A stretch of 64,000 nt of DNA from Halorussus sp. MSC15.2. GTDB lineage: Archaea > Halobacteriota > Halobacteria > Halobacteriales > Haladaptataceae. Positions 1 to 64,000 of the stretch are shown here, in pieces. The notes below the pieces were generated by a model. It was not told the origin of the DNA and ran no database searches. It worked only from the letters and a program-made list of their open reading frames with translations. The position numbers and the translations under genes are program-made. Position 1 is the first letter of the stretch. Each line of letters opens with the position of its first letter. The DNA is taken from the NCBI RefSeq assembly GCF_010747475.1, contig NZ_VSLZ01000001.1, positions 558,001 to 622,000 of the forward strand. Reading direction: 5' to 3'.

Positions 1-1
1 G

Positions 2-397
2 AAGGGACCGTCCTCGCGCGCCACGTTCCAAGACGCCAACGGCGTCGCTGTCTCGGCCTTCTCCAAGCGCAAGAAGGCCGCAAAGAAGTTCGCCCGGTTC
101 ATGTCCACGACCGAGTCCTCCAAGACGGACATGCTCGTCGAGGGCAACCCGTCGGTGGTCCCGGAAGTGTACGACTCCCCCGAAGTGAAGGAGAAGTACC
201 CCGCCGACCTCGTCGAGGACATGAAGTTCAACCTCGAGAACGCCAAGAGCGAGACGTACCTCGCGCAGCCGCAGGTGGACAACTTCCTCTCGAACCAGAT
301 TACGCCCGCCCTGCTCGGCGACAAGGACCCGCAGACGGCGCTCAAGACGGCACGCGACAACATCGTCGGACTCTACAAGGACATCGGCGTCCTGTGA
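2..397 (+). CDS. Sugar ABC transporter substrate-binding protein, C-terminal part (cut by window edge)
   Basis: The reading frame is open from the left edge and ends at the TGA at 395-397, so the N-terminus with its signal sequence lies outside the window. The visible 131 residues resemble the C-terminal lobe of family 1 solute-binding proteins: a GVAVSAFSK segment, then a KKFARFM helix and a helical tail. The protein should sit outside the cell, probably as a lipid-anchored or Tat-exported protein, and deliver a sugar to the two permeases that follow 30 bases downstream. The substrate cannot be read from this fragment. The assignment rests mostly on operon context. Confidence 0.85.
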   Translation, partial: KGPSSRATFQDANGVAVSAFSKRKKAAKKFARFMSTTESSKTDMLVEGNPSVVPEVYDSPEVKEKYPADLVEDMKFNLENAKSETYLAQPQVDNFLSNQITPALLGDKDPQTALKTARDNIVGLYKDIGVL

Positions 398-427
398 CCG
401 CGTCCCCCCGTTTGCTCATACGACACG

Positions 428-1351
428 ATGACTGAATCACGACACTCCCTACGACGACGGCTAGACAAGCTGTTCGTCCCGCTCACTATCGGGCCGACGC
501 TGCTCTGGATAGCCGGTATCATCATCTATCCGACGGCGAAGCTCCTGTGGTCGAGTCTGTTCTTCACGAACCCCATCACGGGACAGAAAGAGTTCGTCGG
601 CCTCCGAAACTTCCAACGACTCCTGCTGGGCGACGGCGGGGCGCTGCTGAATCCGAACTTCGTCTCGTTCACGAAGAACACCCTCGTGTACGTCGGGTTC
701 AGCGTCTCCATCTCGTTCCTGTTGGGACTCGGTATCGCCATCCTGCTGAACAAGGACCTGAAGGGTCGCGGCTGGCTGCGCACGGCGGTCATCGTGCCGT
801 GGATTCTCCCGTACGTGATGAGCGGGCTGATGTGGCGCTGGATGTTTCAGGCGCAGTACGGAGCCATCAACGGCGTGCTCGTTCAGTCCGGACTGATTCC
901 GAACAAGATAGCGTTCCTGTCGGACGGGACGCTGGCGATGATGGCGCTGATAATCGCGGACGTGTGGGTGTTCACGCCGTTCATCATCATCATCCTGCTC
1001 GCGGGCCTCCAGAACGTCCCGGAGCAGTTGTACGACGCCGCGGAAGTAGACGGCGCGAGTAGCTGGTCGAGGTTCTGGAACGTCACCTACCCGTTCCTCA
1101 AGCCCTCGATTCTGGTCGCGCTCACCATCCGCATCATCTTCGACATCCGCGCGCTCGACCTCGTCTGGGTCATGACGCAGGGCGGTCCCGGCACGGAGAC
1201 CGAGGTGTGGGCGTCGTGGCTCTACCGCACGGCACAGGTGTTCAACAAGCCCGGTGAAGGCGCGGCGCTCGGCGTCGTGATGCTCGCGGTCACGTTCGCC
1301 ATCGTGGCCGTGCTGTACAAGATATTCGGCGAAACCCCCTACGAAACATGA
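428..1351 (+). CDS. Sugar ABC transporter permease, MalF/UgpA type
   Basis: This 307-residue protein has six strongly hydrophobic stretches (the first near residues 17-40). The cytoplasmic EAA loop that docks onto the ATPase lies near residues 199-225 and contains AAEVDGASSWSRF. Size and layout fit the first inner-membrane permease of a carbohydrate-uptake (CUT1) ABC importer. It follows the binding protein by 30 bases and overlaps the next permease by four bases (ATGA), so the genes should be cotranscribed. Function as a transporter is well supported; the sugar is unknown. Confidence 0.93.
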   Translation: MTESRHSLRRRLDKLFVPLTIGPTLLWIAGIIIYPTAKLLWSSLFFTNPITGQKEFVGLRNFQRLLLGDGGALLNPNFVSFTKNTLVYVGFSVSISFLLGLGIAILLNKDLKGRGWLRTAVIVPWILPYVMSGLMWRWMFQAQYGAINGVLVQSGLIPNKIAFLSDGTLAMMALIIADVWVFTPFIIIILLAGLQNVPEQLYDAAEVDGASSWSRFWNVTYPFLKPSILVALTIRIIFDIRALDLVWVMTQGGPGTETEVWASWLYRTAQVFNKPGEGAALGVVMLAVTFAIVAVLYKIFGETPYET

Positions 1352-2268
1352 GTACCGAAACGTCACGACTCGCCCGACTCACGGAGAGTCTGGGTCTGGA
1401 CGCGGACAACGAGTGGCCGAGCGTGGTGCGCGAGCGACTGATATCGTACGGCCTGCTCGGGGTGTACGTGTTCGTGGTGTGGTTCCCCATCTACTACATC
1501 CTCATCACGAGCTTCAAACCCACCTCGGAGGTGCTCTCGCTCCCGATAACGTTCTTCCCGCACGACGCGACGATTCAGAACTACGTGGACATCTTCAACA
1601 ACCGACCGTTCGAACTGTACACGTTCAACAGTCTGGTCGTCGCCAGCACCACCACGGTCATCGTGGTGACGCTGGGAACGCTGTCGGGCTACACGTTCTC
1701 GCGCTATGACTTCCTCGGTAACAAGGCGCTGTTGCTCAGCATCATCGCGGCGCGGATGATTCCGCCAATCGCGCTCATCGTGCCGTTCTTCCAGATAATG
1801 TCTCAGCCGCCGCTCATCGGCGGTATCACGGGCAGTCTCTACGACACGAGAATCGCGCTCATCCTGACGTACACGTTCTTCAACCTCCCGTTCGCGGTGT
1901 GGATAATGAAGAACTACTTCGACGGCGTGCCCGAGAGTCTGGACGAGCAGGCGAAGGTGGACGGCTGTTCGACGTGGGAGGGGTTCGTGAAGATTATCCT
2001 TCCCGTCGCCAAGCCCGGCATCGCGGCCACCGCGATTCTGGCGTTCATCTTCTCGTGGAACGAGTTCGTCTTCGCGCTCGTCCTCACCTCGTCCGAGCAG
2101 GCCCAGACGCTCCCCATCGCGGTCAGCCTGTTCGTCGCCGACGACTTCGTCGATTGGGCACACCTCGCGGCCGGCGGGATGATAGCCGCGCTCCCCGGCA
2201 TCCTGTTCGGTCTCTTCTTCCAGCGGTACATCGTCAGCGGACTCACGCAGGGAGCGGTCAAAGAATGA
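1348..2268 (+). CDS. Sugar ABC transporter permease, MalG/UgpE type
   Basis: This 306-residue protein is the second permease of the importer. It has an N-terminal membrane segment near residues 33-55, five further hydrophobic helices, and an EAA loop near residues 194-220 reading EQAKVDGCSTWEGF, followed by the usual LPVAKPGI. The C-terminal SGLTQGAVKE is characteristic of MalG-like proteins. The ATG overlaps the stop of the first permease. It should form a heterodimer with that protein, with the ATPase bound on the cytoplasmic side. Confidence 0.94.
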   Translation: MSTETSRLARLTESLGLDADNEWPSVVRERLISYGLLGVYVFVVWFPIYYILITSFKPTSEVLSLPITFFPHDATIQNYVDIFNNRPFELYTFNSLVVASTTTVIVVTLGTLSGYTFSRYDFLGNKALLLSIIAARMIPPIALIVPFFQIMSQPPLIGGITGSLYDTRIALILTYTFFNLPFAVWIMKNYFDGVPESLDEQAKVDGCSTWEGFVKIILPVAKPGIAATAILAFIFSWNEFVFALVLTSSEQAQTLPIAVSLFVADDFVDWAHLAAGGMIAALPGILFGLFFQRYIVSGLTQGAVKE

Positions 2269-2301
2269 TTTCGGAACACGCTGCAGACGGCGGTGGTATC
2301 G

Positions 2302-3440
<1,139 letters not shown>

Positions 3441-3444
<4 letters not shown>

Positions 3445-3605
3445 ACGTCGAGCGCGTGAGTACGTCCTCGGCGGTCCTGCTGGCCCTCGGCGGCGGTCTC
3501 ACCGCGCTCGCCGCCGTGAACTACGCGGACGGCGTCTACGGCGGCGCGACGGTCGCCGGAATCGGCGGCATCGTCGCGTTCGTCTTCGTCCTCCTGCTGG
3601 ACTGA
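3441..3605 (+). CDS. Small membrane protein at the end of the ABC operon
   Basis: A 54-codon gene begins with GTG at 3441, overlapping the TGA of the ATPase gene by four bases, the same translational coupling seen elsewhere here. The protein has a short polar start and two hydrophobic helices (about residues 10-26 and 34-53) separated by the polar turn NYADGVYGG. I do not recognise a family. Coupling to the transporter genes suggests it is translated with them and may be an accessory membrane subunit, but that is inference. The start could alternatively be the GTG six codons later. Confidence 0.6.
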
Positions 3606-3621
3606 CCGGACGCGCCCGAGC

Positions 3622-3633
3622 GAAAACAAAAAG
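3622..3633 (+). promoter_or_regulatory. Probable promoter of glpR-pfkB
   Basis: The 69-base gap before glpR holds an A-rich element (gaaaacaaaaag), the only AT-rich patch there. It lies about 45 bases before the ATG, farther than in leaderless genes nearby, so a short leader is expected. No clear GlpR inverted repeat was found by eye. Confidence 0.35.
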
Positions 3634-3674
3634 GTTCCCGAACACTTCCACGCGGATAGCGAACAGGCCCACGC

Positions 3675-4442
3675 ATGCTCCCAGCCGAACGTAAACGAGA
3701 AATCCGCGAGACCGTGACCGAGCGCGACGGGTGTTCCGTCGCCGAACTCGCCGAGATGCTCGACGTCTCGAAGGCGACCATCCGGCGAGACCTCCGCGAC
3801 CTCGAAGACGAGGGACTCGTCGAGCGGTCTCACGGCGGTGCTCTCCCGGTTCGGACCGTCGCCAGCGAGCAGTCGTACAGTCAGCGCGGCGTCCAGAATC
3901 TGGAGGCCAAGCGGGCCATCGCGGCACGCGCGCGTCAGGAGTTTCAGGACGAGCAGGTGGTCTTCTTCGACTCCGGGACGACGACCATGGAGGTCGCGAA
4001 GCGAGCGCCCGGCGACGTGGACTTCATCGCGGCGACCAACTCCCCCATGCTCGCGCTCGAGTTCGCGGACAACGGCCGCGACGTGAAACTGACCGGCGGC
4101 ACCCTCCGCCAGCAGACGCGGGCGCTCGTGGGACCGACCGGCGAGTCGTTCATGGAGCGGACGAACTTCGACCAAGTGTTCCTCGGAACCAACGCGGTGG
4201 ACCCCGACGCGGGTCTCACTACGCCGAACGAGGCCGAGGCACGGATGAAGCAGTTGATGTGCGAGAAGTCCCAGCGAGTCGTGCTGGTGGCCGACGCGAC
4301 GAAGTTCGGCCGCAAGAGCTTCGTCCAGTTCGCCGACATCGAGACGGTGGACCTCGTCATCACCGACGCGGAACTCGACGGCGCGATGCGCGAGGCGTTC
4401 GAGGCGGCGTCGGTCGACGTCGTCGATGGAGTCCGCGAATGA
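3675..4442 (+). CDS. glpR: DeoR-family repressor GlpR of sugar metabolism
   Basis: This 255-residue protein has an N-terminal DeoR winged-helix domain (residues about 3-57; the recognition region is LDVSKATIRRDLRDLEDEGL, followed by ERSHGGAL). A C-terminal sugar-phosphate sensing domain follows, with FDSGTTTMEVA and the LVADATKFGR segment typical of the family. In Haloferax, GlpR represses fructose and glucose kinase genes when glycerol is present. Here it overlaps the 1-phosphofructokinase gene (ATGA) and precedes a complete fructose PTS, which fits the same role. The ligand is not readable from sequence. Confidence 0.93.
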   Translation: MLPAERKREIRETVTERDGCSVAELAEMLDVSKATIRRDLRDLEDEGLVERSHGGALPVRTVASEQSYSQRGVQNLEAKRAIAARARQEFQDEQVVFFDSGTTTMEVAKRAPGDVDFIAATNSPMLALEFADNGRDVKLTGGTLRQQTRALVGPTGESFMERTNFDQVFLGTNAVDPDAGLTTPNEAEARMKQLMCEKSQRVVLVADATKFGRKSFVQFADIETVDLVITDAELDGAMREAFEAASVDVVDGVRE

Positions 4443-5347
4443 TTCTGACGGTCACGCTGAACCCCGCGGTGGACCACACCATCAAACTCGACGGGTCGCT
4501 CGAAACCGGCGCGGTCAACCGGACGACGCTCGACCAGTACGACGCGGGGGGCAAGGGCATCAACGTCTCGAAGTACCTCGACGCCCTCGGCGTCGATACC
4601 GTCTCCAGCGGACTGGTCGGCGGACTGTTCGGCGACTTCGTGGAGCAGCAACTCTCGCGGACCAAGGTCCCCCACGACTTCGTGGAGATGTCGGGGTGCA
4701 CCCGTCTGAACACGACGATTCTCTCGGCTGACGGCGAGTACAAGATAAACCAGTCGGGCCACCCGGTGAAGCGACGGACCGTGCGGGCCATCCTCGACCG
4801 GATTCAGGAGTACGACCCCGACACGGTGGTCGTCGCCGGGAGTCTGCCGCCGGGACTCGGCGCCCCGACCATCGACACGATAGCGGAGGCGGGCGACTGG
4901 GACACCGTGGTGGACGTCGAAGGCGGTCTGCTCGACCGTCTGGAGGTCGAGTACGCCTGCTGCAAGCCCAATCGCGCGGAACTGGCGACCGCCACCGGGA
5001 TGCCGACAGAGACGGTCGAGGAGTGCCGCGCGGCCGCCCAGGAACTCCGAGCGAACGGGTTCCGCCGCGTGGTCGCGTCGCTCGATTCGGACGGGGCGAT
5101 TCTGGCCACCGAGGACGACGTGCTGTACGTCCCGGCACCGGACGCCGACGTGGTGGACGCGGTCGGCGCTGGCGACGCGCTGCTCGCGGGCGTGCTGAAG
5201 GCCGCCGCGGACGAGCGGTCGCCCGAGTACACGCTCCGATACGGGGTGGCGGTGGCCGCCCGCGTGGTGGAGACGCCCGGGACCACGGTCCCGTCGCTGT
5301 CGAGCGTCGCCGAGGAAGCCCGCTCGAACACGCTGCGGTCGCTCTGA
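4439..5347 (+). CDS. pfkB: 1-phosphofructokinase (PfkB family)
   Basis: A 302-residue PfkB/ribokinase-family kinase. The N-terminal MILTVTLNPAVDHTI and the GGKGINVS motif (residues 38-45) are typical of fructose-1-phosphate kinases. The C-terminal anion-hole motif is DAVGAGD, with the catalytic base Asp246. It should convert fructose 1-phosphate, the product of the fructose PTS encoded downstream, into fructose 1,6-bisphosphate in the cytoplasm. The ATG at 4439 overlaps the glpR stop, so regulator and kinase are coupled. The substrate assignment depends on both the motifs and the PTS neighbourhood. Confidence 0.95.
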   Translation: MILTVTLNPAVDHTIKLDGSLETGAVNRTTLDQYDAGGKGINVSKYLDALGVDTVSSGLVGGLFGDFVEQQLSRTKVPHDFVEMSGCTRLNTTILSADGEYKINQSGHPVKRRTVRAILDRIQEYDPDTVVVAGSLPPGLGAPTIDTIAEAGDWDTVVDVEGGLLDRLEVEYACCKPNRAELATATGMPTETVEECRAAAQELRANGFRRVVASLDSDGAILATEDDVLYVPAPDADVVDAVGAGDALLAGVLKAAADERSPEYTLRYGVAVAARVVETPGTTVPSLSSVAEEARSNTLRSL

Positions 5348-5375
5348 GCGAGTACGCTCGAACAGAAACGAACGA

Positions 5376-5385
5376 ATTCAAAAAC
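5376..5385 (+). promoter_or_regulatory. Probable promoter of the PTS genes
   Basis: The 74-base gap between pfkB and ptfC contains the AT-rich run attcaaaaac, about 40 bases before the ptfC start. A separate promoter here would match the split glpR-pfkB and ptf units known in Haloferax. The exact transcription start is not determinable. Confidence 0.4.
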
Positions 5386-5421
5386 ACTTTGCCCGTCCGC
5401 TCACACGTGACACCAAGTACC

Positions 5422-6522
5422 ATGGAAGACGGTTCAGTCGGGGGTCGCGCGACGCCTCGGTACGTCAGGGCCAACCTGATGACGGGCGTCACGTACATGA
5501 TTCCGTTCGTCACCATCGCCGGGGTGTTTCAGGCCGTCGGCTACACCCTCGGGAACTCGACGACCATCGGCGGTGACATCGGCACGCTCCCGTGGTATCT
5601 GGTGACCGTCGGGTCCGTCGCGCTCAACGCCATGGTCCCCGTCCTCGGCGGGTTCGTCGCGTACGCCGTCGCCGACCGGCCGGGGTTCGCGCCGGGGTTC
5701 GTCCTCGCGGCGCTGGTCCACGACCCCCGTCTCGTTCAGGCCACCGCGACGCTGCTCGGTGTGGACACCGGGGACGCGCAGGCCGGGTACCTCGGCGCGC
5801 TCATCGTCGGCCTGCTCGCCGGGGTGACGACGGAGTGGGCGAAAGACCGGAACGCGCCGTCGGTCCTCCGTCCGATGGTCCCGGTCCTCGCCATCCCGGT
5901 CGGCGTCACCGCGGTCCTCGGTCCGGTCGCCCTGATTCTCGGCGTTCCGCTCGCGCTGACGATGAACTCCGTCGAGGCGCTGCTGCGCGGCGCGTCGCTT
6001 CCTGTCCTCGTCGCCGTGGGTGGGACCCTCGGCGCGATGATGGCGCTGGACCTCGGCGGTCCCGTCAACAAGGTCGCGTACGTCTTCGCGGTCGGTCTCC
6101 TCCCCGAACTCATGTTCCGGCCGATGGCCGCGGTGATGGTTGCCGGGATGGTCCCGCCGCTGGGTCTGGCCGCCTCCCACCTGCTCGTCCCGAGTCGCTA
6201 CCCCGACGTGGATTCCAGTCAACCGAAGGCCGCGATAGTCGCCGGACTCTCGTTCGTCACCGAGGGGGCGCTGGCCTACACCACCCAGAACGCGGGCCGG
6301 TCCTCGCTCTCGTGCGTCGCGGGCGGGGCGGTCGGCGGTGCCGCGTCGATGGCCCTCGGCGTCACCATGCCCGCCCCGCACGGCGGTCTCCTCGTCGTCC
6401 CGCTGGCGAACCGACCGTTAGCGTTCCTCGGGTGCATCGCCCTCGGGGCGGCGACCACCGCCGTCGTCGCCACGGTCCGACGACCCAAGATTGATACACC
6501 GCGAACTCCGCAGGGGGAGTAA
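5422..6522 (+). CDS. ptfC: Fructose PTS enzyme IIC (membrane channel)
   Basis: A 366-residue polytopic membrane protein of the fructose-specific EIIC family. The N-terminus RANLMTGVTYMIPFV, the central segment LDLGGPVNKVAYVF and the later FVTEGALAY are characteristic of fructose EIIC proteins, with about nine or ten hydrophobic helices. It would carry fructose across the membrane and hand it to EIIB for phosphorylation at C1. The ATG at 5422 lies inside a longer open frame whose upstream part overlaps pfkB and is not coding. EIIC is a separate polypeptide here, as in other haloarchaea. Confidence 0.95.
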   Translation: MEDGSVGGRATPRYVRANLMTGVTYMIPFVTIAGVFQAVGYTLGNSTTIGGDIGTLPWYLVTVGSVALNAMVPVLGGFVAYAVADRPGFAPGFVLAALVHDPRLVQATATLLGVDTGDAQAGYLGALIVGLLAGVTTEWAKDRNAPSVLRPMVPVLAIPVGVTAVLGPVALILGVPLALTMNSVEALLRGASLPVLVAVGGTLGAMMALDLGGPVNKVAYVFAVGLLPELMFRPMAAVMVAGMVPPLGLAASHLLVPSRYPDVDSSQPKAAIVAGLSFVTEGALAYTTQNAGRSSLSCVAGGAVGGAASMALGVTMPAPHGGLLVVPLANRPLAFLGCIALGAATTAVVATVRRPKIDTPRTPQGE

Positions 6523-6527
6523 CCGCC

Positions 6528-6983
6528 ATGGACGCCGAGGATTTCGTCGTTCCCGCGCTCGTCACGCTCGACGACCCGCCCGCCGAGCGACGGGCGTGCA
6601 TCGACTTCTTACTCGACCTCGCAGTGGACGCCGGCCGCGTGACAGACCGAGCGGCGGCGCGAGACGCGCTACTGGAACGGGAGTCTGTCTCGCCGACGGG
6701 ACTGGGTCACGGTGTCGCGCTCCCGCACGCGCGGACCGAAGCCGTCACCGCCCCGACCGTGGCGTTCGCCCGGTCTGACCGCGGCGTCGATTTCGACGCC
6801 CCCGACGGCGAACCCGCGACGCTGCTCGTCTGTCTGCTCGCCCCGGCGGATGCCGACGAGGACCACCTCGCGGTGCTGAGTCGCCTCTCGCGGTCGCTCG
6901 CCGACTCGGCGTTCCGGACGCGACTCGCCGAGGCCTCTTCGGAGCGAGCCGTCGTGAACGCGCTCCGGGAGGCGGTAGCGTGA
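6528..6983 (+). CDS. ptfA: Fructose PTS enzyme IIA
   Basis: A 151-residue EIIA of the fructose/mannitol type. The phosphate-accepting histidine is His67 in GHGVALPHAR, the family's conserved site. The protein accepts phosphate from HPr and passes it to the EIIB cysteine. It begins five bases after ptfC, and its stop overlaps the GTG start of ptsH. Length and motif match stand-alone EIIA proteins. Confidence 0.95.
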   Translation: MDAEDFVVPALVTLDDPPAERRACIDFLLDLAVDAGRVTDRAAARDALLERESVSPTGLGHGVALPHARTEAVTAPTVAFARSDRGVDFDAPDGEPATLLVCLLAPADADEDHLAVLSRLSRSLADSAFRTRLAEASSERAVVNALREAVA

Positions 6984-7243
6984 CCGAACGCCGGGTCGCC
7001 GTCGAGCGCGAGACCGGTCTCCACGCCAGACCTGCGCGAGCGGTCGCCGAGACCGCCGCCGACTTCGAGGCGACCGTCACCGTCGCGTCCGGCGACCGGA
7101 CCGCGCGGGCCGAGAGTCCGCTCGAACTCACCGCGCTCGGCGTCGAACGCGGCGAGGAGGTCGTGGTTCGCGCTCGCGGCGACGATGCAGAGTCGGCACT
7201 CGACGCAGTCGCCGACGTTCTCGCGGGGGAGGACGACTCGTGA
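6980..7243 (+). CDS. ptsH: Phosphocarrier protein HPr
   Basis: An 87-residue HPr. The active site is His15 in ETGLHARPA, exactly at the classical position, and the ELTALGVERGEEV segment matches the HPr core. A serine also falls at position 46, the site used by HPr kinase in Firmicutes; I see no such kinase in the window, so that match may mean nothing. It starts with GTG overlapping the ptfA stop, and its own stop overlaps ptsI. It shuttles phosphate from enzyme I to EIIA. Confidence 0.95.
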   Translation: MTERRVAVERETGLHARPARAVAETAADFEATVTVASGDRTARAESPLELTALGVERGEEVVVRARGDDAESALDAVADVLAGEDDS

Positions 7244-8913
7244 CCGACCTCCGCGGCGTCGGGGTCGGGACGGGCGCGGCGACGGGGAAGGCGTTCTGGC
7301 TGACGCGCGACGCCTCTGACTCGCCCGACACTCCGGACGCATCTGATACCCAAACCGCGCACGGCACACCGGAGGACTCCAGTCGGTCGCCGGACGCGGA
7401 GCGCGAGCGGTTCGAGCGCGCCCGCTCCCGGACCGTCGAGGAACTCCGCGACGAGCAGGAGCGCGCGGCCGCCGCGGTGGGGAAAGCCGCCGAAGACGTT
7501 CTCGCCACCCACGAGACGTTCCTCTACGACCCGGCGTTCGAGGAGCGCGTCGAGGAGGCCATCGAGGCCGACGAGACGGCTGAGCGCGCGGTCGCGAGCG
7601 CCCTCGAAGACTGGATAGAGGCGTTCGAGGACACCGGCGGCAAGACGGCCGCGCGCGCCGACGACCTCCGGGACCTGCGCGGGCGACTCCTCCGCGCGTT
7701 TCCGGGCGAGTCGGAACGCTCGGTCAGGGGCGTCCCGCCGAACGCGGTGGTACTGGCCGAGCGACTCGAACCCAGTCAGGCCGTCCGCCTCGCCGAGGAG
7801 GGCGTCACCGCCGTGGCCACGGTCTCGGGGAGTCGAACCTCTCACGCCGCGATACTCCTCCGGTCGCGCGGCGTCCCCGCCGTGGTCGGCGTCGGCGAGG
7901 CGCTCCGGACCGTGGAGGGCGGCAGTCGCGTCGGGGTGGATGCGGCCGCGGGCCGCGTTACGCTCGCTCCCGGAGACGACGACGCAGGCTCACTCGTGCA
8001 AGAAACTCCGAGCGACGTCCGCACCGCGTCCGGAACGCCGCTCGCCGTGACCGCGAACGTCGGGTCGAGTCGGGAGGCGGCGGTCGCCCTGGAGCGCGGG
8101 GCCGACGGCGTCGGACTGTTCCGCAGCGAGTTCCTCGCGTTCCGGTCCGACGGCGTCCCCGACGCGGACGCCCAGACCGAGGCGTACGCCGCGGCGCTCG
8201 ACCGGTTTCCAGAGAGCAGGGTTGCGGTCCGGACGTTCGACTTCGGCGGGGACAAGCCGCTTCCCGGAACCGACGAGACCGGCCCCCGCGGCGTCGCCGG
8301 GTCGCTGGCAAACCCCGACCGCCACCGGGACCAACTCCGCGCGCTCTGTCGGGCCGCGGCCCGCGGCGCGGGCGACCTCACCGTCGTCCTCCCGCACGTG
8401 ACCCGCGTCGAGGAGGTGACGGCAGTACGCGACCACCTCGACGCGGTGACCGACGAACTCGCCGACGAGGGCGTCGCCTACGAGCGACCCGACCTCGGCG
8501 TCATGGTGGAGACGCCCGCCGCCGTCGAACTCGCGCCCGAACTCGCCGACCGCGTCGCGTCGGTCTCGCTGGGAACGAACGACCTCGCGCGGTACGTCCT
8601 CGGGACGACGCGCGACGCCGACCCGGAGGCGACCGAACCCGCGGTGATTCGCGCCATCGAACGGGCCGTCGCCGCGGCGACCGACGCGGGAGTCCGCGTG
8701 CGGTGCTGCGGCGAAGCGACCGCCGACCCCGACTTCGCGGCGCTGCTCGTGGGGTTCGGCGTGACCGAGACGAGCGTGGCTCCCGACGCGGTGCCCGCCG
8801 TGCGTCGCCGACTCGACGGTCTCGACGCGGACGCCGCGGCGGCCGTCGCCGAGCGTGCGGCCGCGGCGAGTACGAAGAGTGAAGTGGATTCCCTCCTCAA
8901 CGGAGAGTCATGA
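7240..8913 (+). CDS. ptsI: PTS enzyme I (phosphoenolpyruvate-protein phosphotransferase)
   Basis: A 557-residue enzyme I that moves phosphate from PEP to HPr. The phosphorylated residue is His202 in GSRTSHAAIL. The PEP-binding barrel shows VGLFRSEFL, RTFDFGGDKPLP, VMVETPAAV and SLGTNDLARY, and the catalytic cysteine is Cys490 in CCGEATAD. Residues about 24-55 form an Asp/Ser/Thr/Pro-rich insertion near the N-terminus that bacterial enzyme I lacks, probably a surface loop. GTG start overlapping ptsH; the stop overlaps ptfB. Confidence 0.96.
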   Translation: MTDLRGVGVGTGAATGKAFWLTRDASDSPDTPDASDTQTAHGTPEDSSRSPDAERERFERARSRTVEELRDEQERAAAAVGKAAEDVLATHETFLYDPAFEERVEEAIEADETAERAVASALEDWIEAFEDTGGKTAARADDLRDLRGRLLRAFPGESERSVRGVPPNAVVLAERLEPSQAVRLAEEGVTAVATVSGSRTSHAAILLRSRGVPAVVGVGEALRTVEGGSRVGVDAAAGRVTLAPGDDDAGSLVQETPSDVRTASGTPLAVTANVGSSREAAVALERGADGVGLFRSEFLAFRSDGVPDADAQTEAYAAALDRFPESRVAVRTFDFGGDKPLPGTDETGPRGVAGSLANPDRHRDQLRALCRAAARGAGDLTVVLPHVTRVEEVTAVRDHLDAVTDELADEGVAYERPDLGVMVETPAAVELAPELADRVASVSLGTNDLARYVLGTTRDADPEATEPAVIRAIERAVAAATDAGVRVRCCGEATADPDFAALLVGFGVTETSVAPDAVPAVRRRLDGLDADAAAAVAERAAAASTKSEVDSLLNGES

Positions 8914-9305
8914 ATCTCGTCGCAGTCACCGCGTGTCCCACCGGAATCGCCCACAGTCAGATGGGCGCGGAGTCGCTGGCGCAGGCGGCGACCGACGCCG
9001 GTCACGCCGTCGAGGTCGAGGTCCACGGCGCGATGGGCACGGAGAACGAACTCGGGGAGGGCGACCTGAAGCGGGCCGAGGCCGCCATCGTCGCGGCCGA
9101 CGTTCGGGTGGACACCGAGCGCTTCGCCGACCTCCCCACGGTCGTCGCTCCGGTCGGGGCGGCGGTCTCCGACCCGGACGCGCTCGTCGAGCGCGCCGTC
9201 AGTCTGGGTCGTTCCGGAGAACCGACGACCGTTCGCATCGAAGACGACTCGACCGACGGTGAGAGTCACGGTCTCGTGGGTAGTCTCCGGCGACTGCTAG
9301 AGTAA
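8910..9305 (+). CDS. ptfB: Fructose PTS enzyme IIB
   Basis: A 131-residue fructose-type EIIB. Phosphate is carried by Cys9 in TACPTGIAHS, and GTENEL near residues 48-53 is the second family signature. A hydrophilic C-terminal tail of about 30 residues follows the domain. It is the last gene of the PTS operon and overlaps ptsI by four bases. In Haloferax volcanii EIIB is encoded near EIIC; here it is at the end, so gene order differs. No fba aldolase gene follows. Confidence 0.94.
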   Translation: MNLVAVTACPTGIAHSQMGAESLAQAATDAGHAVEVEVHGAMGTENELGEGDLKRAEAAIVAADVRVDTERFADLPTVVAPVGAAVSDPDALVERAVSLGRSGEPTTVRIEDDSTDGESHGLVGSLRRLLE

Positions 9306-9666
9306 TCGGTTCCACGACGTCCCACCGGTGCTGTCGTCTTTCGCTACTTCTCGGAGTTGTTTCGGCGGACGCGAGCGTTAGCCCTCCGCTCGCCGAGCGG
9401 TCCTCTTCCTATCGCCGAACGACGACGAAGTCCTTCGATGTCACCGACGACGACCGACACGCCCTCTATAAATCATATGTGGCCATAGCAATTCGTCGCG
9501 GACCACCCACGACGGAGGGCTACGAGACCCTTCTGGCCGACGGCGGAATCGTACTCTACGAACCGTAGACTGGTGGTAGAGCCGCGGAGAACTGCCTCGA
9601 AGGCGTCTGAGGGCGTAGCCATTCGACTTATCGTGTTCAGCGTCCAACGGGAAGACTGGGGAGACT
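9306..9666. other. 361-base intergenic region with promoter-like elements
   Basis: There is no convincing gene. A good TATA-like sequence, tctataaat, lies at 9465-9473. A 29-codon frame from the GTG at 9479 to the TAG at 9568 reads like a gene end (TEGYETLLADGGIVLYEP) and may be a remnant or a micro-gene. A second AT-rich element (attcgactta) at 9621-9630 is about 40 bases before the SPW gene and is its likely promoter. Confidence 0.4.
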
Positions 9667-10065
9667 ATGAGTGAAACCGACCGCGACAACGACATCAGTG
9701 GATACATCTCGGCGGTGACGGCCCTCGTCGGGGGATGGATAGTGCTATCGGCGTTCGTCTACTCGCCGCCGGCGGCCAACTTCTGGAACGACATCGTCGT
9801 CGGTGCCGCCATCGGTATCATCGCGGGCTACAACGCCCTCAAGACCGACGACTTCGAGGGAATCAACACCGGAGCCGCCTCGCTAGTCGCGCTGCTCGGT
9901 CTCTGGATGGTCGTCGCACCGTTCGTCTTCGAGACGGTCCGCGAAGGCGCGTTCTGGAGCGACATCGTCAGCGGTGCCATCGTCGCCGTCCTCGCCGGAT
10001 ACAACGCGTACCAGTCCCGCGGGACCGAGCGCCGCACCCCGACCGCCGAAGCCGACACCCGATAG
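9667..10065 (+). CDS. SPW repeat membrane protein
   Basis: A 132-residue protein with two repeats, each made of two membrane helices. Each repeat carries the family hallmark: FWNDIVVGAAIGIIAGYNA at about residues 38-56 and FWSDIVSGAIVAVLAGYNA at about 97-115. The SPW family is widespread in haloarchaea and bacteria but has no defined function. It appears to be a single-gene unit with its own promoter. Confidence 0.85.
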   Translation: MSETDRDNDISGYISAVTALVGGWIVLSAFVYSPPAANFWNDIVVGAAIGIIAGYNALKTDDFEGINTGAASLVALLGLWMVVAPFVFETVREGAFWSDIVSGAIVAVLAGYNAYQSRGTERRTPTAEADTR

Positions 10066-10168
10066 CCGGTCTCCGTCCGCCATTTTTGGACCGACCGAGT
10101 CCGGCGTTCCGACCTCCCTCAGACCGCCGACCGCAAGCCTTTCGGCCCCGCGCTCCGCCGTATCGGGC

Positions 10169-10975
10169 ATGGTGCTTCCTGAGGGGTTCGCGCTCCCACC
10201 GGTGCCGTATCTGGTCGGCCTGTTGGCGGCGGTGGCGCTGGTCGGCGCGGCGCTCGCCCGGACCGACCCGCTCGTCTCCGAACGGACCGTCCTCGCGCTA
10301 GCGCCGTGGGTCCTCGTGGGGTCGAGCCTCCACGCGCTGTTCGTTCTCGAATGGGTGCCCGAGGTAGTCAGACCGCTACTCGGTACACCCTCGGTCTACC
10401 TGTCCACGTTCGTCGTCGCCGGGGTCGTCTGGCTCGCCGCGATTCGGACTGACGCGGACCCAGAGCGCGCCTTGGGGGCCGTCGGAACGCTGGTCGCGCT
10501 CGCGGTAGTCGGCTACGCGCTCGGCCGCGGTGCCGAGGGCGGACTCCGGCTGTTCTGGCCGCTGTTCGGCCTGCTCGTGGCGGTTCTGCTGGCCGGGGCG
10601 CTCTGGGGCGCGACTCGGTGGACGCGTCCGAGCGTGACCGCTGCGACGGGCGCGGTCGGTGCGCTGGCGCTGTTCGGCCACGCCCTCGACGCGGTTTCGA
10701 CCGCCGTGGGCGTGGACCTGCTCGGGTTCGGCGAGCGAACGCCCGTCTCGCGGGCGGTCCTCGAACTGGCGGCGTCGCTCCCGACCGCCGAGACCATCGG
10801 CGTCGGATGGCTGTTCGTCCTCGTGAAACTCGTCATCGCCGAGATAGTGGTCGTCCTCTTCGCGGACTTCGTTCGCGAGGACCCCCAACAGGGCTTTCTC
10901 CTGCTCGGGGCCGTCGCCGCGGTCGGACTGGGACCGGGCGCACACAACCTGCTCCTGTTCGTCGTGACGGGCTAA
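10169..10975 (+). CDS. DUF63 family membrane protein
   Basis: A 268-residue polytopic membrane protein starting at the ATG at 10169 (the open frame extends upstream without sense). The opening MVLPEGFALPP and the later GTPSVYLSTFVVAGVVWLAA are typical of the archaeal DUF63 family. I count seven or eight hydrophobic helices. The last part, GLGPGAHNLLLFVVTG, is also conserved in what I recall of the family. No function is established and the neighbours give no clear clue. Confidence 0.82.
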   Translation: MVLPEGFALPPVPYLVGLLAAVALVGAALARTDPLVSERTVLALAPWVLVGSSLHALFVLEWVPEVVRPLLGTPSVYLSTFVVAGVVWLAAIRTDADPERALGAVGTLVALAVVGYALGRGAEGGLRLFWPLFGLLVAVLLAGALWGATRWTRPSVTAATGAVGALALFGHALDAVSTAVGVDLLGFGERTPVSRAVLELAASLPTAETIGVGWLFVLVKLVIAEIVVVLFADFVREDPQQGFLLLGAVAAVGLGPGAHNLLLFVVTG

Positions 10976-11158
10976 CGCGGCGGCGAATCGTCGGTGCGTA
11001 AGACTGCACGACCGTCCGTCGCGCGCGGGTTCGTTTCGCTCCGTTCGCTCCCCCATCACGGACTCGAACCACCGCCCAACCGACCCACCAGTGTTTTGAC
11101 GGACGGGTGCATACCGTGGCGGTATGTCGTTCGCAAATTGCCGTCACAGTCGCCAGCC

Positions 11159-12079
11159 ATGGTCGAAGTAGTCACCGCCGGACACGTCAACTGGGACGTG
11201 ACCCTCCGCGTCGATGCGCTCCCGAACCCCGACGGCGAGGCCCGCATCGACTCTCAGCGTCGGTCCGGCGGCGGGAGCGCCGCCAACGTCGCGGTCGCGC
11301 TGGCGGGCATGGCGTTCGACGCCGGACTGGTCGGTAGCGTCGGCGACGACGAGACCGGCGAGTTCGCCCGCCGGGAGTTACAGGACGCGGGCGTGGACTG
11401 CTCGCACCTGCTGGAGGTCGCCGACAGCGAGACGACCACGAAGTACCTCATCGTGGACGAGGAGGGCGAGGTCATGGTCCTCGGCAACGAGGGCGCGAAC
11501 GAGGCTGTCACGCCCACCGACGTGGACCCCGAGTACGTCGCGGGCGGCGACCACCTCCACCTGACCAGCCAGCGGCCCGACACGGCCGCGGAACTGGCGC
11601 GCATCGCCACCGAAGCGGGCGTGAGCGTGAGCTTCGACCCCGGCCGACGCCTCGACGAGCGCGACTTCGACGAGGCGCTGGCGTACTCCGACGTGCTCTT
11701 CCTCAACGACCGCGAGGCCCGGACCCTGCTGGACAGCGACCTCGAACACCCCTCGTCGGAACTCCACGGCCGCGTCGTCGTCATCAAGCAGGGCGAGGAC
11801 GGCGCGCAGGTGGACACGCCCGAGGCGTCGTTCGAGCATCCGGGGTTCGACGCCGAGGCGGTCGATACCACCGGCGCTGGCGACGCCTTCGCCGCGGGAT
11901 TCCTCGCGGTGCTGCTGCGGGGCGGCGGCGTCCTCGACCCGGACGCCGACTACGAGCGCGCGCTGGAGTTCGCCAACGCCTGCGGCGCGCTGGCCGCGAT
12001 GGAGGAGGGCGCGCGGACCGCACCCGCGTTCGAGGAAGTCGAGGCGTTTCTGGACGGGCGGTACTCCGGACAGGCCTGA
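11159..12079 (+). CDS. PfkB-family sugar kinase, candidate ribose-1-phosphate kinase
   Basis: A 306-residue ribokinase-superfamily kinase. Substrate-side motif RRSGGGSAANVAVALAG lies at residues 34-50, and the ATP/anion-hole motif DTTGAGDAFAAGF at about 236-248 holds the catalytic Asp242. The family includes kinases for many sugars, so the substrate is not proven. A nucleoside phosphorylase gene lies 660 bases downstream on the same strand. In haloarchaea a PfkB-type ribose-1-phosphate kinase acts after nucleoside phosphorylase in the non-carboxylating pentose bisphosphate pathway, so this role is a reasonable inference. The ATG at 11159 is preferred over in-frame upstream starts because the upstream part is not protein-like. 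Confidence 0.88.
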   Translation: MVEVVTAGHVNWDVTLRVDALPNPDGEARIDSQRRSGGGSAANVAVALAGMAFDAGLVGSVGDDETGEFARRELQDAGVDCSHLLEVADSETTTKYLIVDEEGEVMVLGNEGANEAVTPTDVDPEYVAGGDHLHLTSQRPDTAAELARIATEAGVSVSFDPGRRLDERDFDEALAYSDVLFLNDREARTLLDSDLEHPSSELHGRVVVIKQGEDGAQVDTPEASFEHPGFDAEAVDTTGAGDAFAAGFLAVLLRGGGVLDPDADYERALEFANACGALAAMEEGARTAPAFEEVEAFLDGRYSGQA

Positions 12080-12124
12080 GACTCACTTCAAACGCCGTAT
12101 TTTCAGCGTTTCCTGACGCGCTGA

Positions 12125-12130
12125 TTTATA
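12125..12130 (+). promoter_or_regulatory. Promoter of the winged-helix regulator
   Basis: A tttata element is centred about 28 bases before the GTG at 12156, the spacing expected for a leaderless haloarchaeal transcript. Confidence 0.6.
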
Positions 12131-12155
12131 CTGTCTCGCTTCGTGTGGCCCTCCC

Positions 12156-12521
12156 GTGACCGACCGCTACGACCCCCCGAAGCTCCCCGAAGAGAGCATC
12201 CTCGAACTCGAAGACTACCTCGCGATGCAACGAGCGGTCAGCGAGGAGACTCGATACCGCATCGTCGCACGACTCCTTCGCGATGGCGAGACGAGTGCGA
12301 AGGAACTCGCCGAGGCGCTCGACCTGCCCTCGAACAAACTTCACTACCACCTCGACAAACTCGTGGACGTCGGCGTCGTAGCCAATCGCGTCGAGAACGA
12401 ACGCGGGGCCGACGGTCTCTACTCCTACTACGTCGCCACGTCGCTCGGCGAAGCCGTGATGGAACACGGTATCGGCGAACTGATTCGGACCGAGTGGGAC
12501 GCTCGCGACCGCTACGCCTAG
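12156..12521 (+). CDS. Winged-helix (ArsR-like) transcriptional regulator
   Basis: A 121-residue DNA-binding protein. The helix-turn-helix covers about residues 28-75: SEETRYRIVARLL, then KELAEALDLPSNKLHYHLDKLVDVGVV, followed by a wing with GLYSYYVATSLG. This is the ArsR/HTH-20 type common in haloarchaea. It starts with GTG just after a well-placed TATA box. Its stop overlaps the stop of a tiny zinc protein on the other strand. Lying between the sugar kinase and uridine phosphorylase, it could control nucleoside use, but no operator is visible. Confidence 0.85.
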   Translation: MTDRYDPPKLPEESILELEDYLAMQRAVSEETRYRIVARLLRDGETSAKELAEALDLPSNKLHYHLDKLVDVGVVANRVENERGADGLYSYYVATSLGEAVMEHGIGELIRTEWDARDRYA

Positions 12522-12658
12522 GTGTTCCCGCTCACGCCCAGTATCGCGCCGCAGTGGGGGCACTCCCAGACGTTACGCGAACTCAGGAACCCGCCCGCCG
12601 AGGCGTCGCTCTTGGCTAACTCGTCTACCTCCTCGCCGCAATCGGGACAGTGGCCCAT
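12518..12658 (-). CDS. Small CPxCG zinc-finger protein (46 residues)
   Basis: A 46-residue protein with two zinc-binding knuckles, CPDCG at residues 4-8 and CPHCG at 34-38, giving a four-cysteine site. Such CPxCG micro-proteins are numerous in Haloferax and Halobacterium, and some affect swarming or biofilms, but most are uncharacterised. The gene is too short for usual gene callers. Its stop codon shares CTAG (12518-12521) with the stop of the convergent regulator gene. A longer in-frame extension to 12892 runs antisense to the phosphorylase gene and is not real. Confidence 0.8.
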   Translation of the reverse strand: MGHCPDCGEEVDELAKSDASAGGFLSSRNVWECPHCGAILGVSGNT

Positions 12659-12743
12659 ACGCGGAGTGTTCAGACGGAGGACAAATAGCTTCCGAGGTCG
12701 CGAACCCGCACGCTTTTTCTCCCTCTCCCGAGAAACCACGCGC

Positions 12744-13475
12744 ATGGCGAAGCAACCCCATCTTCTGGTGGAAGAAGGCGACCTGAACGACATCGCGCTC
12801 ATCCCCGGCGACCCCGGTCGGGTAGACCGCATCGCCGGTCTCTGCGACGACTCCGAGGTCGTCGCCGAGAACCGCGAGTACAAGGTGGTCAACGCGACCT
12901 ACGAGGGGACCGACCTCACCATCTGCTCGACCGGCATCGGCTGTCCCTCCGCGGCCATCGCCGTCGAGGAACTCAACAACGTGGGCGTCGAGACCGTGAT
13001 TCGGGTCGGAACGACCGGCGCGCTCCAAGAGGGCATCGAAATCGGCGACATGATAGTCGCCACCGGCGCGGCGAAGAACGAGGGCACGAGCAAGCGATAC
13101 GAGTCGGTCGAGTACCCAGCAGTGCCCGACTACGACGTGCTGACCTCGCTCGTGGACTCGGCCGAGGCCAACGACGAGGAGGTCCACGTCGGTCCCATCG
13201 CCAGCGACGACGCCTTCTACGCCGAGACCGACGAGTACGTCGAGGAGTGGGAGGCGGCCAACATCCTCTCGGTCGAGATGGAGGCCGCGGCCGTCTTCTC
13301 GCTGACCCGTCGGCGCGACATGCGCGCCGGGGCCATCTGCACCGTGGACGGTAACCTCGTGGAGGGCACCCAGAAGGGCGAGACCGAGGACGACGAACTC
13401 CCCGAGAAGGCAAAGAACAACGTCGAGCGCGCGATTCGCATCACGCTCGACGCCGTCGTCGAACTCGCGGCGTAG
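12744..13475 (+). CDS. udp: Uridine phosphorylase (nucleoside phosphorylase family)
   Basis: A 243-residue member of the PNP/UDP nucleoside phosphorylase family. It has the phosphate-binding GDPGRVDRI near residues 21-29, STGIGCPSAAIA, RVGTTGALQ, and the ribose-binding Glu segment SVEMEAAAVFSL. It should cleave a nucleoside, most likely uridine, with phosphate to give the base and ribose 1-phosphate in the cytoplasm. The ATG at 12744 is the natural start; the frame is open upstream but antisense to the zinc protein. The base specificity is an inference from overall resemblance. Confidence 0.9.
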   Translation: MAKQPHLLVEEGDLNDIALIPGDPGRVDRIAGLCDDSEVVAENREYKVVNATYEGTDLTICSTGIGCPSAAIAVEELNNVGVETVIRVGTTGALQEGIEIGDMIVATGAAKNEGTSKRYESVEYPAVPDYDVLTSLVDSAEANDEEVHVGPIASDDAFYAETDEYVEEWEAANILSVEMEAAAVFSLTRRRDMRAGAICTVDGNLVEGTQKGETEDDELPEKAKNNVERAIRITLDAVVELAA

Positions 13476-13523
13476 TCGTCTGGGTCGGCCCGCGCGTCTC
13501 CGAACCTCTTCTCCGAGCGAACA

Positions 13524-13530
13524 GATATTT
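13524..13530 (+). promoter_or_regulatory. Promoter of the HPP/UspA gene
   Basis: A gatattt element centred 30 bases before the ATG at 13557. This spacing favours that ATG over the GTG at 13548. Confidence 0.5.
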
Positions 13531-13556
13531 GAGTCGAGCGCGACGACGTGTCGGTA

Positions 13557-15062
13557 ATGTTGGACGGTCTGCGCTCGCGCTACCACGCGGTTCTCCGGCG
13601 CGTGCGTCGGTTCGAGCGGCGTGAAGTCCGGGAGTTCCGCCGGTGGATAGAGCACACCGCGAACCTCATCCACCTCTCGATTCTGCTCGTCGTTCCGCTG
13701 GTCATCGCGGCCGTGACCGCCGTCTCGAACTCCGTGGACGTGCTCCCGTTCGTCCTCTTCCCGCCGCTGGCGTCGGGCACCTTCACACTCTTCGCGGAAC
13801 CGGAGGGCGAGTACGCCTCGCCCACGAAGTTCGTCGGCGGACTCACCGCCGGGGCGCTCTGCGGGACCGTCGCCATCTGGGTCGGCCTCCACACGTCGAT
13901 GCGCGACCCCCTCGGCGCGAGTCAGTTGGTCGTCTCGCCGGTCGAGGCGGCGCTGGCCATTTTCCTCACCGGCGGGGTGACGTGGGCGCTCGACTTCGAG
14001 GAACCATCGGCGTTCTCGACCGCGCTACTGGCGCTCATCGCGCCCGCGTTCACCAGTCCGGTCGGGTTCGACGAGTTCTTCCTCCAGTTCGTCGCGTCCG
14101 TCTTCCTCGCCAGCAGTATCGTCGCCGTCACGTTCCACGTCTGGCGCGAGCAGTTCTACGAGCGCCGGTCGCAGTTCCTCTACCAGTCCACCAAGGGCGA
14201 CGACCACGTCCTCGTCCCGATGCGCGGCGAGGGGAGTCGGACCGCGGCCATGTTCGGCGCGCGACTCGCGGCGGCACACGACGCCGGAAAGGTCGTGCTG
14301 CTCGACGTAGTCGACGAGGCGGCCATCGAAGCGGCCGAGCACACGGTACAGGTTCCAATCGGGACGACCGGGACCGAGTTGATAGACCCGGAGGCGGCCG
14401 AGGCCGAAGGCGTGGAGTCCGAGGAGATACAGGTCGCCGAGGAGTCGGCCCAGCGCTTGGAGACCGAGGCCAACCGCATCGAGACCAAGGTCGGCGTCCC
14501 CTGCGAGGTGGCCGTCGTCGGCGACGGCGAGAATCCCGCCCAGACCGTCTTGAAGGCGGCCCGCGAGACGAACTGCGACCTCGTGGTCACGCCGTACGAG
14601 GAGGAACGCGGCAGTCTGTCGGAGTTCGTCCGCGGCCTGTTCCGGAGCGACATCGACGCCATCGCGTTCCGGTCGGGCGGCGAGTCGCGCGACCGCTGGA
14701 AGCGAGTGCTGGTCCCGGTCCGGCGACCGGGCGACACCGCCCACGCGATGATAGACTTCGCGCGGCGACTCACCGGTCTCGCCGGGAGCATCAGCGTCTG
14801 CACCTGCATCGACCGCGAAAACGAGCGTCGGTCGGCCGAGACGACGCTCGCCAACCTCGTGGAGACGTTCGAGGGGTCGTTCGAGACCCGGGTGTCGCGG
14901 GCGTCCATCGAGTCGTTCCTGTCGGCCAACGACACCTACTACGACCTCACTATTCTGGGCGCGAGTACCGACCGGTCGGCCGCTTCGCGGTTCGTCTCCC
15001 CGCCGACGTTCGAGCGCTTGCAGGACCTAGAGTGTGACGTGGCTATCGTCCACCGAGGGTAA
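13557..15062 (+). CDS. HPP-family membrane protein fused to two universal stress (UspA) domains
   Basis: A 501-residue protein from the ATG at 13557 (GTG at 13548 is possible). The first 200 residues hold a cytoplasmic basic start and five or six membrane helices of the HPP type (SPTKFVGGLTAGALCG). Two UspA-like domains follow: roughly residues 213-375, beginning DHVLVPMRG, and 376-500, beginning KRVLVPVRRPGD and ending DVAIVHRG. The architecture suggests a transporter or sensor regulated by the cytoplasmic nucleotide-binding Usp pair; the substrate is unknown. HPP proteins elsewhere include nitrite carriers, which is only a hint. Confidence 0.85.
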   Translation: MLDGLRSRYHAVLRRVRRFERREVREFRRWIEHTANLIHLSILLVVPLVIAAVTAVSNSVDVLPFVLFPPLASGTFTLFAEPEGEYASPTKFVGGLTAGALCGTVAIWVGLHTSMRDPLGASQLVVSPVEAALAIFLTGGVTWALDFEEPSAFSTALLALIAPAFTSPVGFDEFFLQFVASVFLASSIVAVTFHVWREQFYERRSQFLYQSTKGDDHVLVPMRGEGSRTAAMFGARLAAAHDAGKVVLLDVVDEAAIEAAEHTVQVPIGTTGTELIDPEAAEAEGVESEEIQVAEESAQRLETEANRIETKVGVPCEVAVVGDGENPAQTVLKAARETNCDLVVTPYEEERGSLSEFVRGLFRSDIDAIAFRSGGESRDRWKRVLVPVRRPGDTAHAMIDFARRLTGLAGSISVCTCIDRENERRSAETTLANLVETFEGSFETRVSRASIESFLSANDTYYDLTILGASTDRSAASRFVSPPTFERLQDLECDVAIVHRG

Positions 15063-15207
15063 GTCGTGCGAGCGCTCGCGGGGTATCGACTCCTCGCGAC
15101 CGAGAGTCTCCGGCGACTTCGTCGTGCTGTCCGCGGCGATTCTCTCGACGGGTGCCATCGTCGCCGGAGCCACGCCGATGACGAGTCTCAGCGGCGTCAC
15201 CGAGTAG
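15034..15207 (+). CDS. Possible small membrane protein (57 codons)
   Basis: A frame starts at the GTG at 15034, overlapping the end of the HPP/UspA gene, and ends at the TAG at 15205. Its second half is a hydrophobic stretch (FVVLSAAILSTGAIVAGATP) that could be one membrane helix; the first half is Arg/Ser-rich and not protein-like. A real start at a later GTG (codon 31 region) is possible. No family is recognised. The rest of the gap to 15323 shows nothing. Confidence 0.2.
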   Translation: MTWLSSTEGKSCERSRGIDSSRPRVSGDFVVLSAAILSTGAIVAGATPMTSLSGVTE

Positions 15208-15323
15208 CGTTTCACTCGGTCGCTTCCGACCGACGCGTCGAACGACGGACGCTTCGTATTCCGAAAATAGCCGATTCTGATACGTCACAGTTACCTCTCG
15301 CAGACTCGTCCTCGCACGGAGCG

Positions 15324-16364
15324 CTATCCGAACCCCTCGGACTCGATACGGGACTGGGGGATACCGAGACGCTCGGCGGCCGTCACGAGACTGTAGACCA
15401 TCGCGTTGATGCCGCAGGCGTACACCTCGCTGTTCGTCGGGTCGAGGCGGGCCTCGACGCCGGACTGGGGCGATTCGCGGAGCCAGCGTTCGAGTTCCTC
15501 GCCCAGTCCGGCGGTCACTGTCGTCGGGTCGGTGTGCTTGAGCAGGGCGTGCTGGACGTAGTCGGTCTCGCCGCCCCAGTCCGAGAGGACGGGTTCGCGG
15601 CTCAGACACGGCACGAAGTGGAAGTTCTCCCGCTGGCGCTGGAGGCGGCGAAACGCGTCCAGATACGGGAGGTCGTCGCGCCACGCCGCCCCGAGGAACA
15701 GCCAGACGTCCCGTCTGTCGCCCTCGTACTCGTCGCGGCCGGTCTCGAAGACGTACTCTATCATGCTCTTGAGCGGTGCCACGCCCGTCCCGGTGGCGAG
15801 GAACACCATGTCGCGCGGGGAGTGGTCTTGGAGGACGAGTTCGCCGTAGGGACCCCGAATCGTCAGTTCGTCGCCGACCGCGAGGTCGGCGCATATCTGG
15901 GGCGAGAGGCGGCCGCCCGGAACCCGGCGAACGCAGATTTCGAGTTCGTCCTCCGTGGGCGAGTTCGCCAGCGAGTACGCCCGCGACGTGCCGTCGTACC
16001 GGAGTCCGACGTACTGTCCCGCGAGGAAGTCCACGTCCGTCTCCGTGCGGAAGCGGACGCTGGTGAGCATCGGTTTCGGTCTCTCGACTCGCTCGGTGAG
16101 CGTCGCGACTCGCCGGGCGACCTCCGGGTAGTCGTCGCGCGCGAGTCGCGAGGAGACGCGTTCGCAGTCCTCGCGGCCCTCGACGGGACCGTACTCACGA
16201 GACAGACCACGTTCGTCGAGCAATCGAGAGATGGCGGCCGTGACCTCCGGCCGCCGGTCGCGGTCCATTCTGGTGACGTTCGTAACCCGCGCGGACTCGG
16301 TGATGAGCGGAAGGTCCGCGACGGCGTCGTGTTGGGACGCGTGTTCCCGTACCGGTACTGCCAT
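15324..16364 (-). CDS. FAD/NAD(P)-binding oxidoreductase of the ferredoxin reductase family
   Basis: About 346 residues from the ATG at 16364; an upstream TTG at 16370 is less likely because a TATA-like element at about 16388-16394 sits 27 bases before the ATG. The C-terminal two thirds form a ferredoxin-NADP reductase module: FAD site RAYSLANSP, FAD/phosphate region IRGPYGELV, NAD(P) site ATGTGVAPLKSMIE, and the terminal VYACGINAMV. The first 90 residues are an extra helical domain with no recognised motif. No iron-sulfur ligands are visible. The electron acceptor is unknown. Confidence 0.85.
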   Translation of the reverse strand: MAVPVREHASQHDAVADLPLITESARVTNVTRMDRDRRPEVTAAISRLLDERGLSREYGPVEGREDCERVSSRLARDDYPEVARRVATLTERVERPKPMLTSVRFRTETDVDFLAGQYVGLRYDGTSRAYSLANSPTEDELEICVRRVPGGRLSPQICADLAVGDELTIRGPYGELVLQDHSPRDMVFLATGTGVAPLKSMIEYVFETGRDEYEGDRRDVWLFLGAAWRDDLPYLDAFRRLQRQRENFHFVPCLSREPVLSDWGGETDYVQHALLKHTDPTTVTAGLGEELERWLRESPQSGVEARLDPTNSEVYACGINAMVYSLVTAAERLGIPQSRIESEGFG

Positions 16365-16440
16365 ATCCAACGCCGAGACCGGAGGTGGAAATACGTAGCG
16401 ATAGCCGACGGTACCCGCACTCGCCAGTCGTCCCGACGAA

Positions 16441-17814
16441 CTACGCGACTCCGACTCCCGGATACGCCCCGGCGACGCCGGAGTCGGCGTTCGTCGGTGA
16501 GTTCCGTCGGTCGAACGCGTCGGTCGGTGACGACCGAAGCGCTCGCGCCGTCGAGACGTCGCCGTCTTCGCGAATCACGACGACCGTCACGTCCTGCTGG
16601 GTCCGCCGTTCGATTCGTTCTCGGAGGGCCTCCGCCGTGTTCGGCGACCCGCCGACGGTCCGAACCGTCACCGTCGAGGGGTGTCGGAGGAAGAGTTCGG
16701 TTTGGTACGAGAACTCGACCGAGAGGACTTGCGCGTCCGTCTCGGACGTGATGTCGCCGACCGTCCGCTCGAACTCCGCGTTCTCCGAGATGTTGACGGT
16801 CGTGAGGGCGAGCGACGACGAGAGGACGAGGACGGCCGCGAGGAGCAGGGCCGCGCGTCGGACGACCGCCCGGCGAGCGGTTCGCTCGGCGAGCCAGTGT
16901 TTCGGTCGGTAGCCCTGAATCCAGAGCGTGGCGAGACTCGCGACGTTGATGGAGAGGACGTTGATGAGGACGAGAATGGCCGCGCTCACCGCGGCGGTCA
17001 CGTCGCCGTAGGCGATACCGAGACCGACGGTCGCCGCCGGCGGGATGAGGGCGACGGCGATGGCGACGCCGACGAGCGCGACGCTCGTCGTGCTGGTGAG
17101 CGACATCGCGCCGGCCACGCCCGCGCCGAGCGCGACCACGAGCGCGAGGGCACCCGGATTGATTCGCTCCGCGACCTGCCCGATGAGTCGAATGTCGGCG
17201 TGGGGCAGGAACGTCGCGCGGACGAGTCCGCCGAACGCGGCGGCGCTCGCGACCGCGACGAGCAGGCCCGCGAACTGCGCCTTCACGCTCGTCCGAAAGA
17301 GGTCGTCCTCGTCGAGGATACTCCCCACGCTCGCGGCGATTGCCGGACCGATGAGCGGGGCGATGACCATCGACCCCACGACGACCGCGGCGCTGTTCAT
17401 CAGGAGACCGGCCGTCGCGATAATCGTACTCAGGACCGTGAAGACCACGTAGTTGGCCGTAATCGGTGCTATCTCCGCGGCCCGAGCGCGGAGTTCCTCC
17501 CGCGCGATTCGACCGTTCGTCTCCTCGATGGTCTCCTCGGCCGTCGGCCCGTCGTGTCGCTGGCGCTCGAATCGGTCCGAGAGGACCGTTTCGAGTTTGC
17601 TGACCGTCACGTACCCCTTCCGTTGGACGCCGATAGCCCGGAGGTCGTCCAGAAGCGCCTCCACGTCTTCGGGTTCCGTGGGGACGAACACGAGCGCCGC
17701 GTAGTCGCGCCCCGACGTCTCGTCGGTGAGAAAGTAATCGACGTCGGCCTCCGACAGCACCGACTCGACGCCGTCGCGCTTGCCGACGGGCACGGCAATC
17801 TGGAGAAATCGCAT
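16441..17814 (-). CDS. DUF389 (TIGR00341) membrane protein
   Basis: A 457-residue protein. An N-terminal soluble domain (residues 1-95, beginning MRFLQIAVPVGKRDGVESVL) is followed by about six helices containing the family core MNSAAVVVGSMVIAPLIGPA, VALIPPAATVGLGIAYGD and VLINVLSINVA. The C-terminal 100 residues form a second soluble domain. DUF389 proteins are widespread but not functionally defined. It lies beside a K+ channel and two TrkA-C proteins, so a link to ion or turgor control is possible. The gene is monocistronic or first in a minus-strand pair. Confidence 0.88.
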   Translation of the reverse strand: MRFLQIAVPVGKRDGVESVLSEADVDYFLTDETSGRDYAALVFVPTEPEDVEALLDDLRAIGVQRKGYVTVSKLETVLSDRFERQRHDGPTAEETIEETNGRIAREELRARAAEIAPITANYVVFTVLSTIIATAGLLMNSAAVVVGSMVIAPLIGPAIAASVGSILDEDDLFRTSVKAQFAGLLVAVASAAAFGGLVRATFLPHADIRLIGQVAERINPGALALVVALGAGVAGAMSLTSTTSVALVGVAIAVALIPPAATVGLGIAYGDVTAAVSAAILVLINVLSINVASLATLWIQGYRPKHWLAERTARRAVVRRAALLLAAVLVLSSSLALTTVNISENAEFERTVGDITSETDAQVLSVEFSYQTELFLRHPSTVTVRTVGGSPNTAEALRERIERRTQQDVTVVVIREDGDVSTARALRSSPTDAFDRRNSPTNADSGVAGAYPGVGVA

Positions 17815-17956
17815 ATCAGGGTGGTACCGTCCCGGCTCAAATAACCTTGGGAAACGCGGAATAGAAACGCCGTTCGGTGTGGACGACCCCGCGACTGTCG
17901 GTCGATGTGACCCACGAACTCGTCGTCAGATACGGGGTTCCGACCGCGAGACGGGC

Positions 17957-19126
17957 TCAGTGGTTCGCGGACTCGCCCGCGAGTCTGTCGGCGACGCTCT
18001 CCATCCCGTCACTCCCGAGCGCCGAGCGCACGAGCAGGTGGCCGCCGATGGTCGCGGGACTGATGACCGTGTCCGCGCCCGCCCGCTTGAGTTTGACCAC
18101 GTTCTCGCGGTCGGTTGCGGCCGCCACGATGCGCACGTCCGGGTTGAGTTGTCTGGCGGTCAGCACCGCCAGCGCGTCCTCGGCGTCGTTGTTCGTGGCC
18201 GCGACGACGGCCCTCGCTTCCTCGATGGCGACCCGCCTGAGCGGGTCCTCGTCGCTGGGGTCGGCTTTCAGCACCTTGTACCCCCGGTCGGAGAGTTCGG
18301 TCGCGCGCTGTTGGTCGGGCGTGACGACGACGAACTCCACTTGTCCGTCGAGTTCGGTCAGTATCGGTTCGGTCAGGTCGCCGTAGCCGAGGACGACCAC
18401 GTGGTCCTCGAGGAGTTCGAGTTGTGATTCTGTCATTCTTCCGAGTGCGGTCGCGAGGCGCGCTTCGATGGCGGGGCCGAGCAGGGAGGCGAGCGCGACG
18501 GCGAACGTCGTCGCACCGAGGACGACCACCGTCAGGCCGAACAAGCGGGCGGTCTGGGTCGCGGGCGCGGCGTCGCCGTACCCCACGGTACTGGCCGTCA
18601 CGAGCGTGTAGTAGAACGCGTCTAACAGCGTGTTGACCCCGTTGAACTGGTCGGCCAGCGCGTACGTGCCCGCAGTTCCGTACACCAGCACGCCCACGAG
18701 CGCCGCCATGGCGGCCAGTTGGGTGGCCGTGAAGTCCACTTCGCGGTCGAACCGGCGTCTCCCGACGAGAACTATCGGGAGCGCGGCCACCGAGAGGACG
18801 ACCAGCGGGAGCGAGTAGGGACTCGACTGGACCAACCCCTGCGCCGCGGTCAGCGGCAGGAGCAGCACCGTCGAGTACCACGAGAGTCGGAGACCCCGAC
18901 GCATTCCGAGGGCGCTCGCGAGCATCAGGAATCCGGTCAGCGTCCCGGTGAATCCGGCGGTCTCCTTGGCCCACTGTGGAATCTGCCCGCCGAAGAGGTT
19001 CTGGGCCGACGCCGCGGTGAAGCCGATGCTGGAGATGCCGGTCGCTATCGAGAGGACCGCCACCGCCAACGTGAGCGTCACGGTGAGCCGAACGCCGATT
19101 CGGCGTCGCCACGTCGCCGCCTCCAT
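17957..19126 (-). CDS. Potassium channel with RCK (TrkA-N/TrkA-C) domain
   Basis: A 389-residue K+ channel. Six N-terminal hydrophobic helices end with the pore loop, whose selectivity filter TVGYGD is at residues 180-185. A cytoplasmic RCK domain begins near residue 242 (HVVVLGYGDLTEPIL), binds a nucleotide or ion, and continues into an AxxAxTVISP region. The ATG at 19126 is chosen because the frame upstream runs antisense to the neighbouring gene. This is a complete channel polypeptide, so it can form a homotetramer. It is divergent from the TrkA-C pair at 19289. Confidence 0.92.
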   Translation of the reverse strand: MEAATWRRRIGVRLTVTLTLAVAVLSIATGISSIGFTAASAQNLFGGQIPQWAKETAGFTGTLTGFLMLASALGMRRGLRLSWYSTVLLLPLTAAQGLVQSSPYSLPLVVLSVAALPIVLVGRRRFDREVDFTATQLAAMAALVGVLVYGTAGTYALADQFNGVNTLLDAFYYTLVTASTVGYGDAAPATQTARLFGLTVVVLGATTFAVALASLLGPAIEARLATALGRMTESQLELLEDHVVVLGYGDLTEPILTELDGQVEFVVVTPDQQRATELSDRGYKVLKADPSDEDPLRRVAIEEARAVVAATNNDAEDALAVLTARQLNPDVRIVAAATDRENVVKLKRAGADTVISPATIGGHLLVRSALGSDGMESVADRLAGESANH

Positions 19127-19288
19127 ACCGGTCCTGTCGCGGTCACCCCAAATAAACCGTCGGTACTCCGCGGGGACTCGTCGGCGGTCCGACAGTCGGT
19201 CGTCGCTCCGCCGCACCGGACCGTCGGCGGTCCGGTGGCCCCGCGTCGATAGTTCTTTGGGGGTGGTCTGTCTGTCCGGAACGTACGA

Positions 19289-20623
19289 ATGCTCCTCGTC
19301 CCGGACCTCCTCGTCGAACTCCTCCTCGGCATCTACATCGGGGTTCTGACCGCCGTCGTGCCCGCGCTGGTGGCGTGGTCGCTCGGATTCACGTTCAAGT
19401 ACTTCACCGGCGTCACGATTCCCGGGTTCGGTGTTCTGGTGTTCGGGGTCGCCATCGCCGGGATTCAGGGCGGCCTGCTCGGTCTGCTCGACCCCCAGTT
19501 CGTCGCCTCGCCCACGGCGCTGGTCTCGGCGCTCGTCGTGATGATGGCGACGCTCTACGCCCACGCGCAGGGCGACAAGATGGGCGCGGAGTTCCCGCGT
19601 CGGTTCACCGTCCGGGGTCTCCGCGAGCGCGGCCTGTCCGCCGACGCGGTCGAGCGCGTGGGTCGGTTCGGACAGGTCCGGGTGCGGGTGGCGGGCGAGG
19701 TCGGCGACGTGGAGGGGTATCCGCCGCTCCCCGACGACCTCAGGGCGACCCTGCGGGACGGCGAGTGGACCTTCCCCGCCGACCTCCCGCTGTCGGAACT
19801 CGAACTGCGCCTCGAAGAGCGACTCCGGACCGACCACGACCTCGCGGAGGTGTCGGCGAGCATCGACTCGCGCGGTCGGGCGACCGTCAGCGCGGCCCCG
19901 CCAGCGGGCGCGCTCTCGCGGCGGGTCCCGAAGGGCCAGCGCGCGGTCTCGGTGGACGCGCTGGTCCCGACGGGGCTTGCACGTAACGACGAGGTGACGG
20001 TCTCGACGGCCGAGACCACGGTTGACGGAACCGTCCTGAGCGCCCGGTCGGGGGAGAGCGCTTCGGCCCCGCCGACCAGTCGCCCCGCCGCGCTCGACGC
20101 CGACTCGGACGAGGACCCCGACGAGAGCGTTTCGAGCGTGGCCCCGACTGCGAGCGCCGCCGGAGCGCGGGCGACCGGCGGCGACGGCCGGGTGACACTC
20201 GCCGTGCCGCGGCGCGACGCCGAGACCCTACTGGGGACGGAATCGGCCGACCTCCGGGTCCGCGCCCGGGGCACCCGCCGGGAGTTCGAACTCCTCTCGC
20301 TCCTCCGGCGCGACGGCAAGCGAATCCAGCGAGTCGAACTGGCGGCGGGCGGTCCCCTCGACGGCGTGACGCTTGGCGAGGCGGCGCTGCGCGAGCGGTG
20401 GAGCGTCGCGGTGCTGGCGGTCCGGCGCGGCGGAACGTGGACGGTCGCGCCCCGCGGCACGACCCAGCTCGGGGCGGGCGACGAACTCTACGTCGTCGGG
20501 TCCCGCGAGGCGCTGGACCGCTTCGAGGAAGTCGGTCGGAGTCCGAACGCGGCGGAGGCGGGTCGGAGTTCGAGTGACGGGGCGACCGGTCGGCGTTCCG
20601 GCGACTCGGGGGTGAACCGATGA
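19289..20623 (+). CDS. Membrane protein with TrkA-C domain (first of a pair)
   Basis: A 444-residue protein. The first 90 residues hold three membrane helices (VELLLGIYIGVLTAVVPALVA, then IPGFGVLVFGVAIAG and a further helix). Two soluble regions follow, and the C-terminal TrkA-C domain (about residues 330-415) has the typical GVTLGEAALRERWSVAVLAVRR and GAGDELYVVGSREALDRFEE. Residues 245-300 are an acidic, Ser/Ala-rich linker. It lacks a TrkA-N nucleotide-binding domain and a pore loop. It is likely a regulatory or transport-associated protein of K+ handling. Its stop overlaps the next gene. Confidence 0.8.
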   Translation: MLLVPDLLVELLLGIYIGVLTAVVPALVAWSLGFTFKYFTGVTIPGFGVLVFGVAIAGIQGGLLGLLDPQFVASPTALVSALVVMMATLYAHAQGDKMGAEFPRRFTVRGLRERGLSADAVERVGRFGQVRVRVAGEVGDVEGYPPLPDDLRATLRDGEWTFPADLPLSELELRLEERLRTDHDLAEVSASIDSRGRATVSAAPPAGALSRRVPKGQRAVSVDALVPTGLARNDEVTVSTAETTVDGTVLSARSGESASAPPTSRPAALDADSDEDPDESVSSVAPTASAAGARATGGDGRVTLAVPRRDAETLLGTESADLRVRARGTRREFELLSLLRRDGKRIQRVELAAGGPLDGVTLGEAALRERWSVAVLAVRRGGTWTVAPRGTTQLGAGDELYVVGSREALDRFEEVGRSPNAAEAGRSSSDGATGRRSGDSGVNR

Positions 20624-21804
20624 GTCTCCTCGCCGCACTCGAACGCCCGGCGATGGCGGTCCTGCGCGTGGTCGGTCTCTCGCTGCTCGCCGGAGGCGTG
20701 GCCACCGTGGCGGGCGTGGGCTACCGGTCGTACACCCACGAGGAGATGCCGGAGGGGTTGGCCGTGCTGGTCGGCACGGGCGTCGTGGGCGCGTGGCTGA
20801 ACACCACCACGGCGCTCCGGCAGTTCCTCAGCACCGGAGAGGCCGGACCGACGCCCGAAACCGCGCTCGTCAACGTCGCTGCGTTCGTCTTCGGTGCGGC
20901 GGCGGCCGCAATCGGCGCACGGTCGGGCGCTCGAATCCTCGCGGACGTGGTCGGTTTCGACGCCGAGGTGAGTCGGTTCGTGGGGTCCGTGGGTCGGTTC
21001 GTCGCGGTCGAACTCCCCGAGGGAATCGAGGACATCGACGGCTACGAACCCCTCGACGCCGCGACGCGCGAGACCATCGCGGGCAAGACGCTCCGGTTCC
21101 CCCGCGGACTGTCTCGCGCCGAACTCACCGAGCGCCTCGCCGAGCGACTCCGCGACGACTACGGTGCTGGTCACGTGGACGTGGAACTCGCCGACGACGG
21201 CACCGTCGAGTTCCTCGCGGTCGGCGGACGGGTGTCGGGACTCGGGCCGACGCTCGCGCCGGGGACGGTCGCAGTCGCGGTCCGAGCGGACCCGGCGTTC
21301 GGTGCCAGCGCGGGCGACTTCGTGCAGGTGTGGCGGCGCGCCTCGTCGACGGAGGGCGAGGCGGACGCCGCCCCCGAGCGCGTCGCCACGGCCGAACTCC
21401 GGGCGGCGGTGGACGACGTGGCGACCCTCGCACTCGACGCCGCCGACGCGGCCCGCCTCGACCGCGACGCCGAGTATCGCCTCGTGACGCTCCCGGCGGA
21501 ACTCCGCGCGGACCGGGAGTTCTCCGCGCGCCTCCGCGCGGCGGACGAGACGTTCGGCGCGGTCACCCTCTCCGAAGCGAGTCCGCTGGTCGGCGCGCCG
21601 GTGGCGAGCATCGACGCGACGGTGGTCGCGGTGCGCGACGCGACGGGCGTGGAGACGATTCCGGCCGACGACCGCCGTCTCGCGCCCGACGACACTATCT
21701 ACGTGGTCGGGCGGCCCGACACGCTCCGACGCATCGAGGCCGCGGCGAGCGAGGCGACGCCGACGGATAGCGAGAGCGAGGCGACGGTCTCCGGCCGGAA
21801 GTGA
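20620..21804 (+). CDS. Membrane protein with TrkA-C domain (second of a pair)
   Basis: A 394-residue protein with the same plan as its upstream neighbour: three N-terminal helices (about residues 15-35, 45-70 and 80-105), a middle region, and a C-terminal TrkA-C domain with VTLSEASPLVGAPVASIDA and APDDTIYVVGRPDTLRRIE. The two are probably ancient paralogues that act together, since the ATG at 20620 overlaps the previous stop by four bases. No enzyme motif is present. Role inferred only from the TrkA-C fold and the adjacent K+ channel. Confidence 0.8.
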   Translation: MSLLAALERPAMAVLRVVGLSLLAGGVATVAGVGYRSYTHEEMPEGLAVLVGTGVVGAWLNTTTALRQFLSTGEAGPTPETALVNVAAFVFGAAAAAIGARSGARILADVVGFDAEVSRFVGSVGRFVAVELPEGIEDIDGYEPLDAATRETIAGKTLRFPRGLSRAELTERLAERLRDDYGAGHVDVELADDGTVEFLAVGGRVSGLGPTLAPGTVAVAVRADPAFGASAGDFVQVWRRASSTEGEADAAPERVATAELRAAVDDVATLALDAADAARLDRDAEYRLVTLPAELRADREFSARLRAADETFGAVTLSEASPLVGAPVASIDATVVAVRDATGVETIPADDRRLAPDDTIYVVGRPDTLRRIEAAASEATPTDSESEATVSGRK

Positions 21805-21937
21805 GCTATTCGTCCGTCCTTCTGCGCGTTCGCGGTCCGCGGCGGATGCGCTCTTTCGTGACCCGCACGTTGCCGACCGGTCTCCGTCTCCCTTCGGGAG
21901 CGATGGAACAAAGGCCGACCGACCCGAAGGTCCCGAC

Positions 21938-22213
21938 ATGGAGTGGAAGTTGTTCGCCGACCTCGCCGAAATCGCGGGCGGGAAGCAGGTGGAAGTCGAA
22001 ACCGGTCCCGGCGAGACGGTCGGCGCGGCGCTGGCGGAACTGGTCGCCGAACACCCGGACCTCGAAGCGCGCATCTACGACGAGGACGGCGACCTGCGCG
22101 ACCACATCAACGTCCTCCGGAACGGGACGAACGTCCACACCGAGGACGGACTCGACACGGAACTCGAAGACGGCGACGAACTCGCGCTGTTTCCCCCGGT
22201 CAGCGGCGGGTGA
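21938..22213 (+). CDS. samp1: Small archaeal modifier protein 1 (ubiquitin-like, MoaD family)
   Basis: A 91-residue beta-grasp protein ending in the diglycine PPVSGG required for activation. MEWKLFADLAEIAGG at the start, DHINVLRNG in the middle and GDELALFPPVSGG at the end closely match Haloferax SAMP1. It should be adenylated by the E1-like UbaA and attached to lysines on target proteins. It may also serve sulfur transfer for molybdopterin, as MoaD does. A JAMM protease of the type that removes SAMPs is encoded at 39106-39557, and a MoaB at 36761-37420. Confidence 0.92.
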   Translation: MEWKLFADLAEIAGGKQVEVETGPGETVGAALAELVAEHPDLEARIYDEDGDLRDHINVLRNGTNVHTEDGLDTELEDGDELALFPPVSGG

Positions 22214-22321
22214 CCCGGCCCGGAGACAGTCGCCCCGCTCTCCCGGCGTAGGGAGCGCCTGAACTCCGGGAGGCGTCGCTTTCTCTCCGGTCGTCCCAGC
22301 CAGAAGTTCTTAACGGCGGGG

Positions 22322-22339
22322 TCCGTTACTCGTAACGGA
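22322..22339. repeat. Inverted repeat immediately before a start codon
   Basis: A perfect inverted repeat, tccgtta / taacgga with a four-base spacer, ends one base before the ATG at 22341. A TATA-like element (gttcttaac, 22306-22314) lies about 30 bases before the same ATG, so the repeat covers the expected transcription start. It could be a repressor operator or, if transcribed, a start-blocking hairpin. Confidence 0.5.
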
Positions 22340-22340
22340 T

Positions 22341-23576
22341 ATGGGGTCGGGGGACTCCGGAAACGACACGCTCGACGAGTTGGTGCCCGAGCATCGCTCG
22401 CTCGACACGCTGATACCCGGCGACCGGAGCACGCCGTCGTCGCTCGGCGAGCGCGTGGCTCACTGGTTCCTCTTGCGCGGTAAGCGGGCGCACGTCACGC
22501 TGGTCCTGTTGGTCGCCGTCCTCGTCGTCCTGTTGCTGCTGTCGGTCGTGCGACCGGTGGACGTGTACGCGCTCCTCAACGACACGAACACGGTTCAGAC
22601 GCTGTTCAACACGCTGTTGAGCGGCATGATTCTGCTGGTCTCCGTGGTCGTCTCCATCAACTCCATCGTCCTCTCCGAGGAGATAACCGACATCGAACAC
22701 CAGCGCGAGCGAATCGACGCCTCGATTCGGTACCGCGGGCAGATAGAGCAGTTCATCGAGGGCGACGTGAGTCCGGCGCGTCCGGCCGAGTTCCTCCGGG
22801 CCATCCTCAAGATAATCGACCAGCAGTCCTCGACGCTCGCCGACATCGCGGCCCGGAGCGACGACGAAGAGTTCCGCAGGGAGGCAAAGACCTTCTCGGA
22901 CAACATCACCGACGAGGCCGAGCGCGCGGGCGAGACGCTGACCGACGCCCAGTTCGGCACCTTCAGAGTCCTGCTCGCGGGTCTGAACTACGACTACTCG
23001 TGGCAACTCCACGTCGCCCGCCGGTTCCAGCGCAAGTACGGCGAGGGACTGGACGACGACGAGCAGGCGGCGATAGAGGACATCGTGGAGACGCTGAAGG
23101 TGTTCGCCACCGGCCGGGAGTACTTCAAGTCGCTGTACTACAAGCGCGAGTTCGCTCACCTGTCGAGTCGGTTGCTCTACGTCTCGCTGCCCGCCATCAT
23201 CGTCACGTCCTACGTCCTGCTGGCGCTCGACACCAACCTCTTCCCGCAGGTGTCGCTGTTCGCGCTGTCGCCGCTGATGATATTCGTCAGCGTCGCCTAC
23301 ACCATCGCGCTCGTTCCGTACCTGATGCTCACCGCGTACGTCCTCCGCGCGATGGCGGTGACGCTCCGGACCCTCGCCTCCGGTCCGTTCATCCTCGAAT
23401 CGGGCGGCGGGTTCGAGAACTTCGACTGGGAGGAGGACGACGTCGAGGTGTCGGACCCGAACATCCCCACGGAACACGACGAACGGACCGCCGACGAACG
23501 CACGGACGACGAGCAGGAAGACGAACGGGCGGCCGAGAAGAAGCGCACCGACGAGCGAACTGCCGAAGACGATTAG
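22341..23576 (+). CDS. Membrane protein of an unnamed haloarchaeal family (copy 1)
   Basis: A 411-residue protein. Two membrane helices near residues 48-70 and 88-110 flank a short loop. A soluble helical region of about 150 residues follows (IEHQRERIDASIRYRGQ, then DAQFGTFRVLLAGLNYDYSW), then two more helices near 275-300 and 308-345, and a charged C-terminal tail of about 45 residues rich in Asp, Glu and Arg. I do not recognise the family. A clear paralogue lies at 39662-40666 with the same layout. No catalytic motif is visible. Confidence 0.85.
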   Translation: MGSGDSGNDTLDELVPEHRSLDTLIPGDRSTPSSLGERVAHWFLLRGKRAHVTLVLLVAVLVVLLLLSVVRPVDVYALLNDTNTVQTLFNTLLSGMILLVSVVVSINSIVLSEEITDIEHQRERIDASIRYRGQIEQFIEGDVSPARPAEFLRAILKIIDQQSSTLADIAARSDDEEFRREAKTFSDNITDEAERAGETLTDAQFGTFRVLLAGLNYDYSWQLHVARRFQRKYGEGLDDDEQAAIEDIVETLKVFATGREYFKSLYYKREFAHLSSRLLYVSLPAIIVTSYVLLALDTNLFPQVSLFALSPLMIFVSVAYTIALVPYLMLTAYVLRAMAVTLRTLASGPFILESGGGFENFDWEEDDVEVSDPNIPTEHDERTADERTDDEQEDERAAEKKRTDERTAEDD

Positions 23577-24493
23577 CGCGTGAGGTCCGCCGCGAGCACG
23601 AAGTCGGGTTCGTCGGAGACTTCGACCCGGCAGAGCGCGGCGTCGCTGACCGCCCGGACCGTCTCGGGTATCAGCATCCGGACGCGGTCGGCCCCGCGGT
23701 CGGCGGCGTCGCGGGCGACGGCGTCGAACAGCGCGTCCGCGCTGGCCGCGTCCTCCCACGCGCCGACGCCGTACTCGACCCATCGGTCGGTCTCGTCGCT
23801 GTCGACGGCCGCGTCCTCGGCCGGGCGCTCGTACTCCCGGACCCTGTGGGTGAACCCTCTCGTCCCGTCGTCCTGCACGACGAACAGGCCGCCGTCGTCG
23901 GCCGCGGCCCGGAGGTGGTCGCGCGTGAGTTGGGAGACCGCCCACGTCTCCTCGTCGTCGAGCGCCAGACCGCGGAGGTGGTCGCGGGCGTCGCCGCCGG
24001 TCCAGAACCGCCACGCCGCCTCGGGGTCGGCGGTGATTTCCGCGTCGGGGTCGGCGTCCGGGTCGGGGTCGGGGAGCGCCCACCGGAACTCCGTGGCGGG
24101 GTCGTAGCCGGTCGCCCGCGACTGGCCGAGACCGGGGACGTTCCACGAGAACACCATGTTGCGCATCACGGTCGCGCCCTGCTCGCGCGCCCACGAGAAC
24201 AGGTCCTCGGTCATGCGACTCGCGACGCCGCGCCCGCGGAACTCGGGGTTGACTCGCATCCCCTGCCCCCACGACTCCCAGTCCGAGAGCAGGACGCACT
24301 GGACGATGCCCGCGATGTCGTCGCCCGCGTCGGCGACCACGGTCCGGCGGTCGTCGCCGTCTATCCAGTCGTGGTAGATGTCCGGGATGTAGTCGCCGCC
24401 CTCCCGGTCGGGCCACGTGTTCTGGGTGAACGCCGCTATCTGCTCGTAGTCCTCGTGGCGGGCCTCCCGCAACTGAATCGTCGCGCCCGTCAT
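23573..24493 (-). CDS. GNAT-family acetyltransferase
   Basis: A 306-residue protein starting at the ATG at 24493. The N-terminal half is a GNAT domain: IQLREARHEDYEQIAAF opens it and the acetyl-CoA loop is RVNPEFRGRGVASRM near residues 80-94. A C-terminal half of about 150 residues, perhaps a second degenerate GNAT domain, follows (LFVVQDDGTRGFTHRVREYE). The substrate is unknown. It begins two bases after the gatD stop, so the two form an operon. Its stop overlaps that of the convergent membrane protein gene by TTAG (23573-23576). Confidence 0.85.
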   Translation of the reverse strand: MTGATIQLREARHEDYEQIAAFTQNTWPDREGGDYIPDIYHDWIDGDDRRTVVADAGDDIAGIVQCVLLSDWESWGQGMRVNPEFRGRGVASRMTEDLFSWAREQGATVMRNMVFSWNVPGLGQSRATGYDPATEFRWALPDPDPDADPDAEITADPEAAWRFWTGGDARDHLRGLALDDEETWAVSQLTRDHLRAAADDGGLFVVQDDGTRGFTHRVREYERPAEDAAVDSDETDRWVEYGVGAWEDAASADALFDAVARDAADRGADRVRMLIPETVRAVSDAALCRVEVSDEPDFVLAADLTR

Positions 24494-24495
24494 GC

Positions 24496-25742
24496 TCACT
24501 CCCACGGGACCGACCGCTCGGTGATTTCGCCAGCGATGGGGGTCCGCACGGTCGCCTCGGGGTCGTCGCTGTTGGCCAGCGACCACATCAACTTGACCTT
24601 CGCGGTGCCGGGGAGCATGTCCTCGCCCTCCACGACGCCCGCGTCGAGCAGGTCTCGGCCGGTGTCGTACACCCGGTCGCAGACCCGGCCCTCGATGCAC
24701 TGGCTGGTCATGACGACCGTGGTGCCCGAATCGACCAACTCCGCGATGCGGTCGGTCCAGTCCGAGTGGACGTGGCCCAGTCCGGTGCCTTCGAGGACGA
24801 GGCCCGCCTTGCCCTCGGCGAGGTCGAGCGCGGACTCGTCCATACCGGGCGTGAACTTCAGCAGTTCCACGTCGGACTCCAGTTCCGGCGCGATGTCGAG
24901 GTCCGTCTCGCCGCGCTCGGCGTAGTCGCGCCGAACGTGACTTCTGGCTCGTCGCCGCCGTACGCGACTTCGCCGAGGGGCTTGCGGCCCACCGTCTCGA
25001 AGGCGTCCCGGCGCGAGGTGTGATTCTTCCGGACCCGCGTCCCGCGGTGGAGCGCGCACACGTCGTCGCTCTCGGTCGCGTGCATGCAGACCATGACCTC
25101 CGCGGCGTCGGCCTTGGCGGCCTCGACGGCGCAGACCGCGTTCATCACGTTGTCCGAGGAGGGTCGGTCCGCCGAGCGCTGGCTCCCGGTGAAGACGATG
25201 GGGACCGGCGTGTCGAGCACGAACGACAGCGCGCTCGCGGTGAACTGCATCGTGTCGGTGCCGTGCATCACGACCACGCCGTCCGCGCCCGCCTCTATCT
25301 CCTCGTAGACCGCCTCCGCGAGGTCGCGCCACACGTCGGGGGTCATGTTCTCGCTGAGGATGTTGGCGACGACGCGCCCGCGGTAGTTCGCTCGGCCCGC
25401 GAGGTCCGGGACCGCCCGCAGCACGTCCTCGGCGTCGAACTGCGCGGTCACCGCGCCGGTTCGGTAGTCCACCGTCGAGGCGATGGTACCGCCGGTGGAG
25501 ATGAGCGAGACGGTCGGGAGGTCGGGGTCGAACTCGACTTCGGAGGACTCCTCGGTGTCACCCTCTTCGATGTCGTAGACGTCGCTTTCGAGGACGTCCA
25601 CGTCGGCGTCGGCCCTGTCGATACCGACGTTGTAGCCGCCCTCCAGCTTGACGACGAGGTTCTGGCTCGTCGAGGAAGGGAGCAGTACGCCCTCGTAGGT
25701 CTGGTCGGCCCGCTGGACGCGGACGCGGTCGCCGGGATTCAT
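24496..25742 (-). pseudogene. gatD: Glutamyl-tRNA(Gln) amidotransferase subunit D, interrupted by a frameshift
   Basis: GatD makes ammonia from glutamine or asparagine for the GatDE complex, which converts Glu-tRNA(Gln) to Gln-tRNA(Gln). The N-terminal frame starts at 25742 (MNPGDRVRVQRADQTYEGV) and has the asparaginase motifs STGGTIAS and VVMHGTDTM, followed by FTGSQRS. At about 24925-24936 the reading leaves frame after GDEPEVTF; the correct continuation, RDYAERGETDLDIAPELESD through GEITERSVPWE, is in the next frame. One missing base, most simply one C or G after the TTC codon, explains it. GatD is essential in archaea that lack GlnRS, so a sequencing error is as likely as a true lesion. 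Confidence 0.9.
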
Positions 25743-25950
25743 ACCACGAGGTACCGGCGCGCCGGACTTGAAACCATCTTTTCGGCGCGTGGGGACGATT
25801 TGCCGACGGCGAGACGACGAGTCGGGTCTACGCGGGGATTCCGAGCGCACCGTCCCCGGTTCTGACGTTCCACCCCGTCGGACCCGGGTTTTATCCGAGA
25901 CTACTCACGGTACGGAAAGACCCATTACCTCGGCCGTCTCACATTCTCGT

Positions 25951-26448
25951 ATGCCTCAGCGCTCCGACCAGCGCACGCGCGACTCGGTCGCGGACGACTT
26001 CACCGACGTTCTCGGTGACGACTCCGCGGACGCCGAGTCCCAGTCGCCCGAACCGTCGTCGTTCCTCCAGCGCGCCAAGCACCGCGCCGTCGGCATCTTC
26101 TCGCCGCGCCTGTTCCTCTACGCGCTCGTCCTGCTCGGCGGCGGGACGGTCGCCGGGAACGCCTTCATCCCGCTTCCGTTCCTCGACAACCTCGCGGGAC
26201 TGCTCGGCGCGTTCGCCGGGGCGTTCGTCCTCGGACTGGCGGTCGAACGCTCGACTATCGTCGAATCGGCCGCCGCGGGCGCGGTCGCGGCGGGAATCAC
26301 GGTGATGCTCGGTCACTTCGCGCTGACCGCCTTCGGCGGGATGGGCGTGCCGCTCGTGGCGTTCGGCGCGGGGACCGGTCTCGTGGCGGGCGCGCTCGGA
26401 GCCTACTTCGGCGGCGACCTCCGAGACGGCCTGACGACCGACATCTGA
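25951..26448 (+). CDS. Haloarchaeal membrane protein, function unknown
   Basis: A 165-residue protein from the ATG at 25951. The first 55 residues are acidic and polar. Then come four hydrophobic helices: LFLYALVLLGGGTVAG, LLGAFAGAFVLGLAVE, AAGAVAAGITVMLGHF and a Gly-rich final one, LVAFGAGTGLVAGALGAYFGG. The glycine-rich helices recall small pore-like or DUF456-type proteins, but I cannot place it. It is divergent from gatD. A tttta element at 25890-25896 lies too far upstream to be a leaderless promoter. Confidence 0.75.
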   Translation: MPQRSDQRTRDSVADDFTDVLGDDSADAESQSPEPSSFLQRAKHRAVGIFSPRLFLYALVLLGGGTVAGNAFIPLPFLDNLAGLLGAFAGAFVLGLAVERSTIVESAAAGAVAAGITVMLGHFALTAFGGMGVPLVAFGAGTGLVAGALGAYFGGDLRDGLTTDI

Positions 26449-26516
26449 CGCTTCGAGGAACCGCTTCGGCACGCGATGGTCGTCTCTCAGAATCCGCCCG
26501 CCAGTGTCTACTCACG

Positions 26517-27344
26517 CTACTCCGCCAGAATCCAGTCCCCGTCCTCGTCGCGGTCCAGAAAGCCGCGGTCGGCCAGTTCCGCGAGCGCCGGTTCGACGAC
26601 GTGACCGGGGGCTTCGACCGTCCGACACACCTCCTCGACGGTGGTCGCGCCCCCCGCGACGGCCGCCAGCACGTCCGCCCGGAGGCGGGCCTCCCCGTCG
26701 CCGTCCACGGCGTCGCCGAGTCGGTCCTGTACGTCGGTGATGCGGCCGTGGACCCACCGCTGGGCGAGTGACAGTTCGCGCTGGAGTTGCTGGAGTTCGT
26801 CGAGCTCCGCCGCGAGAGCGGTGGCTTCGCCGACCGTCTCGGTGCTCTCGTCCTCGGCGTCCGGGTCGCCGCCCTCCGTCCCTTCGTCGCCGACCTCGGT
26901 GGTCTCCGGTTCGACCGCCCCGTCCCCGGTGTCCGCTTCGAGTTCACCGTCTCCATCTGTCTCCGTTTCTGCGTCTTCTCCCGGTCCGTCTTCGTCGGTG
27001 TCAGACGAGTCGAGTTGGACGTTGAGCGAGACGTAGCGCCACCGACTCGCGTCGAGGTTCGTACTCGCCGGGTACGCGCTCTTCATGCCGAACTCGTAGG
27101 GCGAGACGCTCACCTCCAGTCTGAGGTTGCGCGAGATGCTGAAGTACTTCCGGCGCTGGTCGTCGGTGCGACTCTCGACGAGACCGGCGTCCTCTAGCTT
27201 CCGGAGGTGGTCGATGACCGCCTTCGGGCTGACGCCGAGGTACTCGCTAATCTCGGTGACGTAACAAGGTTTGCGCGAGAGCAGACGGAGGATGCGTCTG
27301 CGGTTCTCGTTCCCGAGGATGTCGAGTAGCTCGGCGGAGTCCAT
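26517..27344 (-). CDS. ArsR-family transcriptional regulator with acidic linker
   Basis: A 275-residue protein. The winged helix covers residues about 1-75: LLDILGNENRRRILRLLSRKPCYVTEISEYLGVSPKAV with DHLRKLEDAGLVES. A middle segment (about 115-165) is a very acidic Asp/Glu/Gly/Thr linker, and the C-terminal 110 residues add a coiled helix (LDELQQLQRELSLAQRW) and a small second winged-helix-like domain. The gene follows, on the same strand and 94 bases away, a secreted glycine-rich protein, which it may regulate or respond to. Confidence 0.85.
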   Translation of the reverse strand: MDSAELLDILGNENRRRILRLLSRKPCYVTEISEYLGVSPKAVIDHLRKLEDAGLVESRTDDQRRKYFSISRNLRLEVSVSPYEFGMKSAYPASTNLDASRWRYVSLNVQLDSSDTDEDGPGEDAETETDGDGELEADTGDGAVEPETTEVGDEGTEGGDPDAEDESTETVGEATALAAELDELQQLQRELSLAQRWVHGRITDVQDRLGDAVDGDGEARLRADVLAAVAGGATTVEEVCRTVEAPGHVVEPALAELADRGFLDRDEDGDWILAE

Positions 27345-27438
27345 TCGCTATCAGGACTACGAATCGCGTACTCAAAAGCGTGTCTTTCGGTCGTGTCTGC
27401 ACCGTGTGCCGCGTCGGGAAGGGGTACGTCGTACCGCG

Positions 27439-28626
27439 TCACGTCGTGGCCACGGTCAGTGCGCCGTCCGGGATGACGGTTCCGACGTCGAACGCGGTCT
27501 CGACGTGGGCGACGAGTCCGGGTGCTGCCGTGGCTCCGCGGAGCACCTCGCGGACCGTCGGCGACGTGTCGGGTTCGACCGACGGACCGTCGCCGGAACT
27601 CGCGTTTCCGATATCGGTACTGCCACTCGGCGGGCCGCCGGTCGCGTTGCGGTCGCCCGCCGTGCCGTTACCGTTGCCGACGCCGGGTCCGTTACCTGTG
27701 CCCGCCGTACCGTTTCCGTCACCGTCGCCGTTGCCGTTTCCATCTCCGTTGCCGTTCCTATTTCCCACGTCGGTCCCGTTCCCGTCGCCATCGCTGACAC
27801 CGACGCCGTTACCGTTTCCGACGCCGTTACCGTTGCCGACGCTGCTGTTGTTGCCGACGCCAGTACCGTTACCCCGTTCGGCCGGCGGACCGCGTTGGCC
27901 GTTGCCGACGCCGGGTCCGTTACCGACACCGGTCACGTTGCGGGCGACAGAGGCGATTTCCGGACCGGTCAGGTTCGCGGTCTCGGCCCGGAGCGTGCCG
28001 AGGGTCTCGACGCTGGCGTTCACCTGTCTGGCGCGGGCCGTAGTCGTATTGATGGACGATTCGAGGGCGTTAATCTGGCCGATGAGGCGGCTAATCTTCG
28101 CCTTGTACGCGGTTTCGCTGACGTTGCCAGCCTCACGCTCGGCGACGAGTTGGGCCTTCTGCTGTTTGAGGTCGCGCAGTTCCGAACGGAGTTCGGAGGT
28201 TCGACGTTCGACCAGTCGAACCTGCTTCGACTCGTTCTCGGTAGCGTTGAACGACGCGGACCACATGCCGGTTTCGACCGCACCTCCGACTTCCGCGGTA
28301 CTCGACTGCATGAACGACGAGATGTCCGCACCCAGCGACGAGTTGTCGGTGGAGTTGTTCTCGGCGCGTTGGGCGTTCGCGGGACCGACACCCACTTCTG
28401 TCACATCGGTAGCGCGACTCACCGACACCTGCACGTCCTCGTCTCCGACCGCGTCGATAGCGCGGGGTTCGACCGCGTTGATAGCGCGGGCGTCGGCGTC
28501 ACCGTCGAGAGCAACTGCGGTCGCATCGAATCCGCCGGGGGCGACTGCACCCGCCGGGACGGCGGCGGCGGTCAGCGCACCGCCGACGACGAACAGCGCC
28601 AACAGGGCGGCTCGGTAGAGGCTCAT
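27439..28626 (-). CDS. Secreted Gly/Asn-rich, probably glycosylated surface protein
   Basis: A 395-residue protein with an N-terminal signal peptide (about residues 1-28, LYRAALLALFVVGGALTAAAVPAGA). Residues about 125-200 form a coiled coil (RTSELRSELRDLKQQKAQLV). Residues about 215-330 are a low-complexity block of GNG and GVG units. More than ten N-x-S/T sites occur, so heavy N-glycosylation is plausible. The C-terminus (REVLRGATAAPGLVAHVETAFD) is more ordered, and there is no C-terminal membrane anchor. Its promoter is well placed. Function unknown; the neighbouring ArsR regulator may belong with it. Confidence 0.82.
   Translation of the reverse strand: MSLYRAALLALFVVGGALTAAAVPAGAVAPGGFDATAVALDGDADARAINAVEPRAIDAVGDEDVQVSVSRATDVTEVGVGPANAQRAENNSTDNSSLGADISSFMQSSTAEVGGAVETGMWSASFNATENESKQVRLVERRTSELRSELRDLKQQKAQLVAEREAGNVSETAYKAKISRLIGQINALESSINTTTARARQVNASVETLGTLRAETANLTGPEIASVARNVTGVGNGPGVGNGQRGPPAERGNGTGVGNNSSVGNGNGVGNGNGVGVSDGDGNGTDVGNRNGNGDGNGNGDGDGNGTAGTGNGPGVGNGNGTAGDRNATGGPPSGSTDIGNASSGDGPSVEPDTSPTVREVLRGATAAPGLVAHVETAFDVGTVIPDGALTVATT
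27655..27935. repeat. Low-complexity coding repeat (GN/GVG units)
   Basis: About 280 bases of imperfect 6- and 12-base units (accgttgccg-like on the + strand) that encode the Gly/Asn-rich block of the secreted protein. Repeats of this type change length easily by slippage. Confidence 0.75.
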
Positions 28627-28650
28627 CGGTTGGTCCTATACTCCCGTGGC

Positions 28651-28657
28651 TTAAAAA
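28651..28657 (-). promoter_or_regulatory. Promoter of the secreted Gly/Asn-rich protein
   Basis: On the minus strand this reads tttttaa, centred 28 bases before the ATG at 28626. The spacing indicates a leaderless transcript. Confidence 0.65.
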
Positions 28658-28742
28658 GGGCGACATTCGTTCGCTCCGTTCACGGTGGTCACACGGGATG
28701 TCCAAATCGGTTCGTAGAGTTTAAAATCGGCTTAGAACCCGC

Positions 28743-29390
28743 CTACGCGCTACCGTCGGCGTTCGAAAGTCGGCCGAACGCGCTGGCGGCGGTCGCGACC
28801 GCCAGCACGGAGAGCGCGACGGTCGCTACGGGCAACAAGAGGCCGGGTTCGTACCGAAGCGGCGGGTGGAACCCGAACAGATAGTCGACGGCGTCGTTCG
28901 CCAAGAGGGCCACCAGCGTGGTTGCCAGCGCCCCGCGAGTCGTCGCGCCGAAGTACGGTAGCAGGGACGCCTCGACCACGAACCCGAGGTGAGTCACGAT
29001 GATGAACCAGTACGCCCAGAAGGCGTCGGGGTTCCACGGCGGCCCGAAGTAGGCCGAGAAGCCGAGATTCAGCGAGACGAACGTCCAGACGCCGTACTTG
29101 ACCAGCCACGCGAACGCCAGCGTGTGGAGGTAGGCCAGCGCGCGGTTCTGCGGTGCGTCGCCGAGCGGACGACCGAGGTTCGGCAGGAGCGTGACCAGCG
29201 ACAGCGTCACCAGAAACAGCGCGGCGGGCGAGTCGGCGTAGAACGGCCAGAGGTAGACGGGAACCTCGGGCAACGTTTCGACGTAGAACTGGACGCCGAC
29301 GAGTATCGCCAGCACGTTCACGACCAGCAACCGCGCGAGATTTGGTCCGTCTTCGAGGTACCGACGCGCGTATCGCTCCAACGTCGCCAT
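28743..29390 (-). CDS. DUF1405 family membrane protein
   Basis: A 215-residue protein with about six membrane helices. Family features include ARLLVVNVLAILVGVQFY, a VYLWPFYADSPAALF segment, LAYLHTLAFAWLVKYGVWT, the conserved HLGFVVEASLLPYFG, and NDAVDYLFGFHPPLR. This matches DUF1405 (YpjA-like) proteins, which have no assigned function. It stands alone between the secreted-protein gene and a 318-base gap. Confidence 0.85.
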   Translation of the reverse strand: MATLERYARRYLEDGPNLARLLVVNVLAILVGVQFYVETLPEVPVYLWPFYADSPAALFLVTLSLVTLLPNLGRPLGDAPQNRALAYLHTLAFAWLVKYGVWTFVSLNLGFSAYFGPPWNPDAFWAYWFIIVTHLGFVVEASLLPYFGATTRGALATTLVALLANDAVDYLFGFHPPLRYEPGLLLPVATVALSVLAVATAASAFGRLSNADGSA

Positions 29391-29708
29391 GCAGGGGACG
29401 CGGAGCGCCAGCGACTAAGGTCTTCCCGGAACGCGGGTGCGCGACTCGGCGGGACGTCGCTCGAACGGACTGCCGGACGGCGGCCCTCGGTTGCCGGCCC
29501 GAACGGTGTCGTGCTTTACAGTGGCGTCTCTTTCGTCCTCGCAGTGCCGACTGCTTTCCGCCCTCGACGTTTCTCTCTTTCCGTCTGTCTCCTCACTCTG
29601 CACTCGTCTCGGAACGCCTCTCGTCCACAGAAAGTCGAAACCCATTAAAAAGTGGAATTGCCCTACTATATAAATATTTACGTAACGTTTATTGCTACGT
29701 AGTGGTAT
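29391..29708. other. 318-base intergenic region, AT-rich at its right end
   Basis: No convincing gene on either strand. The last 70 bases (29642-29710) are unusually AT-rich and hold two TATA-like elements, attaaaaag at 29645-29653 and the stronger one at 29667-29677, as well as two tacgta sequences at 29680-29685 and 29696-29701. Confidence 0.5.
29667..29677 (+). promoter_or_regulatory. Strong TATA-type promoter of the DUF5802 gene
   Basis: ctatataaata, one of the best TATA boxes in the window. It predicts a transcription start near 29699, shortly before both candidate start codons at 29709 and 29724. Confidence 0.65.
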
Positions 29709-29723
29709 ATGACACCACGACCC

Positions 29724-30080
29724 ATGTTCGAGGAGTTTTCGAGCGGCTACTACCTCGGTCGGCTGTACGTCCAACCGTCCGAGCGAGAGGAAGCGGTCAT
29801 GCGCCGCGACGAACACGAGCGCATCAACGAGCAGTTGTACACCTCGGGTGAGGGCATCGAACGACTCGACAGTCCGCTCGTGATGAAGGTAGACCAGCGA
29901 CACGTCGCAGTCCACGGGGACGAGGGCGTTCCCGAGGGGACGCTGGCGCTACCCGAACGCCTCCTCGACGACACCCGTATCCGGAACCCGCCGACGCTCA
30001 AGGAGGTCCTGCTGGCGAAGGCGGACCGCGCGGACCAACTGCTCCGTTATCAGGAGACGACGCCCGGCGTCGGAACGTGA
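29724..30080 (+). CDS. DUF5802 family haloarchaeal protein
   Basis: About 118 residues from the ATG at 29724; an ATG five codons upstream at 29709 is the alternative. MFEEFSSGYYLGRLYVQP, HERINEQLYTSGEGIERLDSPLVMK and PPTLKEVLLAKADRADQLL are the conserved blocks that I associate with the haloarchaeal DUF5802 family, where the start usually corresponds to 29724. It is soluble, with no catalytic motif or cysteine pair. Function unknown. The strong promoter suggests it is well expressed. Confidence 0.8.
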   Translation: MFEEFSSGYYLGRLYVQPSEREEAVMRRDEHERINEQLYTSGEGIERLDSPLVMKVDQRHVAVHGDEGVPEGTLALPERLLDDTRIRNPPTLKEVLLAKADRADQLLRYQETTPGVGT

Positions 30081-30111
30081 CCCGCGACTAATTTTACGCA
30101 TCCGAAAACAA

Positions 30112-30117
30112 ATTTAA
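30112..30117 (+). promoter_or_regulatory. Promoter of a small membrane protein gene
   Basis: atttaa centred 27 bases before the ATG at 30141, which is textbook leaderless spacing. Confidence 0.65.
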
Positions 30118-30140
30118 GCCCCGTAGCCATAGACTCGGCT

Positions 30141-30416
30141 ATGGCAAAATCGGTCCTCGAATCGAAGAACTCCCTGACCTACACCGAGATTCACGCCGCC
30201 ATCCTCGGTGCGGTCGTCGGCGTCCTCGCGGGCTACGCCCACGGTATCGGCCGAACCGACGTGGCAGTCGGATTCGCGGCCGCCTTCGTCGCCGTGGCGC
30301 TGGGCCTGAAGTACACGGGGAAGATACCGGCCGCCCAGCAGACGGTTCGGCGCGAACCGTGGTACGCGCTCGCGGCCCTCCTCGCGGGCGGCGCGGTCGG
30401 ACTCGCGGTCGTGTAG
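30141..30416 (+). CDS. Small three-helix membrane protein
   Basis: A 91-residue protein with a short polar N-terminus and three hydrophobic helices (about residues 16-35, 41-59 and 73-91). The order is HAAILGAVVGVLAGYAHGIG, VAVGFAAAFVAVALGLKYTG and WYALAALLAGGAVGLAVV. I recognise no named family, although such proteins are common in haloarchaea. It has its own leaderless promoter and ends 13 bases from the convergent carB stop. Confidence 0.75.
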   Translation: MAKSVLESKNSLTYTEIHAAILGAVVGVLAGYAHGIGRTDVAVGFAAAFVAVALGLKYTGKIPAAQQTVRREPWYALAALLAGGAVGLAVV

Positions 30417-30429
30417 CCGGTTTCGAGCG

Positions 30430-33687
<3,258 letters not shown>

Positions 33688-33714
33688 TGGTTGGTAGTGT
33701 GAAGTTCGCTCATC

Positions 33715-33725
33715 GTAATAAATCC
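33715..33725 (-). promoter_or_regulatory. Promoter of carB
   Basis: On the minus strand, ggatttattac lies about 32 bases before the ATG at 33687, giving a leader of only a few bases. Confidence 0.55.
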
Positions 33726-33753
33726 GGCGATAGATTACGACTTCCGAAACGAG

Positions 33754-33771
33754 ATTTCGAAATTCGAATTT
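33754..33771. promoter_or_regulatory. Overlapping AT-rich palindromes upstream of carB
   Basis: Two perfect palindromes overlap: atttcgaaat (33754-33763) and aaattcgaattt (33760-33771). They lie 67-84 bases before the carB start, upstream of its TATA box, a position suited to an activator or dimeric regulator site. The tcga-aat-tcga core resembles the palindrome before ppc. Confidence 0.5.
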
Positions 33772-33924
33772 GGTATCGGTTCTCACGCGGTGCGACCGTC
33801 CGAGAGTGCGTCTCGCCGAGACGGGTTTCCGAGAACTGGGGGTACAAGCACCCTCACTGTCGTCGAGAACGAGCCCCGAGAAACGGGGGCAAATAGCACA
33901 CCGCTACTACTACCACAACCGCTT

Positions 33925-33938
33925 TGACTGCCCAGTCA
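33925..33938. promoter_or_regulatory. Probable TetR operator
   Basis: tgactg-cc-cagtca is a perfect inverted repeat with six-base arms, followed at once by a further cagt repeat. It ends 27 bases before the ATG of the TetR gene, where the promoter must be. This placement indicates autorepression of the TetR-MATE operon. Confidence 0.7.
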
Positions 33939-33965
33939 GTCAGTTACGATAGTTACGCGATTCGC

Positions 33966-34571
33966 ATGTCGGACGAATCCCCCACCGAAGATATCATGGA
34001 CGCGACCTACAGGGCGCTCTGTAGACACGGCTACGCGGACGTGACGATGGAGGACATCGCCGCCGAGTCCGAGAAGAGCAAGTCGGCGTTCCACTACCAC
34101 TACGAGAGCAAGCACGCCCTGCTGCTCGCGTTCCTCGACGACCTGCTGGAGTCGTTCACCGCGCGACTCGACGCGGTCGAGGGCGAGACGCCGCGCGACC
34201 GCCTGCTCGGCACTATCGACGCGGTGCTCGAACCGTCGGCGGAGTCCCCGAACCGGGAGTTCAAGACCGCGGTGCTGGAGATGAAGGCGCAGGGTCCCTA
34301 CGACGAGGCGTTCCGCGCTCGCCTCGACGACTTCGACCGGGCGCTGCGCGACCGCTTCGCTGCGGTCCTCGCCGCGGGCGTCGATTCGGGCGACTTCCGG
34401 GCGGACCTCGACGTCGAGGAGACGGCGGACTTCCTCGTGACGGTCTGTAACGGCGCGCAGACCCGCAGCGTCGCGGTCGGTCGCACCACCGAACGGACGC
34501 GACGCACCCTCGAACGCTACGTCGATTCGGACGTGCTCGCCACCGACACAAGCACGGAGGCCGAACGGTGA
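33966..34571 (+). CDS. TetR-family transcriptional repressor
   Basis: A 201-residue TetR regulator from the ATG at 33966 (an upstream start at 33924 would run through the operator). The helix-turn-helix is at about residues 10-55: DATYRALCRHGYADVTMEDIAAES with FHYHYESKHALLLAFLDDL. The C-terminal helical domain binds an unknown ligand. It overlaps by four bases (GTGA) with a MATE exporter, so it most likely senses the exporter's substrate. A perfect inverted repeat lies just upstream. Confidence 0.92.
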   Translation: MSDESPTEDIMDATYRALCRHGYADVTMEDIAAESEKSKSAFHYHYESKHALLLAFLDDLLESFTARLDAVEGETPRDRLLGTIDAVLEPSAESPNREFKTAVLEMKAQGPYDEAFRARLDDFDRALRDRFAAVLAAGVDSGDFRADLDVEETADFLVTVCNGAQTRSVAVGRTTERTRRTLERYVDSDVLATDTSTEAER

Positions 34572-35998
34572 GCGTCCGCGACCGACTCGCGCAGACGCGA
34601 CGGCTCATCGCGCGTGCGTTCGACCAAGAGAGCCTCGACCTCACGGAGGGCGGCATCGCACAACCGCTCGTCCTGCTCTCGATTCCCATCGTCATCACCA
34701 ACCTGTTTCAGACCGCGTACAACCTCGCCGACACCTTCTGGGTCGGTCAGTACAGCACCGAAGCGCTCGCGGCCATCAGCTTCGGGTTCCCGATGGTGTT
34801 CCTGCTCATCTCGCTGGGGTTGGGGCTGTCGGTCGCAGGCAGCGTCATGGTCGCCCAGAACGTCGGCGCGGGCAACGAACGCGACGCCGAGTACGCCGCG
34901 TCTCAGACCGTCGTGTTCGCCGTCGTCGTCTCGATACTGCTGGGGGTCGCCGGGTACTTCGTCGTCGACGACCTCCTGCTGTTCTTCGGGGCCGAACCCG
35001 ACGTCTACCCGCTGGCGGTCGCCTACATGCGAGTCATCTCGCTCGGTCTGGTGTTCATGTTCGGCTTCCTGATGTTCATCTCGCTGATGCGGGGCTACGG
35101 CGACACCGTCACGCCGATGGTCGTGATGTTCTTCTCGGTCCTGTTCAACATCGTCCTCGACCCGTTCCTCATCTTCGGTTGGTGGGTATTCCCGCGGATG
35201 GGTCTCGAAGGCGCGGCGTACGCCACCGTCTTTTCGCGGGCGCTCGCCTTCGTGGCGGGACTCGCTATCATGTTCGCCGGGGTACGCGGCATCGAAATCA
35301 ACCTCCGAGACATGCGTCCCGACTTCGAGTTCGCCAGACGAATCGTCCGCATCGGTCTCCCGGCGTCGGTAGAGGGCACCGGCCGCGCGCTCTCCATCAA
35401 CCTCATGCTGCTCGTCGTGGGGATGTTCTCGACGCCGGTCGTCGCGGCGTTCGGCATCGGTACGAGGGTGCTCTCGGTCGTCTTCATGCCGGCCATCGCG
35501 GTCGCTCGCGGCGTCGAGACCATGTCCGGCCAGAACGTCGGCGCGAACAACTACGACCGGGCCGCCGCGACGAGTCTGTTCGCCGCGAAGGCGATGTTCG
35601 TCGTCCTCTCGGCGGTCGGCGTCGTCGGCTGGCTCTGGGCCGAACCCATCGTCGGGGTGTTCACCACCGACGCGGACGTGGTCGCCATCGGCGCGACCTT
35701 CATGCGCTACGTCGCGCCGACCTTCGGCTTCATGGGCATCATGCGCGCCTACAACGGGAGTTTCCGCGGCGCGGGCAAGACGCTCACCGCGGCCGCCATC
35801 TCGGTGGGGGCGTTCGGCGTCCTCCGTCTCCCGCTAGCGTGGTTCGGCGCGCGAGCGCTCGGCTCCGACGGCATCTGGCTCTCGTTCGCCGTCACGAACG
35901 TCGTGGGCGCGTCGGTCGCGTACGCATGGTTCCAGCGCGGGACGTGGCGCGACGCCGACCTCACTCGCGGACCCGGGCCCGCGCCGGGCGACGACTGA
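34568..35998 (+). CDS. MATE-family multidrug/Na+ efflux transporter
   Basis: A 476-residue MATE exporter with 12 hydrophobic helices in two related halves. Typical segments are GIAQPLVLLSIPIVITNLFQTAYNLADTFWVGQ near the start, MRGYGDTVTPM, GTGRALSINLMLLVV, and MSGQNVGANNYDRA with YNGSFRGAGKTLTAAA in the second half. It would expel drugs or metabolites in exchange for Na+ or H+. GTG start overlapping the TetR stop. Substrate unknown. Confidence 0.93.
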   Translation: MSVRDRLAQTRRLIARAFDQESLDLTEGGIAQPLVLLSIPIVITNLFQTAYNLADTFWVGQYSTEALAAISFGFPMVFLLISLGLGLSVAGSVMVAQNVGAGNERDAEYAASQTVVFAVVVSILLGVAGYFVVDDLLLFFGAEPDVYPLAVAYMRVISLGLVFMFGFLMFISLMRGYGDTVTPMVVMFFSVLFNIVLDPFLIFGWWVFPRMGLEGAAYATVFSRALAFVAGLAIMFAGVRGIEINLRDMRPDFEFARRIVRIGLPASVEGTGRALSINLMLLVVGMFSTPVVAAFGIGTRVLSVVFMPAIAVARGVETMSGQNVGANNYDRAAATSLFAAKAMFVVLSAVGVVGWLWAEPIVGVFTTDADVVAIGATFMRYVAPTFGFMGIMRAYNGSFRGAGKTLTAAAISVGAFGVLRLPLAWFGARALGSDGIWLSFAVTNVVGASVAYAWFQRGTWRDADLTRGPGPAPGDD

Positions 35999-36051
35999 CG
36001 CGGTTGGCCCGGCGTCACACCGCACGAACTGCCGCGAACTATCGAAGACGG

Positions 36052-36058
36052 TTTTACC
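36052..36058 (+). promoter_or_regulatory. Promoter of the IDI-like gene
   Basis: ttttacc, centred about 27 bases before the ATG at 36081. The same gttttacc sequence precedes the gene at 37595 at the same spacing. Confidence 0.6.
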
Positions 36059-36080
36059 TACCCCCCGCAATTCCCAGCCA

Positions 36081-36665
36081 ATGAGTACGGACGACACGGC
36101 ATCCGACGCCAGCACGCCCACGCCAGAGGACCACGAGAACGCCCGCCAGCACGTCGTCGCCGTGAACGCGGACGACGAGGCCCAAGAGACGGTCAACCGA
36201 CTCGAAGCCCACACGGGCGACGGTATCCGCCACCGGGCGTTCACGTCGCTGGTGTTCGACGGCGACGGCAACATCCTGCTGGCCCAGCGCGCCCCCGACA
36301 AACGCCTCTGGGGGACGTGGTGGGACGGCACCGTGGCCTCCCATCCGGTGGAGGGACAGAGTCAGGAGGAGGCGACCCGCCAGCGCCTCGAAGAGGAACT
36401 GGGCGTCACCCCCGACCAGTACGACGACCTCCGCGTGACCGACAGGTTCGAGTACAAGCGCTACTTCGAGAACGCGGGCGTGGAACACGAGGTCTGTGCG
36501 GTCCTCAAACTCACGCTCGACGACCTCTCGCTCGACCCCGACGAGGAGGAGGTCGCCGGTCTGATGTGGGTCCCCTACGAGCGACTCCACGAGCATCCCG
36601 AATGGTACCGCCAACTGCGGCTCTGCCCGTGGTTCCAAATTGCGATGCGGCGAGACTTCGAGTAG
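36081..36665 (+). CDS. IDI-like Nudix protein (isopentenyl-diphosphate isomerase family)
   Basis: A 194-residue Nudix-fold protein that aligns by eye with type 1 isopentenyl-diphosphate isomerase: QHVVAVNADDEAQETV, HRAFTSLVFDGDGNILLAQRA, LWGTWWDGTVASHP, the Nudix helix EEATRQRLEEELGV, and GVEHEVCAVLKL carrying the second catalytic glutamate region. However, the catalytic cysteine of bacterial IDI (the C of NSVCGHP) is replaced by alanine (residue 86). It may be a Cys-independent isomerase or a Nudix hydrolase of another kind. It is a single gene with a leaderless promoter. Confidence 0.8.
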   Translation: MSTDDTASDASTPTPEDHENARQHVVAVNADDEAQETVNRLEAHTGDGIRHRAFTSLVFDGDGNILLAQRAPDKRLWGTWWDGTVASHPVEGQSQEEATRQRLEEELGVTPDQYDDLRVTDRFEYKRYFENAGVEHEVCAVLKLTLDDLSLDPDEEEVAGLMWVPYERLHEHPEWYRQLRLCPWFQIAMRRDFE

Positions 36666-36760
36666 AACTGCACTTCTTCGACGTTCTGTCGGTCACTCGG
36701 CGGGTGCGAAATCGGTCACTCGTCGAGCGGGAGTCAGCTATTCGCCGGGTGTCGGTGCGA

Positions 36761-37420
36761 TTATTCGCCTCGTGAAGCTAGTCCGGCCAGATGCCCGGCC
36801 TCCTCCACGATTATCCGCTCGGCGCCCAACTTCGCGGCGTTCTCGCTCCCGGGCAGACAGAAGACGACCACGCCGTCGGCGACTCCCGCAGTGGCGCGCG
36901 TGCCGACGATTTTCGTGCCGATGTCCTCGAACGAGAGCGACCGGAACAGTTCGCCGAACCCCGGCAACTCCTTGTCGAACAGTTGTCGCGCCGCCTCGAT
37001 GGTCACGTCGTCGGGCGTCACGCCGGTCCCGCCGGTCGTGACGACCACGTCCACGTCCTTCCGGTTGACCAATCCGTCGAGCGACCCCTGCACCCCGTCG
37101 TAACTGTCGCCGATGAGGTCGCGACTGACCACCTTGTGGCCAGCGTCTTCGAGCGTCCCGACGATTGCGTCGCCCGCGGGGTCGTCCGAGAGACTGCGCG
37201 AGGACGAGACGGTGACGACCGCCACGCCGAGCGAGTCCACGTCGTGGGCGTGATGGTCGTGGTCCGCGCTGTCGGCGTCGTCTCCGTGACCGCCGTCCCC
37301 GTGGCGGTCGTCGTCCCGAGCGTCCACCCCGTCGTCGCGGCCGCTCTCGGACGATTCCGCCGGGTCCTGCTCGTCCTCGTCGCGTCCGCGCCGCGTGTCG
37401 CGCGATTGGAAATCGACCAT
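36761..37420 (-). CDS. moaB: MoaB-type molybdopterin biosynthesis protein with acidic His-rich N-terminus
   Basis: A 219-residue protein. The MoaB/MogA domain occupies about residues 60-219: GVAVVTVSSSRSL, TTGGTGVTPDDVTIEA (the molybdopterin-binding GGTG loop), and VFCLPGSENAAKLG. It should adenylate or handle molybdopterin during molybdenum cofactor synthesis. The first 60 residues are an unusual extension, rich in Asp and Arg and then with a cluster of histidines (HDHHAHD near 54-60), which may bind metal or simply act as a halophilic linker. Leaderless promoter visible. Confidence 0.88.
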   Translation of the reverse strand: MVDFQSRDTRRGRDEDEQDPAESSESGRDDGVDARDDDRHGDGGHGDDADSADHDHHAHDVDSLGVAVVTVSSSRSLSDDPAGDAIVGTLEDAGHKVVSRDLIGDSYDGVQGSLDGLVNRKDVDVVVTTGGTGVTPDDVTIEAARQLFDKELPGFGELFRSLSFEDIGTKIVGTRATAGVADGVVVFCLPGSENAAKLGAERIIVEEAGHLAGLASRGE

Positions 37421-37445
37421 ACGTGAGTATTTGACAGACAGCCCC

Positions 37446-37451
37446 TTAAAT
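37446..37451 (-). promoter_or_regulatory. Promoter of moaB
   Basis: atttaa on the minus strand, centred about 28 bases before the ATG at 37420. Confidence 0.6.
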
Positions 37452-37565
37452 CAACGCCGTGAGCGCCTATTCTGTCGGTATTCTAACTTCTCTTCGAATC
37501 ACCGAGACGAGAATACTGCGAAGTCGCTCGGCCAGACCCCGAAACCTCGGCCGCTTGAGGTACAG

Positions 37566-37570
37566 TTTTA
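37566..37570 (+). promoter_or_regulatory. Promoter of the zinc-type oxidoreductase operon
   Basis: tttta within gttttacc, centred 27 bases before the ATG at 37595. Confidence 0.6.
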
Positions 37571-37594
37571 CCCCGCGAAACCCACGTCGTAGGT

Positions 37595-38641
37595 ATGAAG
37601 GCTGTCCAGTTCAGCGAACACGGGGACCGTGACGTCATCGAGTACGACGAGTTTCCGGACCCGACGCCGGACCGCGACGAGGTACTAGTGGACGTGAAGG
37701 CGGGCGCGCTCAATCACCTCGACGTGTGGACGCGCAAGGGCCTGCCCGGATTGGACCTCGACATGCCCCACGTCCCGGGGAGCGACGCGGCGGGCGTCGT
37801 CCTCGAAGTCGGCGAGAACGTGACTCGGTTCGAACCGGGCGACCGCGTTGCGGTCTCGGCGGGCGTCTACTGCGGCAAGTGCGAGTTCTGCCGCGACGGC
37901 GAGTACTCGATGTGCGTGAACTACCACATCATCGGCGAACACGTCCGGGGCGTCCACGGCGAGCGCGCCGCGGTTCCCGAGGACAACCTCGTGGAAGTCC
38001 CCACGGGCGTCGAGTGGGAGACCGCCGCGGCCGCGCCGCTGGTCTTCCAGACCGCGTGGCGGATGCTCCTCAATCGCGGCGACCTCGACGCGGGCGAGAA
38101 GGTGCTGGTCCTCGGCGCGTCGGGCGGCGTCGGCCACGCCGCGGTCCAGATAGCCGACTACGCCGGGGCCGAGGTGTACGCCACCGCCTCCTCCGACGAG
38201 AAACTGGCGTACGCCGAGGAGGTCGGCGCGGACTACACCATCAACTACGACGAGAACGACTTCGCCGCCGAAATCCGGGAGCTGACCGGCAAGCGCGGCG
38301 TGGACATGGTCGTGGACCACGTCGGCGCGGCGACCTACCCCGACTCCATCAAGAGTCTCGCCAAGGGCGGGCGCGTCGTCACCTGCGGCGCGACCACCGG
38401 ACCGAACCCCGGCGCGAGCCTGAACCGCATCTTCTGGAATCAGCTCTCGGTCATCGGTTCGACCATGGCGAACCCCGGCGAGGTGGACGACGTCCTCGAA
38501 CTCGTCTGGGACGGCACCTTCGAGCCGCGAATCCGGGAGACCCTGCCGATGAGCGAGACGGCCAGCGCCCACGAACTGCTCGAAGACCGCGAGGGCTTCG
38601 GCAAGGTCGTCGTCGTGCCCGACAGCGAGTACGACGGATGA
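37595..38641 (+). CDS. Zinc-binding alcohol dehydrogenase-family oxidoreductase
   Basis: A 348-residue medium-chain dehydrogenase/reductase. The N-terminal GroES-like domain has GALNHLDVWTRKG and the structural zinc cluster CGKCEFCRDGEYSMC (about residues 92-106). The Rossmann part has VLVLGASGGVGHAAVQIA and NAD(P)-binding downstream segments. At the position of the usual catalytic Cys or His ligand (GALNHLDV) there is an asparagine and no cysteine, so it may act as a quinone-reductase-like enzyme with only structural zinc. It overlaps a small membrane protein gene by four bases. Confidence 0.9.
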   Translation: MKAVQFSEHGDRDVIEYDEFPDPTPDRDEVLVDVKAGALNHLDVWTRKGLPGLDLDMPHVPGSDAAGVVLEVGENVTRFEPGDRVAVSAGVYCGKCEFCRDGEYSMCVNYHIIGEHVRGVHGERAAVPEDNLVEVPTGVEWETAAAAPLVFQTAWRMLLNRGDLDAGEKVLVLGASGGVGHAAVQIADYAGAEVYATASSDEKLAYAEEVGADYTINYDENDFAAEIRELTGKRGVDMVVDHVGAATYPDSIKSLAKGGRVVTCGATTGPNPGASLNRIFWNQLSVIGSTMANPGEVDDVLELVWDGTFEPRIRETLPMSETASAHELLEDREGFGKVVVVPDSEYDG

Positions 38642-38940
38642 CCGAGGACACCTACACGCACCGACCCGGTGACGTGGACGAGGGCCGCGGCGGCCGCGAG
38701 ACCGACGAGGAGACCGACCTCTCGGACCCCGCCGCGCCGGTCGAGCGCGGACGCGAGGAGTGGGACTGGCGCGGTTGGGTGCTGGTCGGCGTCATTATCG
38801 TCTGCTTTCTGGTGATTCCTGCGACGATTCTGTTCCTGCCGCCGGTCCGCCCGTACAAGTTTGCCTACCTCGTCCTGCCGATGATTCCGGCGGTTCTGCT
38901 CGGCGCGACCGCGGTCTGGTCGGCCCAGCGGAGCGACTGA
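38638..38940 (+). CDS. Small two-helix membrane protein
   Basis: A 100-residue protein whose ATG overlaps the stop of the dehydrogenase gene (ATGA). The first 40 residues are acidic and polar. Two helices follow, WRGWVLVGVIIVCFLVIPATILF and FAYLVLPMIPAVLLGATAVW, with a PPVRPYK turn between them. I recognise no family. Translational coupling suggests it is made together with the oxidoreductase. Confidence 0.75.
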   Translation: MTEDTYTHRPGDVDEGRGGRETDEETDLSDPAAPVERGREEWDWRGWVLVGVIIVCFLVIPATILFLPPVRPYKFAYLVLPMIPAVLLGATAVWSAQRSD

Positions 38941-38971
38941 GCGCTCTCGCTTTTCTCGCCCGACCCCGGAT

Positions 38972-38988
38972 TCTATATATCGATATTT
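38972..38988 (+). promoter_or_regulatory. Orphan TATA-type element between convergent genes
   Basis: tctatatatcgatattt is a strong TATA-like sequence in a gap between convergent genes, where neither neighbour needs a promoter. On the + strand it would start a transcript near 39004 that runs antisense into the 3' end of the JAMM gene; a 110-codon frame from the ATG at 39020 exists there but is not protein-like. Confidence 0.4.
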
Positions 38989-39105
38989 GCTGTATCCATT
39001 CGCATCGAAGAACACAGCAATGCGCTACAGAGGGGTTCATCCGCGTCCGGTAGCTTCCGGTTACGAGTCCAATTTCACCGCGGAGCAGGAGAAGAGACGG
39101 AAGTC

Positions 39106-39557
39106 CTACGACTCCGCACCTTCCACGCGCACCGACTCCGCGACGAACTCCTCGCCGGTCCAGCGCCACGACCCGACGGACACCCCCGCGTCTTCTCCCA
39201 GCGAGACGATGACGTACGACGGCCGGGCCACGTCGCCTGCGCGGCGTCGGTGGCGCTCGGCCGCGCCGGACCCCGCGGATGCGAGTGGTAGAACCCCACT
39301 ACTTCCCGGCCCGCGTCCTCGATTTCCTCCATCAGCGCCAACTGCTCTCTAGGGCCGATTTCGTATCGCGTCCGGGGCGTCTCCGCGACGTTCTCGGCCG
39401 GATGACGGGCCTCGACGCGGTGGTCGCCCTCGTCCCACGTCCCCGCGAGGATTCCGCAGACCTCCTCGGGCGCGCCATCGCGGGCGTGTGCGAGAATTTC
39501 CTCGCGGACGGACCGGGGGACGACGACGGTCGGGGAGTCGGTATCGTCTGTCGGCAC
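39106..39557 (-). pseudogene. JAMM/MPN metalloprotease (desampylase-like), interrupted by a frameshift
   Basis: A protein of about 150 residues from the GTG at 39557. It has the full JAMM zinc site: Glu32 in EEVCGILAG and HSHP-x6-SATD (His91, His93, Ser101, Asp104). This is the type of the Haloferax HvJAMM1 protease, which removes SAMP tags from proteins; SAMP1 is encoded at 21938. After AQATWPG, at about 39217-39224, the frame is lost. The true continuation, SYVIVSLGEDAGVSVGSW through VEGAES, is in the next frame and stops at 39106. One missing base in a GGCCG context accounts for it, so a sequencing error is possible. Confidence 0.85.
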
Positions 39558-39661
39558 GGGTGTTCTGGCCGTTCGGTTCGTGCCTCGACGAGATAAGTGC
39601 TGGTTCCGAGCGGAAATCACACTCCGAGAGTGGTCGGACTCTGCACGTCTCCCCGACGCTC

Positions 39662-40666
39662 TTAATCGGCGTCGAGTCGGTCGTCCTGGTCCACCTCGCG
39701 GAGGACGAACGGCCCGATAGCCAGCGTCCGCTTCGCCACCGTGGCGATGCGGAGGATGTACGACAGCAGTAGCATGAACGGGACGGCCGAGACGGTGACG
39801 GCGAGACTGGTCAGCAACACGTCGTTGCTCACGCCGAGCGTCGCGCCCGGGACCGCTCTGGCGTCGTAGTAGATAATCATCGACGAGGCCACGACCAGCG
39901 CCGGGACCGCCGAGTAGAGCATCCCCCGCGAGAGGTCCACGAGTTCCCACTGGAAGTAGAGCGTCTTGAAGTGTTCGCGTGCGGGAGCGAAGAACCGCAG
40001 GACCTCTTCGAGGTCCTCGAAGGAGGCCTCGGCGTCGTCGGTCAGCGAGTCGGCGTGGCGGTTGCGGAGGCTCCGCGTGCGGAATATCTTCCACGAGTAG
40101 TTGAAGTCCAGCACCGCCGACAGCACGTCGTAGCTCCCGAACTCGGCGTCGGCCAGTCGGTCGCTGACGGCGTCGGCGTTCGTCTGGAGTTCGCCCACGA
40201 ACTCCGCGGTCTGGTCCCGCAGGTCCGCGTCGGGACTGTCGGCGACGTCGTCTCGGAGGGCCGTGGCGCGCGACCGAGTCTCTTCGACCAATCGCTTCAT
40301 GAACGCCGAGGGTTCGGGCGGCGTCACGGGCGCGTCGAGAACGTCCTCCACGTCCTCTCGGAACTCCATCGCGCCCTGCATCCGGTTTCGCTGGTCGCCG
40401 ACCGGACCGAGTTCCTGCGAGAGGACCAACTGGTTCAGCGTCACGACGAGCGTCACTCCCGTCACGATGGCGGTGACGTACGCCTGAAACAGCGTCTCGG
40501 TGGGGTCGGAGACTGCCACCGACCGCTGGAGCGGCGAGGGGTCGAGGACGCCGAGCGCGACCAGCGCGAGGAACAGTCCCGCGAGCAGCACACCGGCGAC
40601 GCTCCACCGATTGGCCTCCAACAGTAGCCAGAGTTTCACTCTGCTCTCGTCGGCCCGCTCGCGCAT
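39662..40666 (-). CDS. Membrane protein of an unnamed haloarchaeal family (copy 2)
   Basis: About 334 residues from the ATG at 40666; a GTG at 40729 would add 21 residues and is possible. The layout mirrors the protein at 22341: two N-terminal helices (SVAGVLLAGLFLALVALGV and the region of YVTAIVTGVTLVVTLNQLVL), a soluble helical middle, then two C-terminal helices. The two share matching blocks such as DAEFGSYDVLSAVLDFNYSW and FFAPAREHFKTLYFQWELVDLS. No catalytic motif. It is divergent from a secreted protease gene. Confidence 0.82.
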   Translation of the reverse strand: MRERADESRVKLWLLLEANRWSVAGVLLAGLFLALVALGVLDPSPLQRSVAVSDPTETLFQAYVTAIVTGVTLVVTLNQLVLSQELGPVGDQRNRMQGAMEFREDVEDVLDAPVTPPEPSAFMKRLVEETRSRATALRDDVADSPDADLRDQTAEFVGELQTNADAVSDRLADAEFGSYDVLSAVLDFNYSWKIFRTRSLRNRHADSLTDDAEASFEDLEEVLRFFAPAREHFKTLYFQWELVDLSRGMLYSAVPALVVASSMIIYYDARAVPGATLGVSNDVLLTSLAVTVSAVPFMLLLSYILRIATVAKRTLAIGPFVLREVDQDDRLDAD

Positions 40667-40892
40667 CGTGTCGTTCGGTTGCGGGTCGTTGCTCGACCCG
40701 TCAGTCCTCGTCGCGTCGCGTTCCGTCACGCTATCGCCCGACCCGTCCGTTCTCGATTCACTACCGGACTCGCCGCGCGCCCCCGACCTGCCGTCGCCCC
40801 GGACCGTCCGCTGGCGGACATGTGCGCTCGGATACGAGAGGACGACGGAAATACCCGCGGGCCTTTTGCCGTCTCGGCACGTGCGTGGGTGC

Positions 40893-42260
40893 ATGGCAGG
40901 GGGAGTCCGGGCGGCCCTCGCGCTGGCGGTCCTGCTCGCGCTCGCGGGCGCGACCCCGGCGGCGGCCGACCAGACCTCGGGAGTGGAGGGCGCGGGAATC
41001 GCATCGGACCGGGTCGGGCCGCCCGGCGAACGGGCGGCGGACGGACGCCTGACAGACGACGAGTCGAGCGACGCGACAGTCGAAATCGAGACGGAGGGGT
41101 TCACCCCGGACTACGACCCGTCGGCGGTGTTGAACCGGGTCGAGCGACTCCGCGGTCTCGACGCGACGCAGGGAATCACGCTCCACGAGTACGACCCCGA
41201 GAACGGCGAACGGTACGACATGCGCGACACGTTCGGGTCCATTCGACCCGTCGGAGCCAAGGCGCTCCAGTTGTACTCGAACGCGTCCACCGAGCGACGG
41301 ACTCCCCTCGGCTACACGGTCCAACGGGAGGCCGCCGTCCACATCTACCTGCTGAACGACTCGCAGTTGACCGAGTACGGTCTCACGCAGGACGTGGTGC
41401 TGGCCCACGAGTTCGTCCACGCGCTCCAGTTCCAGCACGAACTGCTGACGCCCTCGCGCTCGCAGTTCCGTGCGCAGTTCCCCCGCTGGACGACCGACTC
41501 CCGGCTCGTCACCACCGCGATGGTCGAGGGCGACGCCATGTGGGTGACCGAGCAGTACGTCCGGCGGTACGGCGGGGGCAACTATTCGGTCGCGGACTAC
41601 AACCGGACGCTGGACCGGGCGGCGTGGCCTCACAGCGTCGCTGGGACGCCCTACTACTACGGCTACGAGTTCTACGAGCGGACCGGTAGCTCCCCTGCGG
41701 TCCGGTCGGCGGCCATCGAGCGCCCGCCCGACTCGACGGCCGAACTGCTCCACCCGACCGACCGAGACGAGCGCGCGCCGCTTCCCGAGGCTCCGGAGAT
41801 TCCCGAGTCCGAGAAGTTGACCCAGTACCACACCGACACCGTCGGCGAACTGGTCGTGCGCCACTCGCTCCGGATGAACGGTCTGGCGTTCGACCGGGCG
41901 GCCCGCGTCGCCGACGGGTGGGCCAACGACCGGATGTACTACTACGCCGCCGCGGGTGCGGCGGGACCGGCGACCCACTGGGTGACGGTCTGGGAGAGCG
42001 AGCGCGAGGCCGGCGAGTTCGCCGACGCGTGGCGCGCGATGCTGGACGAACGTGGCGCGCGCTCGGCGGGTGAGACGCTGTTCGTCCCGGCCAGCGACCA
42101 CGCGCCCGGCGTCCACTACGTGGTCGAGCGCGACGGCGCGACGGTCAGAATCACGGCGGCCGGTCGGGCCGACACCGCCGAACGCCTCGCCGATGGGGCG
42201 ACCGAGACGGGCGAGGATGGCGAGTACGAGAACGAGGAGGACGGAGACGACCGAGCGTAG
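40893..42260 (+). CDS. Secreted zinc metallopeptidase (HExxH type)
   Basis: A 455-residue exported protein from the ATG at 40893. The signal peptide is AALALAVLLALAGATPAAA, about residues 7-25. The zinc site is HEFVH at residues 172-176, with a likely third ligand Glu212 in MVEGDAMWVTE. There are several N-x-S/T sites. The C-terminal part includes VTVWESEREAGEFADAWRAML and an acidic tail. The overall pattern suggests a surface or extracellular protease of a haloarchaeal family; substrate unknown. It ends five bases from the convergent pspA stop. Confidence 0.85.
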   Translation: MAGGVRAALALAVLLALAGATPAAADQTSGVEGAGIASDRVGPPGERAADGRLTDDESSDATVEIETEGFTPDYDPSAVLNRVERLRGLDATQGITLHEYDPENGERYDMRDTFGSIRPVGAKALQLYSNASTERRTPLGYTVQREAAVHIYLLNDSQLTEYGLTQDVVLAHEFVHALQFQHELLTPSRSQFRAQFPRWTTDSRLVTTAMVEGDAMWVTEQYVRRYGGGNYSVADYNRTLDRAAWPHSVAGTPYYYGYEFYERTGSSPAVRSAAIERPPDSTAELLHPTDRDERAPLPEAPEIPESEKLTQYHTDTVGELVVRHSLRMNGLAFDRAARVADGWANDRMYYYAAAGAAGPATHWVTVWESEREAGEFADAWRAMLDERGARSAGETLFVPASDHAPGVHYVVERDGATVRITAAGRADTAERLADGATETGEDGEYENEEDGDDRA

Positions 42261-42265
42261 CGGCG

Positions 42266-43081
42266 TTAGGTGTCCTCGTCGTCCTTGATTTCCTCTAACT
42301 CGGCTTCGATGTCCTCGTCCGCGCTCTCGGTTTCGACTTCCGTCTCCACGTCGGCGGTGTCGGCGTCGGCAGTGTCGGTCGAACCCTTGCCCATCTCGGT
42401 TTTGAGCGTTTCGAGTTCGGCGTCCACCTCTCCCGAAGTACGGACCTCTTCCAGTTCGCGGTCGAGCGAGTCCTTGTCCGAGAGCGCGTCCTCGAAGACG
42501 CCCGACTCCTGCAACTCGTCCATCGCCTCCGACCGGGCCTCCATGTCCTCGGTGCGTTCCTCGGCGCGTTCGATGGCGCGACCCACGTCCTCCATCTCGT
42601 CGCCCGCGCCGGTCATGGCCTCCGAGACGCGAGTCTGGGCCTCGGCGGCCTCGTAGCGCGCCTTCATGCTCTCCTTCTTGGTGCGGAACTCCTCGATGCG
42701 GTTCTGGAGTTGGTCTTTCTTCTCGACGAGGTTGTCCTGCGTGTTCTGGAGGCTGGCTATCTGACCTTCGAGGTCCTCTATCTGGTTCATCTTCTGCTTC
42801 TTCTTCTCCAGCGCGCGCCGGGCGAGGTCCTCGCGGTCCTGATTCACGGCCTCGCGGGCCTGCTCGTTGTGTTTCTCGACGTTCTCTTCGAGTCGGCGCT
42901 TCTGCATCTCCAAGCGCTTCTTCTGGGTGGTCAGGTCCGCGATACCCTGTTTGACCTCCTGCAACTCGTCGCGCATCTGTTCGTAGGAGTAATCGAGCGT
43001 CTCGGAGGGGTCCTCGGCCCGATTGAGCGCGGCGTTTATCTTCGACCGAACGACGTACGACAGGCGTGAAAGCACTCCCAT
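42266..43081 (-). CDS. pspA: PspA/IM30 family membrane-stress protein
   Basis: A 271-residue, almost wholly alpha-helical protein. It starts MGVLSRLSYVVRSKINAALNRAEDPSETLDY, the classic PspA N-terminus, followed by a coiled coil through residue 210 and an acidic tail (about residues 225-271). PspA proteins bind the inner face of the membrane and protect it under stress. In haloarchaea they respond to salt and other stresses. The gene has its own leaderless promoter. Confidence 0.92.
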   Translation of the reverse strand: MGVLSRLSYVVRSKINAALNRAEDPSETLDYSYEQMRDELQEVKQGIADLTTQKKRLEMQKRRLEENVEKHNEQAREAVNQDREDLARRALEKKKQKMNQIEDLEGQIASLQNTQDNLVEKKDQLQNRIEEFRTKKESMKARYEAAEAQTRVSEAMTGAGDEMEDVGRAIERAEERTEDMEARSEAMDELQESGVFEDALSDKDSLDRELEEVRTSGEVDAELETLKTEMGKGSTDTADADTADVETEVETESADEDIEAELEEIKDDEDT

Positions 43082-43106
43082 ACAACCCTCTTTCGTGACC
43101 TGACCC

Positions 43107-43113
43107 TTAAAAT
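43107..43113 (-). promoter_or_regulatory. Promoter of pspA
   Basis: attttaa on the minus strand, centred about 29 bases before the ATG at 43081. Confidence 0.6.
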
Positions 43114-43171
43114 CCTCACCTCCCCAACAGTCGTCTGACGGACGCGTGCCGTTTTCCGCCGACCGAAGCGC

Positions 43172-43197
43172 CGAGCGTTCGCCGCCGCGAACGCTCG
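43172..43197. repeat. Ten-base inverted repeat in an intergenic region
   Basis: cgagcgttcg / cgaacgctcg with the spacer ccgccg. It is the longest perfect hairpin I found in the intergenic regions. It lies about 90 bases upstream of the pspA start. Confidence 0.55.
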
Positions 43198-43509
43198 ACG
43201 ACGGAAACTACCGTTACGTAGCCCGTGACGCAGATTACCGGCGGACGGTCGGCGATGCAGACCACGTCGGCTGGGTGGACTGAAAGTGGCCGCCCGGTCG
43301 CGTTCTACGTGGTCGGCTCTGCGGGCCACTATTCGAGGCGAACCGGAGGTGGGCCGAGAATATCCCGCGGAACGACCGCGACCGGGCGGGGGCTTTCTAA
43401 ACGGTCACCGTTTCAGAGTCGACTGCGAGTTAGCGAACGGTCGAACCCACGACCGACCCACCGAGTCCGGAGTACAATCCTTATCAGAACTCCCGCACTA
43501 CGAACGCCC

Positions 43510-44124
43510 ATGAACTCCGAGGACCTGCCGATTCCCGGCGGCCGGGACGTGCGCGCGACCCTCGACGCCCCCGAGTCCGACGACGCCGACGCGGTAGTGG
43601 TCGCCTGTCCGCCTCACCCCCAGCACAGGGGCCACCGCGGCGACGCGCGCCTGACCGCCGTGAGCGAGTTCCTCACCGACCGCGGCGTCGCCTGCCTCCG
43701 TTTCGACTACGGCGACTGGGACGAGGGGTACGGCGAGCGAGAGGACGCCCGCAACGCGCTCCGGTGGGCGCGCGACCGCTACGACCGCGTCGGCGTCTTC
43801 GGATTCAGTTTCGGCGGTGCCGTCGCCGCGCTCGCGGCCGCGACGGTGGACCCCCAACCGGCGGCGGTGTCGCTGCTCGCCCCGGCGTCGCAGTTGGCCG
43901 CGGACTTGGACGTCGCGGCCGCGCTGGACGACATCGAAGCGCCGGTACAGGTCGTCTACGGGACGCGCGACGACACCGCGGACTGGCGACCGCTGGTTGA
44001 GCGCGCCGAGGCGCTGGGCCACGAGACGGTCGAGATGAGCGCGGACCACTTCTTCGTCGGCCAGCACGCGAAAGTGGCCGACGCGGTGGGCGGGTTTCTG
44101 GCCGGGGAACTCGTAGAACGATAA
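43510..44124 (+). CDS. Alpha/beta hydrolase (dienelactone hydrolase-like)
   Basis: A 204-residue protein from the ATG at 43510. The nucleophile elbow is GFSFGG with Ser100. VVACPPHPQHRGHRGD near residues 30-45 forms the oxyanion region, the acid lies in VVYGTRDDTADW and the histidine in SADHFFVG. This small serine hydrolase resembles a family of cytoplasmic esterases; the substrate is not known. A ccttatca element 27 bases upstream suggests a leaderless start. Confidence 0.88.
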   Translation: MNSEDLPIPGGRDVRATLDAPESDDADAVVVACPPHPQHRGHRGDARLTAVSEFLTDRGVACLRFDYGDWDEGYGEREDARNALRWARDRYDRVGVFGFSFGGAVAALAAATVDPQPAAVSLLAPASQLAADLDVAAALDDIEAPVQVVYGTRDDTADWRPLVERAEALGHETVEMSADHFFVGQHAKVADAVGGFLAGELVER

Positions 44125-44154
44125 GAATATCTCGGCGACGTGTCACACTCCGGT

Positions 44155-44511
44155 ATGGAACTGCTCCCGGTGGTCAATCTCGTCCTCCTCGCGTCGGGAC
44201 TCGGTTTCCTGCTCGGAATCCCGTCGGTGCGGATGGGAGGTTCGCTGAAACTGGAGGAGGAAATTGCGTATCCGTTGGTCTTCCTCGGGATGGTTCCGTT
44301 CGCCGTGGCGAACAATTACCGATGCGTTCCGAACTGCCCGACGTTCTTCGAGCAGTTCCTGTATCGGAGCGCCGCGAACGCCTGTTTTCTGCTCGCGTTC
44401 GTCCTCCAACTCCGGGCCAACGCCAAGAAGATTGGCGGTGGTCCGACCCATCCGAAGAACGAACCGTACGAGGGCGGCGGGCAGACCTATCTGTGGGACG
44501 ACGAGGAGTGA
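44155..44511 (+). CDS. Small membrane protein, function unknown
   Basis: About 118 residues from the ATG at 44155; a GTG at 44140 is possible, but the element taagaata at 44122-44129 fits a leaderless start at 44155. Three hydrophobic stretches are visible: ELLPVVNLVLLASGLGFLLG, IAYPLVFLGMVPFAV and ACFLLAFVLQL. Two cysteines in YRCVPNCPTFF lie between helices two and three. The tail is polar with GGGQTYLWDDEE. I recognise no family. Confidence 0.72.
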   Translation: MELLPVVNLVLLASGLGFLLGIPSVRMGGSLKLEEEIAYPLVFLGMVPFAVANNYRCVPNCPTFFEQFLYRSAANACFLLAFVLQLRANAKKIGGGPTHPKNEPYEGGGQTYLWDDEE

Positions 44512-44521
44512 CCGAAAGCAG

Positions 44522-45637
44522 TCAGGCGACGAGTTCGGGTCGTTCGCCGATTTCGACGGGGACGGTCGTAATCGACCCGTCGCGCCGGACGCGGACCGAC
44601 AGCGTCTCGCCGGGACTCGCGTTGAGCGCGAGATACGCGTGGAGGTCCTTCGGCGTGCGAACCGCCTCGCCGTCGATGGCGAGGAGGGCGTCGCCGCCGA
44701 CCGGGACGCGGAACCCCTCGACGCGAGTTACGCCCGTGCAGGGCCTGAGTTGCCCCTCTGCCGGAGCGCCCGACGGAACGTCGACGACCAGAACGCCCTT
44801 CGCGTTCGGGAACTCGTTCGCTCGCGCGACCAGTTCGGTCACGGTCGCGGTCTGCGCCCCGAGAAATGGGTGGTCGTACTCGCCGTCCTCGATTAGCGCC
44901 GGAACCACGCGCCGGACCAGCGACGCCGAGATGGCGAACGCGATGTTGTCGCCGCCGCCGGAGTTGACGACGCCGAGTACCCGCCCCGAGAGGTCGACCA
45001 GCGGACCGCCGGAGTTACCGGGGTTGACCGGCGCGTCGGTCTGGATGGCGTTCGGAATCTGGTAGTCGCCCGCCGGACTCGGCACCTGTCGGTCGATACC
45101 GCTGACGATGCCGGAGGTGAGCGACCCGCGGAGACCGTACGGACTCCCGACGACGGCGACCCGGGTCCCGATTGTCGGTTCGGACTGGATGAGCGAGAGC
45201 GGGTCCGTCTCGGTCGCGCTCCCGAGTTCGACGACCGCGAGGTCGCTCCGCGGGTCGCGGCCGACGACTCGCCCGATGCGGGAGGTGGTCTCGTCGAGTT
45301 GGACGCTCGCGCGGTCGGCCTCGCCGACGACGTGGTAGTTGGTGACGAAGTGAGTGTCGTCGTAGAGGAACCCCGACCCCTGCGACCCGTCGGGCGTCCG
45401 TATCAACGCGACAGCGTCGGACGTCTTCCGGTACACCCGGGTGTAGACGCTGTCCGAGTCTGCGACGGTCGAGTCCGACGCGTCGCGCGCCGGGAGGGTC
45501 GTCTCGTGGGACCGGTTCACCGGATACCGCGTCTCGTCACCGGACGGCGTGGAGTTGTTCGAGCAACCGGCGACGCTTCCCGTCGCTGCGGCCGCGAGTG
45601 CGCCGAGGAACGTCCGGCGCGTAGGCTCCGTTGGCAT
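44522..45637 (-). CDS. HtrA/DegP-like serine protease, Tat-exported lipoprotein
   Basis: A 371-residue protein starting at the ATG at 45637. The N-terminus has a twin-arginine signal ([11 protein letters not shown]) and lipobox GSVAGC with Cys25, so it should be lipid-anchored outside the membrane. The trypsin-like catalytic triad is complete: His102 in VTNYHVVG, Asp132 in RSDLAVVEL, Ser209 in [10 protein letters not shown] single C-terminal PDZ domain follows ([25 protein letters not shown]). It probably degrades or refolds misfolded surface proteins. Divergent from pyrG. Confidence 0.93.
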
Positions 45638-45774
45638 TGTTTGACCGTCCCGACTATCTCGCAAAGAAGCTTGGGATACACGCGGGCGGGGTGTCTCGGT
45701 CTCCGACTGTGCTACCGCCTGACGCCCCTTGCACGCTCCGAAATCGTTTTGAACGACGCTCGCCGACACCCAGT

Positions 45775-47463
45775 ATGCCGACCGAACCGGAAACAGACTA
45801 CGACCCTTCTCTCGGGAACAAGTTCATTTTCGTCACCGGGGGCGTCATGTCGGGACTCGGCAAGGGCATCACGGCCGCCAGCACCGGCCGTCTGCTCGCC
45901 AACGCCGGGTTCGACGTGACCGCGGTCAAGATAGACCCCTATCTCAACGTGGACGCGGGGACGATGAACCCCTTCCAACACGGTGAGGTGTACGTCCTGA
46001 AGGACGGCGGCGAAGTGGACCTCGACTTGGGGAATTACGAGCGATTCCTCGACATCGACATGACGTTCGACCACAACGTCACGACGGGGAAGACCTACCA
46101 GCACGTCATCGAGAAAGAGCGCGCCGGGGATTACCTCGGGAAGACCGTCCAAATCATCCCGCACGTCACCGACGACATCAAGCGCCGCATCCGCGAGGCC
46201 GCCGAGGGCCACGACGTCTGCATCGTGGAAGTCGGCGGCACGGTGGGCGACATCGAGGGCATGCCGTTCCTCGAAGCGCTCCGCCAGTTCGCCCACGAGG
46301 AGGACGAGGACGACTTCCTCCTCACGCACGTCACGCTCGTCCCCTACTCCAAGAACGGCGAGCAGAAGACCAAGCCGACCCAGCACTCCGTGAAGGAACT
46401 GCGCTCTATCGGTCTCCAGCCCGACATTCTGGTCGGCCGGTGCGAGGACGAACTCGACCCCTCGACCAAGGAGAAGATAGCGCTGTTCTGCGACGTGCCG
46501 ACCGACGCGGTGTTCTCGAACCCCGACGTCGAGGACATCTACCACGTCCCGCTGATGGTCGAAGAGGAAGGACTGGACGAGTACGTGATGGACCGGTTCG
46601 ACCTCACCGACGACGCGCTCCCGCCCGAAGAGCGCGACAACACGTGGCGTGACCTCGTGACTCAGGATACCCACGGCGAGGTGGAAATCGCGCTCGTCGG
46701 GAAGTACGACCTCGAAGACGCCTACATGTCGGTCAACGAGGCGCTCAAGCACGCCGGACTGGAGAAGAGCGTCGACGTGAACGTCAGGTGGGTCGATTCC
46801 GAGAAGATGGCCGAGGACCACGAGGAGCGCCTCCACGGTGCCGACGGCATCGTCGTGCCCGGCGGATTCGGCTCACGCGGCACCGAGGGCAAAATCGAGG
46901 CCATCCGGTACGCCCGCGAGAACGGTGTGCCCTACCTCGGTCTCTGTCTGGGCTTCCAGCTCGCGGTCGTGGAGTACGCTCGGAACGTCCTCGGACTGGA
47001 GGGCGCTCACTCCGCGGAAATCGAGGCGGACACGCCCCACCCGGTCATCGACCTGCTGCCCGAGCAGTACGACCTCGAAGACCTCGGCGGGACGATGCGA
47101 CTCGGCGCTCACGAGACCGACATCGAGGCGGGGACGCTGGCCGAACAGGTCTACGGCAGCACCTCCTGCACCGAACGCCACCGCCACCGATACGAGGTCA
47201 ACCCCGAGTACTTCGACGAGTTCGAGGACTCGGACCTCGTGTTCTCAGGCGAGTCGGGCAACCGGATGGAGATACTCGAACTGGAGGGCCACCCGTACTT
47301 CTTCGGCACCCAGTTCCACCCCGAGTTCCGGTCGCGGCCGACCCGCGCGAGTCCGCCGTTCGTCGGACTCCTCGACGCGGTCCTCGACCGGCGCGACGGG
47401 CGTACTGACGAGAAAACGGATTCCGAAGCCGACGCGAACAACCCCGAGGAGGTCGAAGCCTGA
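45775..47463 (+). CDS. pyrG: CTP synthase
   Basis: A 562-residue CTP synthase that converts UTP to CTP with glutamine and ATP. The N-terminal synthetase domain has [20 protein letters not shown] and [22 protein letters not shown]. The C-terminal glutaminase has the nucleophile cysteine in [12 protein letters not shown] and the histidine/glutamate pair in [12 protein letters not shown]. The last 30 residues are an acidic extension. Start at the ATG at 45775 with gttttgaa about 26 bases upstream. Overlaps guaAb by one base. Confidence 0.97.
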
Positions 47464-48380
47464 TGGTCAACACCGACGAATTCATCGACGAGAAGATAGC
47501 AGAGATTCGCGAACAGGTCGGCGACGCCGACGCCGTCATCGCCCTCTCGGGCGGCGTTGACTCCTCGACCGCGGCCGCGCTGGCCTACGAGGCGGTCGGC
47601 GACCAACTCACTCCGGTCTACGTGGATACCGGCCTGATGCGGAAGGGCGAGACCGACGAGATTCGAGAGACGTTCTCCTACATGGACAGCCTCCGCATCG
47701 TGGACGCGAAGGACCGCTTCCTCGACGCGCTCGCGGGCGTCACCGACCCCGAGGAGAAGCGCCACGTCATCGGCGAGCAGTTCATCCGAGAGTTCGAGAC
47801 CGTGGCCGAGGAGACGGGCGCGGAGTTCCTCGTGCAGGGGACCATCTACCCCGACCGCATCGAGAGCGAGGGGACCATCAAGTCCCACCACAACGTCGGC
47901 GGCCTGCCCGAGGTCGTGGACTTCGAGGGCATCGTGGAACCGATGCGCGACCTCTACAAGGACGAGGTCCGCGAGGTCGCCCGCGAACTCGACCTCGAAG
48001 AGATAATCTCCGAGCGCATGCCCTTCCCGGGTCCGGGCCTCGCGGTCCGCATCCTCGGCGAGGTCACCGACGAGAAACTGGAGGTCGCCCGCGAGGCGAC
48101 CCACGTCGTGGAAGAGGAGTTGGCGGAGTACGACCCGTGGCAGGCGTTCGCCGCGGTCCTCGGCAAGGCCACCGGCGTCAAGGGCGACAACCGCGTCCAC
48201 GGCTACGTGGTCTCGGTGCGCTCGGTCGAGAGTCGGGACGGGATGACCGCCCGCGCCCAAGAAATCGACTGGGAGACCCTCCAGCGCATCCAGAGCCGTA
48301 TCACCGGACAGAACGACAACGTCTCGCGAGTCGTCTACGACGTGACCCACAAACCGCCCGCGACCATCGAGTACGAGTGA
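47463..48380 (+). CDS. guaAb: GMP synthase ATP pyrophosphatase subunit
   Basis: A 305-residue subunit B of the split archaeal GMP synthetase, which adenylates XMP before amination to GMP. The PP-loop is [52 protein letters not shown], and the dimerisation end KPPATIEYE are family-typical. The amidotransferase subunit (guaAa) is not in the window. The ATG at 47463 shares one base with the pyrG stop, so the two nucleotide amination enzymes are cotranscribed. Confidence 0.96.
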
Positions 48381-48390
48381 CCCAGAGACG

Positions 48391-48711
48391 ATGAAGGCAA
48401 TCCTCGTCGGACCGGACGAAGACGGACTGGGCGACGCCCTCGAAGCAGAGGGCGTCGAACTGACGCGAATCGAGACCGTGGCGAACCGGCCCGCGCTCGA
48501 AGAGGCCGGAATCACCGACGCCGACACCCTCGTCCTGACCGAGACGGAGGGCGCGACCGCCATCCCCGTCGCCAAGGACCTCAACGAGGGCGTGCAGGTG
48601 GTCGTCTACACCGACGACGACTTGCCCGACTTCGCGCGCGGGCAGGCCGACCTCATCGTGGACCCCGCCCTGCTGTCGGCCGAGGCGGTGGCCGAGGAAC
48701 TGGCGGCCTGA
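48391..48711 (+). CDS. Small Rossmann-like protein cotranscribed with guaAb
   Basis: A 106-residue acidic protein that starts ten bases after guaAb. MKAILVGPDEDGLGDALEAEGVEL, DTLVLTETEGATAIPVAKDLN and VVVYTDDDLPDFARGQADLIVDP suggest a single Rossmann-like alpha/beta fold of the TrkA-N type, but the nucleotide-binding glycine pattern is incomplete. I recall similar haloarchaeal proteins next to guaAb (a DUF7126-type family), without defined function. A regulatory role in purine synthesis is only a guess. Confidence 0.78.
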   Translation: MKAILVGPDEDGLGDALEAEGVELTRIETVANRPALEEAGITDADTLVLTETEGATAIPVAKDLNEGVQVVVYTDDDLPDFARGQADLIVDPALLSAEAVAEELAA

Positions 48712-48729
48712 GACGCCAGCGACCCCGCT

Positions 48730-49362
48730 CTACTCTTGCGGTTCTTCCAACCGGGCCTCGAACAGCGGTTTCTGCGCCTCGTCGTCGGCCAGTTCGTCGG
48801 TCGCGCGCCACTCTCCGACGACGACGAATCCCGCGTCTCTCAACTGTGACTTCGTCGCCTCGGCTCCCGCGATGTCCCACTGCATCTCGACGCCGCTGTC
48901 CAACCAGTCGGGGTTCTTCCCGGACCACTCGTCGATGCCCTCCGTCAGCAGCACGCGCCCGCCGGGCCGGAGGACGCGCGCGAACTCCTCGACGACAGTT
49001 TGGTGGTCGTCGAGGGGCACGTGAATCAGCGAGTGGTAGGCGGTCACGGCGTCGAAGGCGTCGTCGCGGAACGGGAGTGCGGTCATGTCGCCCCGGACGA
49101 GCGGTACACTGGGCACGTTCCCGCGCGCGAGTCCGAGTTGCTCGCGCGAGAAGTCGAGACCCACCGGGTCGGCCGACTCGGCGAGTCGCCGCAGCACCGG
49201 CGTCCCTTGACCGCACCCGGCGTCCAGCACGCGAGGACTGTTCGGTAGGTCACTGAGGAACGCCGCCAGAATCTCCACTCCGCGACCCCGCTCGGACCGC
49301 TCGGCGGCGTACGTCTCTGCCATCTCGTCGTAGGCGCGACGAACCGCGTCTCTGTCGCTCAT
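48730..49362 (-). CDS. Class I SAM-dependent methyltransferase
   Basis: A 210-residue methyltransferase of the UbiE/type 11 group. It has motif I RVLDAGCGQGTPVL (about residues 44-57), DFSREQLGLA, and DMTALPFRDDAFDAVTAYHSLIHV. The substrate is unknown; the compact size suggests a small-molecule methylase. Start at the ATG at 49362. It ends 18 bases from the convergent gene at 48391-48711. Confidence 0.88.
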   Translation of the reverse strand: MSDRDAVRRAYDEMAETYAAERSERGRGVEILAAFLSDLPNSPRVLDAGCGQGTPVLRRLAESADPVGLDFSREQLGLARGNVPSVPLVRGDMTALPFRDDAFDAVTAYHSLIHVPLDDHQTVVEEFARVLRPGGRVLLTEGIDEWSGKNPDWLDSGVEMQWDIAGAEATKSQLRDAGFVVVGEWRATDELADDEAQKPLFEARLEEPQE

Positions 49363-49426
49363 CGGTTCGAGGCACTCGCTCGTCGCACGTAAGCCTCAGG
49401 GGAGTGTGAGACGGTCTCTCAACCAG

Positions 49427-50122
49427 CTACACTCGCTCGGATAGCTCCCGCAGTCGCTCGCTGCCTCCGCGCATGATGGGCGTGCCGTGGCCCATCGCGG
49501 CCGTCTCGAAGTCGGGCGCGTCGCCGGCCAACCGCCGAACGCTCCGATGCACCGCGTCGGTGTCGTAGCTCATCGCCCACGGCGAGGGTTCCAGTCGGCC
49601 GTCGCTCTCGCGAACGAGGTCGCCCAGAAACGCCACGCTCGGGTCCTCCGAGACGTAGACCGTGTGGCCGGGCGAGTGGCCCGGCGTGTGGTAGGCGGTG
49701 AAACTCCCGATTTCGTCGCCGTCTTCGACCGGTCTGATGGGGAGGTCGGGCACCGAGACGAGGGCGTCGCTCACTCGCTGGAGCAGTCCCTTGCGGTTTC
49801 GCCAGTCGGGCTTTCGGCGTCCGACCAGTATCTCGGCGTCGGCCCGGCCGACGTACACTGGCGCGTCGAGACCGAGTTTCGACAGCGCGCCGACGTGGTC
49901 CACGTCGTAGTGCGTGACGAGGACGCGCGCCACGTCGGCGACTCGATAGCCCGCCTCGCGGATGCCGTCCCGAATCTGGTCGGTGCTCCGGGGCGTTCCG
50001 GCGTCGACCAACACGAGATTGCCGTGGTCGTCCACGAGGTAGGCGTTGACGCCACCGAGGTCGAGCCACCAGACGCCCATTTCGGTTCCGGTGTCGGCTT
50101 CGAGTTGGGTCGCAGTTGCCAT
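49427..50122 (-). CDS. Metallo-beta-lactamase-fold hydrolase
   Basis: A 231-residue MBL-fold hydrolase. The metal-binding motif is VTHYDVDHVG (H-x-D-x-D-H, with Asp in place of the second His). Other ligands are YHTPGHSPGHTVY, FLGDLV and the C-terminal GHGTPI. The D for H change is seen in some MBL subgroups and does not by itself mean inactivity. The substrate is unknown, possibly a thioester or lactone. Confidence 0.88.
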   Translation of the reverse strand: MATATQLEADTGTEMGVWWLDLGGVNAYLVDDHGNLVLVDAGTPRSTDQIRDGIREAGYRVADVARVLVTHYDVDHVGALSKLGLDAPVYVGRADAEILVGRRKPDWRNRKGLLQRVSDALVSVPDLPIRPVEDGDEIGSFTAYHTPGHSPGHTVYVSEDPSVAFLGDLVRESDGRLEPSPWAMSYDTDAVHRSVRRLAGDAPDFETAAMGHGTPIMRGGSERLRELSERV

Positions 50123-50264
50123 ATCGAGTCATACGTTACCGTTCATCAAAGCACTGTCCCCCGCGAACTCGCCCCGACAGAAGAGTTCCCCTCCCGTGGT
50201 ACGGGCGCGTTCCCCCTACTGTCGAGCGGACACTTTTTTGTCCGTTCGGACCGCTGTTCCGAAC

Positions 50265-50483
50265 ATGGAGAACCGTTTCCCGTCCTCGGGGTCGATAAAC
50301 CGAACGCGGGCGGCGTTGGCCGTCCTGCCGTTCTTGGCGTTGGGACTGGCGGACGTCGTACTGTTACTCGCGTGGGGCGTCGACCCGCTCTGGGGGTTCG
50401 CTATCTTGCCGCCGATTCTGTTCGTGAGCGTGTTGGCGTGGATTGCGTTCTCGACGGGGTTCGTCGGCGAACATCGAACGTAA
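50265..50483 (+). CDS. Small two-helix membrane protein (72 residues)
   Basis: A 72-residue protein from the ATG at 50265. A ttttttg element at 50234-50240 is centred 28 bases upstream, so the short gene has its own promoter. Two helices: AALAVLPFLALGLADVVLLLA and GFAILPPILFVSVLAWIAFST, separated by WGVDPLW. The sequence looks conserved and haloarchaeal, but I cannot name the family. Confidence 0.75.
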   Translation: MENRFPSSGSINRTRAALAVLPFLALGLADVVLLLAWGVDPLWGFAILPPILFVSVLAWIAFSTGFVGEHRT

Positions 50484-50561
50484 CGAGACCGCGAACCGTA
50501 CGTCCGACTTCTCTCGGTTCAGTCCCTGCTTGAGCCTCCGCCGGGTCCCCTACGCGGCAGT

Positions 50562-50606
50562 TGAACTGTTCACGACCGTTCATCCCGGCAGTGAACGGAC
50601 CTGAAC
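50562..50606. repeat. Cluster of TGAAC/GTTCA half-sites
   Basis: Five copies in 45 bases: tgaac 50562, gttca 50568, gttca 50578, tgaac 50592, tgaac 50602. The first two form tgaac-t-gttca, and 50576-50598 is a seven-base inverted repeat (ccgttca / tgaacgg). This resembles a regulator-binding array. Confidence 0.5.
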
Positions 50607-50892
50607 CATCTGGACGGTCGCCCCGGTTGAAGTGGGACGCGGTCGTTGGAACTGATGCGGTCGTTGCGACCGGCGCACTGTCGTTTCCGCTCCCGGCGGT
50701 GCGCGTCCGACCGCAACCGCACATCCCGGCGCGACGAGCGACGACGCACACACCCGGCCGGCCGGACCCGCCCACCGGCCCGGTTTCCGTCAGCGCGACA
50801 GCCGACCGCCTCGGCGTCCGCTCGTCGTTCCTATCTAGCCGCGACAGAGGCACACGTCCGCACCCATCGACCGCCGCACTGCGCTATCCCTT

Positions 50893-50927
50893 GCGAACGA
50901 CGCGTTCGCCCCGCTTTTCTCGGGGCG
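50893..50927. repeat. Two overlapping hairpins
   Basis: Hairpin one is gcgaacg / cgttcgc (50893-50909). Hairpin two is cgcccc / ggggcg (50907-50927) with a U-rich loop. They share 50907-50909, so only one can form fully at a time. Confidence 0.45.
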
Positions 50928-51132
50928 ACCGCCTGGCCGGGTAGACCCGGTCCCGGCCGACTTCGATTCGACAGATAGTCCAGACTCGGCTCTCTCCGGT
51001 CTCTCGGTCGTGTCCCACGTTCCGCTACCGGACCGCGTACGGGACTGGTCGCGCTCGACACGGACCGTATCCGACTCCGCGACCCGCACGTTCGGACCGA
51101 ATTTTAAGGGCCGCCGTCGCGTTTGCCGAGGC

Positions 51133-51450
51133 ATGGCACTCGACCGCTATCCCGACCTCGACCCCGACGAGGGCGAGGTTCTCGACGCGGAACTGGCCGT
51201 GACCGACGACGTGCTAGTCAAGGCGTTCGCGCTCGGTCCCGGCGCAGAACTCTCGGCCCACGACCACGCCGACGCGACCAACGTCTTCCACGTCCTCGAC
51301 GGGGCGGTGACCGTGATACAGGGCGATGACGAGGAAGTCGTCGAGGCCCCGGGCGTGGTCCTCCACGAACGCGGCGCGGTCCACGGCGCGCGTAACGAGA
51401 CCGACGAAACCGCGGTGCTGACCGCGAGTCTGTGTCCGCTCCCGTCTTGA
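51133..51450 (+). CDS. Cupin-domain protein
   Basis: A 105-residue single cupin from the ATG at 51133. Motif one is AHDHADATNVFHVLDGAVTVI and motif two is GVVLHERGAVHGARN, giving His and Glu/Asp metal ligands in the usual places. Possible roles include a small isomerase, dioxygenase or ligand sensor; nothing near it helps decide. Promoter attttaa lies 29 bases upstream. Confidence 0.88.
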   Translation: MALDRYPDLDPDEGEVLDAELAVTDDVLVKAFALGPGAELSAHDHADATNVFHVLDGAVTVIQGDDEEVVEAPGVVLHERGAVHGARNETDETAVLTASLCPLPS

Positions 51451-51822
51451 GTCTCGACCGACCGGAACACGTCCCACAGTCGAGACGGCACGCTGCGCAA
51501 TCAAGGAGGACTGGAGCGCGTGACCTCGATTCTGCGTTGCTCGATATGCACGGACTACCGCCTGCTCGGTGTTTGGCTCAGCCCTCTCGGGGTAGTCGGA
51601 CTGGCGGTCCCGGCCCCGACTCCGGACGACCGCGCGAGGCGTCCGGTCGGGACTGGTCGCGCCTTCGTACTTGAACCTTGGCTGGGGAGCCACGATACGG
51701 TAACAACCACGAGTGACTCTTAGGGAGTACGTCTCTCCGCGCTTATCGAGCGTTCCCGCGGACTTCGAGCCGGTTCTGGTCGGAACTAACTTCCGCCGGG
51801 CGACCGAGACGCTTACACCAGA
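51451..51822. other. 372-base intergenic region with one doubtful small frame
   Basis: A 67-codon frame (GTG at 51520 to 51723) is preceded ten bases upstream by a strong Shine-Dalgarno-like aaggagg (51503-51509). Its start, TSILRCSICTDYRLLGVWL, contains a Cys-x-x-Cys pair, but the rest is low-quality sequence. The frame also holds a nested inverted repeat (ccggacg / cgtccgg). I do not call it as a gene. Confidence 0.3.
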
Positions 51823-52275
51823 ATGGACCGGATAGAGGCGACCCAGTTCACGGGACTGCTCGAACGCGGTATCACGATTCTCCAGACGGCGATAGCGGCG
51901 TTTCTGGTCGTCCTGCTCGTGCTCGGGGTCGTCAACCTCGGCATCGTCATCGGTCGGTCGATACTCGTCCGCGACGTGACCGACACGACGGCGACGCTCT
52001 CGCTCGTTCGGTCGAGCATCGACATCGTCCTCTATCTGTTCGTCATCGTCGAACTCTACCAGACGGTCGTCGCGTACGTGGAAGCCCAGAGCGTCGTCAT
52101 GGCGGTGATACACGCGGGTCTCATCGCGGTCGTGCGACAGATTATCACCTTCAAACCGGACGATTACGGTCCCACGGAGGCCATCACAATCGCCGGCGTC
52201 TACGTCGTCCTGCTGCTGGGTCTCCTCATCGGATTCTGGGTCGTTCACAGGGAGATAGACGAGGCGGCGGAGTGA
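51823..52275 (+). CDS. PsiE-like membrane protein
   Basis: A 150-residue protein with four membrane helices, near residues 18-45, 65-85, 95-112 and 125-145. The overall plan (LQTAIAAFLVVLLVLGVV; IDIVLYLFVIVELYQTVVAYVE; VIHAGLIAVVRQIITF; and the end helix) fits the phosphate-starvation-inducible PsiE family. The function of that family is unknown. Start at the ATG at 51823. Confidence 0.78.
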   Translation: MDRIEATQFTGLLERGITILQTAIAAFLVVLLVLGVVNLGIVIGRSILVRDVTDTTATLSLVRSSIDIVLYLFVIVELYQTVVAYVEAQSVVMAVIHAGLIAVVRQIITFKPDDYGPTEAITIAGVYVVLLLGLLIGFWVVHREIDEAAE

Positions 52276-52320
52276 GCCAGATACGGGGGCGAGACGAGTC
52301 GAGGGAAACGAGGTGGCCGG

Positions 52321-52842
52321 TCAGAGTTCGCGCTTCGTGTCCGGGTCCTCCAGTTCCCAGAGGTACTCCGGCAGGAACGCGTCCAGATTCTCGACGACTC
52401 GGCGCTCGCTCACGTTCATCCCCTCGCAGTGCTCCCACGCCTCGTCGCGGGTCGTGACCCGAATCTCGCCGTCTTCCAGAGATACCTCCAGCGGGAACAC
52501 CGAGCATCGCGTCGGTTTCCAGTCGTGTTCGGCGTGGAGTTCGCAGAGACCGTCTTCCCGGAGGAAGTAGCAGGCCGCCCCGTCGTCGGCGACGTGGTCG
52601 TCGCGGTCCTTCTCCTCCCGAATCACGAAGTCTTCCCCTCGGAACCGGGTCGTCGCCGCGCTAAGGTCCGCGCGCTCGGCGAGTTCGAAGAAGTCCTCGT
52701 CGTAGAGCAGGACGCCGTGGCGACAGCACCACGTACACTCCTCGACGCACTCGAAGGTGAGGGCCGGGTCGAACTCCACGATAGCCTCCCGTCCGGGGTA
52801 CACCTCGACTCGCGTCTCGCTCGCGGCGTCGTCCGCACTCAT
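52321..52842 (-). CDS. YkgJ-family cysteine-cluster protein
   Basis: A 173-residue protein with eight or so cysteines in the YkgJ/CxxCxxCC pattern: CVEECTWCCRHGVLL near residues 32-46, ACYF and GLCELHA mid-way, RCSVFP near 112-117. These probably bind a metal, zinc or an iron-sulfur cluster. Such proteins are common in archaea and bacteria without assigned function. Confidence 0.87.
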   Translation of the reverse strand: MSADDAASETRVEVYPGREAIVEFDPALTFECVEECTWCCRHGVLLYDEDFFELAERADLSAATTRFRGEDFVIREEKDRDDHVADDGAACYFLREDGLCELHAEHDWKPTRCSVFPLEVSLEDGEIRVTTRDEAWEHCEGMNVSERRVVENLDAFLPEYLWELEDPDTKREL

Positions 52843-53002
52843 CGGCCCACCCCCGGTCGGGCGCGTCGGTTCGGTCGCTCGCTCACGGTTCCGGTTCGGT
52901 CTGCGGCGCGCTAAAAGCGTTCGCTTCGCAGAGTGCCCGACGACTGCCGCAGAAAACGGTCGGACGACGGGCAGTCCGGACTGGAGGCGGTCTGACAGTG
53001 AC

Positions 53003-53620
53003 CTATCTGTCGTTCGTGGCCTCGCCCGTGCTCACACCGGGACCGGTCTGGATTTCGATACCCGGTACCTTGGTGGCCTCGACGCCGACGAGGTCGCCGG
53101 GACACTTGTCCACGCTGTTGACGATGAACGTCGTGCCGAGCGGGATGTTCGTGGGCTGATTCTCGACGAAGATGCTGTTGCGCTCGACCAACTGGGTCGC
53201 CTCCACGGTCGGGTTCCCGCCGAAGAACCCGACCATCCGACCCGCGTTCGCCCAGTCCACGATGATGCCTTCCCAGACGTTGAGTTGTTCCGGGGGCCAC
53301 TGGCCGCTGAAGTTGCAGTTGTCCACCGCGTCCACGTTCACGTCCTCTAGTGAGTCGGGACGGGTATCCTTCCGGTCGGTCATGATGATTATCTTCTGCC
53401 GGAGGTCCCCGCCGAGTCGTTCGGGGTACGGGAACACCATCCGGCGGACGTACAGCGGTCGCTCGCCACCGCCCTGTCCGTCTCCGCCTTGCCCGTCTCC
53501 GCCTTGCCCGTCTCCGTCCTGTCCGTCTCGGGCGGCCCACCCTGCGAAACCGAACGCTCCCACCGCGCTGTTCTTCAGGAAACTCCGCCGGTCGAGAGTC
53601 GTGTCGTGTTCGTCGTTCAT
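53003..53620 (-). CDS. Tat-exported protein with GDGQG repeats, function unknown
   Basis: About 205 residues from the ATG at 53620 (an ATG at 53641 is less likely). The twin-arginine signal DRRSFLKNSAVGAFGFAGWA is followed by four repeats of GDGQG (about residues 33-52), a likely flexible linker. The folded part includes RKIIIMTDRKDTRP-like strands (KIIIMTDRKDTRP), NVWEGIIVDWANAGRMVGFFGG, and TFIVNSVDKCPGDL. Two cysteines (NCNFSG and DKCPGD) could form a disulfide. No family is recognised. Confidence 0.78.
   Translation of the reverse strand: MNDEHDTTLDRRSFLKNSAVGAFGFAGWAARDGQDGDGQGGDGQGGDGQGGGERPLYVRRMVFPYPERLGGDLRQKIIIMTDRKDTRPDSLEDVNVDAVDNCNFSGQWPPEQLNVWEGIIVDWANAGRMVGFFGGNPTVEATQLVERNSIFVENQPTNIPLGTTFIVNSVDKCPGDLVGVEATKVPGIEIQTGPGVSTGEATNDR
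53477..53529. repeat. 15-base tandem repeat coding GDGQG
   Basis: About three and a half copies of a 15-base unit (cccgtctccgccttg), encoding the glycine-rich linker after the Tat signal. Only a few bases differ between copies, so copy number may vary between strains. Confidence 0.75.
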
Positions 53621-53688
53621 CTTCCCACCGTTGGGAGTCACAGTATCGACGTTCGTAACGGTTGTCGCCGCCGTCTGAAACGGGAATG

Positions 53689-53699
53689 ATTTAAATATA
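53689..53699 (+). promoter_or_regulatory. Promoter of the HemAT-like transducer
   Basis: atttaaatata, centred about 32 bases before the ATG at 53726, in an AT-rich stretch that stands out from the GC-rich surroundings. Confidence 0.65.
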
Positions 53700-53725
53700 A
53701 TACTCTACATGAAGTAAGTAATAAA

Positions 53726-55285
53726 ATGTCTGGAATATCCGATGAGACGGGACCGAGCGTCGTCTCGCCGGTGGAACTCGACGCCCGAAAATCGCTGGTC
53801 GGCTTCGATGCGGCCGACGCCGACGCGCTCTCGTCGCTCCCCTTCGACGAGCGAGACGGTGCGGTCACCGACCGACTCCGGGACGCGTACGCGTCCCGCG
53901 AGGACGTGGACGACGAACAGGCCGCGGCGCTTGCCAACCTCGGCGCGTCGCTGACCGACTTCGGTACGGGTTCGGCCGACTCCGGAGTCACCCGGACCGC
54001 CGGAGAGACGTACGATACCGACTTCTTCGCCGAACGGGGACGGTTCGGCGCGGCCCACGACGAAGTCGGTCTCCCACCGTCGGCGTATCTGTGCGGTCAC
54101 GCCCGGTGGTTCGAGGCGGTCCTCCCCGCGCTGCGAGAGACGCTGCAGACGGAGGTCGAACAGACCGTCAGAGAACTCGCGCCGAGCGCGACCGACGCGG
54201 AGACCGACGGCGGCGCGGTCGTCGGCGACGACTCGAAAGGCGACCGCATCGACGCGCTGGTCGAGCAGGTGGACGCCCGCGTCGGCGAGACGTTCGAACA
54301 GGTCGCGTCGCTGGCGAAACTGTTCGCGCTTGACGTCAGCGTCGGTCTCGACGCCTACGAACTCGACGACGCCGAGACGCGCTCGGAAGTCGAGGCGTTA
54401 CGCGAGGACACCGAACGACTGGAGCAGGAACTCGAACGCGCCGACGCTATTGGCGACCGGACTCGCGCGACCGTGGCGGACCTCGACGACTCGGCCGCGG
54501 AGGTCAACGCGAGCGCTCAGGAGATAAGCCAACTCACCGACGAGCAGTCCGACCAGATGAGCCAGATTGCCAGCGAAGTGTCCAAGCAGAGCGCCACCAT
54601 CGAGGAGATAGCGGCCAGCGCCGAGGAGGTCGGCGAGCAGAGTCGCGAGGCCCAGCAACTCGCCGAGGAGGGCCAGCAGCTCGGCCAGCGCGCCATCGAG
54701 GCGACCAGAGAGACCGACGAGACCCGCGAGAGCATCGTGGAGGACGCTCAGGCCCTTCAAGACGCAGTCGAGGAGATTGGCGACGCCGTGGACATGATAA
54801 ACGACGTGGCCGACCAGACCAACTTGCTCGCGCTGAACGCCTCCATCGAGGCCGCCCGCGCTGGCGAGGCGGGAGACGGCTTCGCGGTGGTCGCCGAGGA
54901 GGTCAAGACGCTCGCCGAGGAGTCACAGGACCGCGCCGCCGAAATCGAGTCGATGGTCGAGCGCATCGAGGACCGCGCCCAGAGCACCCTCGACAGCCTC
55001 GGCGAGAGCGAGCGGTCCATCGCCGACACCGTCGAAGCGGTCGAGCGGACGGGCGGCAAACTCGAACGCATCGTGGACGCCGCGACCGAGACCGCGACCG
55101 GGATGGGCGAAATCACCGACGCGACCGACCAGCAGGCCGCCAGCACCGAGGAGGTCGCGAGCATGATAGACGACGCCGCCGCGAAGGCCGACCGGGTGTC
55201 CGAGGAGGTGGACACCATCGCCGCCGCGACCGAGGAACAGGTGATGATGATATCCGAACTCGACGAGACGGTCTCGAAACTGTAG
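53726..55285 (+). CDS. Soluble globin-coupled chemotaxis transducer (HemAT-like)
   Basis: A 519-residue methyl-accepting transducer without membrane helices. Residues about 14-210 resemble the globin sensor of Hem[17 protein letters not shown] opens it and [20 protein letters not shown] places His111 at the proximal haem-binding position. Residues about 215-519 form the signalling coiled coil with the CheA/CheW-binding tip near 361-400 ([35 protein letters not shown]). It probably reports oxygen or another gas to the Che system. A haem role is inferred from alignment by eye. Confidence 0.9.
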
Positions 55286-55296
55286 CCCGGCGCGCG

Positions 55297-58017
55297 CTAC
55301 CCCGTGTTCTTCATCCCGGCCGCAATACCCTTGACGGTCAGTCGAAGGGTGCGCTCCTCCTCGGGCGTCAGGTGCGACTGGGAGAGCAACTGGGTCTGGA
55401 GCAGGTTCAGCGGGTCCACGTAGGGGTTGCGCCGCTCCAGACTCCCTTCGAGCCACTCGCGCTTGAGCAGACTGTCCCGGCCCGTAATCTCGGTCACCAG
55501 TTCGACCGCACGGTCGTACTCGGCCTCGATACGGGGGAAGAACGCCTCTCGGCGCTCGGCGGGCGCGAGTCGGGCGTACTCGCCCGCGATTTCGAGGTCG
55601 GTCCGGGCCAGCGCCAAGGCGGCGTTGTCGAGCGTCGTCCGGAAGAACGGCCACTCGGCGTACATCTCTCGGAGCGTCGTCACGTCGCCGCCGCTCGCAT
55701 CCGAGGCGCTCTGCGCCCCGCCGTCGAGGTAGGCGTCTAGCCCCTCCGCCAGCGCGTACCACCCGGGCAGGATACACCGGGCCTGCGTCCACGAGAACAC
55801 CCACGGAATCGCCCGGAGGTCTTCGACCGTGCGCTCGCCCGACCGGGAGGCCGGGCGCGACCCCAGATTGAGTTCCTCGATGACCTCGATGGGGGTCGCG
55901 TCCTCGAAGTACGAGACGAACCCCTCGGTTTCGAGCAGGTCACGGTAGCCGTCGCGGGCGGCGTCGGCCGCGGTCTCCATCGCCTCGACCCACTCGTCGG
56001 GCACCTCCTCGACGGGTTCCCGGATGGCCTCGTGGCGGGCGCGCAACTGGGCGTCGAGCATCTGTTCGAGGTTGCGCTCGGCGATGCGGGGGTTGGCGTA
56101 CTTCTCCGCGATGGCCTCGCCCTGCTCGGTGAACTTGACCTCGCCGGTCACCGTCTCGTTGGGGAGCGCGAGCAGGGCGTCGTTCATCGGACCGCCGCCC
56201 CGCGAGATGGAGCCGCCGCGACCGTGGAACAGGCGCATGCGCACGTCGTGGTCGTCGCAGATGGCCGCGAGGCGCTTCTGGTTGCGGTAGAGGCTCCAGT
56301 TGGCCGCGAGGAAGCCGTTCTCTTTGTTGGAGTCCGAGTATCCGAGCATGATTTCCTGCGTCCCGCCTCGCGCTTCGACCGCGGCCGCGTACGCCTCGTT
56401 CTCGAACAGCGTGCCCATGATTCGGCGCGCGCCCGACAGCGCCGACTCGGTTTCGAGCAGGGGAACCACGTCGAGTCCCGAGTATCCGGGGAGGTCCACG
56501 ACTCCGGCTTGGTCGGCCAGAAACAGGACTTCGAGGACGTGACTCGGTTCCTCGGTCATGCTGATGCAGTAGGTGTCGATGGCCTCGACGCCGTACTCGG
56601 CCTGCCAGTCGGCGGTCCGGTCGAACAGCGTGAGGACGCGGCTCGCGGTGTCCGAGAGGTTGCCGGTGTCCGACACGTCGATAATCGGGTCGTCCTGAAG
56701 GATGGCCTCGGTCAGGGTCTCGACGCGCTCGTCCTCGTCCATCGCCTCGTACTCGACGCCTTCCCTCGCCAGCGCCTCGGCGACCGCCTCGGTGTGGTTC
56801 TTCCGGTGGTCGCGCAGGTCGAGACTCGCCAGCGAGAGACCGAAGGTGGCGACCCGCCGACGGAAGGGGTCCACCTTGTCCTCGGCGACGACCCCCGCGC
56901 CGTTCTCCCGCAGGCTCTCGGCGATGGCGTCCACGTCGGCCAGCAGTTCGTCGCTGTCGTCGTAGCCGCCGGGTCGCACGTCGCCCACTCGGTCGAGGCG
57001 TTCGCGCATCAGCTTCAGCTTCTGGCGGTAGGGTTCGTCGGGGTAGCGCTCCTCGGCCTCCGCGGCGACGCCGGGCAGGCGCTCGCGGTCGGCGTCGAGG
57101 CGCGCCTCGAACGCCTCGCTGACGGCGATGCTCCGGTCGTCCTGACTGAGGACGCCCGAGAGGCGCTTGCACTCCTCGCGGTAGCGCGACACCACGACCT
57201 CGCGCTGGCGTTCCAGCGTCTCGGCGGTCACGTCGGGGGTGACGAAGGGGTTGCCGTCCCGGTCGCTCCCGGCCCACGACCGGAACTCGAAGAGCTTGGG
57301 AATGTCCAGCGAGTCGAACTCCTCGCCCAGTTCGCGCTCCAGTTCGTCGTACACCTCGCCCACCACGTCGAACAGCGTGTTCTCGAGGTACCACTGGACG
57401 TTGAGCGCCTCGTCGGTGACCTCCGGCCTGCGCTCGCGGACCTGCGGCGTCTGCCAGAGACTCGTGACCTCGGCTTCGAGGTCGCGCTCGACGGCCGACT
57501 CCTCGCGGTCGGTCAGTCGGCGTTCGTCCAGCGTCTCGATGTCGTCGGCGACCGCCCGGAGCTTGGCCTTCACCGTCTTGCGCCGGGCCTCGGTCGGGTG
57601 GGCGGTGAAGGTGGGTTCGACCAGCACGTCGTCGAGTACCTGCTGGACCTCCGCCTCGTCCGCGCCCGCCTCGGCGAGGGTCTCGGCGGTGTCGGCCACG
57701 CTGTCGGCTAAGGTCCCGTTCTGGGACCCCTCCCGGATGGCTCGCACGCGCTCGCGCTCCTCCGCGAGGTTGATGAGTTCGAAGTACGTGGCGAACGCGC
57801 GGGCGACGATACCGGCGCGCTCAGGCGGTAAGTCGGCCAGTTCGGCCCGGAGCGCCTCGCGGCTCTCCACGTTGTCGCGTCGGTAGTCGATGGCCTCGGT
57901 GCGGACCGACTCGACCACGTCGAACGCCTCGGCAGAGGTCTGGGCTTCCAGTACGTCTCCGAGAAGTGCGCCGAGTTCCCGGACGTCTCGACCCACGTCT
58001 CTGGCGTGAAGTTGCAT
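55297..58017 (-). CDS. ppc: Phosphoenolpyruvate carboxylase
   Basis: A 906-residue bacterial-type PEPC that carboxylates PEP with bicarbonate to oxaloacetate, replenishing the TCA cycle. Catalytic His140 lies in TFTAHPTEARRKT; FHGRGGSISRGGGP and QGEAIAEKYANP carry the other active-site residues, and the protein ends TVKGIAAGMKNTG as the family does. A short insertion (GGAQSASDASGG) interrupts a loop before LREMYAEWPFFRT. It has a leaderless promoter and a 14-base palindrome upstream. It draws on PEP, as does the PTS at 7240. Confidence 0.97.
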   Translation of the reverse strand: MQLHARDVGRDVRELGALLGDVLEAQTSAEAFDVVESVRTEAIDYRRDNVESREALRAELADLPPERAGIVARAFATYFELINLAEERERVRAIREGSQNGTLADSVADTAETLAEAGADEAEVQQVLDDVLVEPTFTAHPTEARRKTVKAKLRAVADDIETLDERRLTDREESAVERDLEAEVTSLWQTPQVRERRPEVTDEALNVQWYLENTLFDVVGEVYDELERELGEEFDSLDIPKLFEFRSWAGSDRDGNPFVTPDVTAETLERQREVVVSRYREECKRLSGVLSQDDRSIAVSEAFEARLDADRERLPGVAAEAEERYPDEPYRQKLKLMRERLDRVGDVRPGGYDDSDELLADVDAIAESLRENGAGVVAEDKVDPFRRRVATFGLSLASLDLRDHRKNHTEAVAEALAREGVEYEAMDEDERVETLTEAILQDDPIIDVSDTGNLSDTASRVLTLFDRTADWQAEYGVEAIDTYCISMTEEPSHVLEVLFLADQAGVVDLPGYSGLDVVPLLETESALSGARRIMGTLFENEAYAAAVEARGGTQEIMLGYSDSNKENGFLAANWSLYRNQKRLAAICDDHDVRMRLFHGRGGSISRGGGPMNDALLALPNETVTGEVKFTEQGEAIAEKYANPRIAERNLEQMLDAQLRARHEAIREPVEEVPDEWVEAMETAADAARDGYRDLLETEGFVSYFEDATPIEVIEELNLGSRPASRSGERTVEDLRAIPWVFSWTQARCILPGWYALAEGLDAYLDGGAQSASDASGGDVTTLREMYAEWPFFRTTLDNAALALARTDLEIAGEYARLAPAERREAFFPRIEAEYDRAVELVTEITGRDSLLKREWLEGSLERRNPYVDPLNLLQTQLLSQSHLTPEEERTLRLTVKGIAAGMKNTG
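55691..55717 (-). repeat. 27-base in-frame element in ppc, identical to one in carB
   Basis: Same 27 bases, orientation relative to the gene, and reading frame (AQSASDASG) as 31040-31066. Flanking bases differ on both sides, so the shared unit is the element itself. It sits in a variable surface loop of PEPC. Confidence 0.8.
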
Positions 58018-58041
58018 ACCACGCTGTTCGTGCCGGTGAGG

Positions 58042-58048
58042 CTAAAAC
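58042..58048 (-). promoter_or_regulatory. Promoter of ppc
   Basis: gttttag on the minus strand, centred 28 bases before the ATG at 58017. Confidence 0.6.
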
Positions 58049-58071
58049 GTCGGGAACCCGTGAAAATTGCC

Positions 58072-58085
58072 ACTCGAATTCGAGT
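58072..58085. promoter_or_regulatory. 14-base palindrome upstream of ppc
   Basis: actcgaattcgagt is a perfect palindrome 55-68 bases before the ppc start and just upstream of its TATA box. Its tcga-at-tcga core resembles the site before carB. Confidence 0.5.
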
Positions 58086-58136
58086 TAATGTGTTCCGACA
58101 TCTCGACCGAGGGTGTGACGGCCAAAAGCTATTTTA

Positions 58137-58152
58137 ACCGGTATTTTCCGGT
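58137..58152. repeat. Inverted repeat upstream of the KaiC-like gene
   Basis: accgg-tatttt-ccggt, 56-71 bases before the ATG at 58208. A weaker ttaag element at 58173-58177 could be the TATA box of the same gene, so the repeat would lie just upstream of the promoter. Confidence 0.4.
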
Positions 58153-58207
58153 GAATCTACCGAAGTAAAGTGTTAAGTTCAAGCCGCGGTACCGACGCTA
58201 ACGAGAA

Positions 58208-59725
58208 ATGTCCGTCTCTACCGGGAGCGACGTTCTAGATAGAATCCTCGACGGCGGTTTTCCGGAAAATAGGTCGATACTGATTTCGGGCGGGCCGGGC
58301 GTCGGGAAGAGTACGCTGGCGATGCAGTTCCTCCAAGCGGGACTGGCGGACGGCGACCGGTGTCTCTACGTCTCGACCGAGCAGACGGCCGAGGAACTCC
58401 GGTCGTCGTTCGAGGGGTTCGACTTCGACCTCGACCATCCGAACCTGACCATCGTCCACGTCCACGCCCGGACCGGGCGAACCATCGAGGAGGGCGAGCA
58501 GAACCTGACGATGCAGACCACCGACGGCGACGAGGTTCTCGGCGAGGGGTACTCCGCGCCGTTCGAGATGCAGTACGTCGAGGAGTACCTCTCGCGGTTC
58601 GCGCCGTGCGACCGGGTCGTCTTCGACAGCACGGCCAGTCTCGCGGGCATCCGCGACGATTCGCACTTCTTCCAGCGCGCCATCCTCGACCTCGTTCGAC
58701 TGTTCACGGACGAGTTCGGGGCGACCTCGCTGCTCACGGCCGAAGCGCTCGTCTCCGACGACGACTCGGCCGACAGACTCGCCCCGGCGACGGTGCTGGA
58801 GTTCTCGACGCACGGCGTCGTTCGCCTCCGGCGGAGTCCGGTCGAGGGGAACCCGCGCCGGTCGCTCCGGGTCGTGAAGATGCGCGGCGTGGACCACGAC
58901 ACCCGCGAGTACGAACTCGGCATCGACGACGACGGGGTGTTCCTGACGCCACAGAATCGGACCCACGACTTCGGCATCGGGAACGACGTAATCTCGACCG
59001 GGTTCGAGGGTCTCGACGATATAAGCGGCGGTCTCACCAAGGGGAGCGGGGTCCTCTTCGAACACGACGGCCGGGCGTTCGTGGACGGACTGGTCGTCGG
59101 GATGGCCGCCAGCGCCGTCGACTCGGGCATGGGCATCTGGCTGGTTCCGTCGCCGTCGCTCACGCCGACCCGGTTCGAGTCGATGCTTCCGGCCGACGAG
59201 GACGAGATTCCGGCGCTGCTCGACTCCGACTCGCTGTTCGTGCTCGACTCGTTCAACGCTTGGGGGGCCTACGCCGACCACCGGAACGTCTACGCGGCGT
59301 CGTCCAGCGGCCTGCTCAGTCGACTGATGAGCAAGAGCGCGACCGCGTCGATGGCGTTCGTCAAGCGTGTGCTCCGGGACATCACGAACCGGCGCGACCG
59401 TCCCGTCCTCGCGCTGGTGTACACCGAGGCGTTCCTCCGGTGGTTCGACGCGCCGCAGGTCCGGGAACTCTACTACTGGGCGCGCGAGAACGTCTCGTTC
59501 GAGGAGGACACCGTGACGTACATCCACAACCCCGAGACCATGGAGACGAACCTCGCGGAGTTCTTCGTCTACGACGCCCAGCACATGTACCGGACGTGGA
59601 AGCACGAGAACGACATCCAGTACATCGAGGCCGAGAAGTCCATCGCCGGGACCACGAAGTCGATGGGCGTCGTCAACCACGTCGAGACCGCGCCGTACGT
59701 GGAGGTCACGCGTCCGACGAAGTGA
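58208..59725 (+). CDS. KaiC-like double RecA-fold ATPase with degenerate second domain
   Basis: A 505-residue protein with two KaiC/RadA-like domains. The first is complete: TGSDVLDRILDGGFPENRSILISGGPGVGKST, Walker A at residues 28-36, and a Walker B-like DRVVFDSTASL. The second starts near residue 262 (STGFEGLDDISGGLTKGSG), but the P-loop is replaced by FEHDGRAFVDG, so it cannot bind ATP in the normal way. Such haloarchaeal KaiC-like proteins are thought to act in signalling; the target is unknown. It is convergent with the terpene-synthase-like gene. Confidence 0.88.
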   Translation: MSVSTGSDVLDRILDGGFPENRSILISGGPGVGKSTLAMQFLQAGLADGDRCLYVSTEQTAEELRSSFEGFDFDLDHPNLTIVHVHARTGRTIEEGEQNLTMQTTDGDEVLGEGYSAPFEMQYVEEYLSRFAPCDRVVFDSTASLAGIRDDSHFFQRAILDLVRLFTDEFGATSLLTAEALVSDDDSADRLAPATVLEFSTHGVVRLRRSPVEGNPRRSLRVVKMRGVDHDTREYELGIDDDGVFLTPQNRTHDFGIGNDVISTGFEGLDDISGGLTKGSGVLFEHDGRAFVDGLVVGMAASAVDSGMGIWLVPSPSLTPTRFESMLPADEDEIPALLDSDSLFVLDSFNAWGAYADHRNVYAASSSGLLSRLMSKSATASMAFVKRVLRDITNRRDRPVLALVYTEAFLRWFDAPQVRELYYWARENVSFEEDTVTYIHNPETMETNLAEFFVYDAQHMYRTWKHENDIQYIEAEKSIAGTTKSMGVVNHVETAPYVEVTRPTK

Positions 59726-59740
59726 TTCGGGCCGCCGACC

Positions 59741-60742
59741 TCACACCCGGCCTTTGCCCCAGATGAAGTACCGGAGGACCGTCTCCATCCCCTCGACGTA
59801 CGACGTGGCGTCGATAGTCGAGAGGTCCGCGGCGAGTCGCTCGAGTTCCTCGTAGTGGCCCTGCCATCGCTCGAAGAAGGCGGCATCGACGTCGGCGTCT
59901 CTGAGTCGCTCGACGACCTCCTCGCGGTACTCGGGGTCCTCTCTGAGTCGTTCGAGTTCGTCGTAGGTCAGCAGTCCCTCTTCGAGGGCGTGGACGACGG
60001 GACCCGAACTGAAGTCGGTCTCCCGAATCTCGCGCTCCCACGTCGCCACCCAGTTGCCGATGCGGGCCATCATCTGGGCCTGCCACACCATGCGCCGGAG
60101 TTGCGCGAGGTCGTCGGTCGGGAGCGCGGGCGAGTACATCAGGTCGATGTCGGCGTACGCGAACATCATGACGTTGTGCGACTCGTGGAGGGTCAACTCC
60201 CGGTAGTTGGCGAGTTCGGGATACCGCCCGAGTAGATACGAGTACCGTATCGCGTCCACCGCCTGCTGGGTGTCGAATCGGAACAGCGGCAGGTAGAACT
60301 CCGACCGGGGCGCGTCGGCGAGAACGTCTCGCAAGTCGTCCCAGACCCGCTTCGCGAGGCGCAACTGCTCGGACTGGACCGCCTCCCTGTCGGGGTCCAT
60401 CTCGTAGGCCGAGTGGGGAATCTTGGCGGCCTCGTCGAACGTCTCCCGGTCGCGGTCCTTCTCCAGAAAGTCGTCGAGAATCGTGATGAAGACCGTGCCG
60501 AGGGTCTTGGCGGTCCGCACCTCGGTGACGCGGTCGTCGGGAACGAACGAGAACGTGAAGTGGGGCGTCAGTCGGTGGACCCACTTCCAGAGGAACGGGT
60601 CTCGGCTTCCCTCGAAGGCGTCGTACTCGTCAATCAGCGCTCGAATCTCGGGGGGCAACTCGTGGTTCGAGATGCTCTCGACTTCGGCAGGTTCGTCGGA
60701 GGAGGTTACTGTCTCCACGAGGTCCGTCACGTCCGCTCCCAT
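59741..60742 (-). CDS. Probable class I terpene synthase
   Basis: A 333-residue, all-helical protein. It has an Asp-rich motif DDFLEKDRD (Asp90-Asp91) and, 140 residues later, N-x3-T-x3-E (Asn230, Thr234, Glu238) in GNWVATWEREI. These match the two Mg2+-diphosphate motifs of class I terpene synthases in order and spacing, although Trp replaces the usual Asp after Asn. Size fits single-domain bacterial cyclases. It would convert a prenyl diphosphate into a terpene in the cytoplasm. The ATG at 60742 is preferred over 60760 because the TATA box predicts a transcript start near 60749. Family membership needs a profile search. Confidence 0.6.
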   Translation of the reverse strand: MGADVTDLVETVTSSDEPAEVESISNHELPPEIRALIDEYDAFEGSRDPFLWKWVHRLTPHFTFSFVPDDRVTEVRTAKTLGTVFITILDDFLEKDRDRETFDEAAKIPHSAYEMDPDREAVQSEQLRLAKRVWDDLRDVLADAPRSEFYLPLFRFDTQQAVDAIRYSYLLGRYPELANYRELTLHESHNVMMFAYADIDLMYSPALPTDDLAQLRRMVWQAQMMARIGNWVATWEREIRETDFSSGPVVHALEEGLLTYDELERLREDPEYREEVVERLRDADVDAAFFERWQGHYEELERLAADLSTIDATSYVEGMETVLRYFIWGKGRV

Positions 60743-60770
60743 TGTTCCACTGTCAGACATTCAGCGCCGA

Positions 60771-60780
60771 TATTTATACC
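60771..60780 (-). promoter_or_regulatory. Strong promoter of the terpene-synthase-like gene
   Basis: ggtataaata on the minus strand is an excellent TATA box. Transcription should start near 60749, between the ATG at 60760 and the ATG at 60742, which favours the latter. Confidence 0.7.
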
Positions 60781-60927
60781 TTGGCGTTTGCTGTAACTTG
60801 GCACCCGGCTTCGACCTGAAGACACCGCTCACGAAATACTGAGGATGGGTAACTTCCGCGCGACGCCGAGGACTGCCGAAGGGATGATTCCAGCAGGAAT
60901 TAGTTACCGACGCCCGTTCGCTCGACC

Positions 60928-61317
60928 ATGAGTGACGCGACGCTCGTCTACGACGACGACTGCGGGTTCTGCACGTGGTGGGCCGACTTCTTCGAGCGGC
61001 GGTCGGACCTCCGAATCGTCGGGTTCTCGGAACTCACCGACGAACAGCGCGAGCGACTGCCCGACGACTACGAGGAGTGTTCGCACCTTCTGGCCGACGG
61101 CGAGGTATACTCGTGCGGCGAGTCGCTCGAACAGGCGTTGGTCCGGTCGGAGGTCGGCAGCGACCTGACGCAAGTCGTCCGATTCCTCCGGAACTTCGAG
61201 GACTACGACCGCCTCCGAGAGAACGTCTACCGGCAGGTCGCGGACCACCGCGGTCTCCTCGGGCAGGTCGTCTCGAAGACGCCGCCGGCGAGCGAGGGGT
61301 CCGACCGGCGCGACTAG
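60928..61317 (+). CDS. DCC-family thiol-disulfide protein
   Basis: A 129-residue thioredoxin-like protein. The family signature is VYDDDCGFCTWWADF with Cys12 and Cys15 as the redox pair, and CSHLLADGEVYSCGESLEQAL follows. DCC proteins are often encoded beside, or fused to, vitamin-K-carboxylase-like (HTTM) membrane proteins. Here the convergent neighbour is such a membrane protein. Its stop shares CTAG (61314-61317) with that gene's stop. Promoter-like ggaattag at 60896-60903. Confidence 0.87.
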   Translation: MSDATLVYDDDCGFCTWWADFFERRSDLRIVGFSELTDEQRERLPDDYEECSHLLADGEVYSCGESLEQALVRSEVGSDLTQVVRFLRNFEDYDRLRENVYRQVADHRGLLGQVVSKTPPASEGSDRRD

Positions 61318-62807
61318 CGCCCGCCGCGACGGCGCATCCGGCGTCTGGTACGCAGGTCGTCCAACGACACCGGTTCGACGTAGCTCCCCACGCGCTCGCG
61401 GTTCCACCACCGCCCCGTCTCCGACCTCTCCGCGGGCGAGGTGAACTCGTAGCGATACCTGACCGCCCGGACGTGAGTCGGCGGGTCGTCGGGGAAGGGG
61501 TTCGTCCGGAGCAGGCCGAGGGTCGCCTCGTCGCCCTCCAGAAGCTTTTCGAGCAGTCGGGAGAACCAGCGGTGCTGGTACGGCGACGGCGACATCGCGG
61601 CGAACCAGAGTTGCCAGTCGAGTCGCAGGTGGTAGGGCGCGACCTGCGGCGGTCGGCGCTCGGGGTCGGTCGGCTTGCCCTCGAACGTGTACGTCTCCCA
61701 CTCGGTGTCGGGCGTCAGTTCCTCGTCGCTGGTGCCTTCCACCACGATTTCGTAGCGCTCGCGGGTGATGGAACCGAACGCGCCGTAGGTGTTGACGAGG
61801 TGGAGCGGGTCGAACGCGGTGTTCATCACCTGCTCGGACGAGACCATGTTGAGCGTCGGGCGCACGCTCAGGACGGCGACGAGCGCGGTCACGCCGCCGA
61901 CCGCGACCCAGAACCAGAGCGGGAGCGCGACGGTCGCCGGGGCGGTAACCGGGAGACCCAGCGCGCCGAACGCCGACGCCAGCACCGAGTCGGCGAAGGT
62001 GGCGAACGCCAGCACCACCGTGAGCGCGTTGAGCCACGAGAAGTTGCCCGTCACCATCAGCCAGCCCTGAAACAGGATGGTCGCCACACCCGCCAGCGCG
62101 GCCACCGGTTGAGGCGCGAAGTAGAGGAAGGGGACCGCGAGTTCCACGACGTGATTGACCGCGACCGCGGCGCGGTGGACCGGTCTCGGCAGGTGATGGA
62201 CGTACCAACTCGTCGGGTTGGGCATCGGTTGGGTCTCGTAGTGGTACTCCATGCACGTCAGGTCCCGCCAGCACTCGTCGCCCCGGATTTTGATGAGACC
62301 CGCGCCGAACATGTTGCGAAAGAGGAGCCACCGCAGGAGCCAGACGACCGGCCACGGCGCGGCGAACTGCCCCGCGCCGAGGAAGACGGCGAGGAACCCG
62401 GTCTCCAACAGCATCGACTCCCAGCCGAAGCCGTAGAACACGCGCCCGGCGTTGACGAACGAGAGGTAGAGGAGCCACAGGGTCGTCCAGAGCAGCATCG
62501 ACGCCGGGAGGACGTAGGCCCGCGGGAGCCACGAGGGCGCGCCCGCGAGCGCCAGCGCCGAGAGACCGACGCCCGCCCACGCCGCGACACCCATCGCGCG
62601 GTCGGAGGGCAGGAGGTAGAAGAGGCTCGGTCGCCGGCGGAACTCGGCGTACTCGACGTACTCCGAGACGGGGAGCAGGCCGTCTTCGCCGACGAGCGCC
62701 CGGAACTGGGTGGCGGCCACGAGGAACGCGAGCAGGTAGACGACGGCGAGTCCGCGGTGGACGAGCAACCGGACGAGCCAGTAGCTCTCGGGACCCCAGA
62801 GGGCCAT
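61314..62807 (-). CDS. Lipase maturation factor-like membrane protein
   Basis: A 497-residue protein with about eight helices in the first 330 residues and a soluble C-terminal domain. Family features include FVNAGRVFYGFGWESMLLETGFLA, LLFRNMFGAGLIKIRGDECWRDLTCMEYHYETQPMPNP in segments, and MSPSPYQHRWFSRLLEKLLEG. This matches the lipase maturation factor (LMF1) family, known in eukaryotes for folding secreted lipases. The prokaryotic role is not known. The neighbouring DCC redox protein may work with it. Confidence 0.88.
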   Translation of the reverse strand: MALWGPESYWLVRLLVHRGLAVVYLLAFLVAATQFRALVGEDGLLPVSEYVEYAEFRRRPSLFYLLPSDRAMGVAAWAGVGLSALALAGAPSWLPRAYVLPASMLLWTTLWLLYLSFVNAGRVFYGFGWESMLLETGFLAVFLGAGQFAAPWPVVWLLRWLLFRNMFGAGLIKIRGDECWRDLTCMEYHYETQPMPNPTSWYVHHLPRPVHRAAVAVNHVVELAVPFLYFAPQPVAALAGVATILFQGWLMVTGNFSWLNALTVVLAFATFADSVLASAFGALGLPVTAPATVALPLWFWVAVGGVTALVAVLSVRPTLNMVSSEQVMNTAFDPLHLVNTYGAFGSITRERYEIVVEGTSDEELTPDTEWETYTFEGKPTDPERRPPQVAPYHLRLDWQLWFAAMSPSPYQHRWFSRLLEKLLEGDEATLGLLRTNPFPDDPPTHVRAVRYRYEFTSPAERSETGRWWNRERVGSYVEPVSLDDLRTRRRMRRRGGR

Positions 62808-62956
62808 GTGTGTCGTTGTGCGGACGGACGTTCAAAGGAGTACGGGAGGACGGTGACGGAGTAACAGAACGACAGTGGTCGGTGTCCCGTTCGGACGGTC
62901 GAGGCTGAACCCCGCGGCGGTCGGGCGTCGGCGTCACCCGTCGGGCGGCGACGCTA

Positions 62957-63265
62957 CTACCGTTCGGTGACGGTCACAAGTCCGTCGCTGCTGACGGTCA
63001 CTTCGTGGCCGGAGTACGCGAATTCGACCGTGCCCGACCGGGGTTCGTCGGTCGTATCGCGGAAGATTGCGTCGAGCGAGTCGGGGTCTATCGTCCCGTA
63101 GAGCGGTTCGAGCGCCTCGTCGGCGTCGCTCCCCACGGAACTTCGGTCAGAGAACGCCGAGACAGCGGCCACGACCGCCTCCGAAAGCGGCTCGCCGCCG
63201 GACGCTCGGTAGTAGTACGTGTCCTCGGTCTGCCACCCGTCGCTTGCGTTGCTCGCAGATGTCAT
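62957..63265 (-). CDS. HalOD1 output-domain protein
   Basis: A 102-residue protein. Residues about 25-100 match the haloarchaeal HalOD1 output domain: SEAVVAAVSAFSD, LEPLYGTIDPDSLDAIFRD, and VEFAYSGHEVTVSSDGLVTV. HalOD1 is a small domain of unknown mechanism, often at the end of signal systems. The next gene on the same strand, upstream by 55 bases, encodes an HTH-10 regulator. Confidence 0.87.
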   Translation of the reverse strand: MTSASNASDGWQTEDTYYYRASGGEPLSEAVVAAVSAFSDRSSVGSDADEALEPLYGTIDPDSLDAIFRDTTDEPRSGTVEFAYSGHEVTVSSDGLVTVTER

Positions 63266-63320
63266 AGTATAGCCTACGGTACCGACGGCCGAACACCGCG
63301 GGGTTCACCCAGTCATCGAT

Positions 63321-63989
63321 TTAAGTAGTCGTCTGCAGGGCGAGGGTGTTCCGGAGGAGGTTGCGCTGGCCGCGCCGGAGTCGCCTCGACAGCGCCGTGG
63401 TCGAGACGCCCATCTCGTCGGCTATCGCCGCCATCTTCGTCTCGCGCGGCACGTCGAAGTAGCCCGCCTCCAGCGCGCGCAACAGCGCCTCGCGCTGGGG
63501 TTCCGTGACGCCGTACCGGCTCTCGACGCCCCCGTCGTTCGCGACCGACTCCTCGTCGTAGAGCTGTTCGAGGTGGAACTCCATGTCGCGTTCGCGGCAG
63601 GCGTCGCGGAGCGCGGCCAGCGCCTCGCGAGAGGGAAACCGAGCGAGGAGGCGCAGCCTCTCGGCCGTCATCGTGAGGTCGAGAATCGTGATGTCCTGCT
63701 CGACGACTATCGGGTGGAGCGCTCGGGGGTTGGTGTTTCCGGCGAGCGTGACGCCATAGAGGCGTCGGTCCGGCAGTTCGGTCAGGAGTTCGTAGCCCGC
63801 CACGTCCGGGTCGTCGGCGAGCGCGGCCTCGTACGCCTCGAAGTCGTCGCCGGACGCCCAGAAGATGACCCGCCACTCGCTGTCGTGGTCCGAGCGAATG
63901 TCTTCGAGTCGTAGTATCATGTCCGGGACGGCCTGAAGTGCCCCCTGTCCGGGCTGGGAGTCGGTCTCGACCCTGCCGATGAGAGCCAT
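63321..63989 (-). CDS. HTH-10 (Bat-type) transcriptional regulator
   Basis: A 222-residue regulator. The C-terminal HTH-10 domain is clear: LTEPQREALLRALEAGYFDVPRE-type sequence (TEPQREALLRALEAGYFDVP) and MAAIADEMGVSTTALSRRLRRGQRNLL. The N-terminal 150 residues are a BAT-like sensor fold, as in bacterioopsin activator. The ATG at 63989 gives a typical start (MALIGRVETDS), although the frame stays open to the window edge. The stimulus is unknown. Confidence 0.88.
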   Translation of the reverse strand: MALIGRVETDSQPGQGALQAVPDMILRLEDIRSDHDSEWRVIFWASGDDFEAYEAALADDPDVAGYELLTELPDRRLYGVTLAGNTNPRALHPIVVEQDITILDLTMTAERLRLLARFPSREALAALRDACRERDMEFHLEQLYDEESVANDGGVESRYGVTEPQREALLRALEAGYFDVPRETKMAAIADEMGVSTTALSRRLRRGQRNLLRNTLALQTTT

Positions 63990-64000
63990 TACCGTTCGTA

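Follow-up and report, generated by a model that had tools for sequence, protein, structure and literature searches.

A probable divergent class I terpene synthase in Halorussus, from an archaeal family linked to sensors and regulators

Does a gene near one end of a 64,000-nucleotide stretch of the genome of Halorussus sp. MSC15.2 (hereafter the window) encode a class I terpene synthase, as a sequence-only reading of that stretch had proposed? A search of open-licence PubMed Central papers turned up no archaeal class I terpene cyclase whose product is known. Besides halocin and bacterioruberin, no archaeal gene cluster has been confidently linked to a secondary metabolite (PMC10105419, 2023), and the terpene clusters reported by antiSMASH in Halomicroarcula come without products (PMC8600319). 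The analysis described here indicates that the gene's product is probably a class I terpene synthase of a divergent archaeal type, with a fold closest to that of the terpene cyclases, and its best overall reading is of such a synthase under sensory control.

The extent of the gene had to be settled before its residues could be compared. The sequence-only reading had given about 333 residues and had numbered the key residues D90/D91 and N230/T234/E238, which is right if translation starts at Met7, a start that the evidence supports. The same reading frame stays open back to an ATG at 60760 (59741..60760, minus strand), for 339 aa from the first ATG; residue numbers used below are those of the 339-aa frame, in which the residues just named become D96/D97 and N236/T240/E244. 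MGADVT is conserved in the four Halorussus sequences compared, two of which either lack the upstream ATG or have it out of frame. The promoter that had been claimed is represented by a conserved TATA box, TATAAATA, found before the gene at 28 nt from the Met7 ATG and only 10 nt from the first ATG. Because MGADVT is conserved and the spacing of the TATAAATA box fits a leaderless transcript, translation most likely begins at the 60742 ATG (Met7), on a leaderless haloarchaeal transcript (Table 1). Values of dN/dS between 0.20 and 0.32 against three Halorussus relatives show that the synthase gene is under purifying selection. In another genome of the genus (G172; locus L087, 5140-5480), only a remnant of the synthase gene is found, with an internal stop and a truncation; the ppc and DCC1 genes that flank it are intact, and the gene is therefore dispensable. 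The KaiC-like neighbour was looked for at this remnant locus and was not found.

Table 1. Coordinates of the synthase gene, its motifs and promoter, and neighbouring genes in the window.
Feature	Position	Strand	Evidence and remarks
Terpene-synthase-fold protein gene	59741..60742	minus	333 aa from conserved start M7; PF19086, AlphaFold model, structural matches
Asp-rich metal motif DDFLE, D96-E100 (D90-E94 from M7)	60461..60475	minus	Conservation in 54 relatives
NSE/DTE-type triad, N236-W-x-x-T240-W-x-R243-E244	60029..60055	minus	Conservation and profile alignment register
TATA box TATAAATA, promoter of synthase gene	60771..60778	minus	Conserved with preceding CAGCAAACRCCAARG in four Halorussus species
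KaiC-like ATPase gene	58208..59725	plus	PF06745 E=1.4e-42; convergent with synthase gene, stop codons 15 bp apart
HalOD1 output-domain protein	62957..63265	minus	PF18545 E=4.7e-20
Bat-type (BAT + HTH_10) regulator	63321..63989	minus	PF04967 E=5.6e-16, PF15915 E=9e-12; about 2.6 kb upstream of synthase

The encoded protein resembles class I synthases in its fold and metal motifs and not in its sequence as a whole. Of the two terpene synthase profiles to which the sequence-only reading had pointed, PF19086 (Terpene_syn_C_2) matches the window protein just above the Pfam cut-off (E=4.2e-5; 23.8 bits against 23.7). Of 54 relatives, 46 also match PF19086 when E values up to 1 are allowed, and 11 give a weak PF03936 match. 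Above the cut-off, PF19086 matches occurred in 30 of 194 Halobacteria genomes searched, one of which carries canonical synthases. PDB chains searched with the sequence and with a profile gave no match up to E=1, and the NCBIfam search gave no meaningful match. Prediction of the structure from the single sequence reached a pLDDT of 49.6, and that model was discarded. The AlphaFold model built from the alignment of 54 family members, whose identity to the window protein goes down to 24%, has a pLDDT of 93.5 and a pTM of 0.91 and is all-helical, as had been claimed. Class I terpene synthases account for most of its top Foldseek matches among solved structures (probability 1.00). In VIA-align, the selinadiene, T-muurolol and epi-isozizaene synthases, together with the alpha domains of plant synthases, aligned with it over 250-294 residues at Z scores of 20-21. 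The fold on which the earlier claim depended is thus present in a confident model, with Z of about 21 to class I synthases. A shared fold is not the same as a shared function, and prenyltransferases with other chemistry have this fold as well; the fold and metal motifs are supported, and from them we infer cyclase activity.

The motifs themselves lie where the sequence-only reading had placed them. DDFLEKDRD begins at D96 and GNWVATWERE at G235, and the N-x3-T-x3-E within the latter follows at the claimed distance, 140 residues from D96 to N236. Across the 54-member alignment, D97 is invariant, D96 is kept in 50 sequences and replaced by Asn in 4, and E100 is Glu in 47 and Asp in 7; in the triad region N236, W237, W241, R243 and E244 are found in 54/54, and T240 in 53/54 with a single Ser. 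D249, D206, R222, R233 and R53 are also invariant. Since the motif residues are kept in 54 relatives down to 24% identity, the motifs are not due to chance. In the AlphaFold model, DDFLE and the triad each sit towards the C-terminal end of a helix (75-100 and 215-246, respectively), and these two helices come in the order of D and H in class I synthases. In a profile alignment with five canonical synthases, including a pair from another haloarchaeon, N236/T240/R243/E244 fell on N383/S387/K390/E391, the alignment being a weak one (hhalign E=0.0067, probability 5.7).

While the fold and metal motifs support the reading as a class I terpene synthase, the usual sensor Arg and Arg-Tyr pair of such enzymes are not at their normal places, and the triad Asn is followed by Trp in 54/54 sequences, not by the Asp of the ND consensus. 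This Trp had been raised as a warning. The departure from consensus is real, but the Trp is invariant across the 54 relatives and is therefore a family signature, not decay of the window copy. The Asp normally found there is a consensus residue and not one of the three metal ligands, so its replacement lessens the closeness to the canonical type and does not affect the fold assignment. In Methanosarcina-like relatives the N, T and E are kept and the Trp position is occupied by Thr or Ala. A pyrophosphate-sensor Arg was sought in the 54-member alignment 46 residues before the triad Asn, where position 190 is W, E, T, L, R or Q with no conserved Arg; one of the invariant residues R53, R222 or R233 could take over the sensor role. 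The same alignment contains no C-terminal Arg-Tyr pair, a feature typical of the bacterial synthases; its sequences have ends resembling S-R-G (Arg at position 336 in 27/54, Gly at the next position in 47/54), and the C terminus of the window protein is GKGRV. None of these three family-wide departures (the Trp, the sensor Arg and the Arg-Tyr pair) is a metal ligand.

Comparison with known systems shows both shared and differing features. Like the bacterial and fungal PF19086 synthases (T-muurolol, selinadiene, epi-isozizaene, hydropyrene and aristolochene synthases), the window protein has an all-helical fold, with Z of 20-21 to several of them, and an Asp-rich motif followed about 140 residues on by N-x3-S/T-x3-E with a Lys or Arg before the Glu. 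Unlike them, it has a Trp for the Asp after the triad Asn and lacks both the sensor Arg at N-46 and the C-terminal Arg-Tyr; identity in structural alignments is about 10-17%, and its family is linked to regulators. Canonical PF19086 synthases of one haloarchaeon, encoded as a pair in genome G183 (locus L072, 5500-6936 and 7660-9051), belong to the same Pfam family and come from the same archaeal class, but they score 161-167 bits against 23.8 for the window protein, carry the classical ND.YSL.KE motif and an N-terminal SRPBCC-like domain (PF10604), and each adjoins its own gene that is polyprenyl-synthase-like by sequence. This canonical pair lies near transposase-like ORFs (L072, 4305-10007).

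Because the fold is shared beyond the cyclases, other enzymatic roles have to be weighed. A prenyltransferase of this fold would move a prenyl group onto a small molecule with no cyclisation, in the manner of DabA in domoic acid synthesis, and the N-prenyltransferase DabA (6vkz) is indeed among the structural matches of the window protein, at Z 20.1. DabA transfers its prenyl group to an amine, however, and there is no evidence of such an acceptor for the window protein; no acceptor-modifying genes were seen beside the window gene, and cyclases make up most of the top structural matches, so that a prenyltransferase of this kind seems improbable. Chain-elongating prenyl diphosphate synthases and squalene/phytoene synthases have the same superfamily fold, and FPP synthases are among the Foldseek matches listed. 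The second motif of the window protein is nevertheless N-x3-T-x3-E (NWVATWERE), not a second DDxxD, and neither PF00348 nor PF00494 matches the protein in Pfam. The carotenoid and squalene synthases of haloarchaea (SQS_PSY, PF00494), members of the same isoprenoid-synthase superfamily, serve the pigment and lipid pathways of these organisms, and the window's genome already has three separate genes of this squalene/phytoene type as well as two polyprenyl synthases. That the window gene encodes either kind of enzyme is scarcely credible.

A terpene biosynthetic cluster was sought in the window and none was found. On the upstream side lies a divergent DCC1-like thiol-disulfide oxidoreductase gene, followed by lipase-maturation-factor-like, HalOD1 and Bat-type HTH_10 genes; the DCC1-like and lipase-maturation-factor-like genes (60928-62807) overlap tail to tail by 4 nt, and the lipase-maturation-factor-like product is a membrane protein. 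The KaiC-like ATPase gene adjoins the synthase in four Halorussus genomes, 4 loci from other genera have a HalOD1 gene directly upstream of their synthase gene, and regulators with BAT and HTH_10 domains adjoin it in other genera. Elsewhere in the window (53726-55285) there is a gene for a methyl-accepting chemotaxis protein with a protoglobin domain, a HemAT-like oxygen sensor. In a sister clade of three genera, an FAD-dependent oxidoreductase gene stands beside the synthase, a placement consistent with a tailoring role, and the same loci contain hybrid histidine kinases; the oxidoreductase is absent from the window's genome. Recurrent neighbours encoding a PLP enzyme and a metallo-beta-lactamase were set aside as the shared synteny of one group. 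Beside the g103 synthase, a DUF92 membrane protein gene is the divergent neighbour (L110, 6825-8219); the DUF92 family includes a phytyl-phosphate kinase, and an isoprenoid link is possible.

Across the family as a whole, linkage to sensors and regulators is pronounced. A HATPase, PAS, receiver or BAT domain was encoded within 1 kb in 35 of 92 family loci, against 43 of 1160 control positions; the controls came from 40 stretches of 20 kb, chosen arbitrarily in the same set of genomes. With FilR1-type HTH regulators added, the counts became 47/92 loci (26/41 genera) against 51/1160 (4.4%), making such adjacency about ten times commoner than chance. The profiles used to detect linkage were seeded from synthase loci, which is a possible source of bias; independent whole-genome counts, however, put HATPase_c genes at about 33 and HTH_10 genes at about 31 in each genome, from which adjacency would be expected for about 3-4% of genes, close to the 4.4% of the controls. 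The arrangements vary, with Bat-type genes either divergent or on the same strand and kinases on the same strand either downstream or upstream; in the Methanosarcina-like group a PAS-HisKA_2 kinase is directly upstream of the synthase. On the family tree the sensor-neighbour trait requires 8 state changes and is present in several separate clades, and thus the linkage is not one inherited accident. On a plasmid of Halorussus halophilus, the synthase gene and an HTH gene overlap by 4 nt, and in genome G075 a single 505-aa frame (L053, 5763-7280) has a receiver and HalX fused to the synthase N terminus. Sensor linkage is therefore a property of the family; the window gene has no such regulator within 1 kb, and in its case a sensory connection is what its relatives suggest.

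These findings can also be read as pointing to a signalling protein. On this view the terpene-synthase fold has been retained to serve as a sensor or output domain that binds prenyl diphosphates, or to supply a terpenoid ligand, and the protein acts jointly with the sensor kinases and regulators encoded beside it. The linkage to kinases and to Bat-type and FilR1-type regulators in 26/41 genera, in several arrangements, favours such a role, as do the receiver-HalX-synthase fusion, the 4-nt overlap on the Halorussus halophilus plasmid, the odd triad and the lack of a conserved Arg at the usual sensor position. Yet the metal ligands are conserved throughout the 54-member set, and a pure binding domain would not obviously need them; the fusion is the only one among the 148 genomes searched of G075's taxonomic family, and where a regulator adjoins a biosynthetic gene it usually does no more than control expression of that gene. 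We therefore consider a signalling protein unlikely. A related proposal, that this terpene-synthase-fold family has joined archaeal signal transduction by making or binding an isoprenoid perceived by a neighbouring PAS/two-component or Bat-type sensor, is doubtful, if a little less so. If this proposal were true, archaea would have an isoprenoid-based signal.

Returning to the reading that we prefer, a divergent class I synthase under sensory control, a mechanism can be proposed. Asp96 and Asp97 (with Glu100) together with Asn236, Thr240 and Glu244 would bind Mg2+ together with the diphosphate group of a prenyl substrate. The substrate would be FPP or GGPP from the lipid precursor pathway, presumably supplied by the polyprenyl synthases of the window's genome. 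The enzyme would ionise the prenyl diphosphate, and quenching of the resulting carbocation would give a hydrocarbon or alcohol of the sesqui- or diterpene class. The linkage data suggest that neighbouring PAS/two-component, Bat-type or FilR1-type regulators would control expression or, in some lineages, activity. Since regulators are encoded next door, formation of the product is probably confined to certain conditions, for example of light, redox or oxygen. The sensor links make archaeal use of the family testable, and if the family is active, it would open up an entire domain of life for terpene chemistry.

The distribution of the family is broad but patchy. A class-wide search found relatives in 121/391 Halobacteria genomes and 39/86 genera, and beyond Halobacteria a profile search covering the phylum recovered members in f13/g103, f29/g124 and f13/g134-g145, lineages that appear to be methanogens; the f13/g134-g145 group is distant, with E of about 1e-25 and no PF19086 match. 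The family thus occurs in about a third of sampled haloarchaeal genomes and in methanogen-like genomes, yet the members carried by six plasmid records, all haloarchaeal, are annotated as hypothetical protein. Viral contigs and phage records contained no relative, and there was no match at E<=0.001 among viral structures; a viral origin was dropped on these grounds. In three methanogen-like genomes (G593, G515 and G478), relatives have internal TAG or TAA codons or split frames, which may reflect decay or, for TAG, readthrough.
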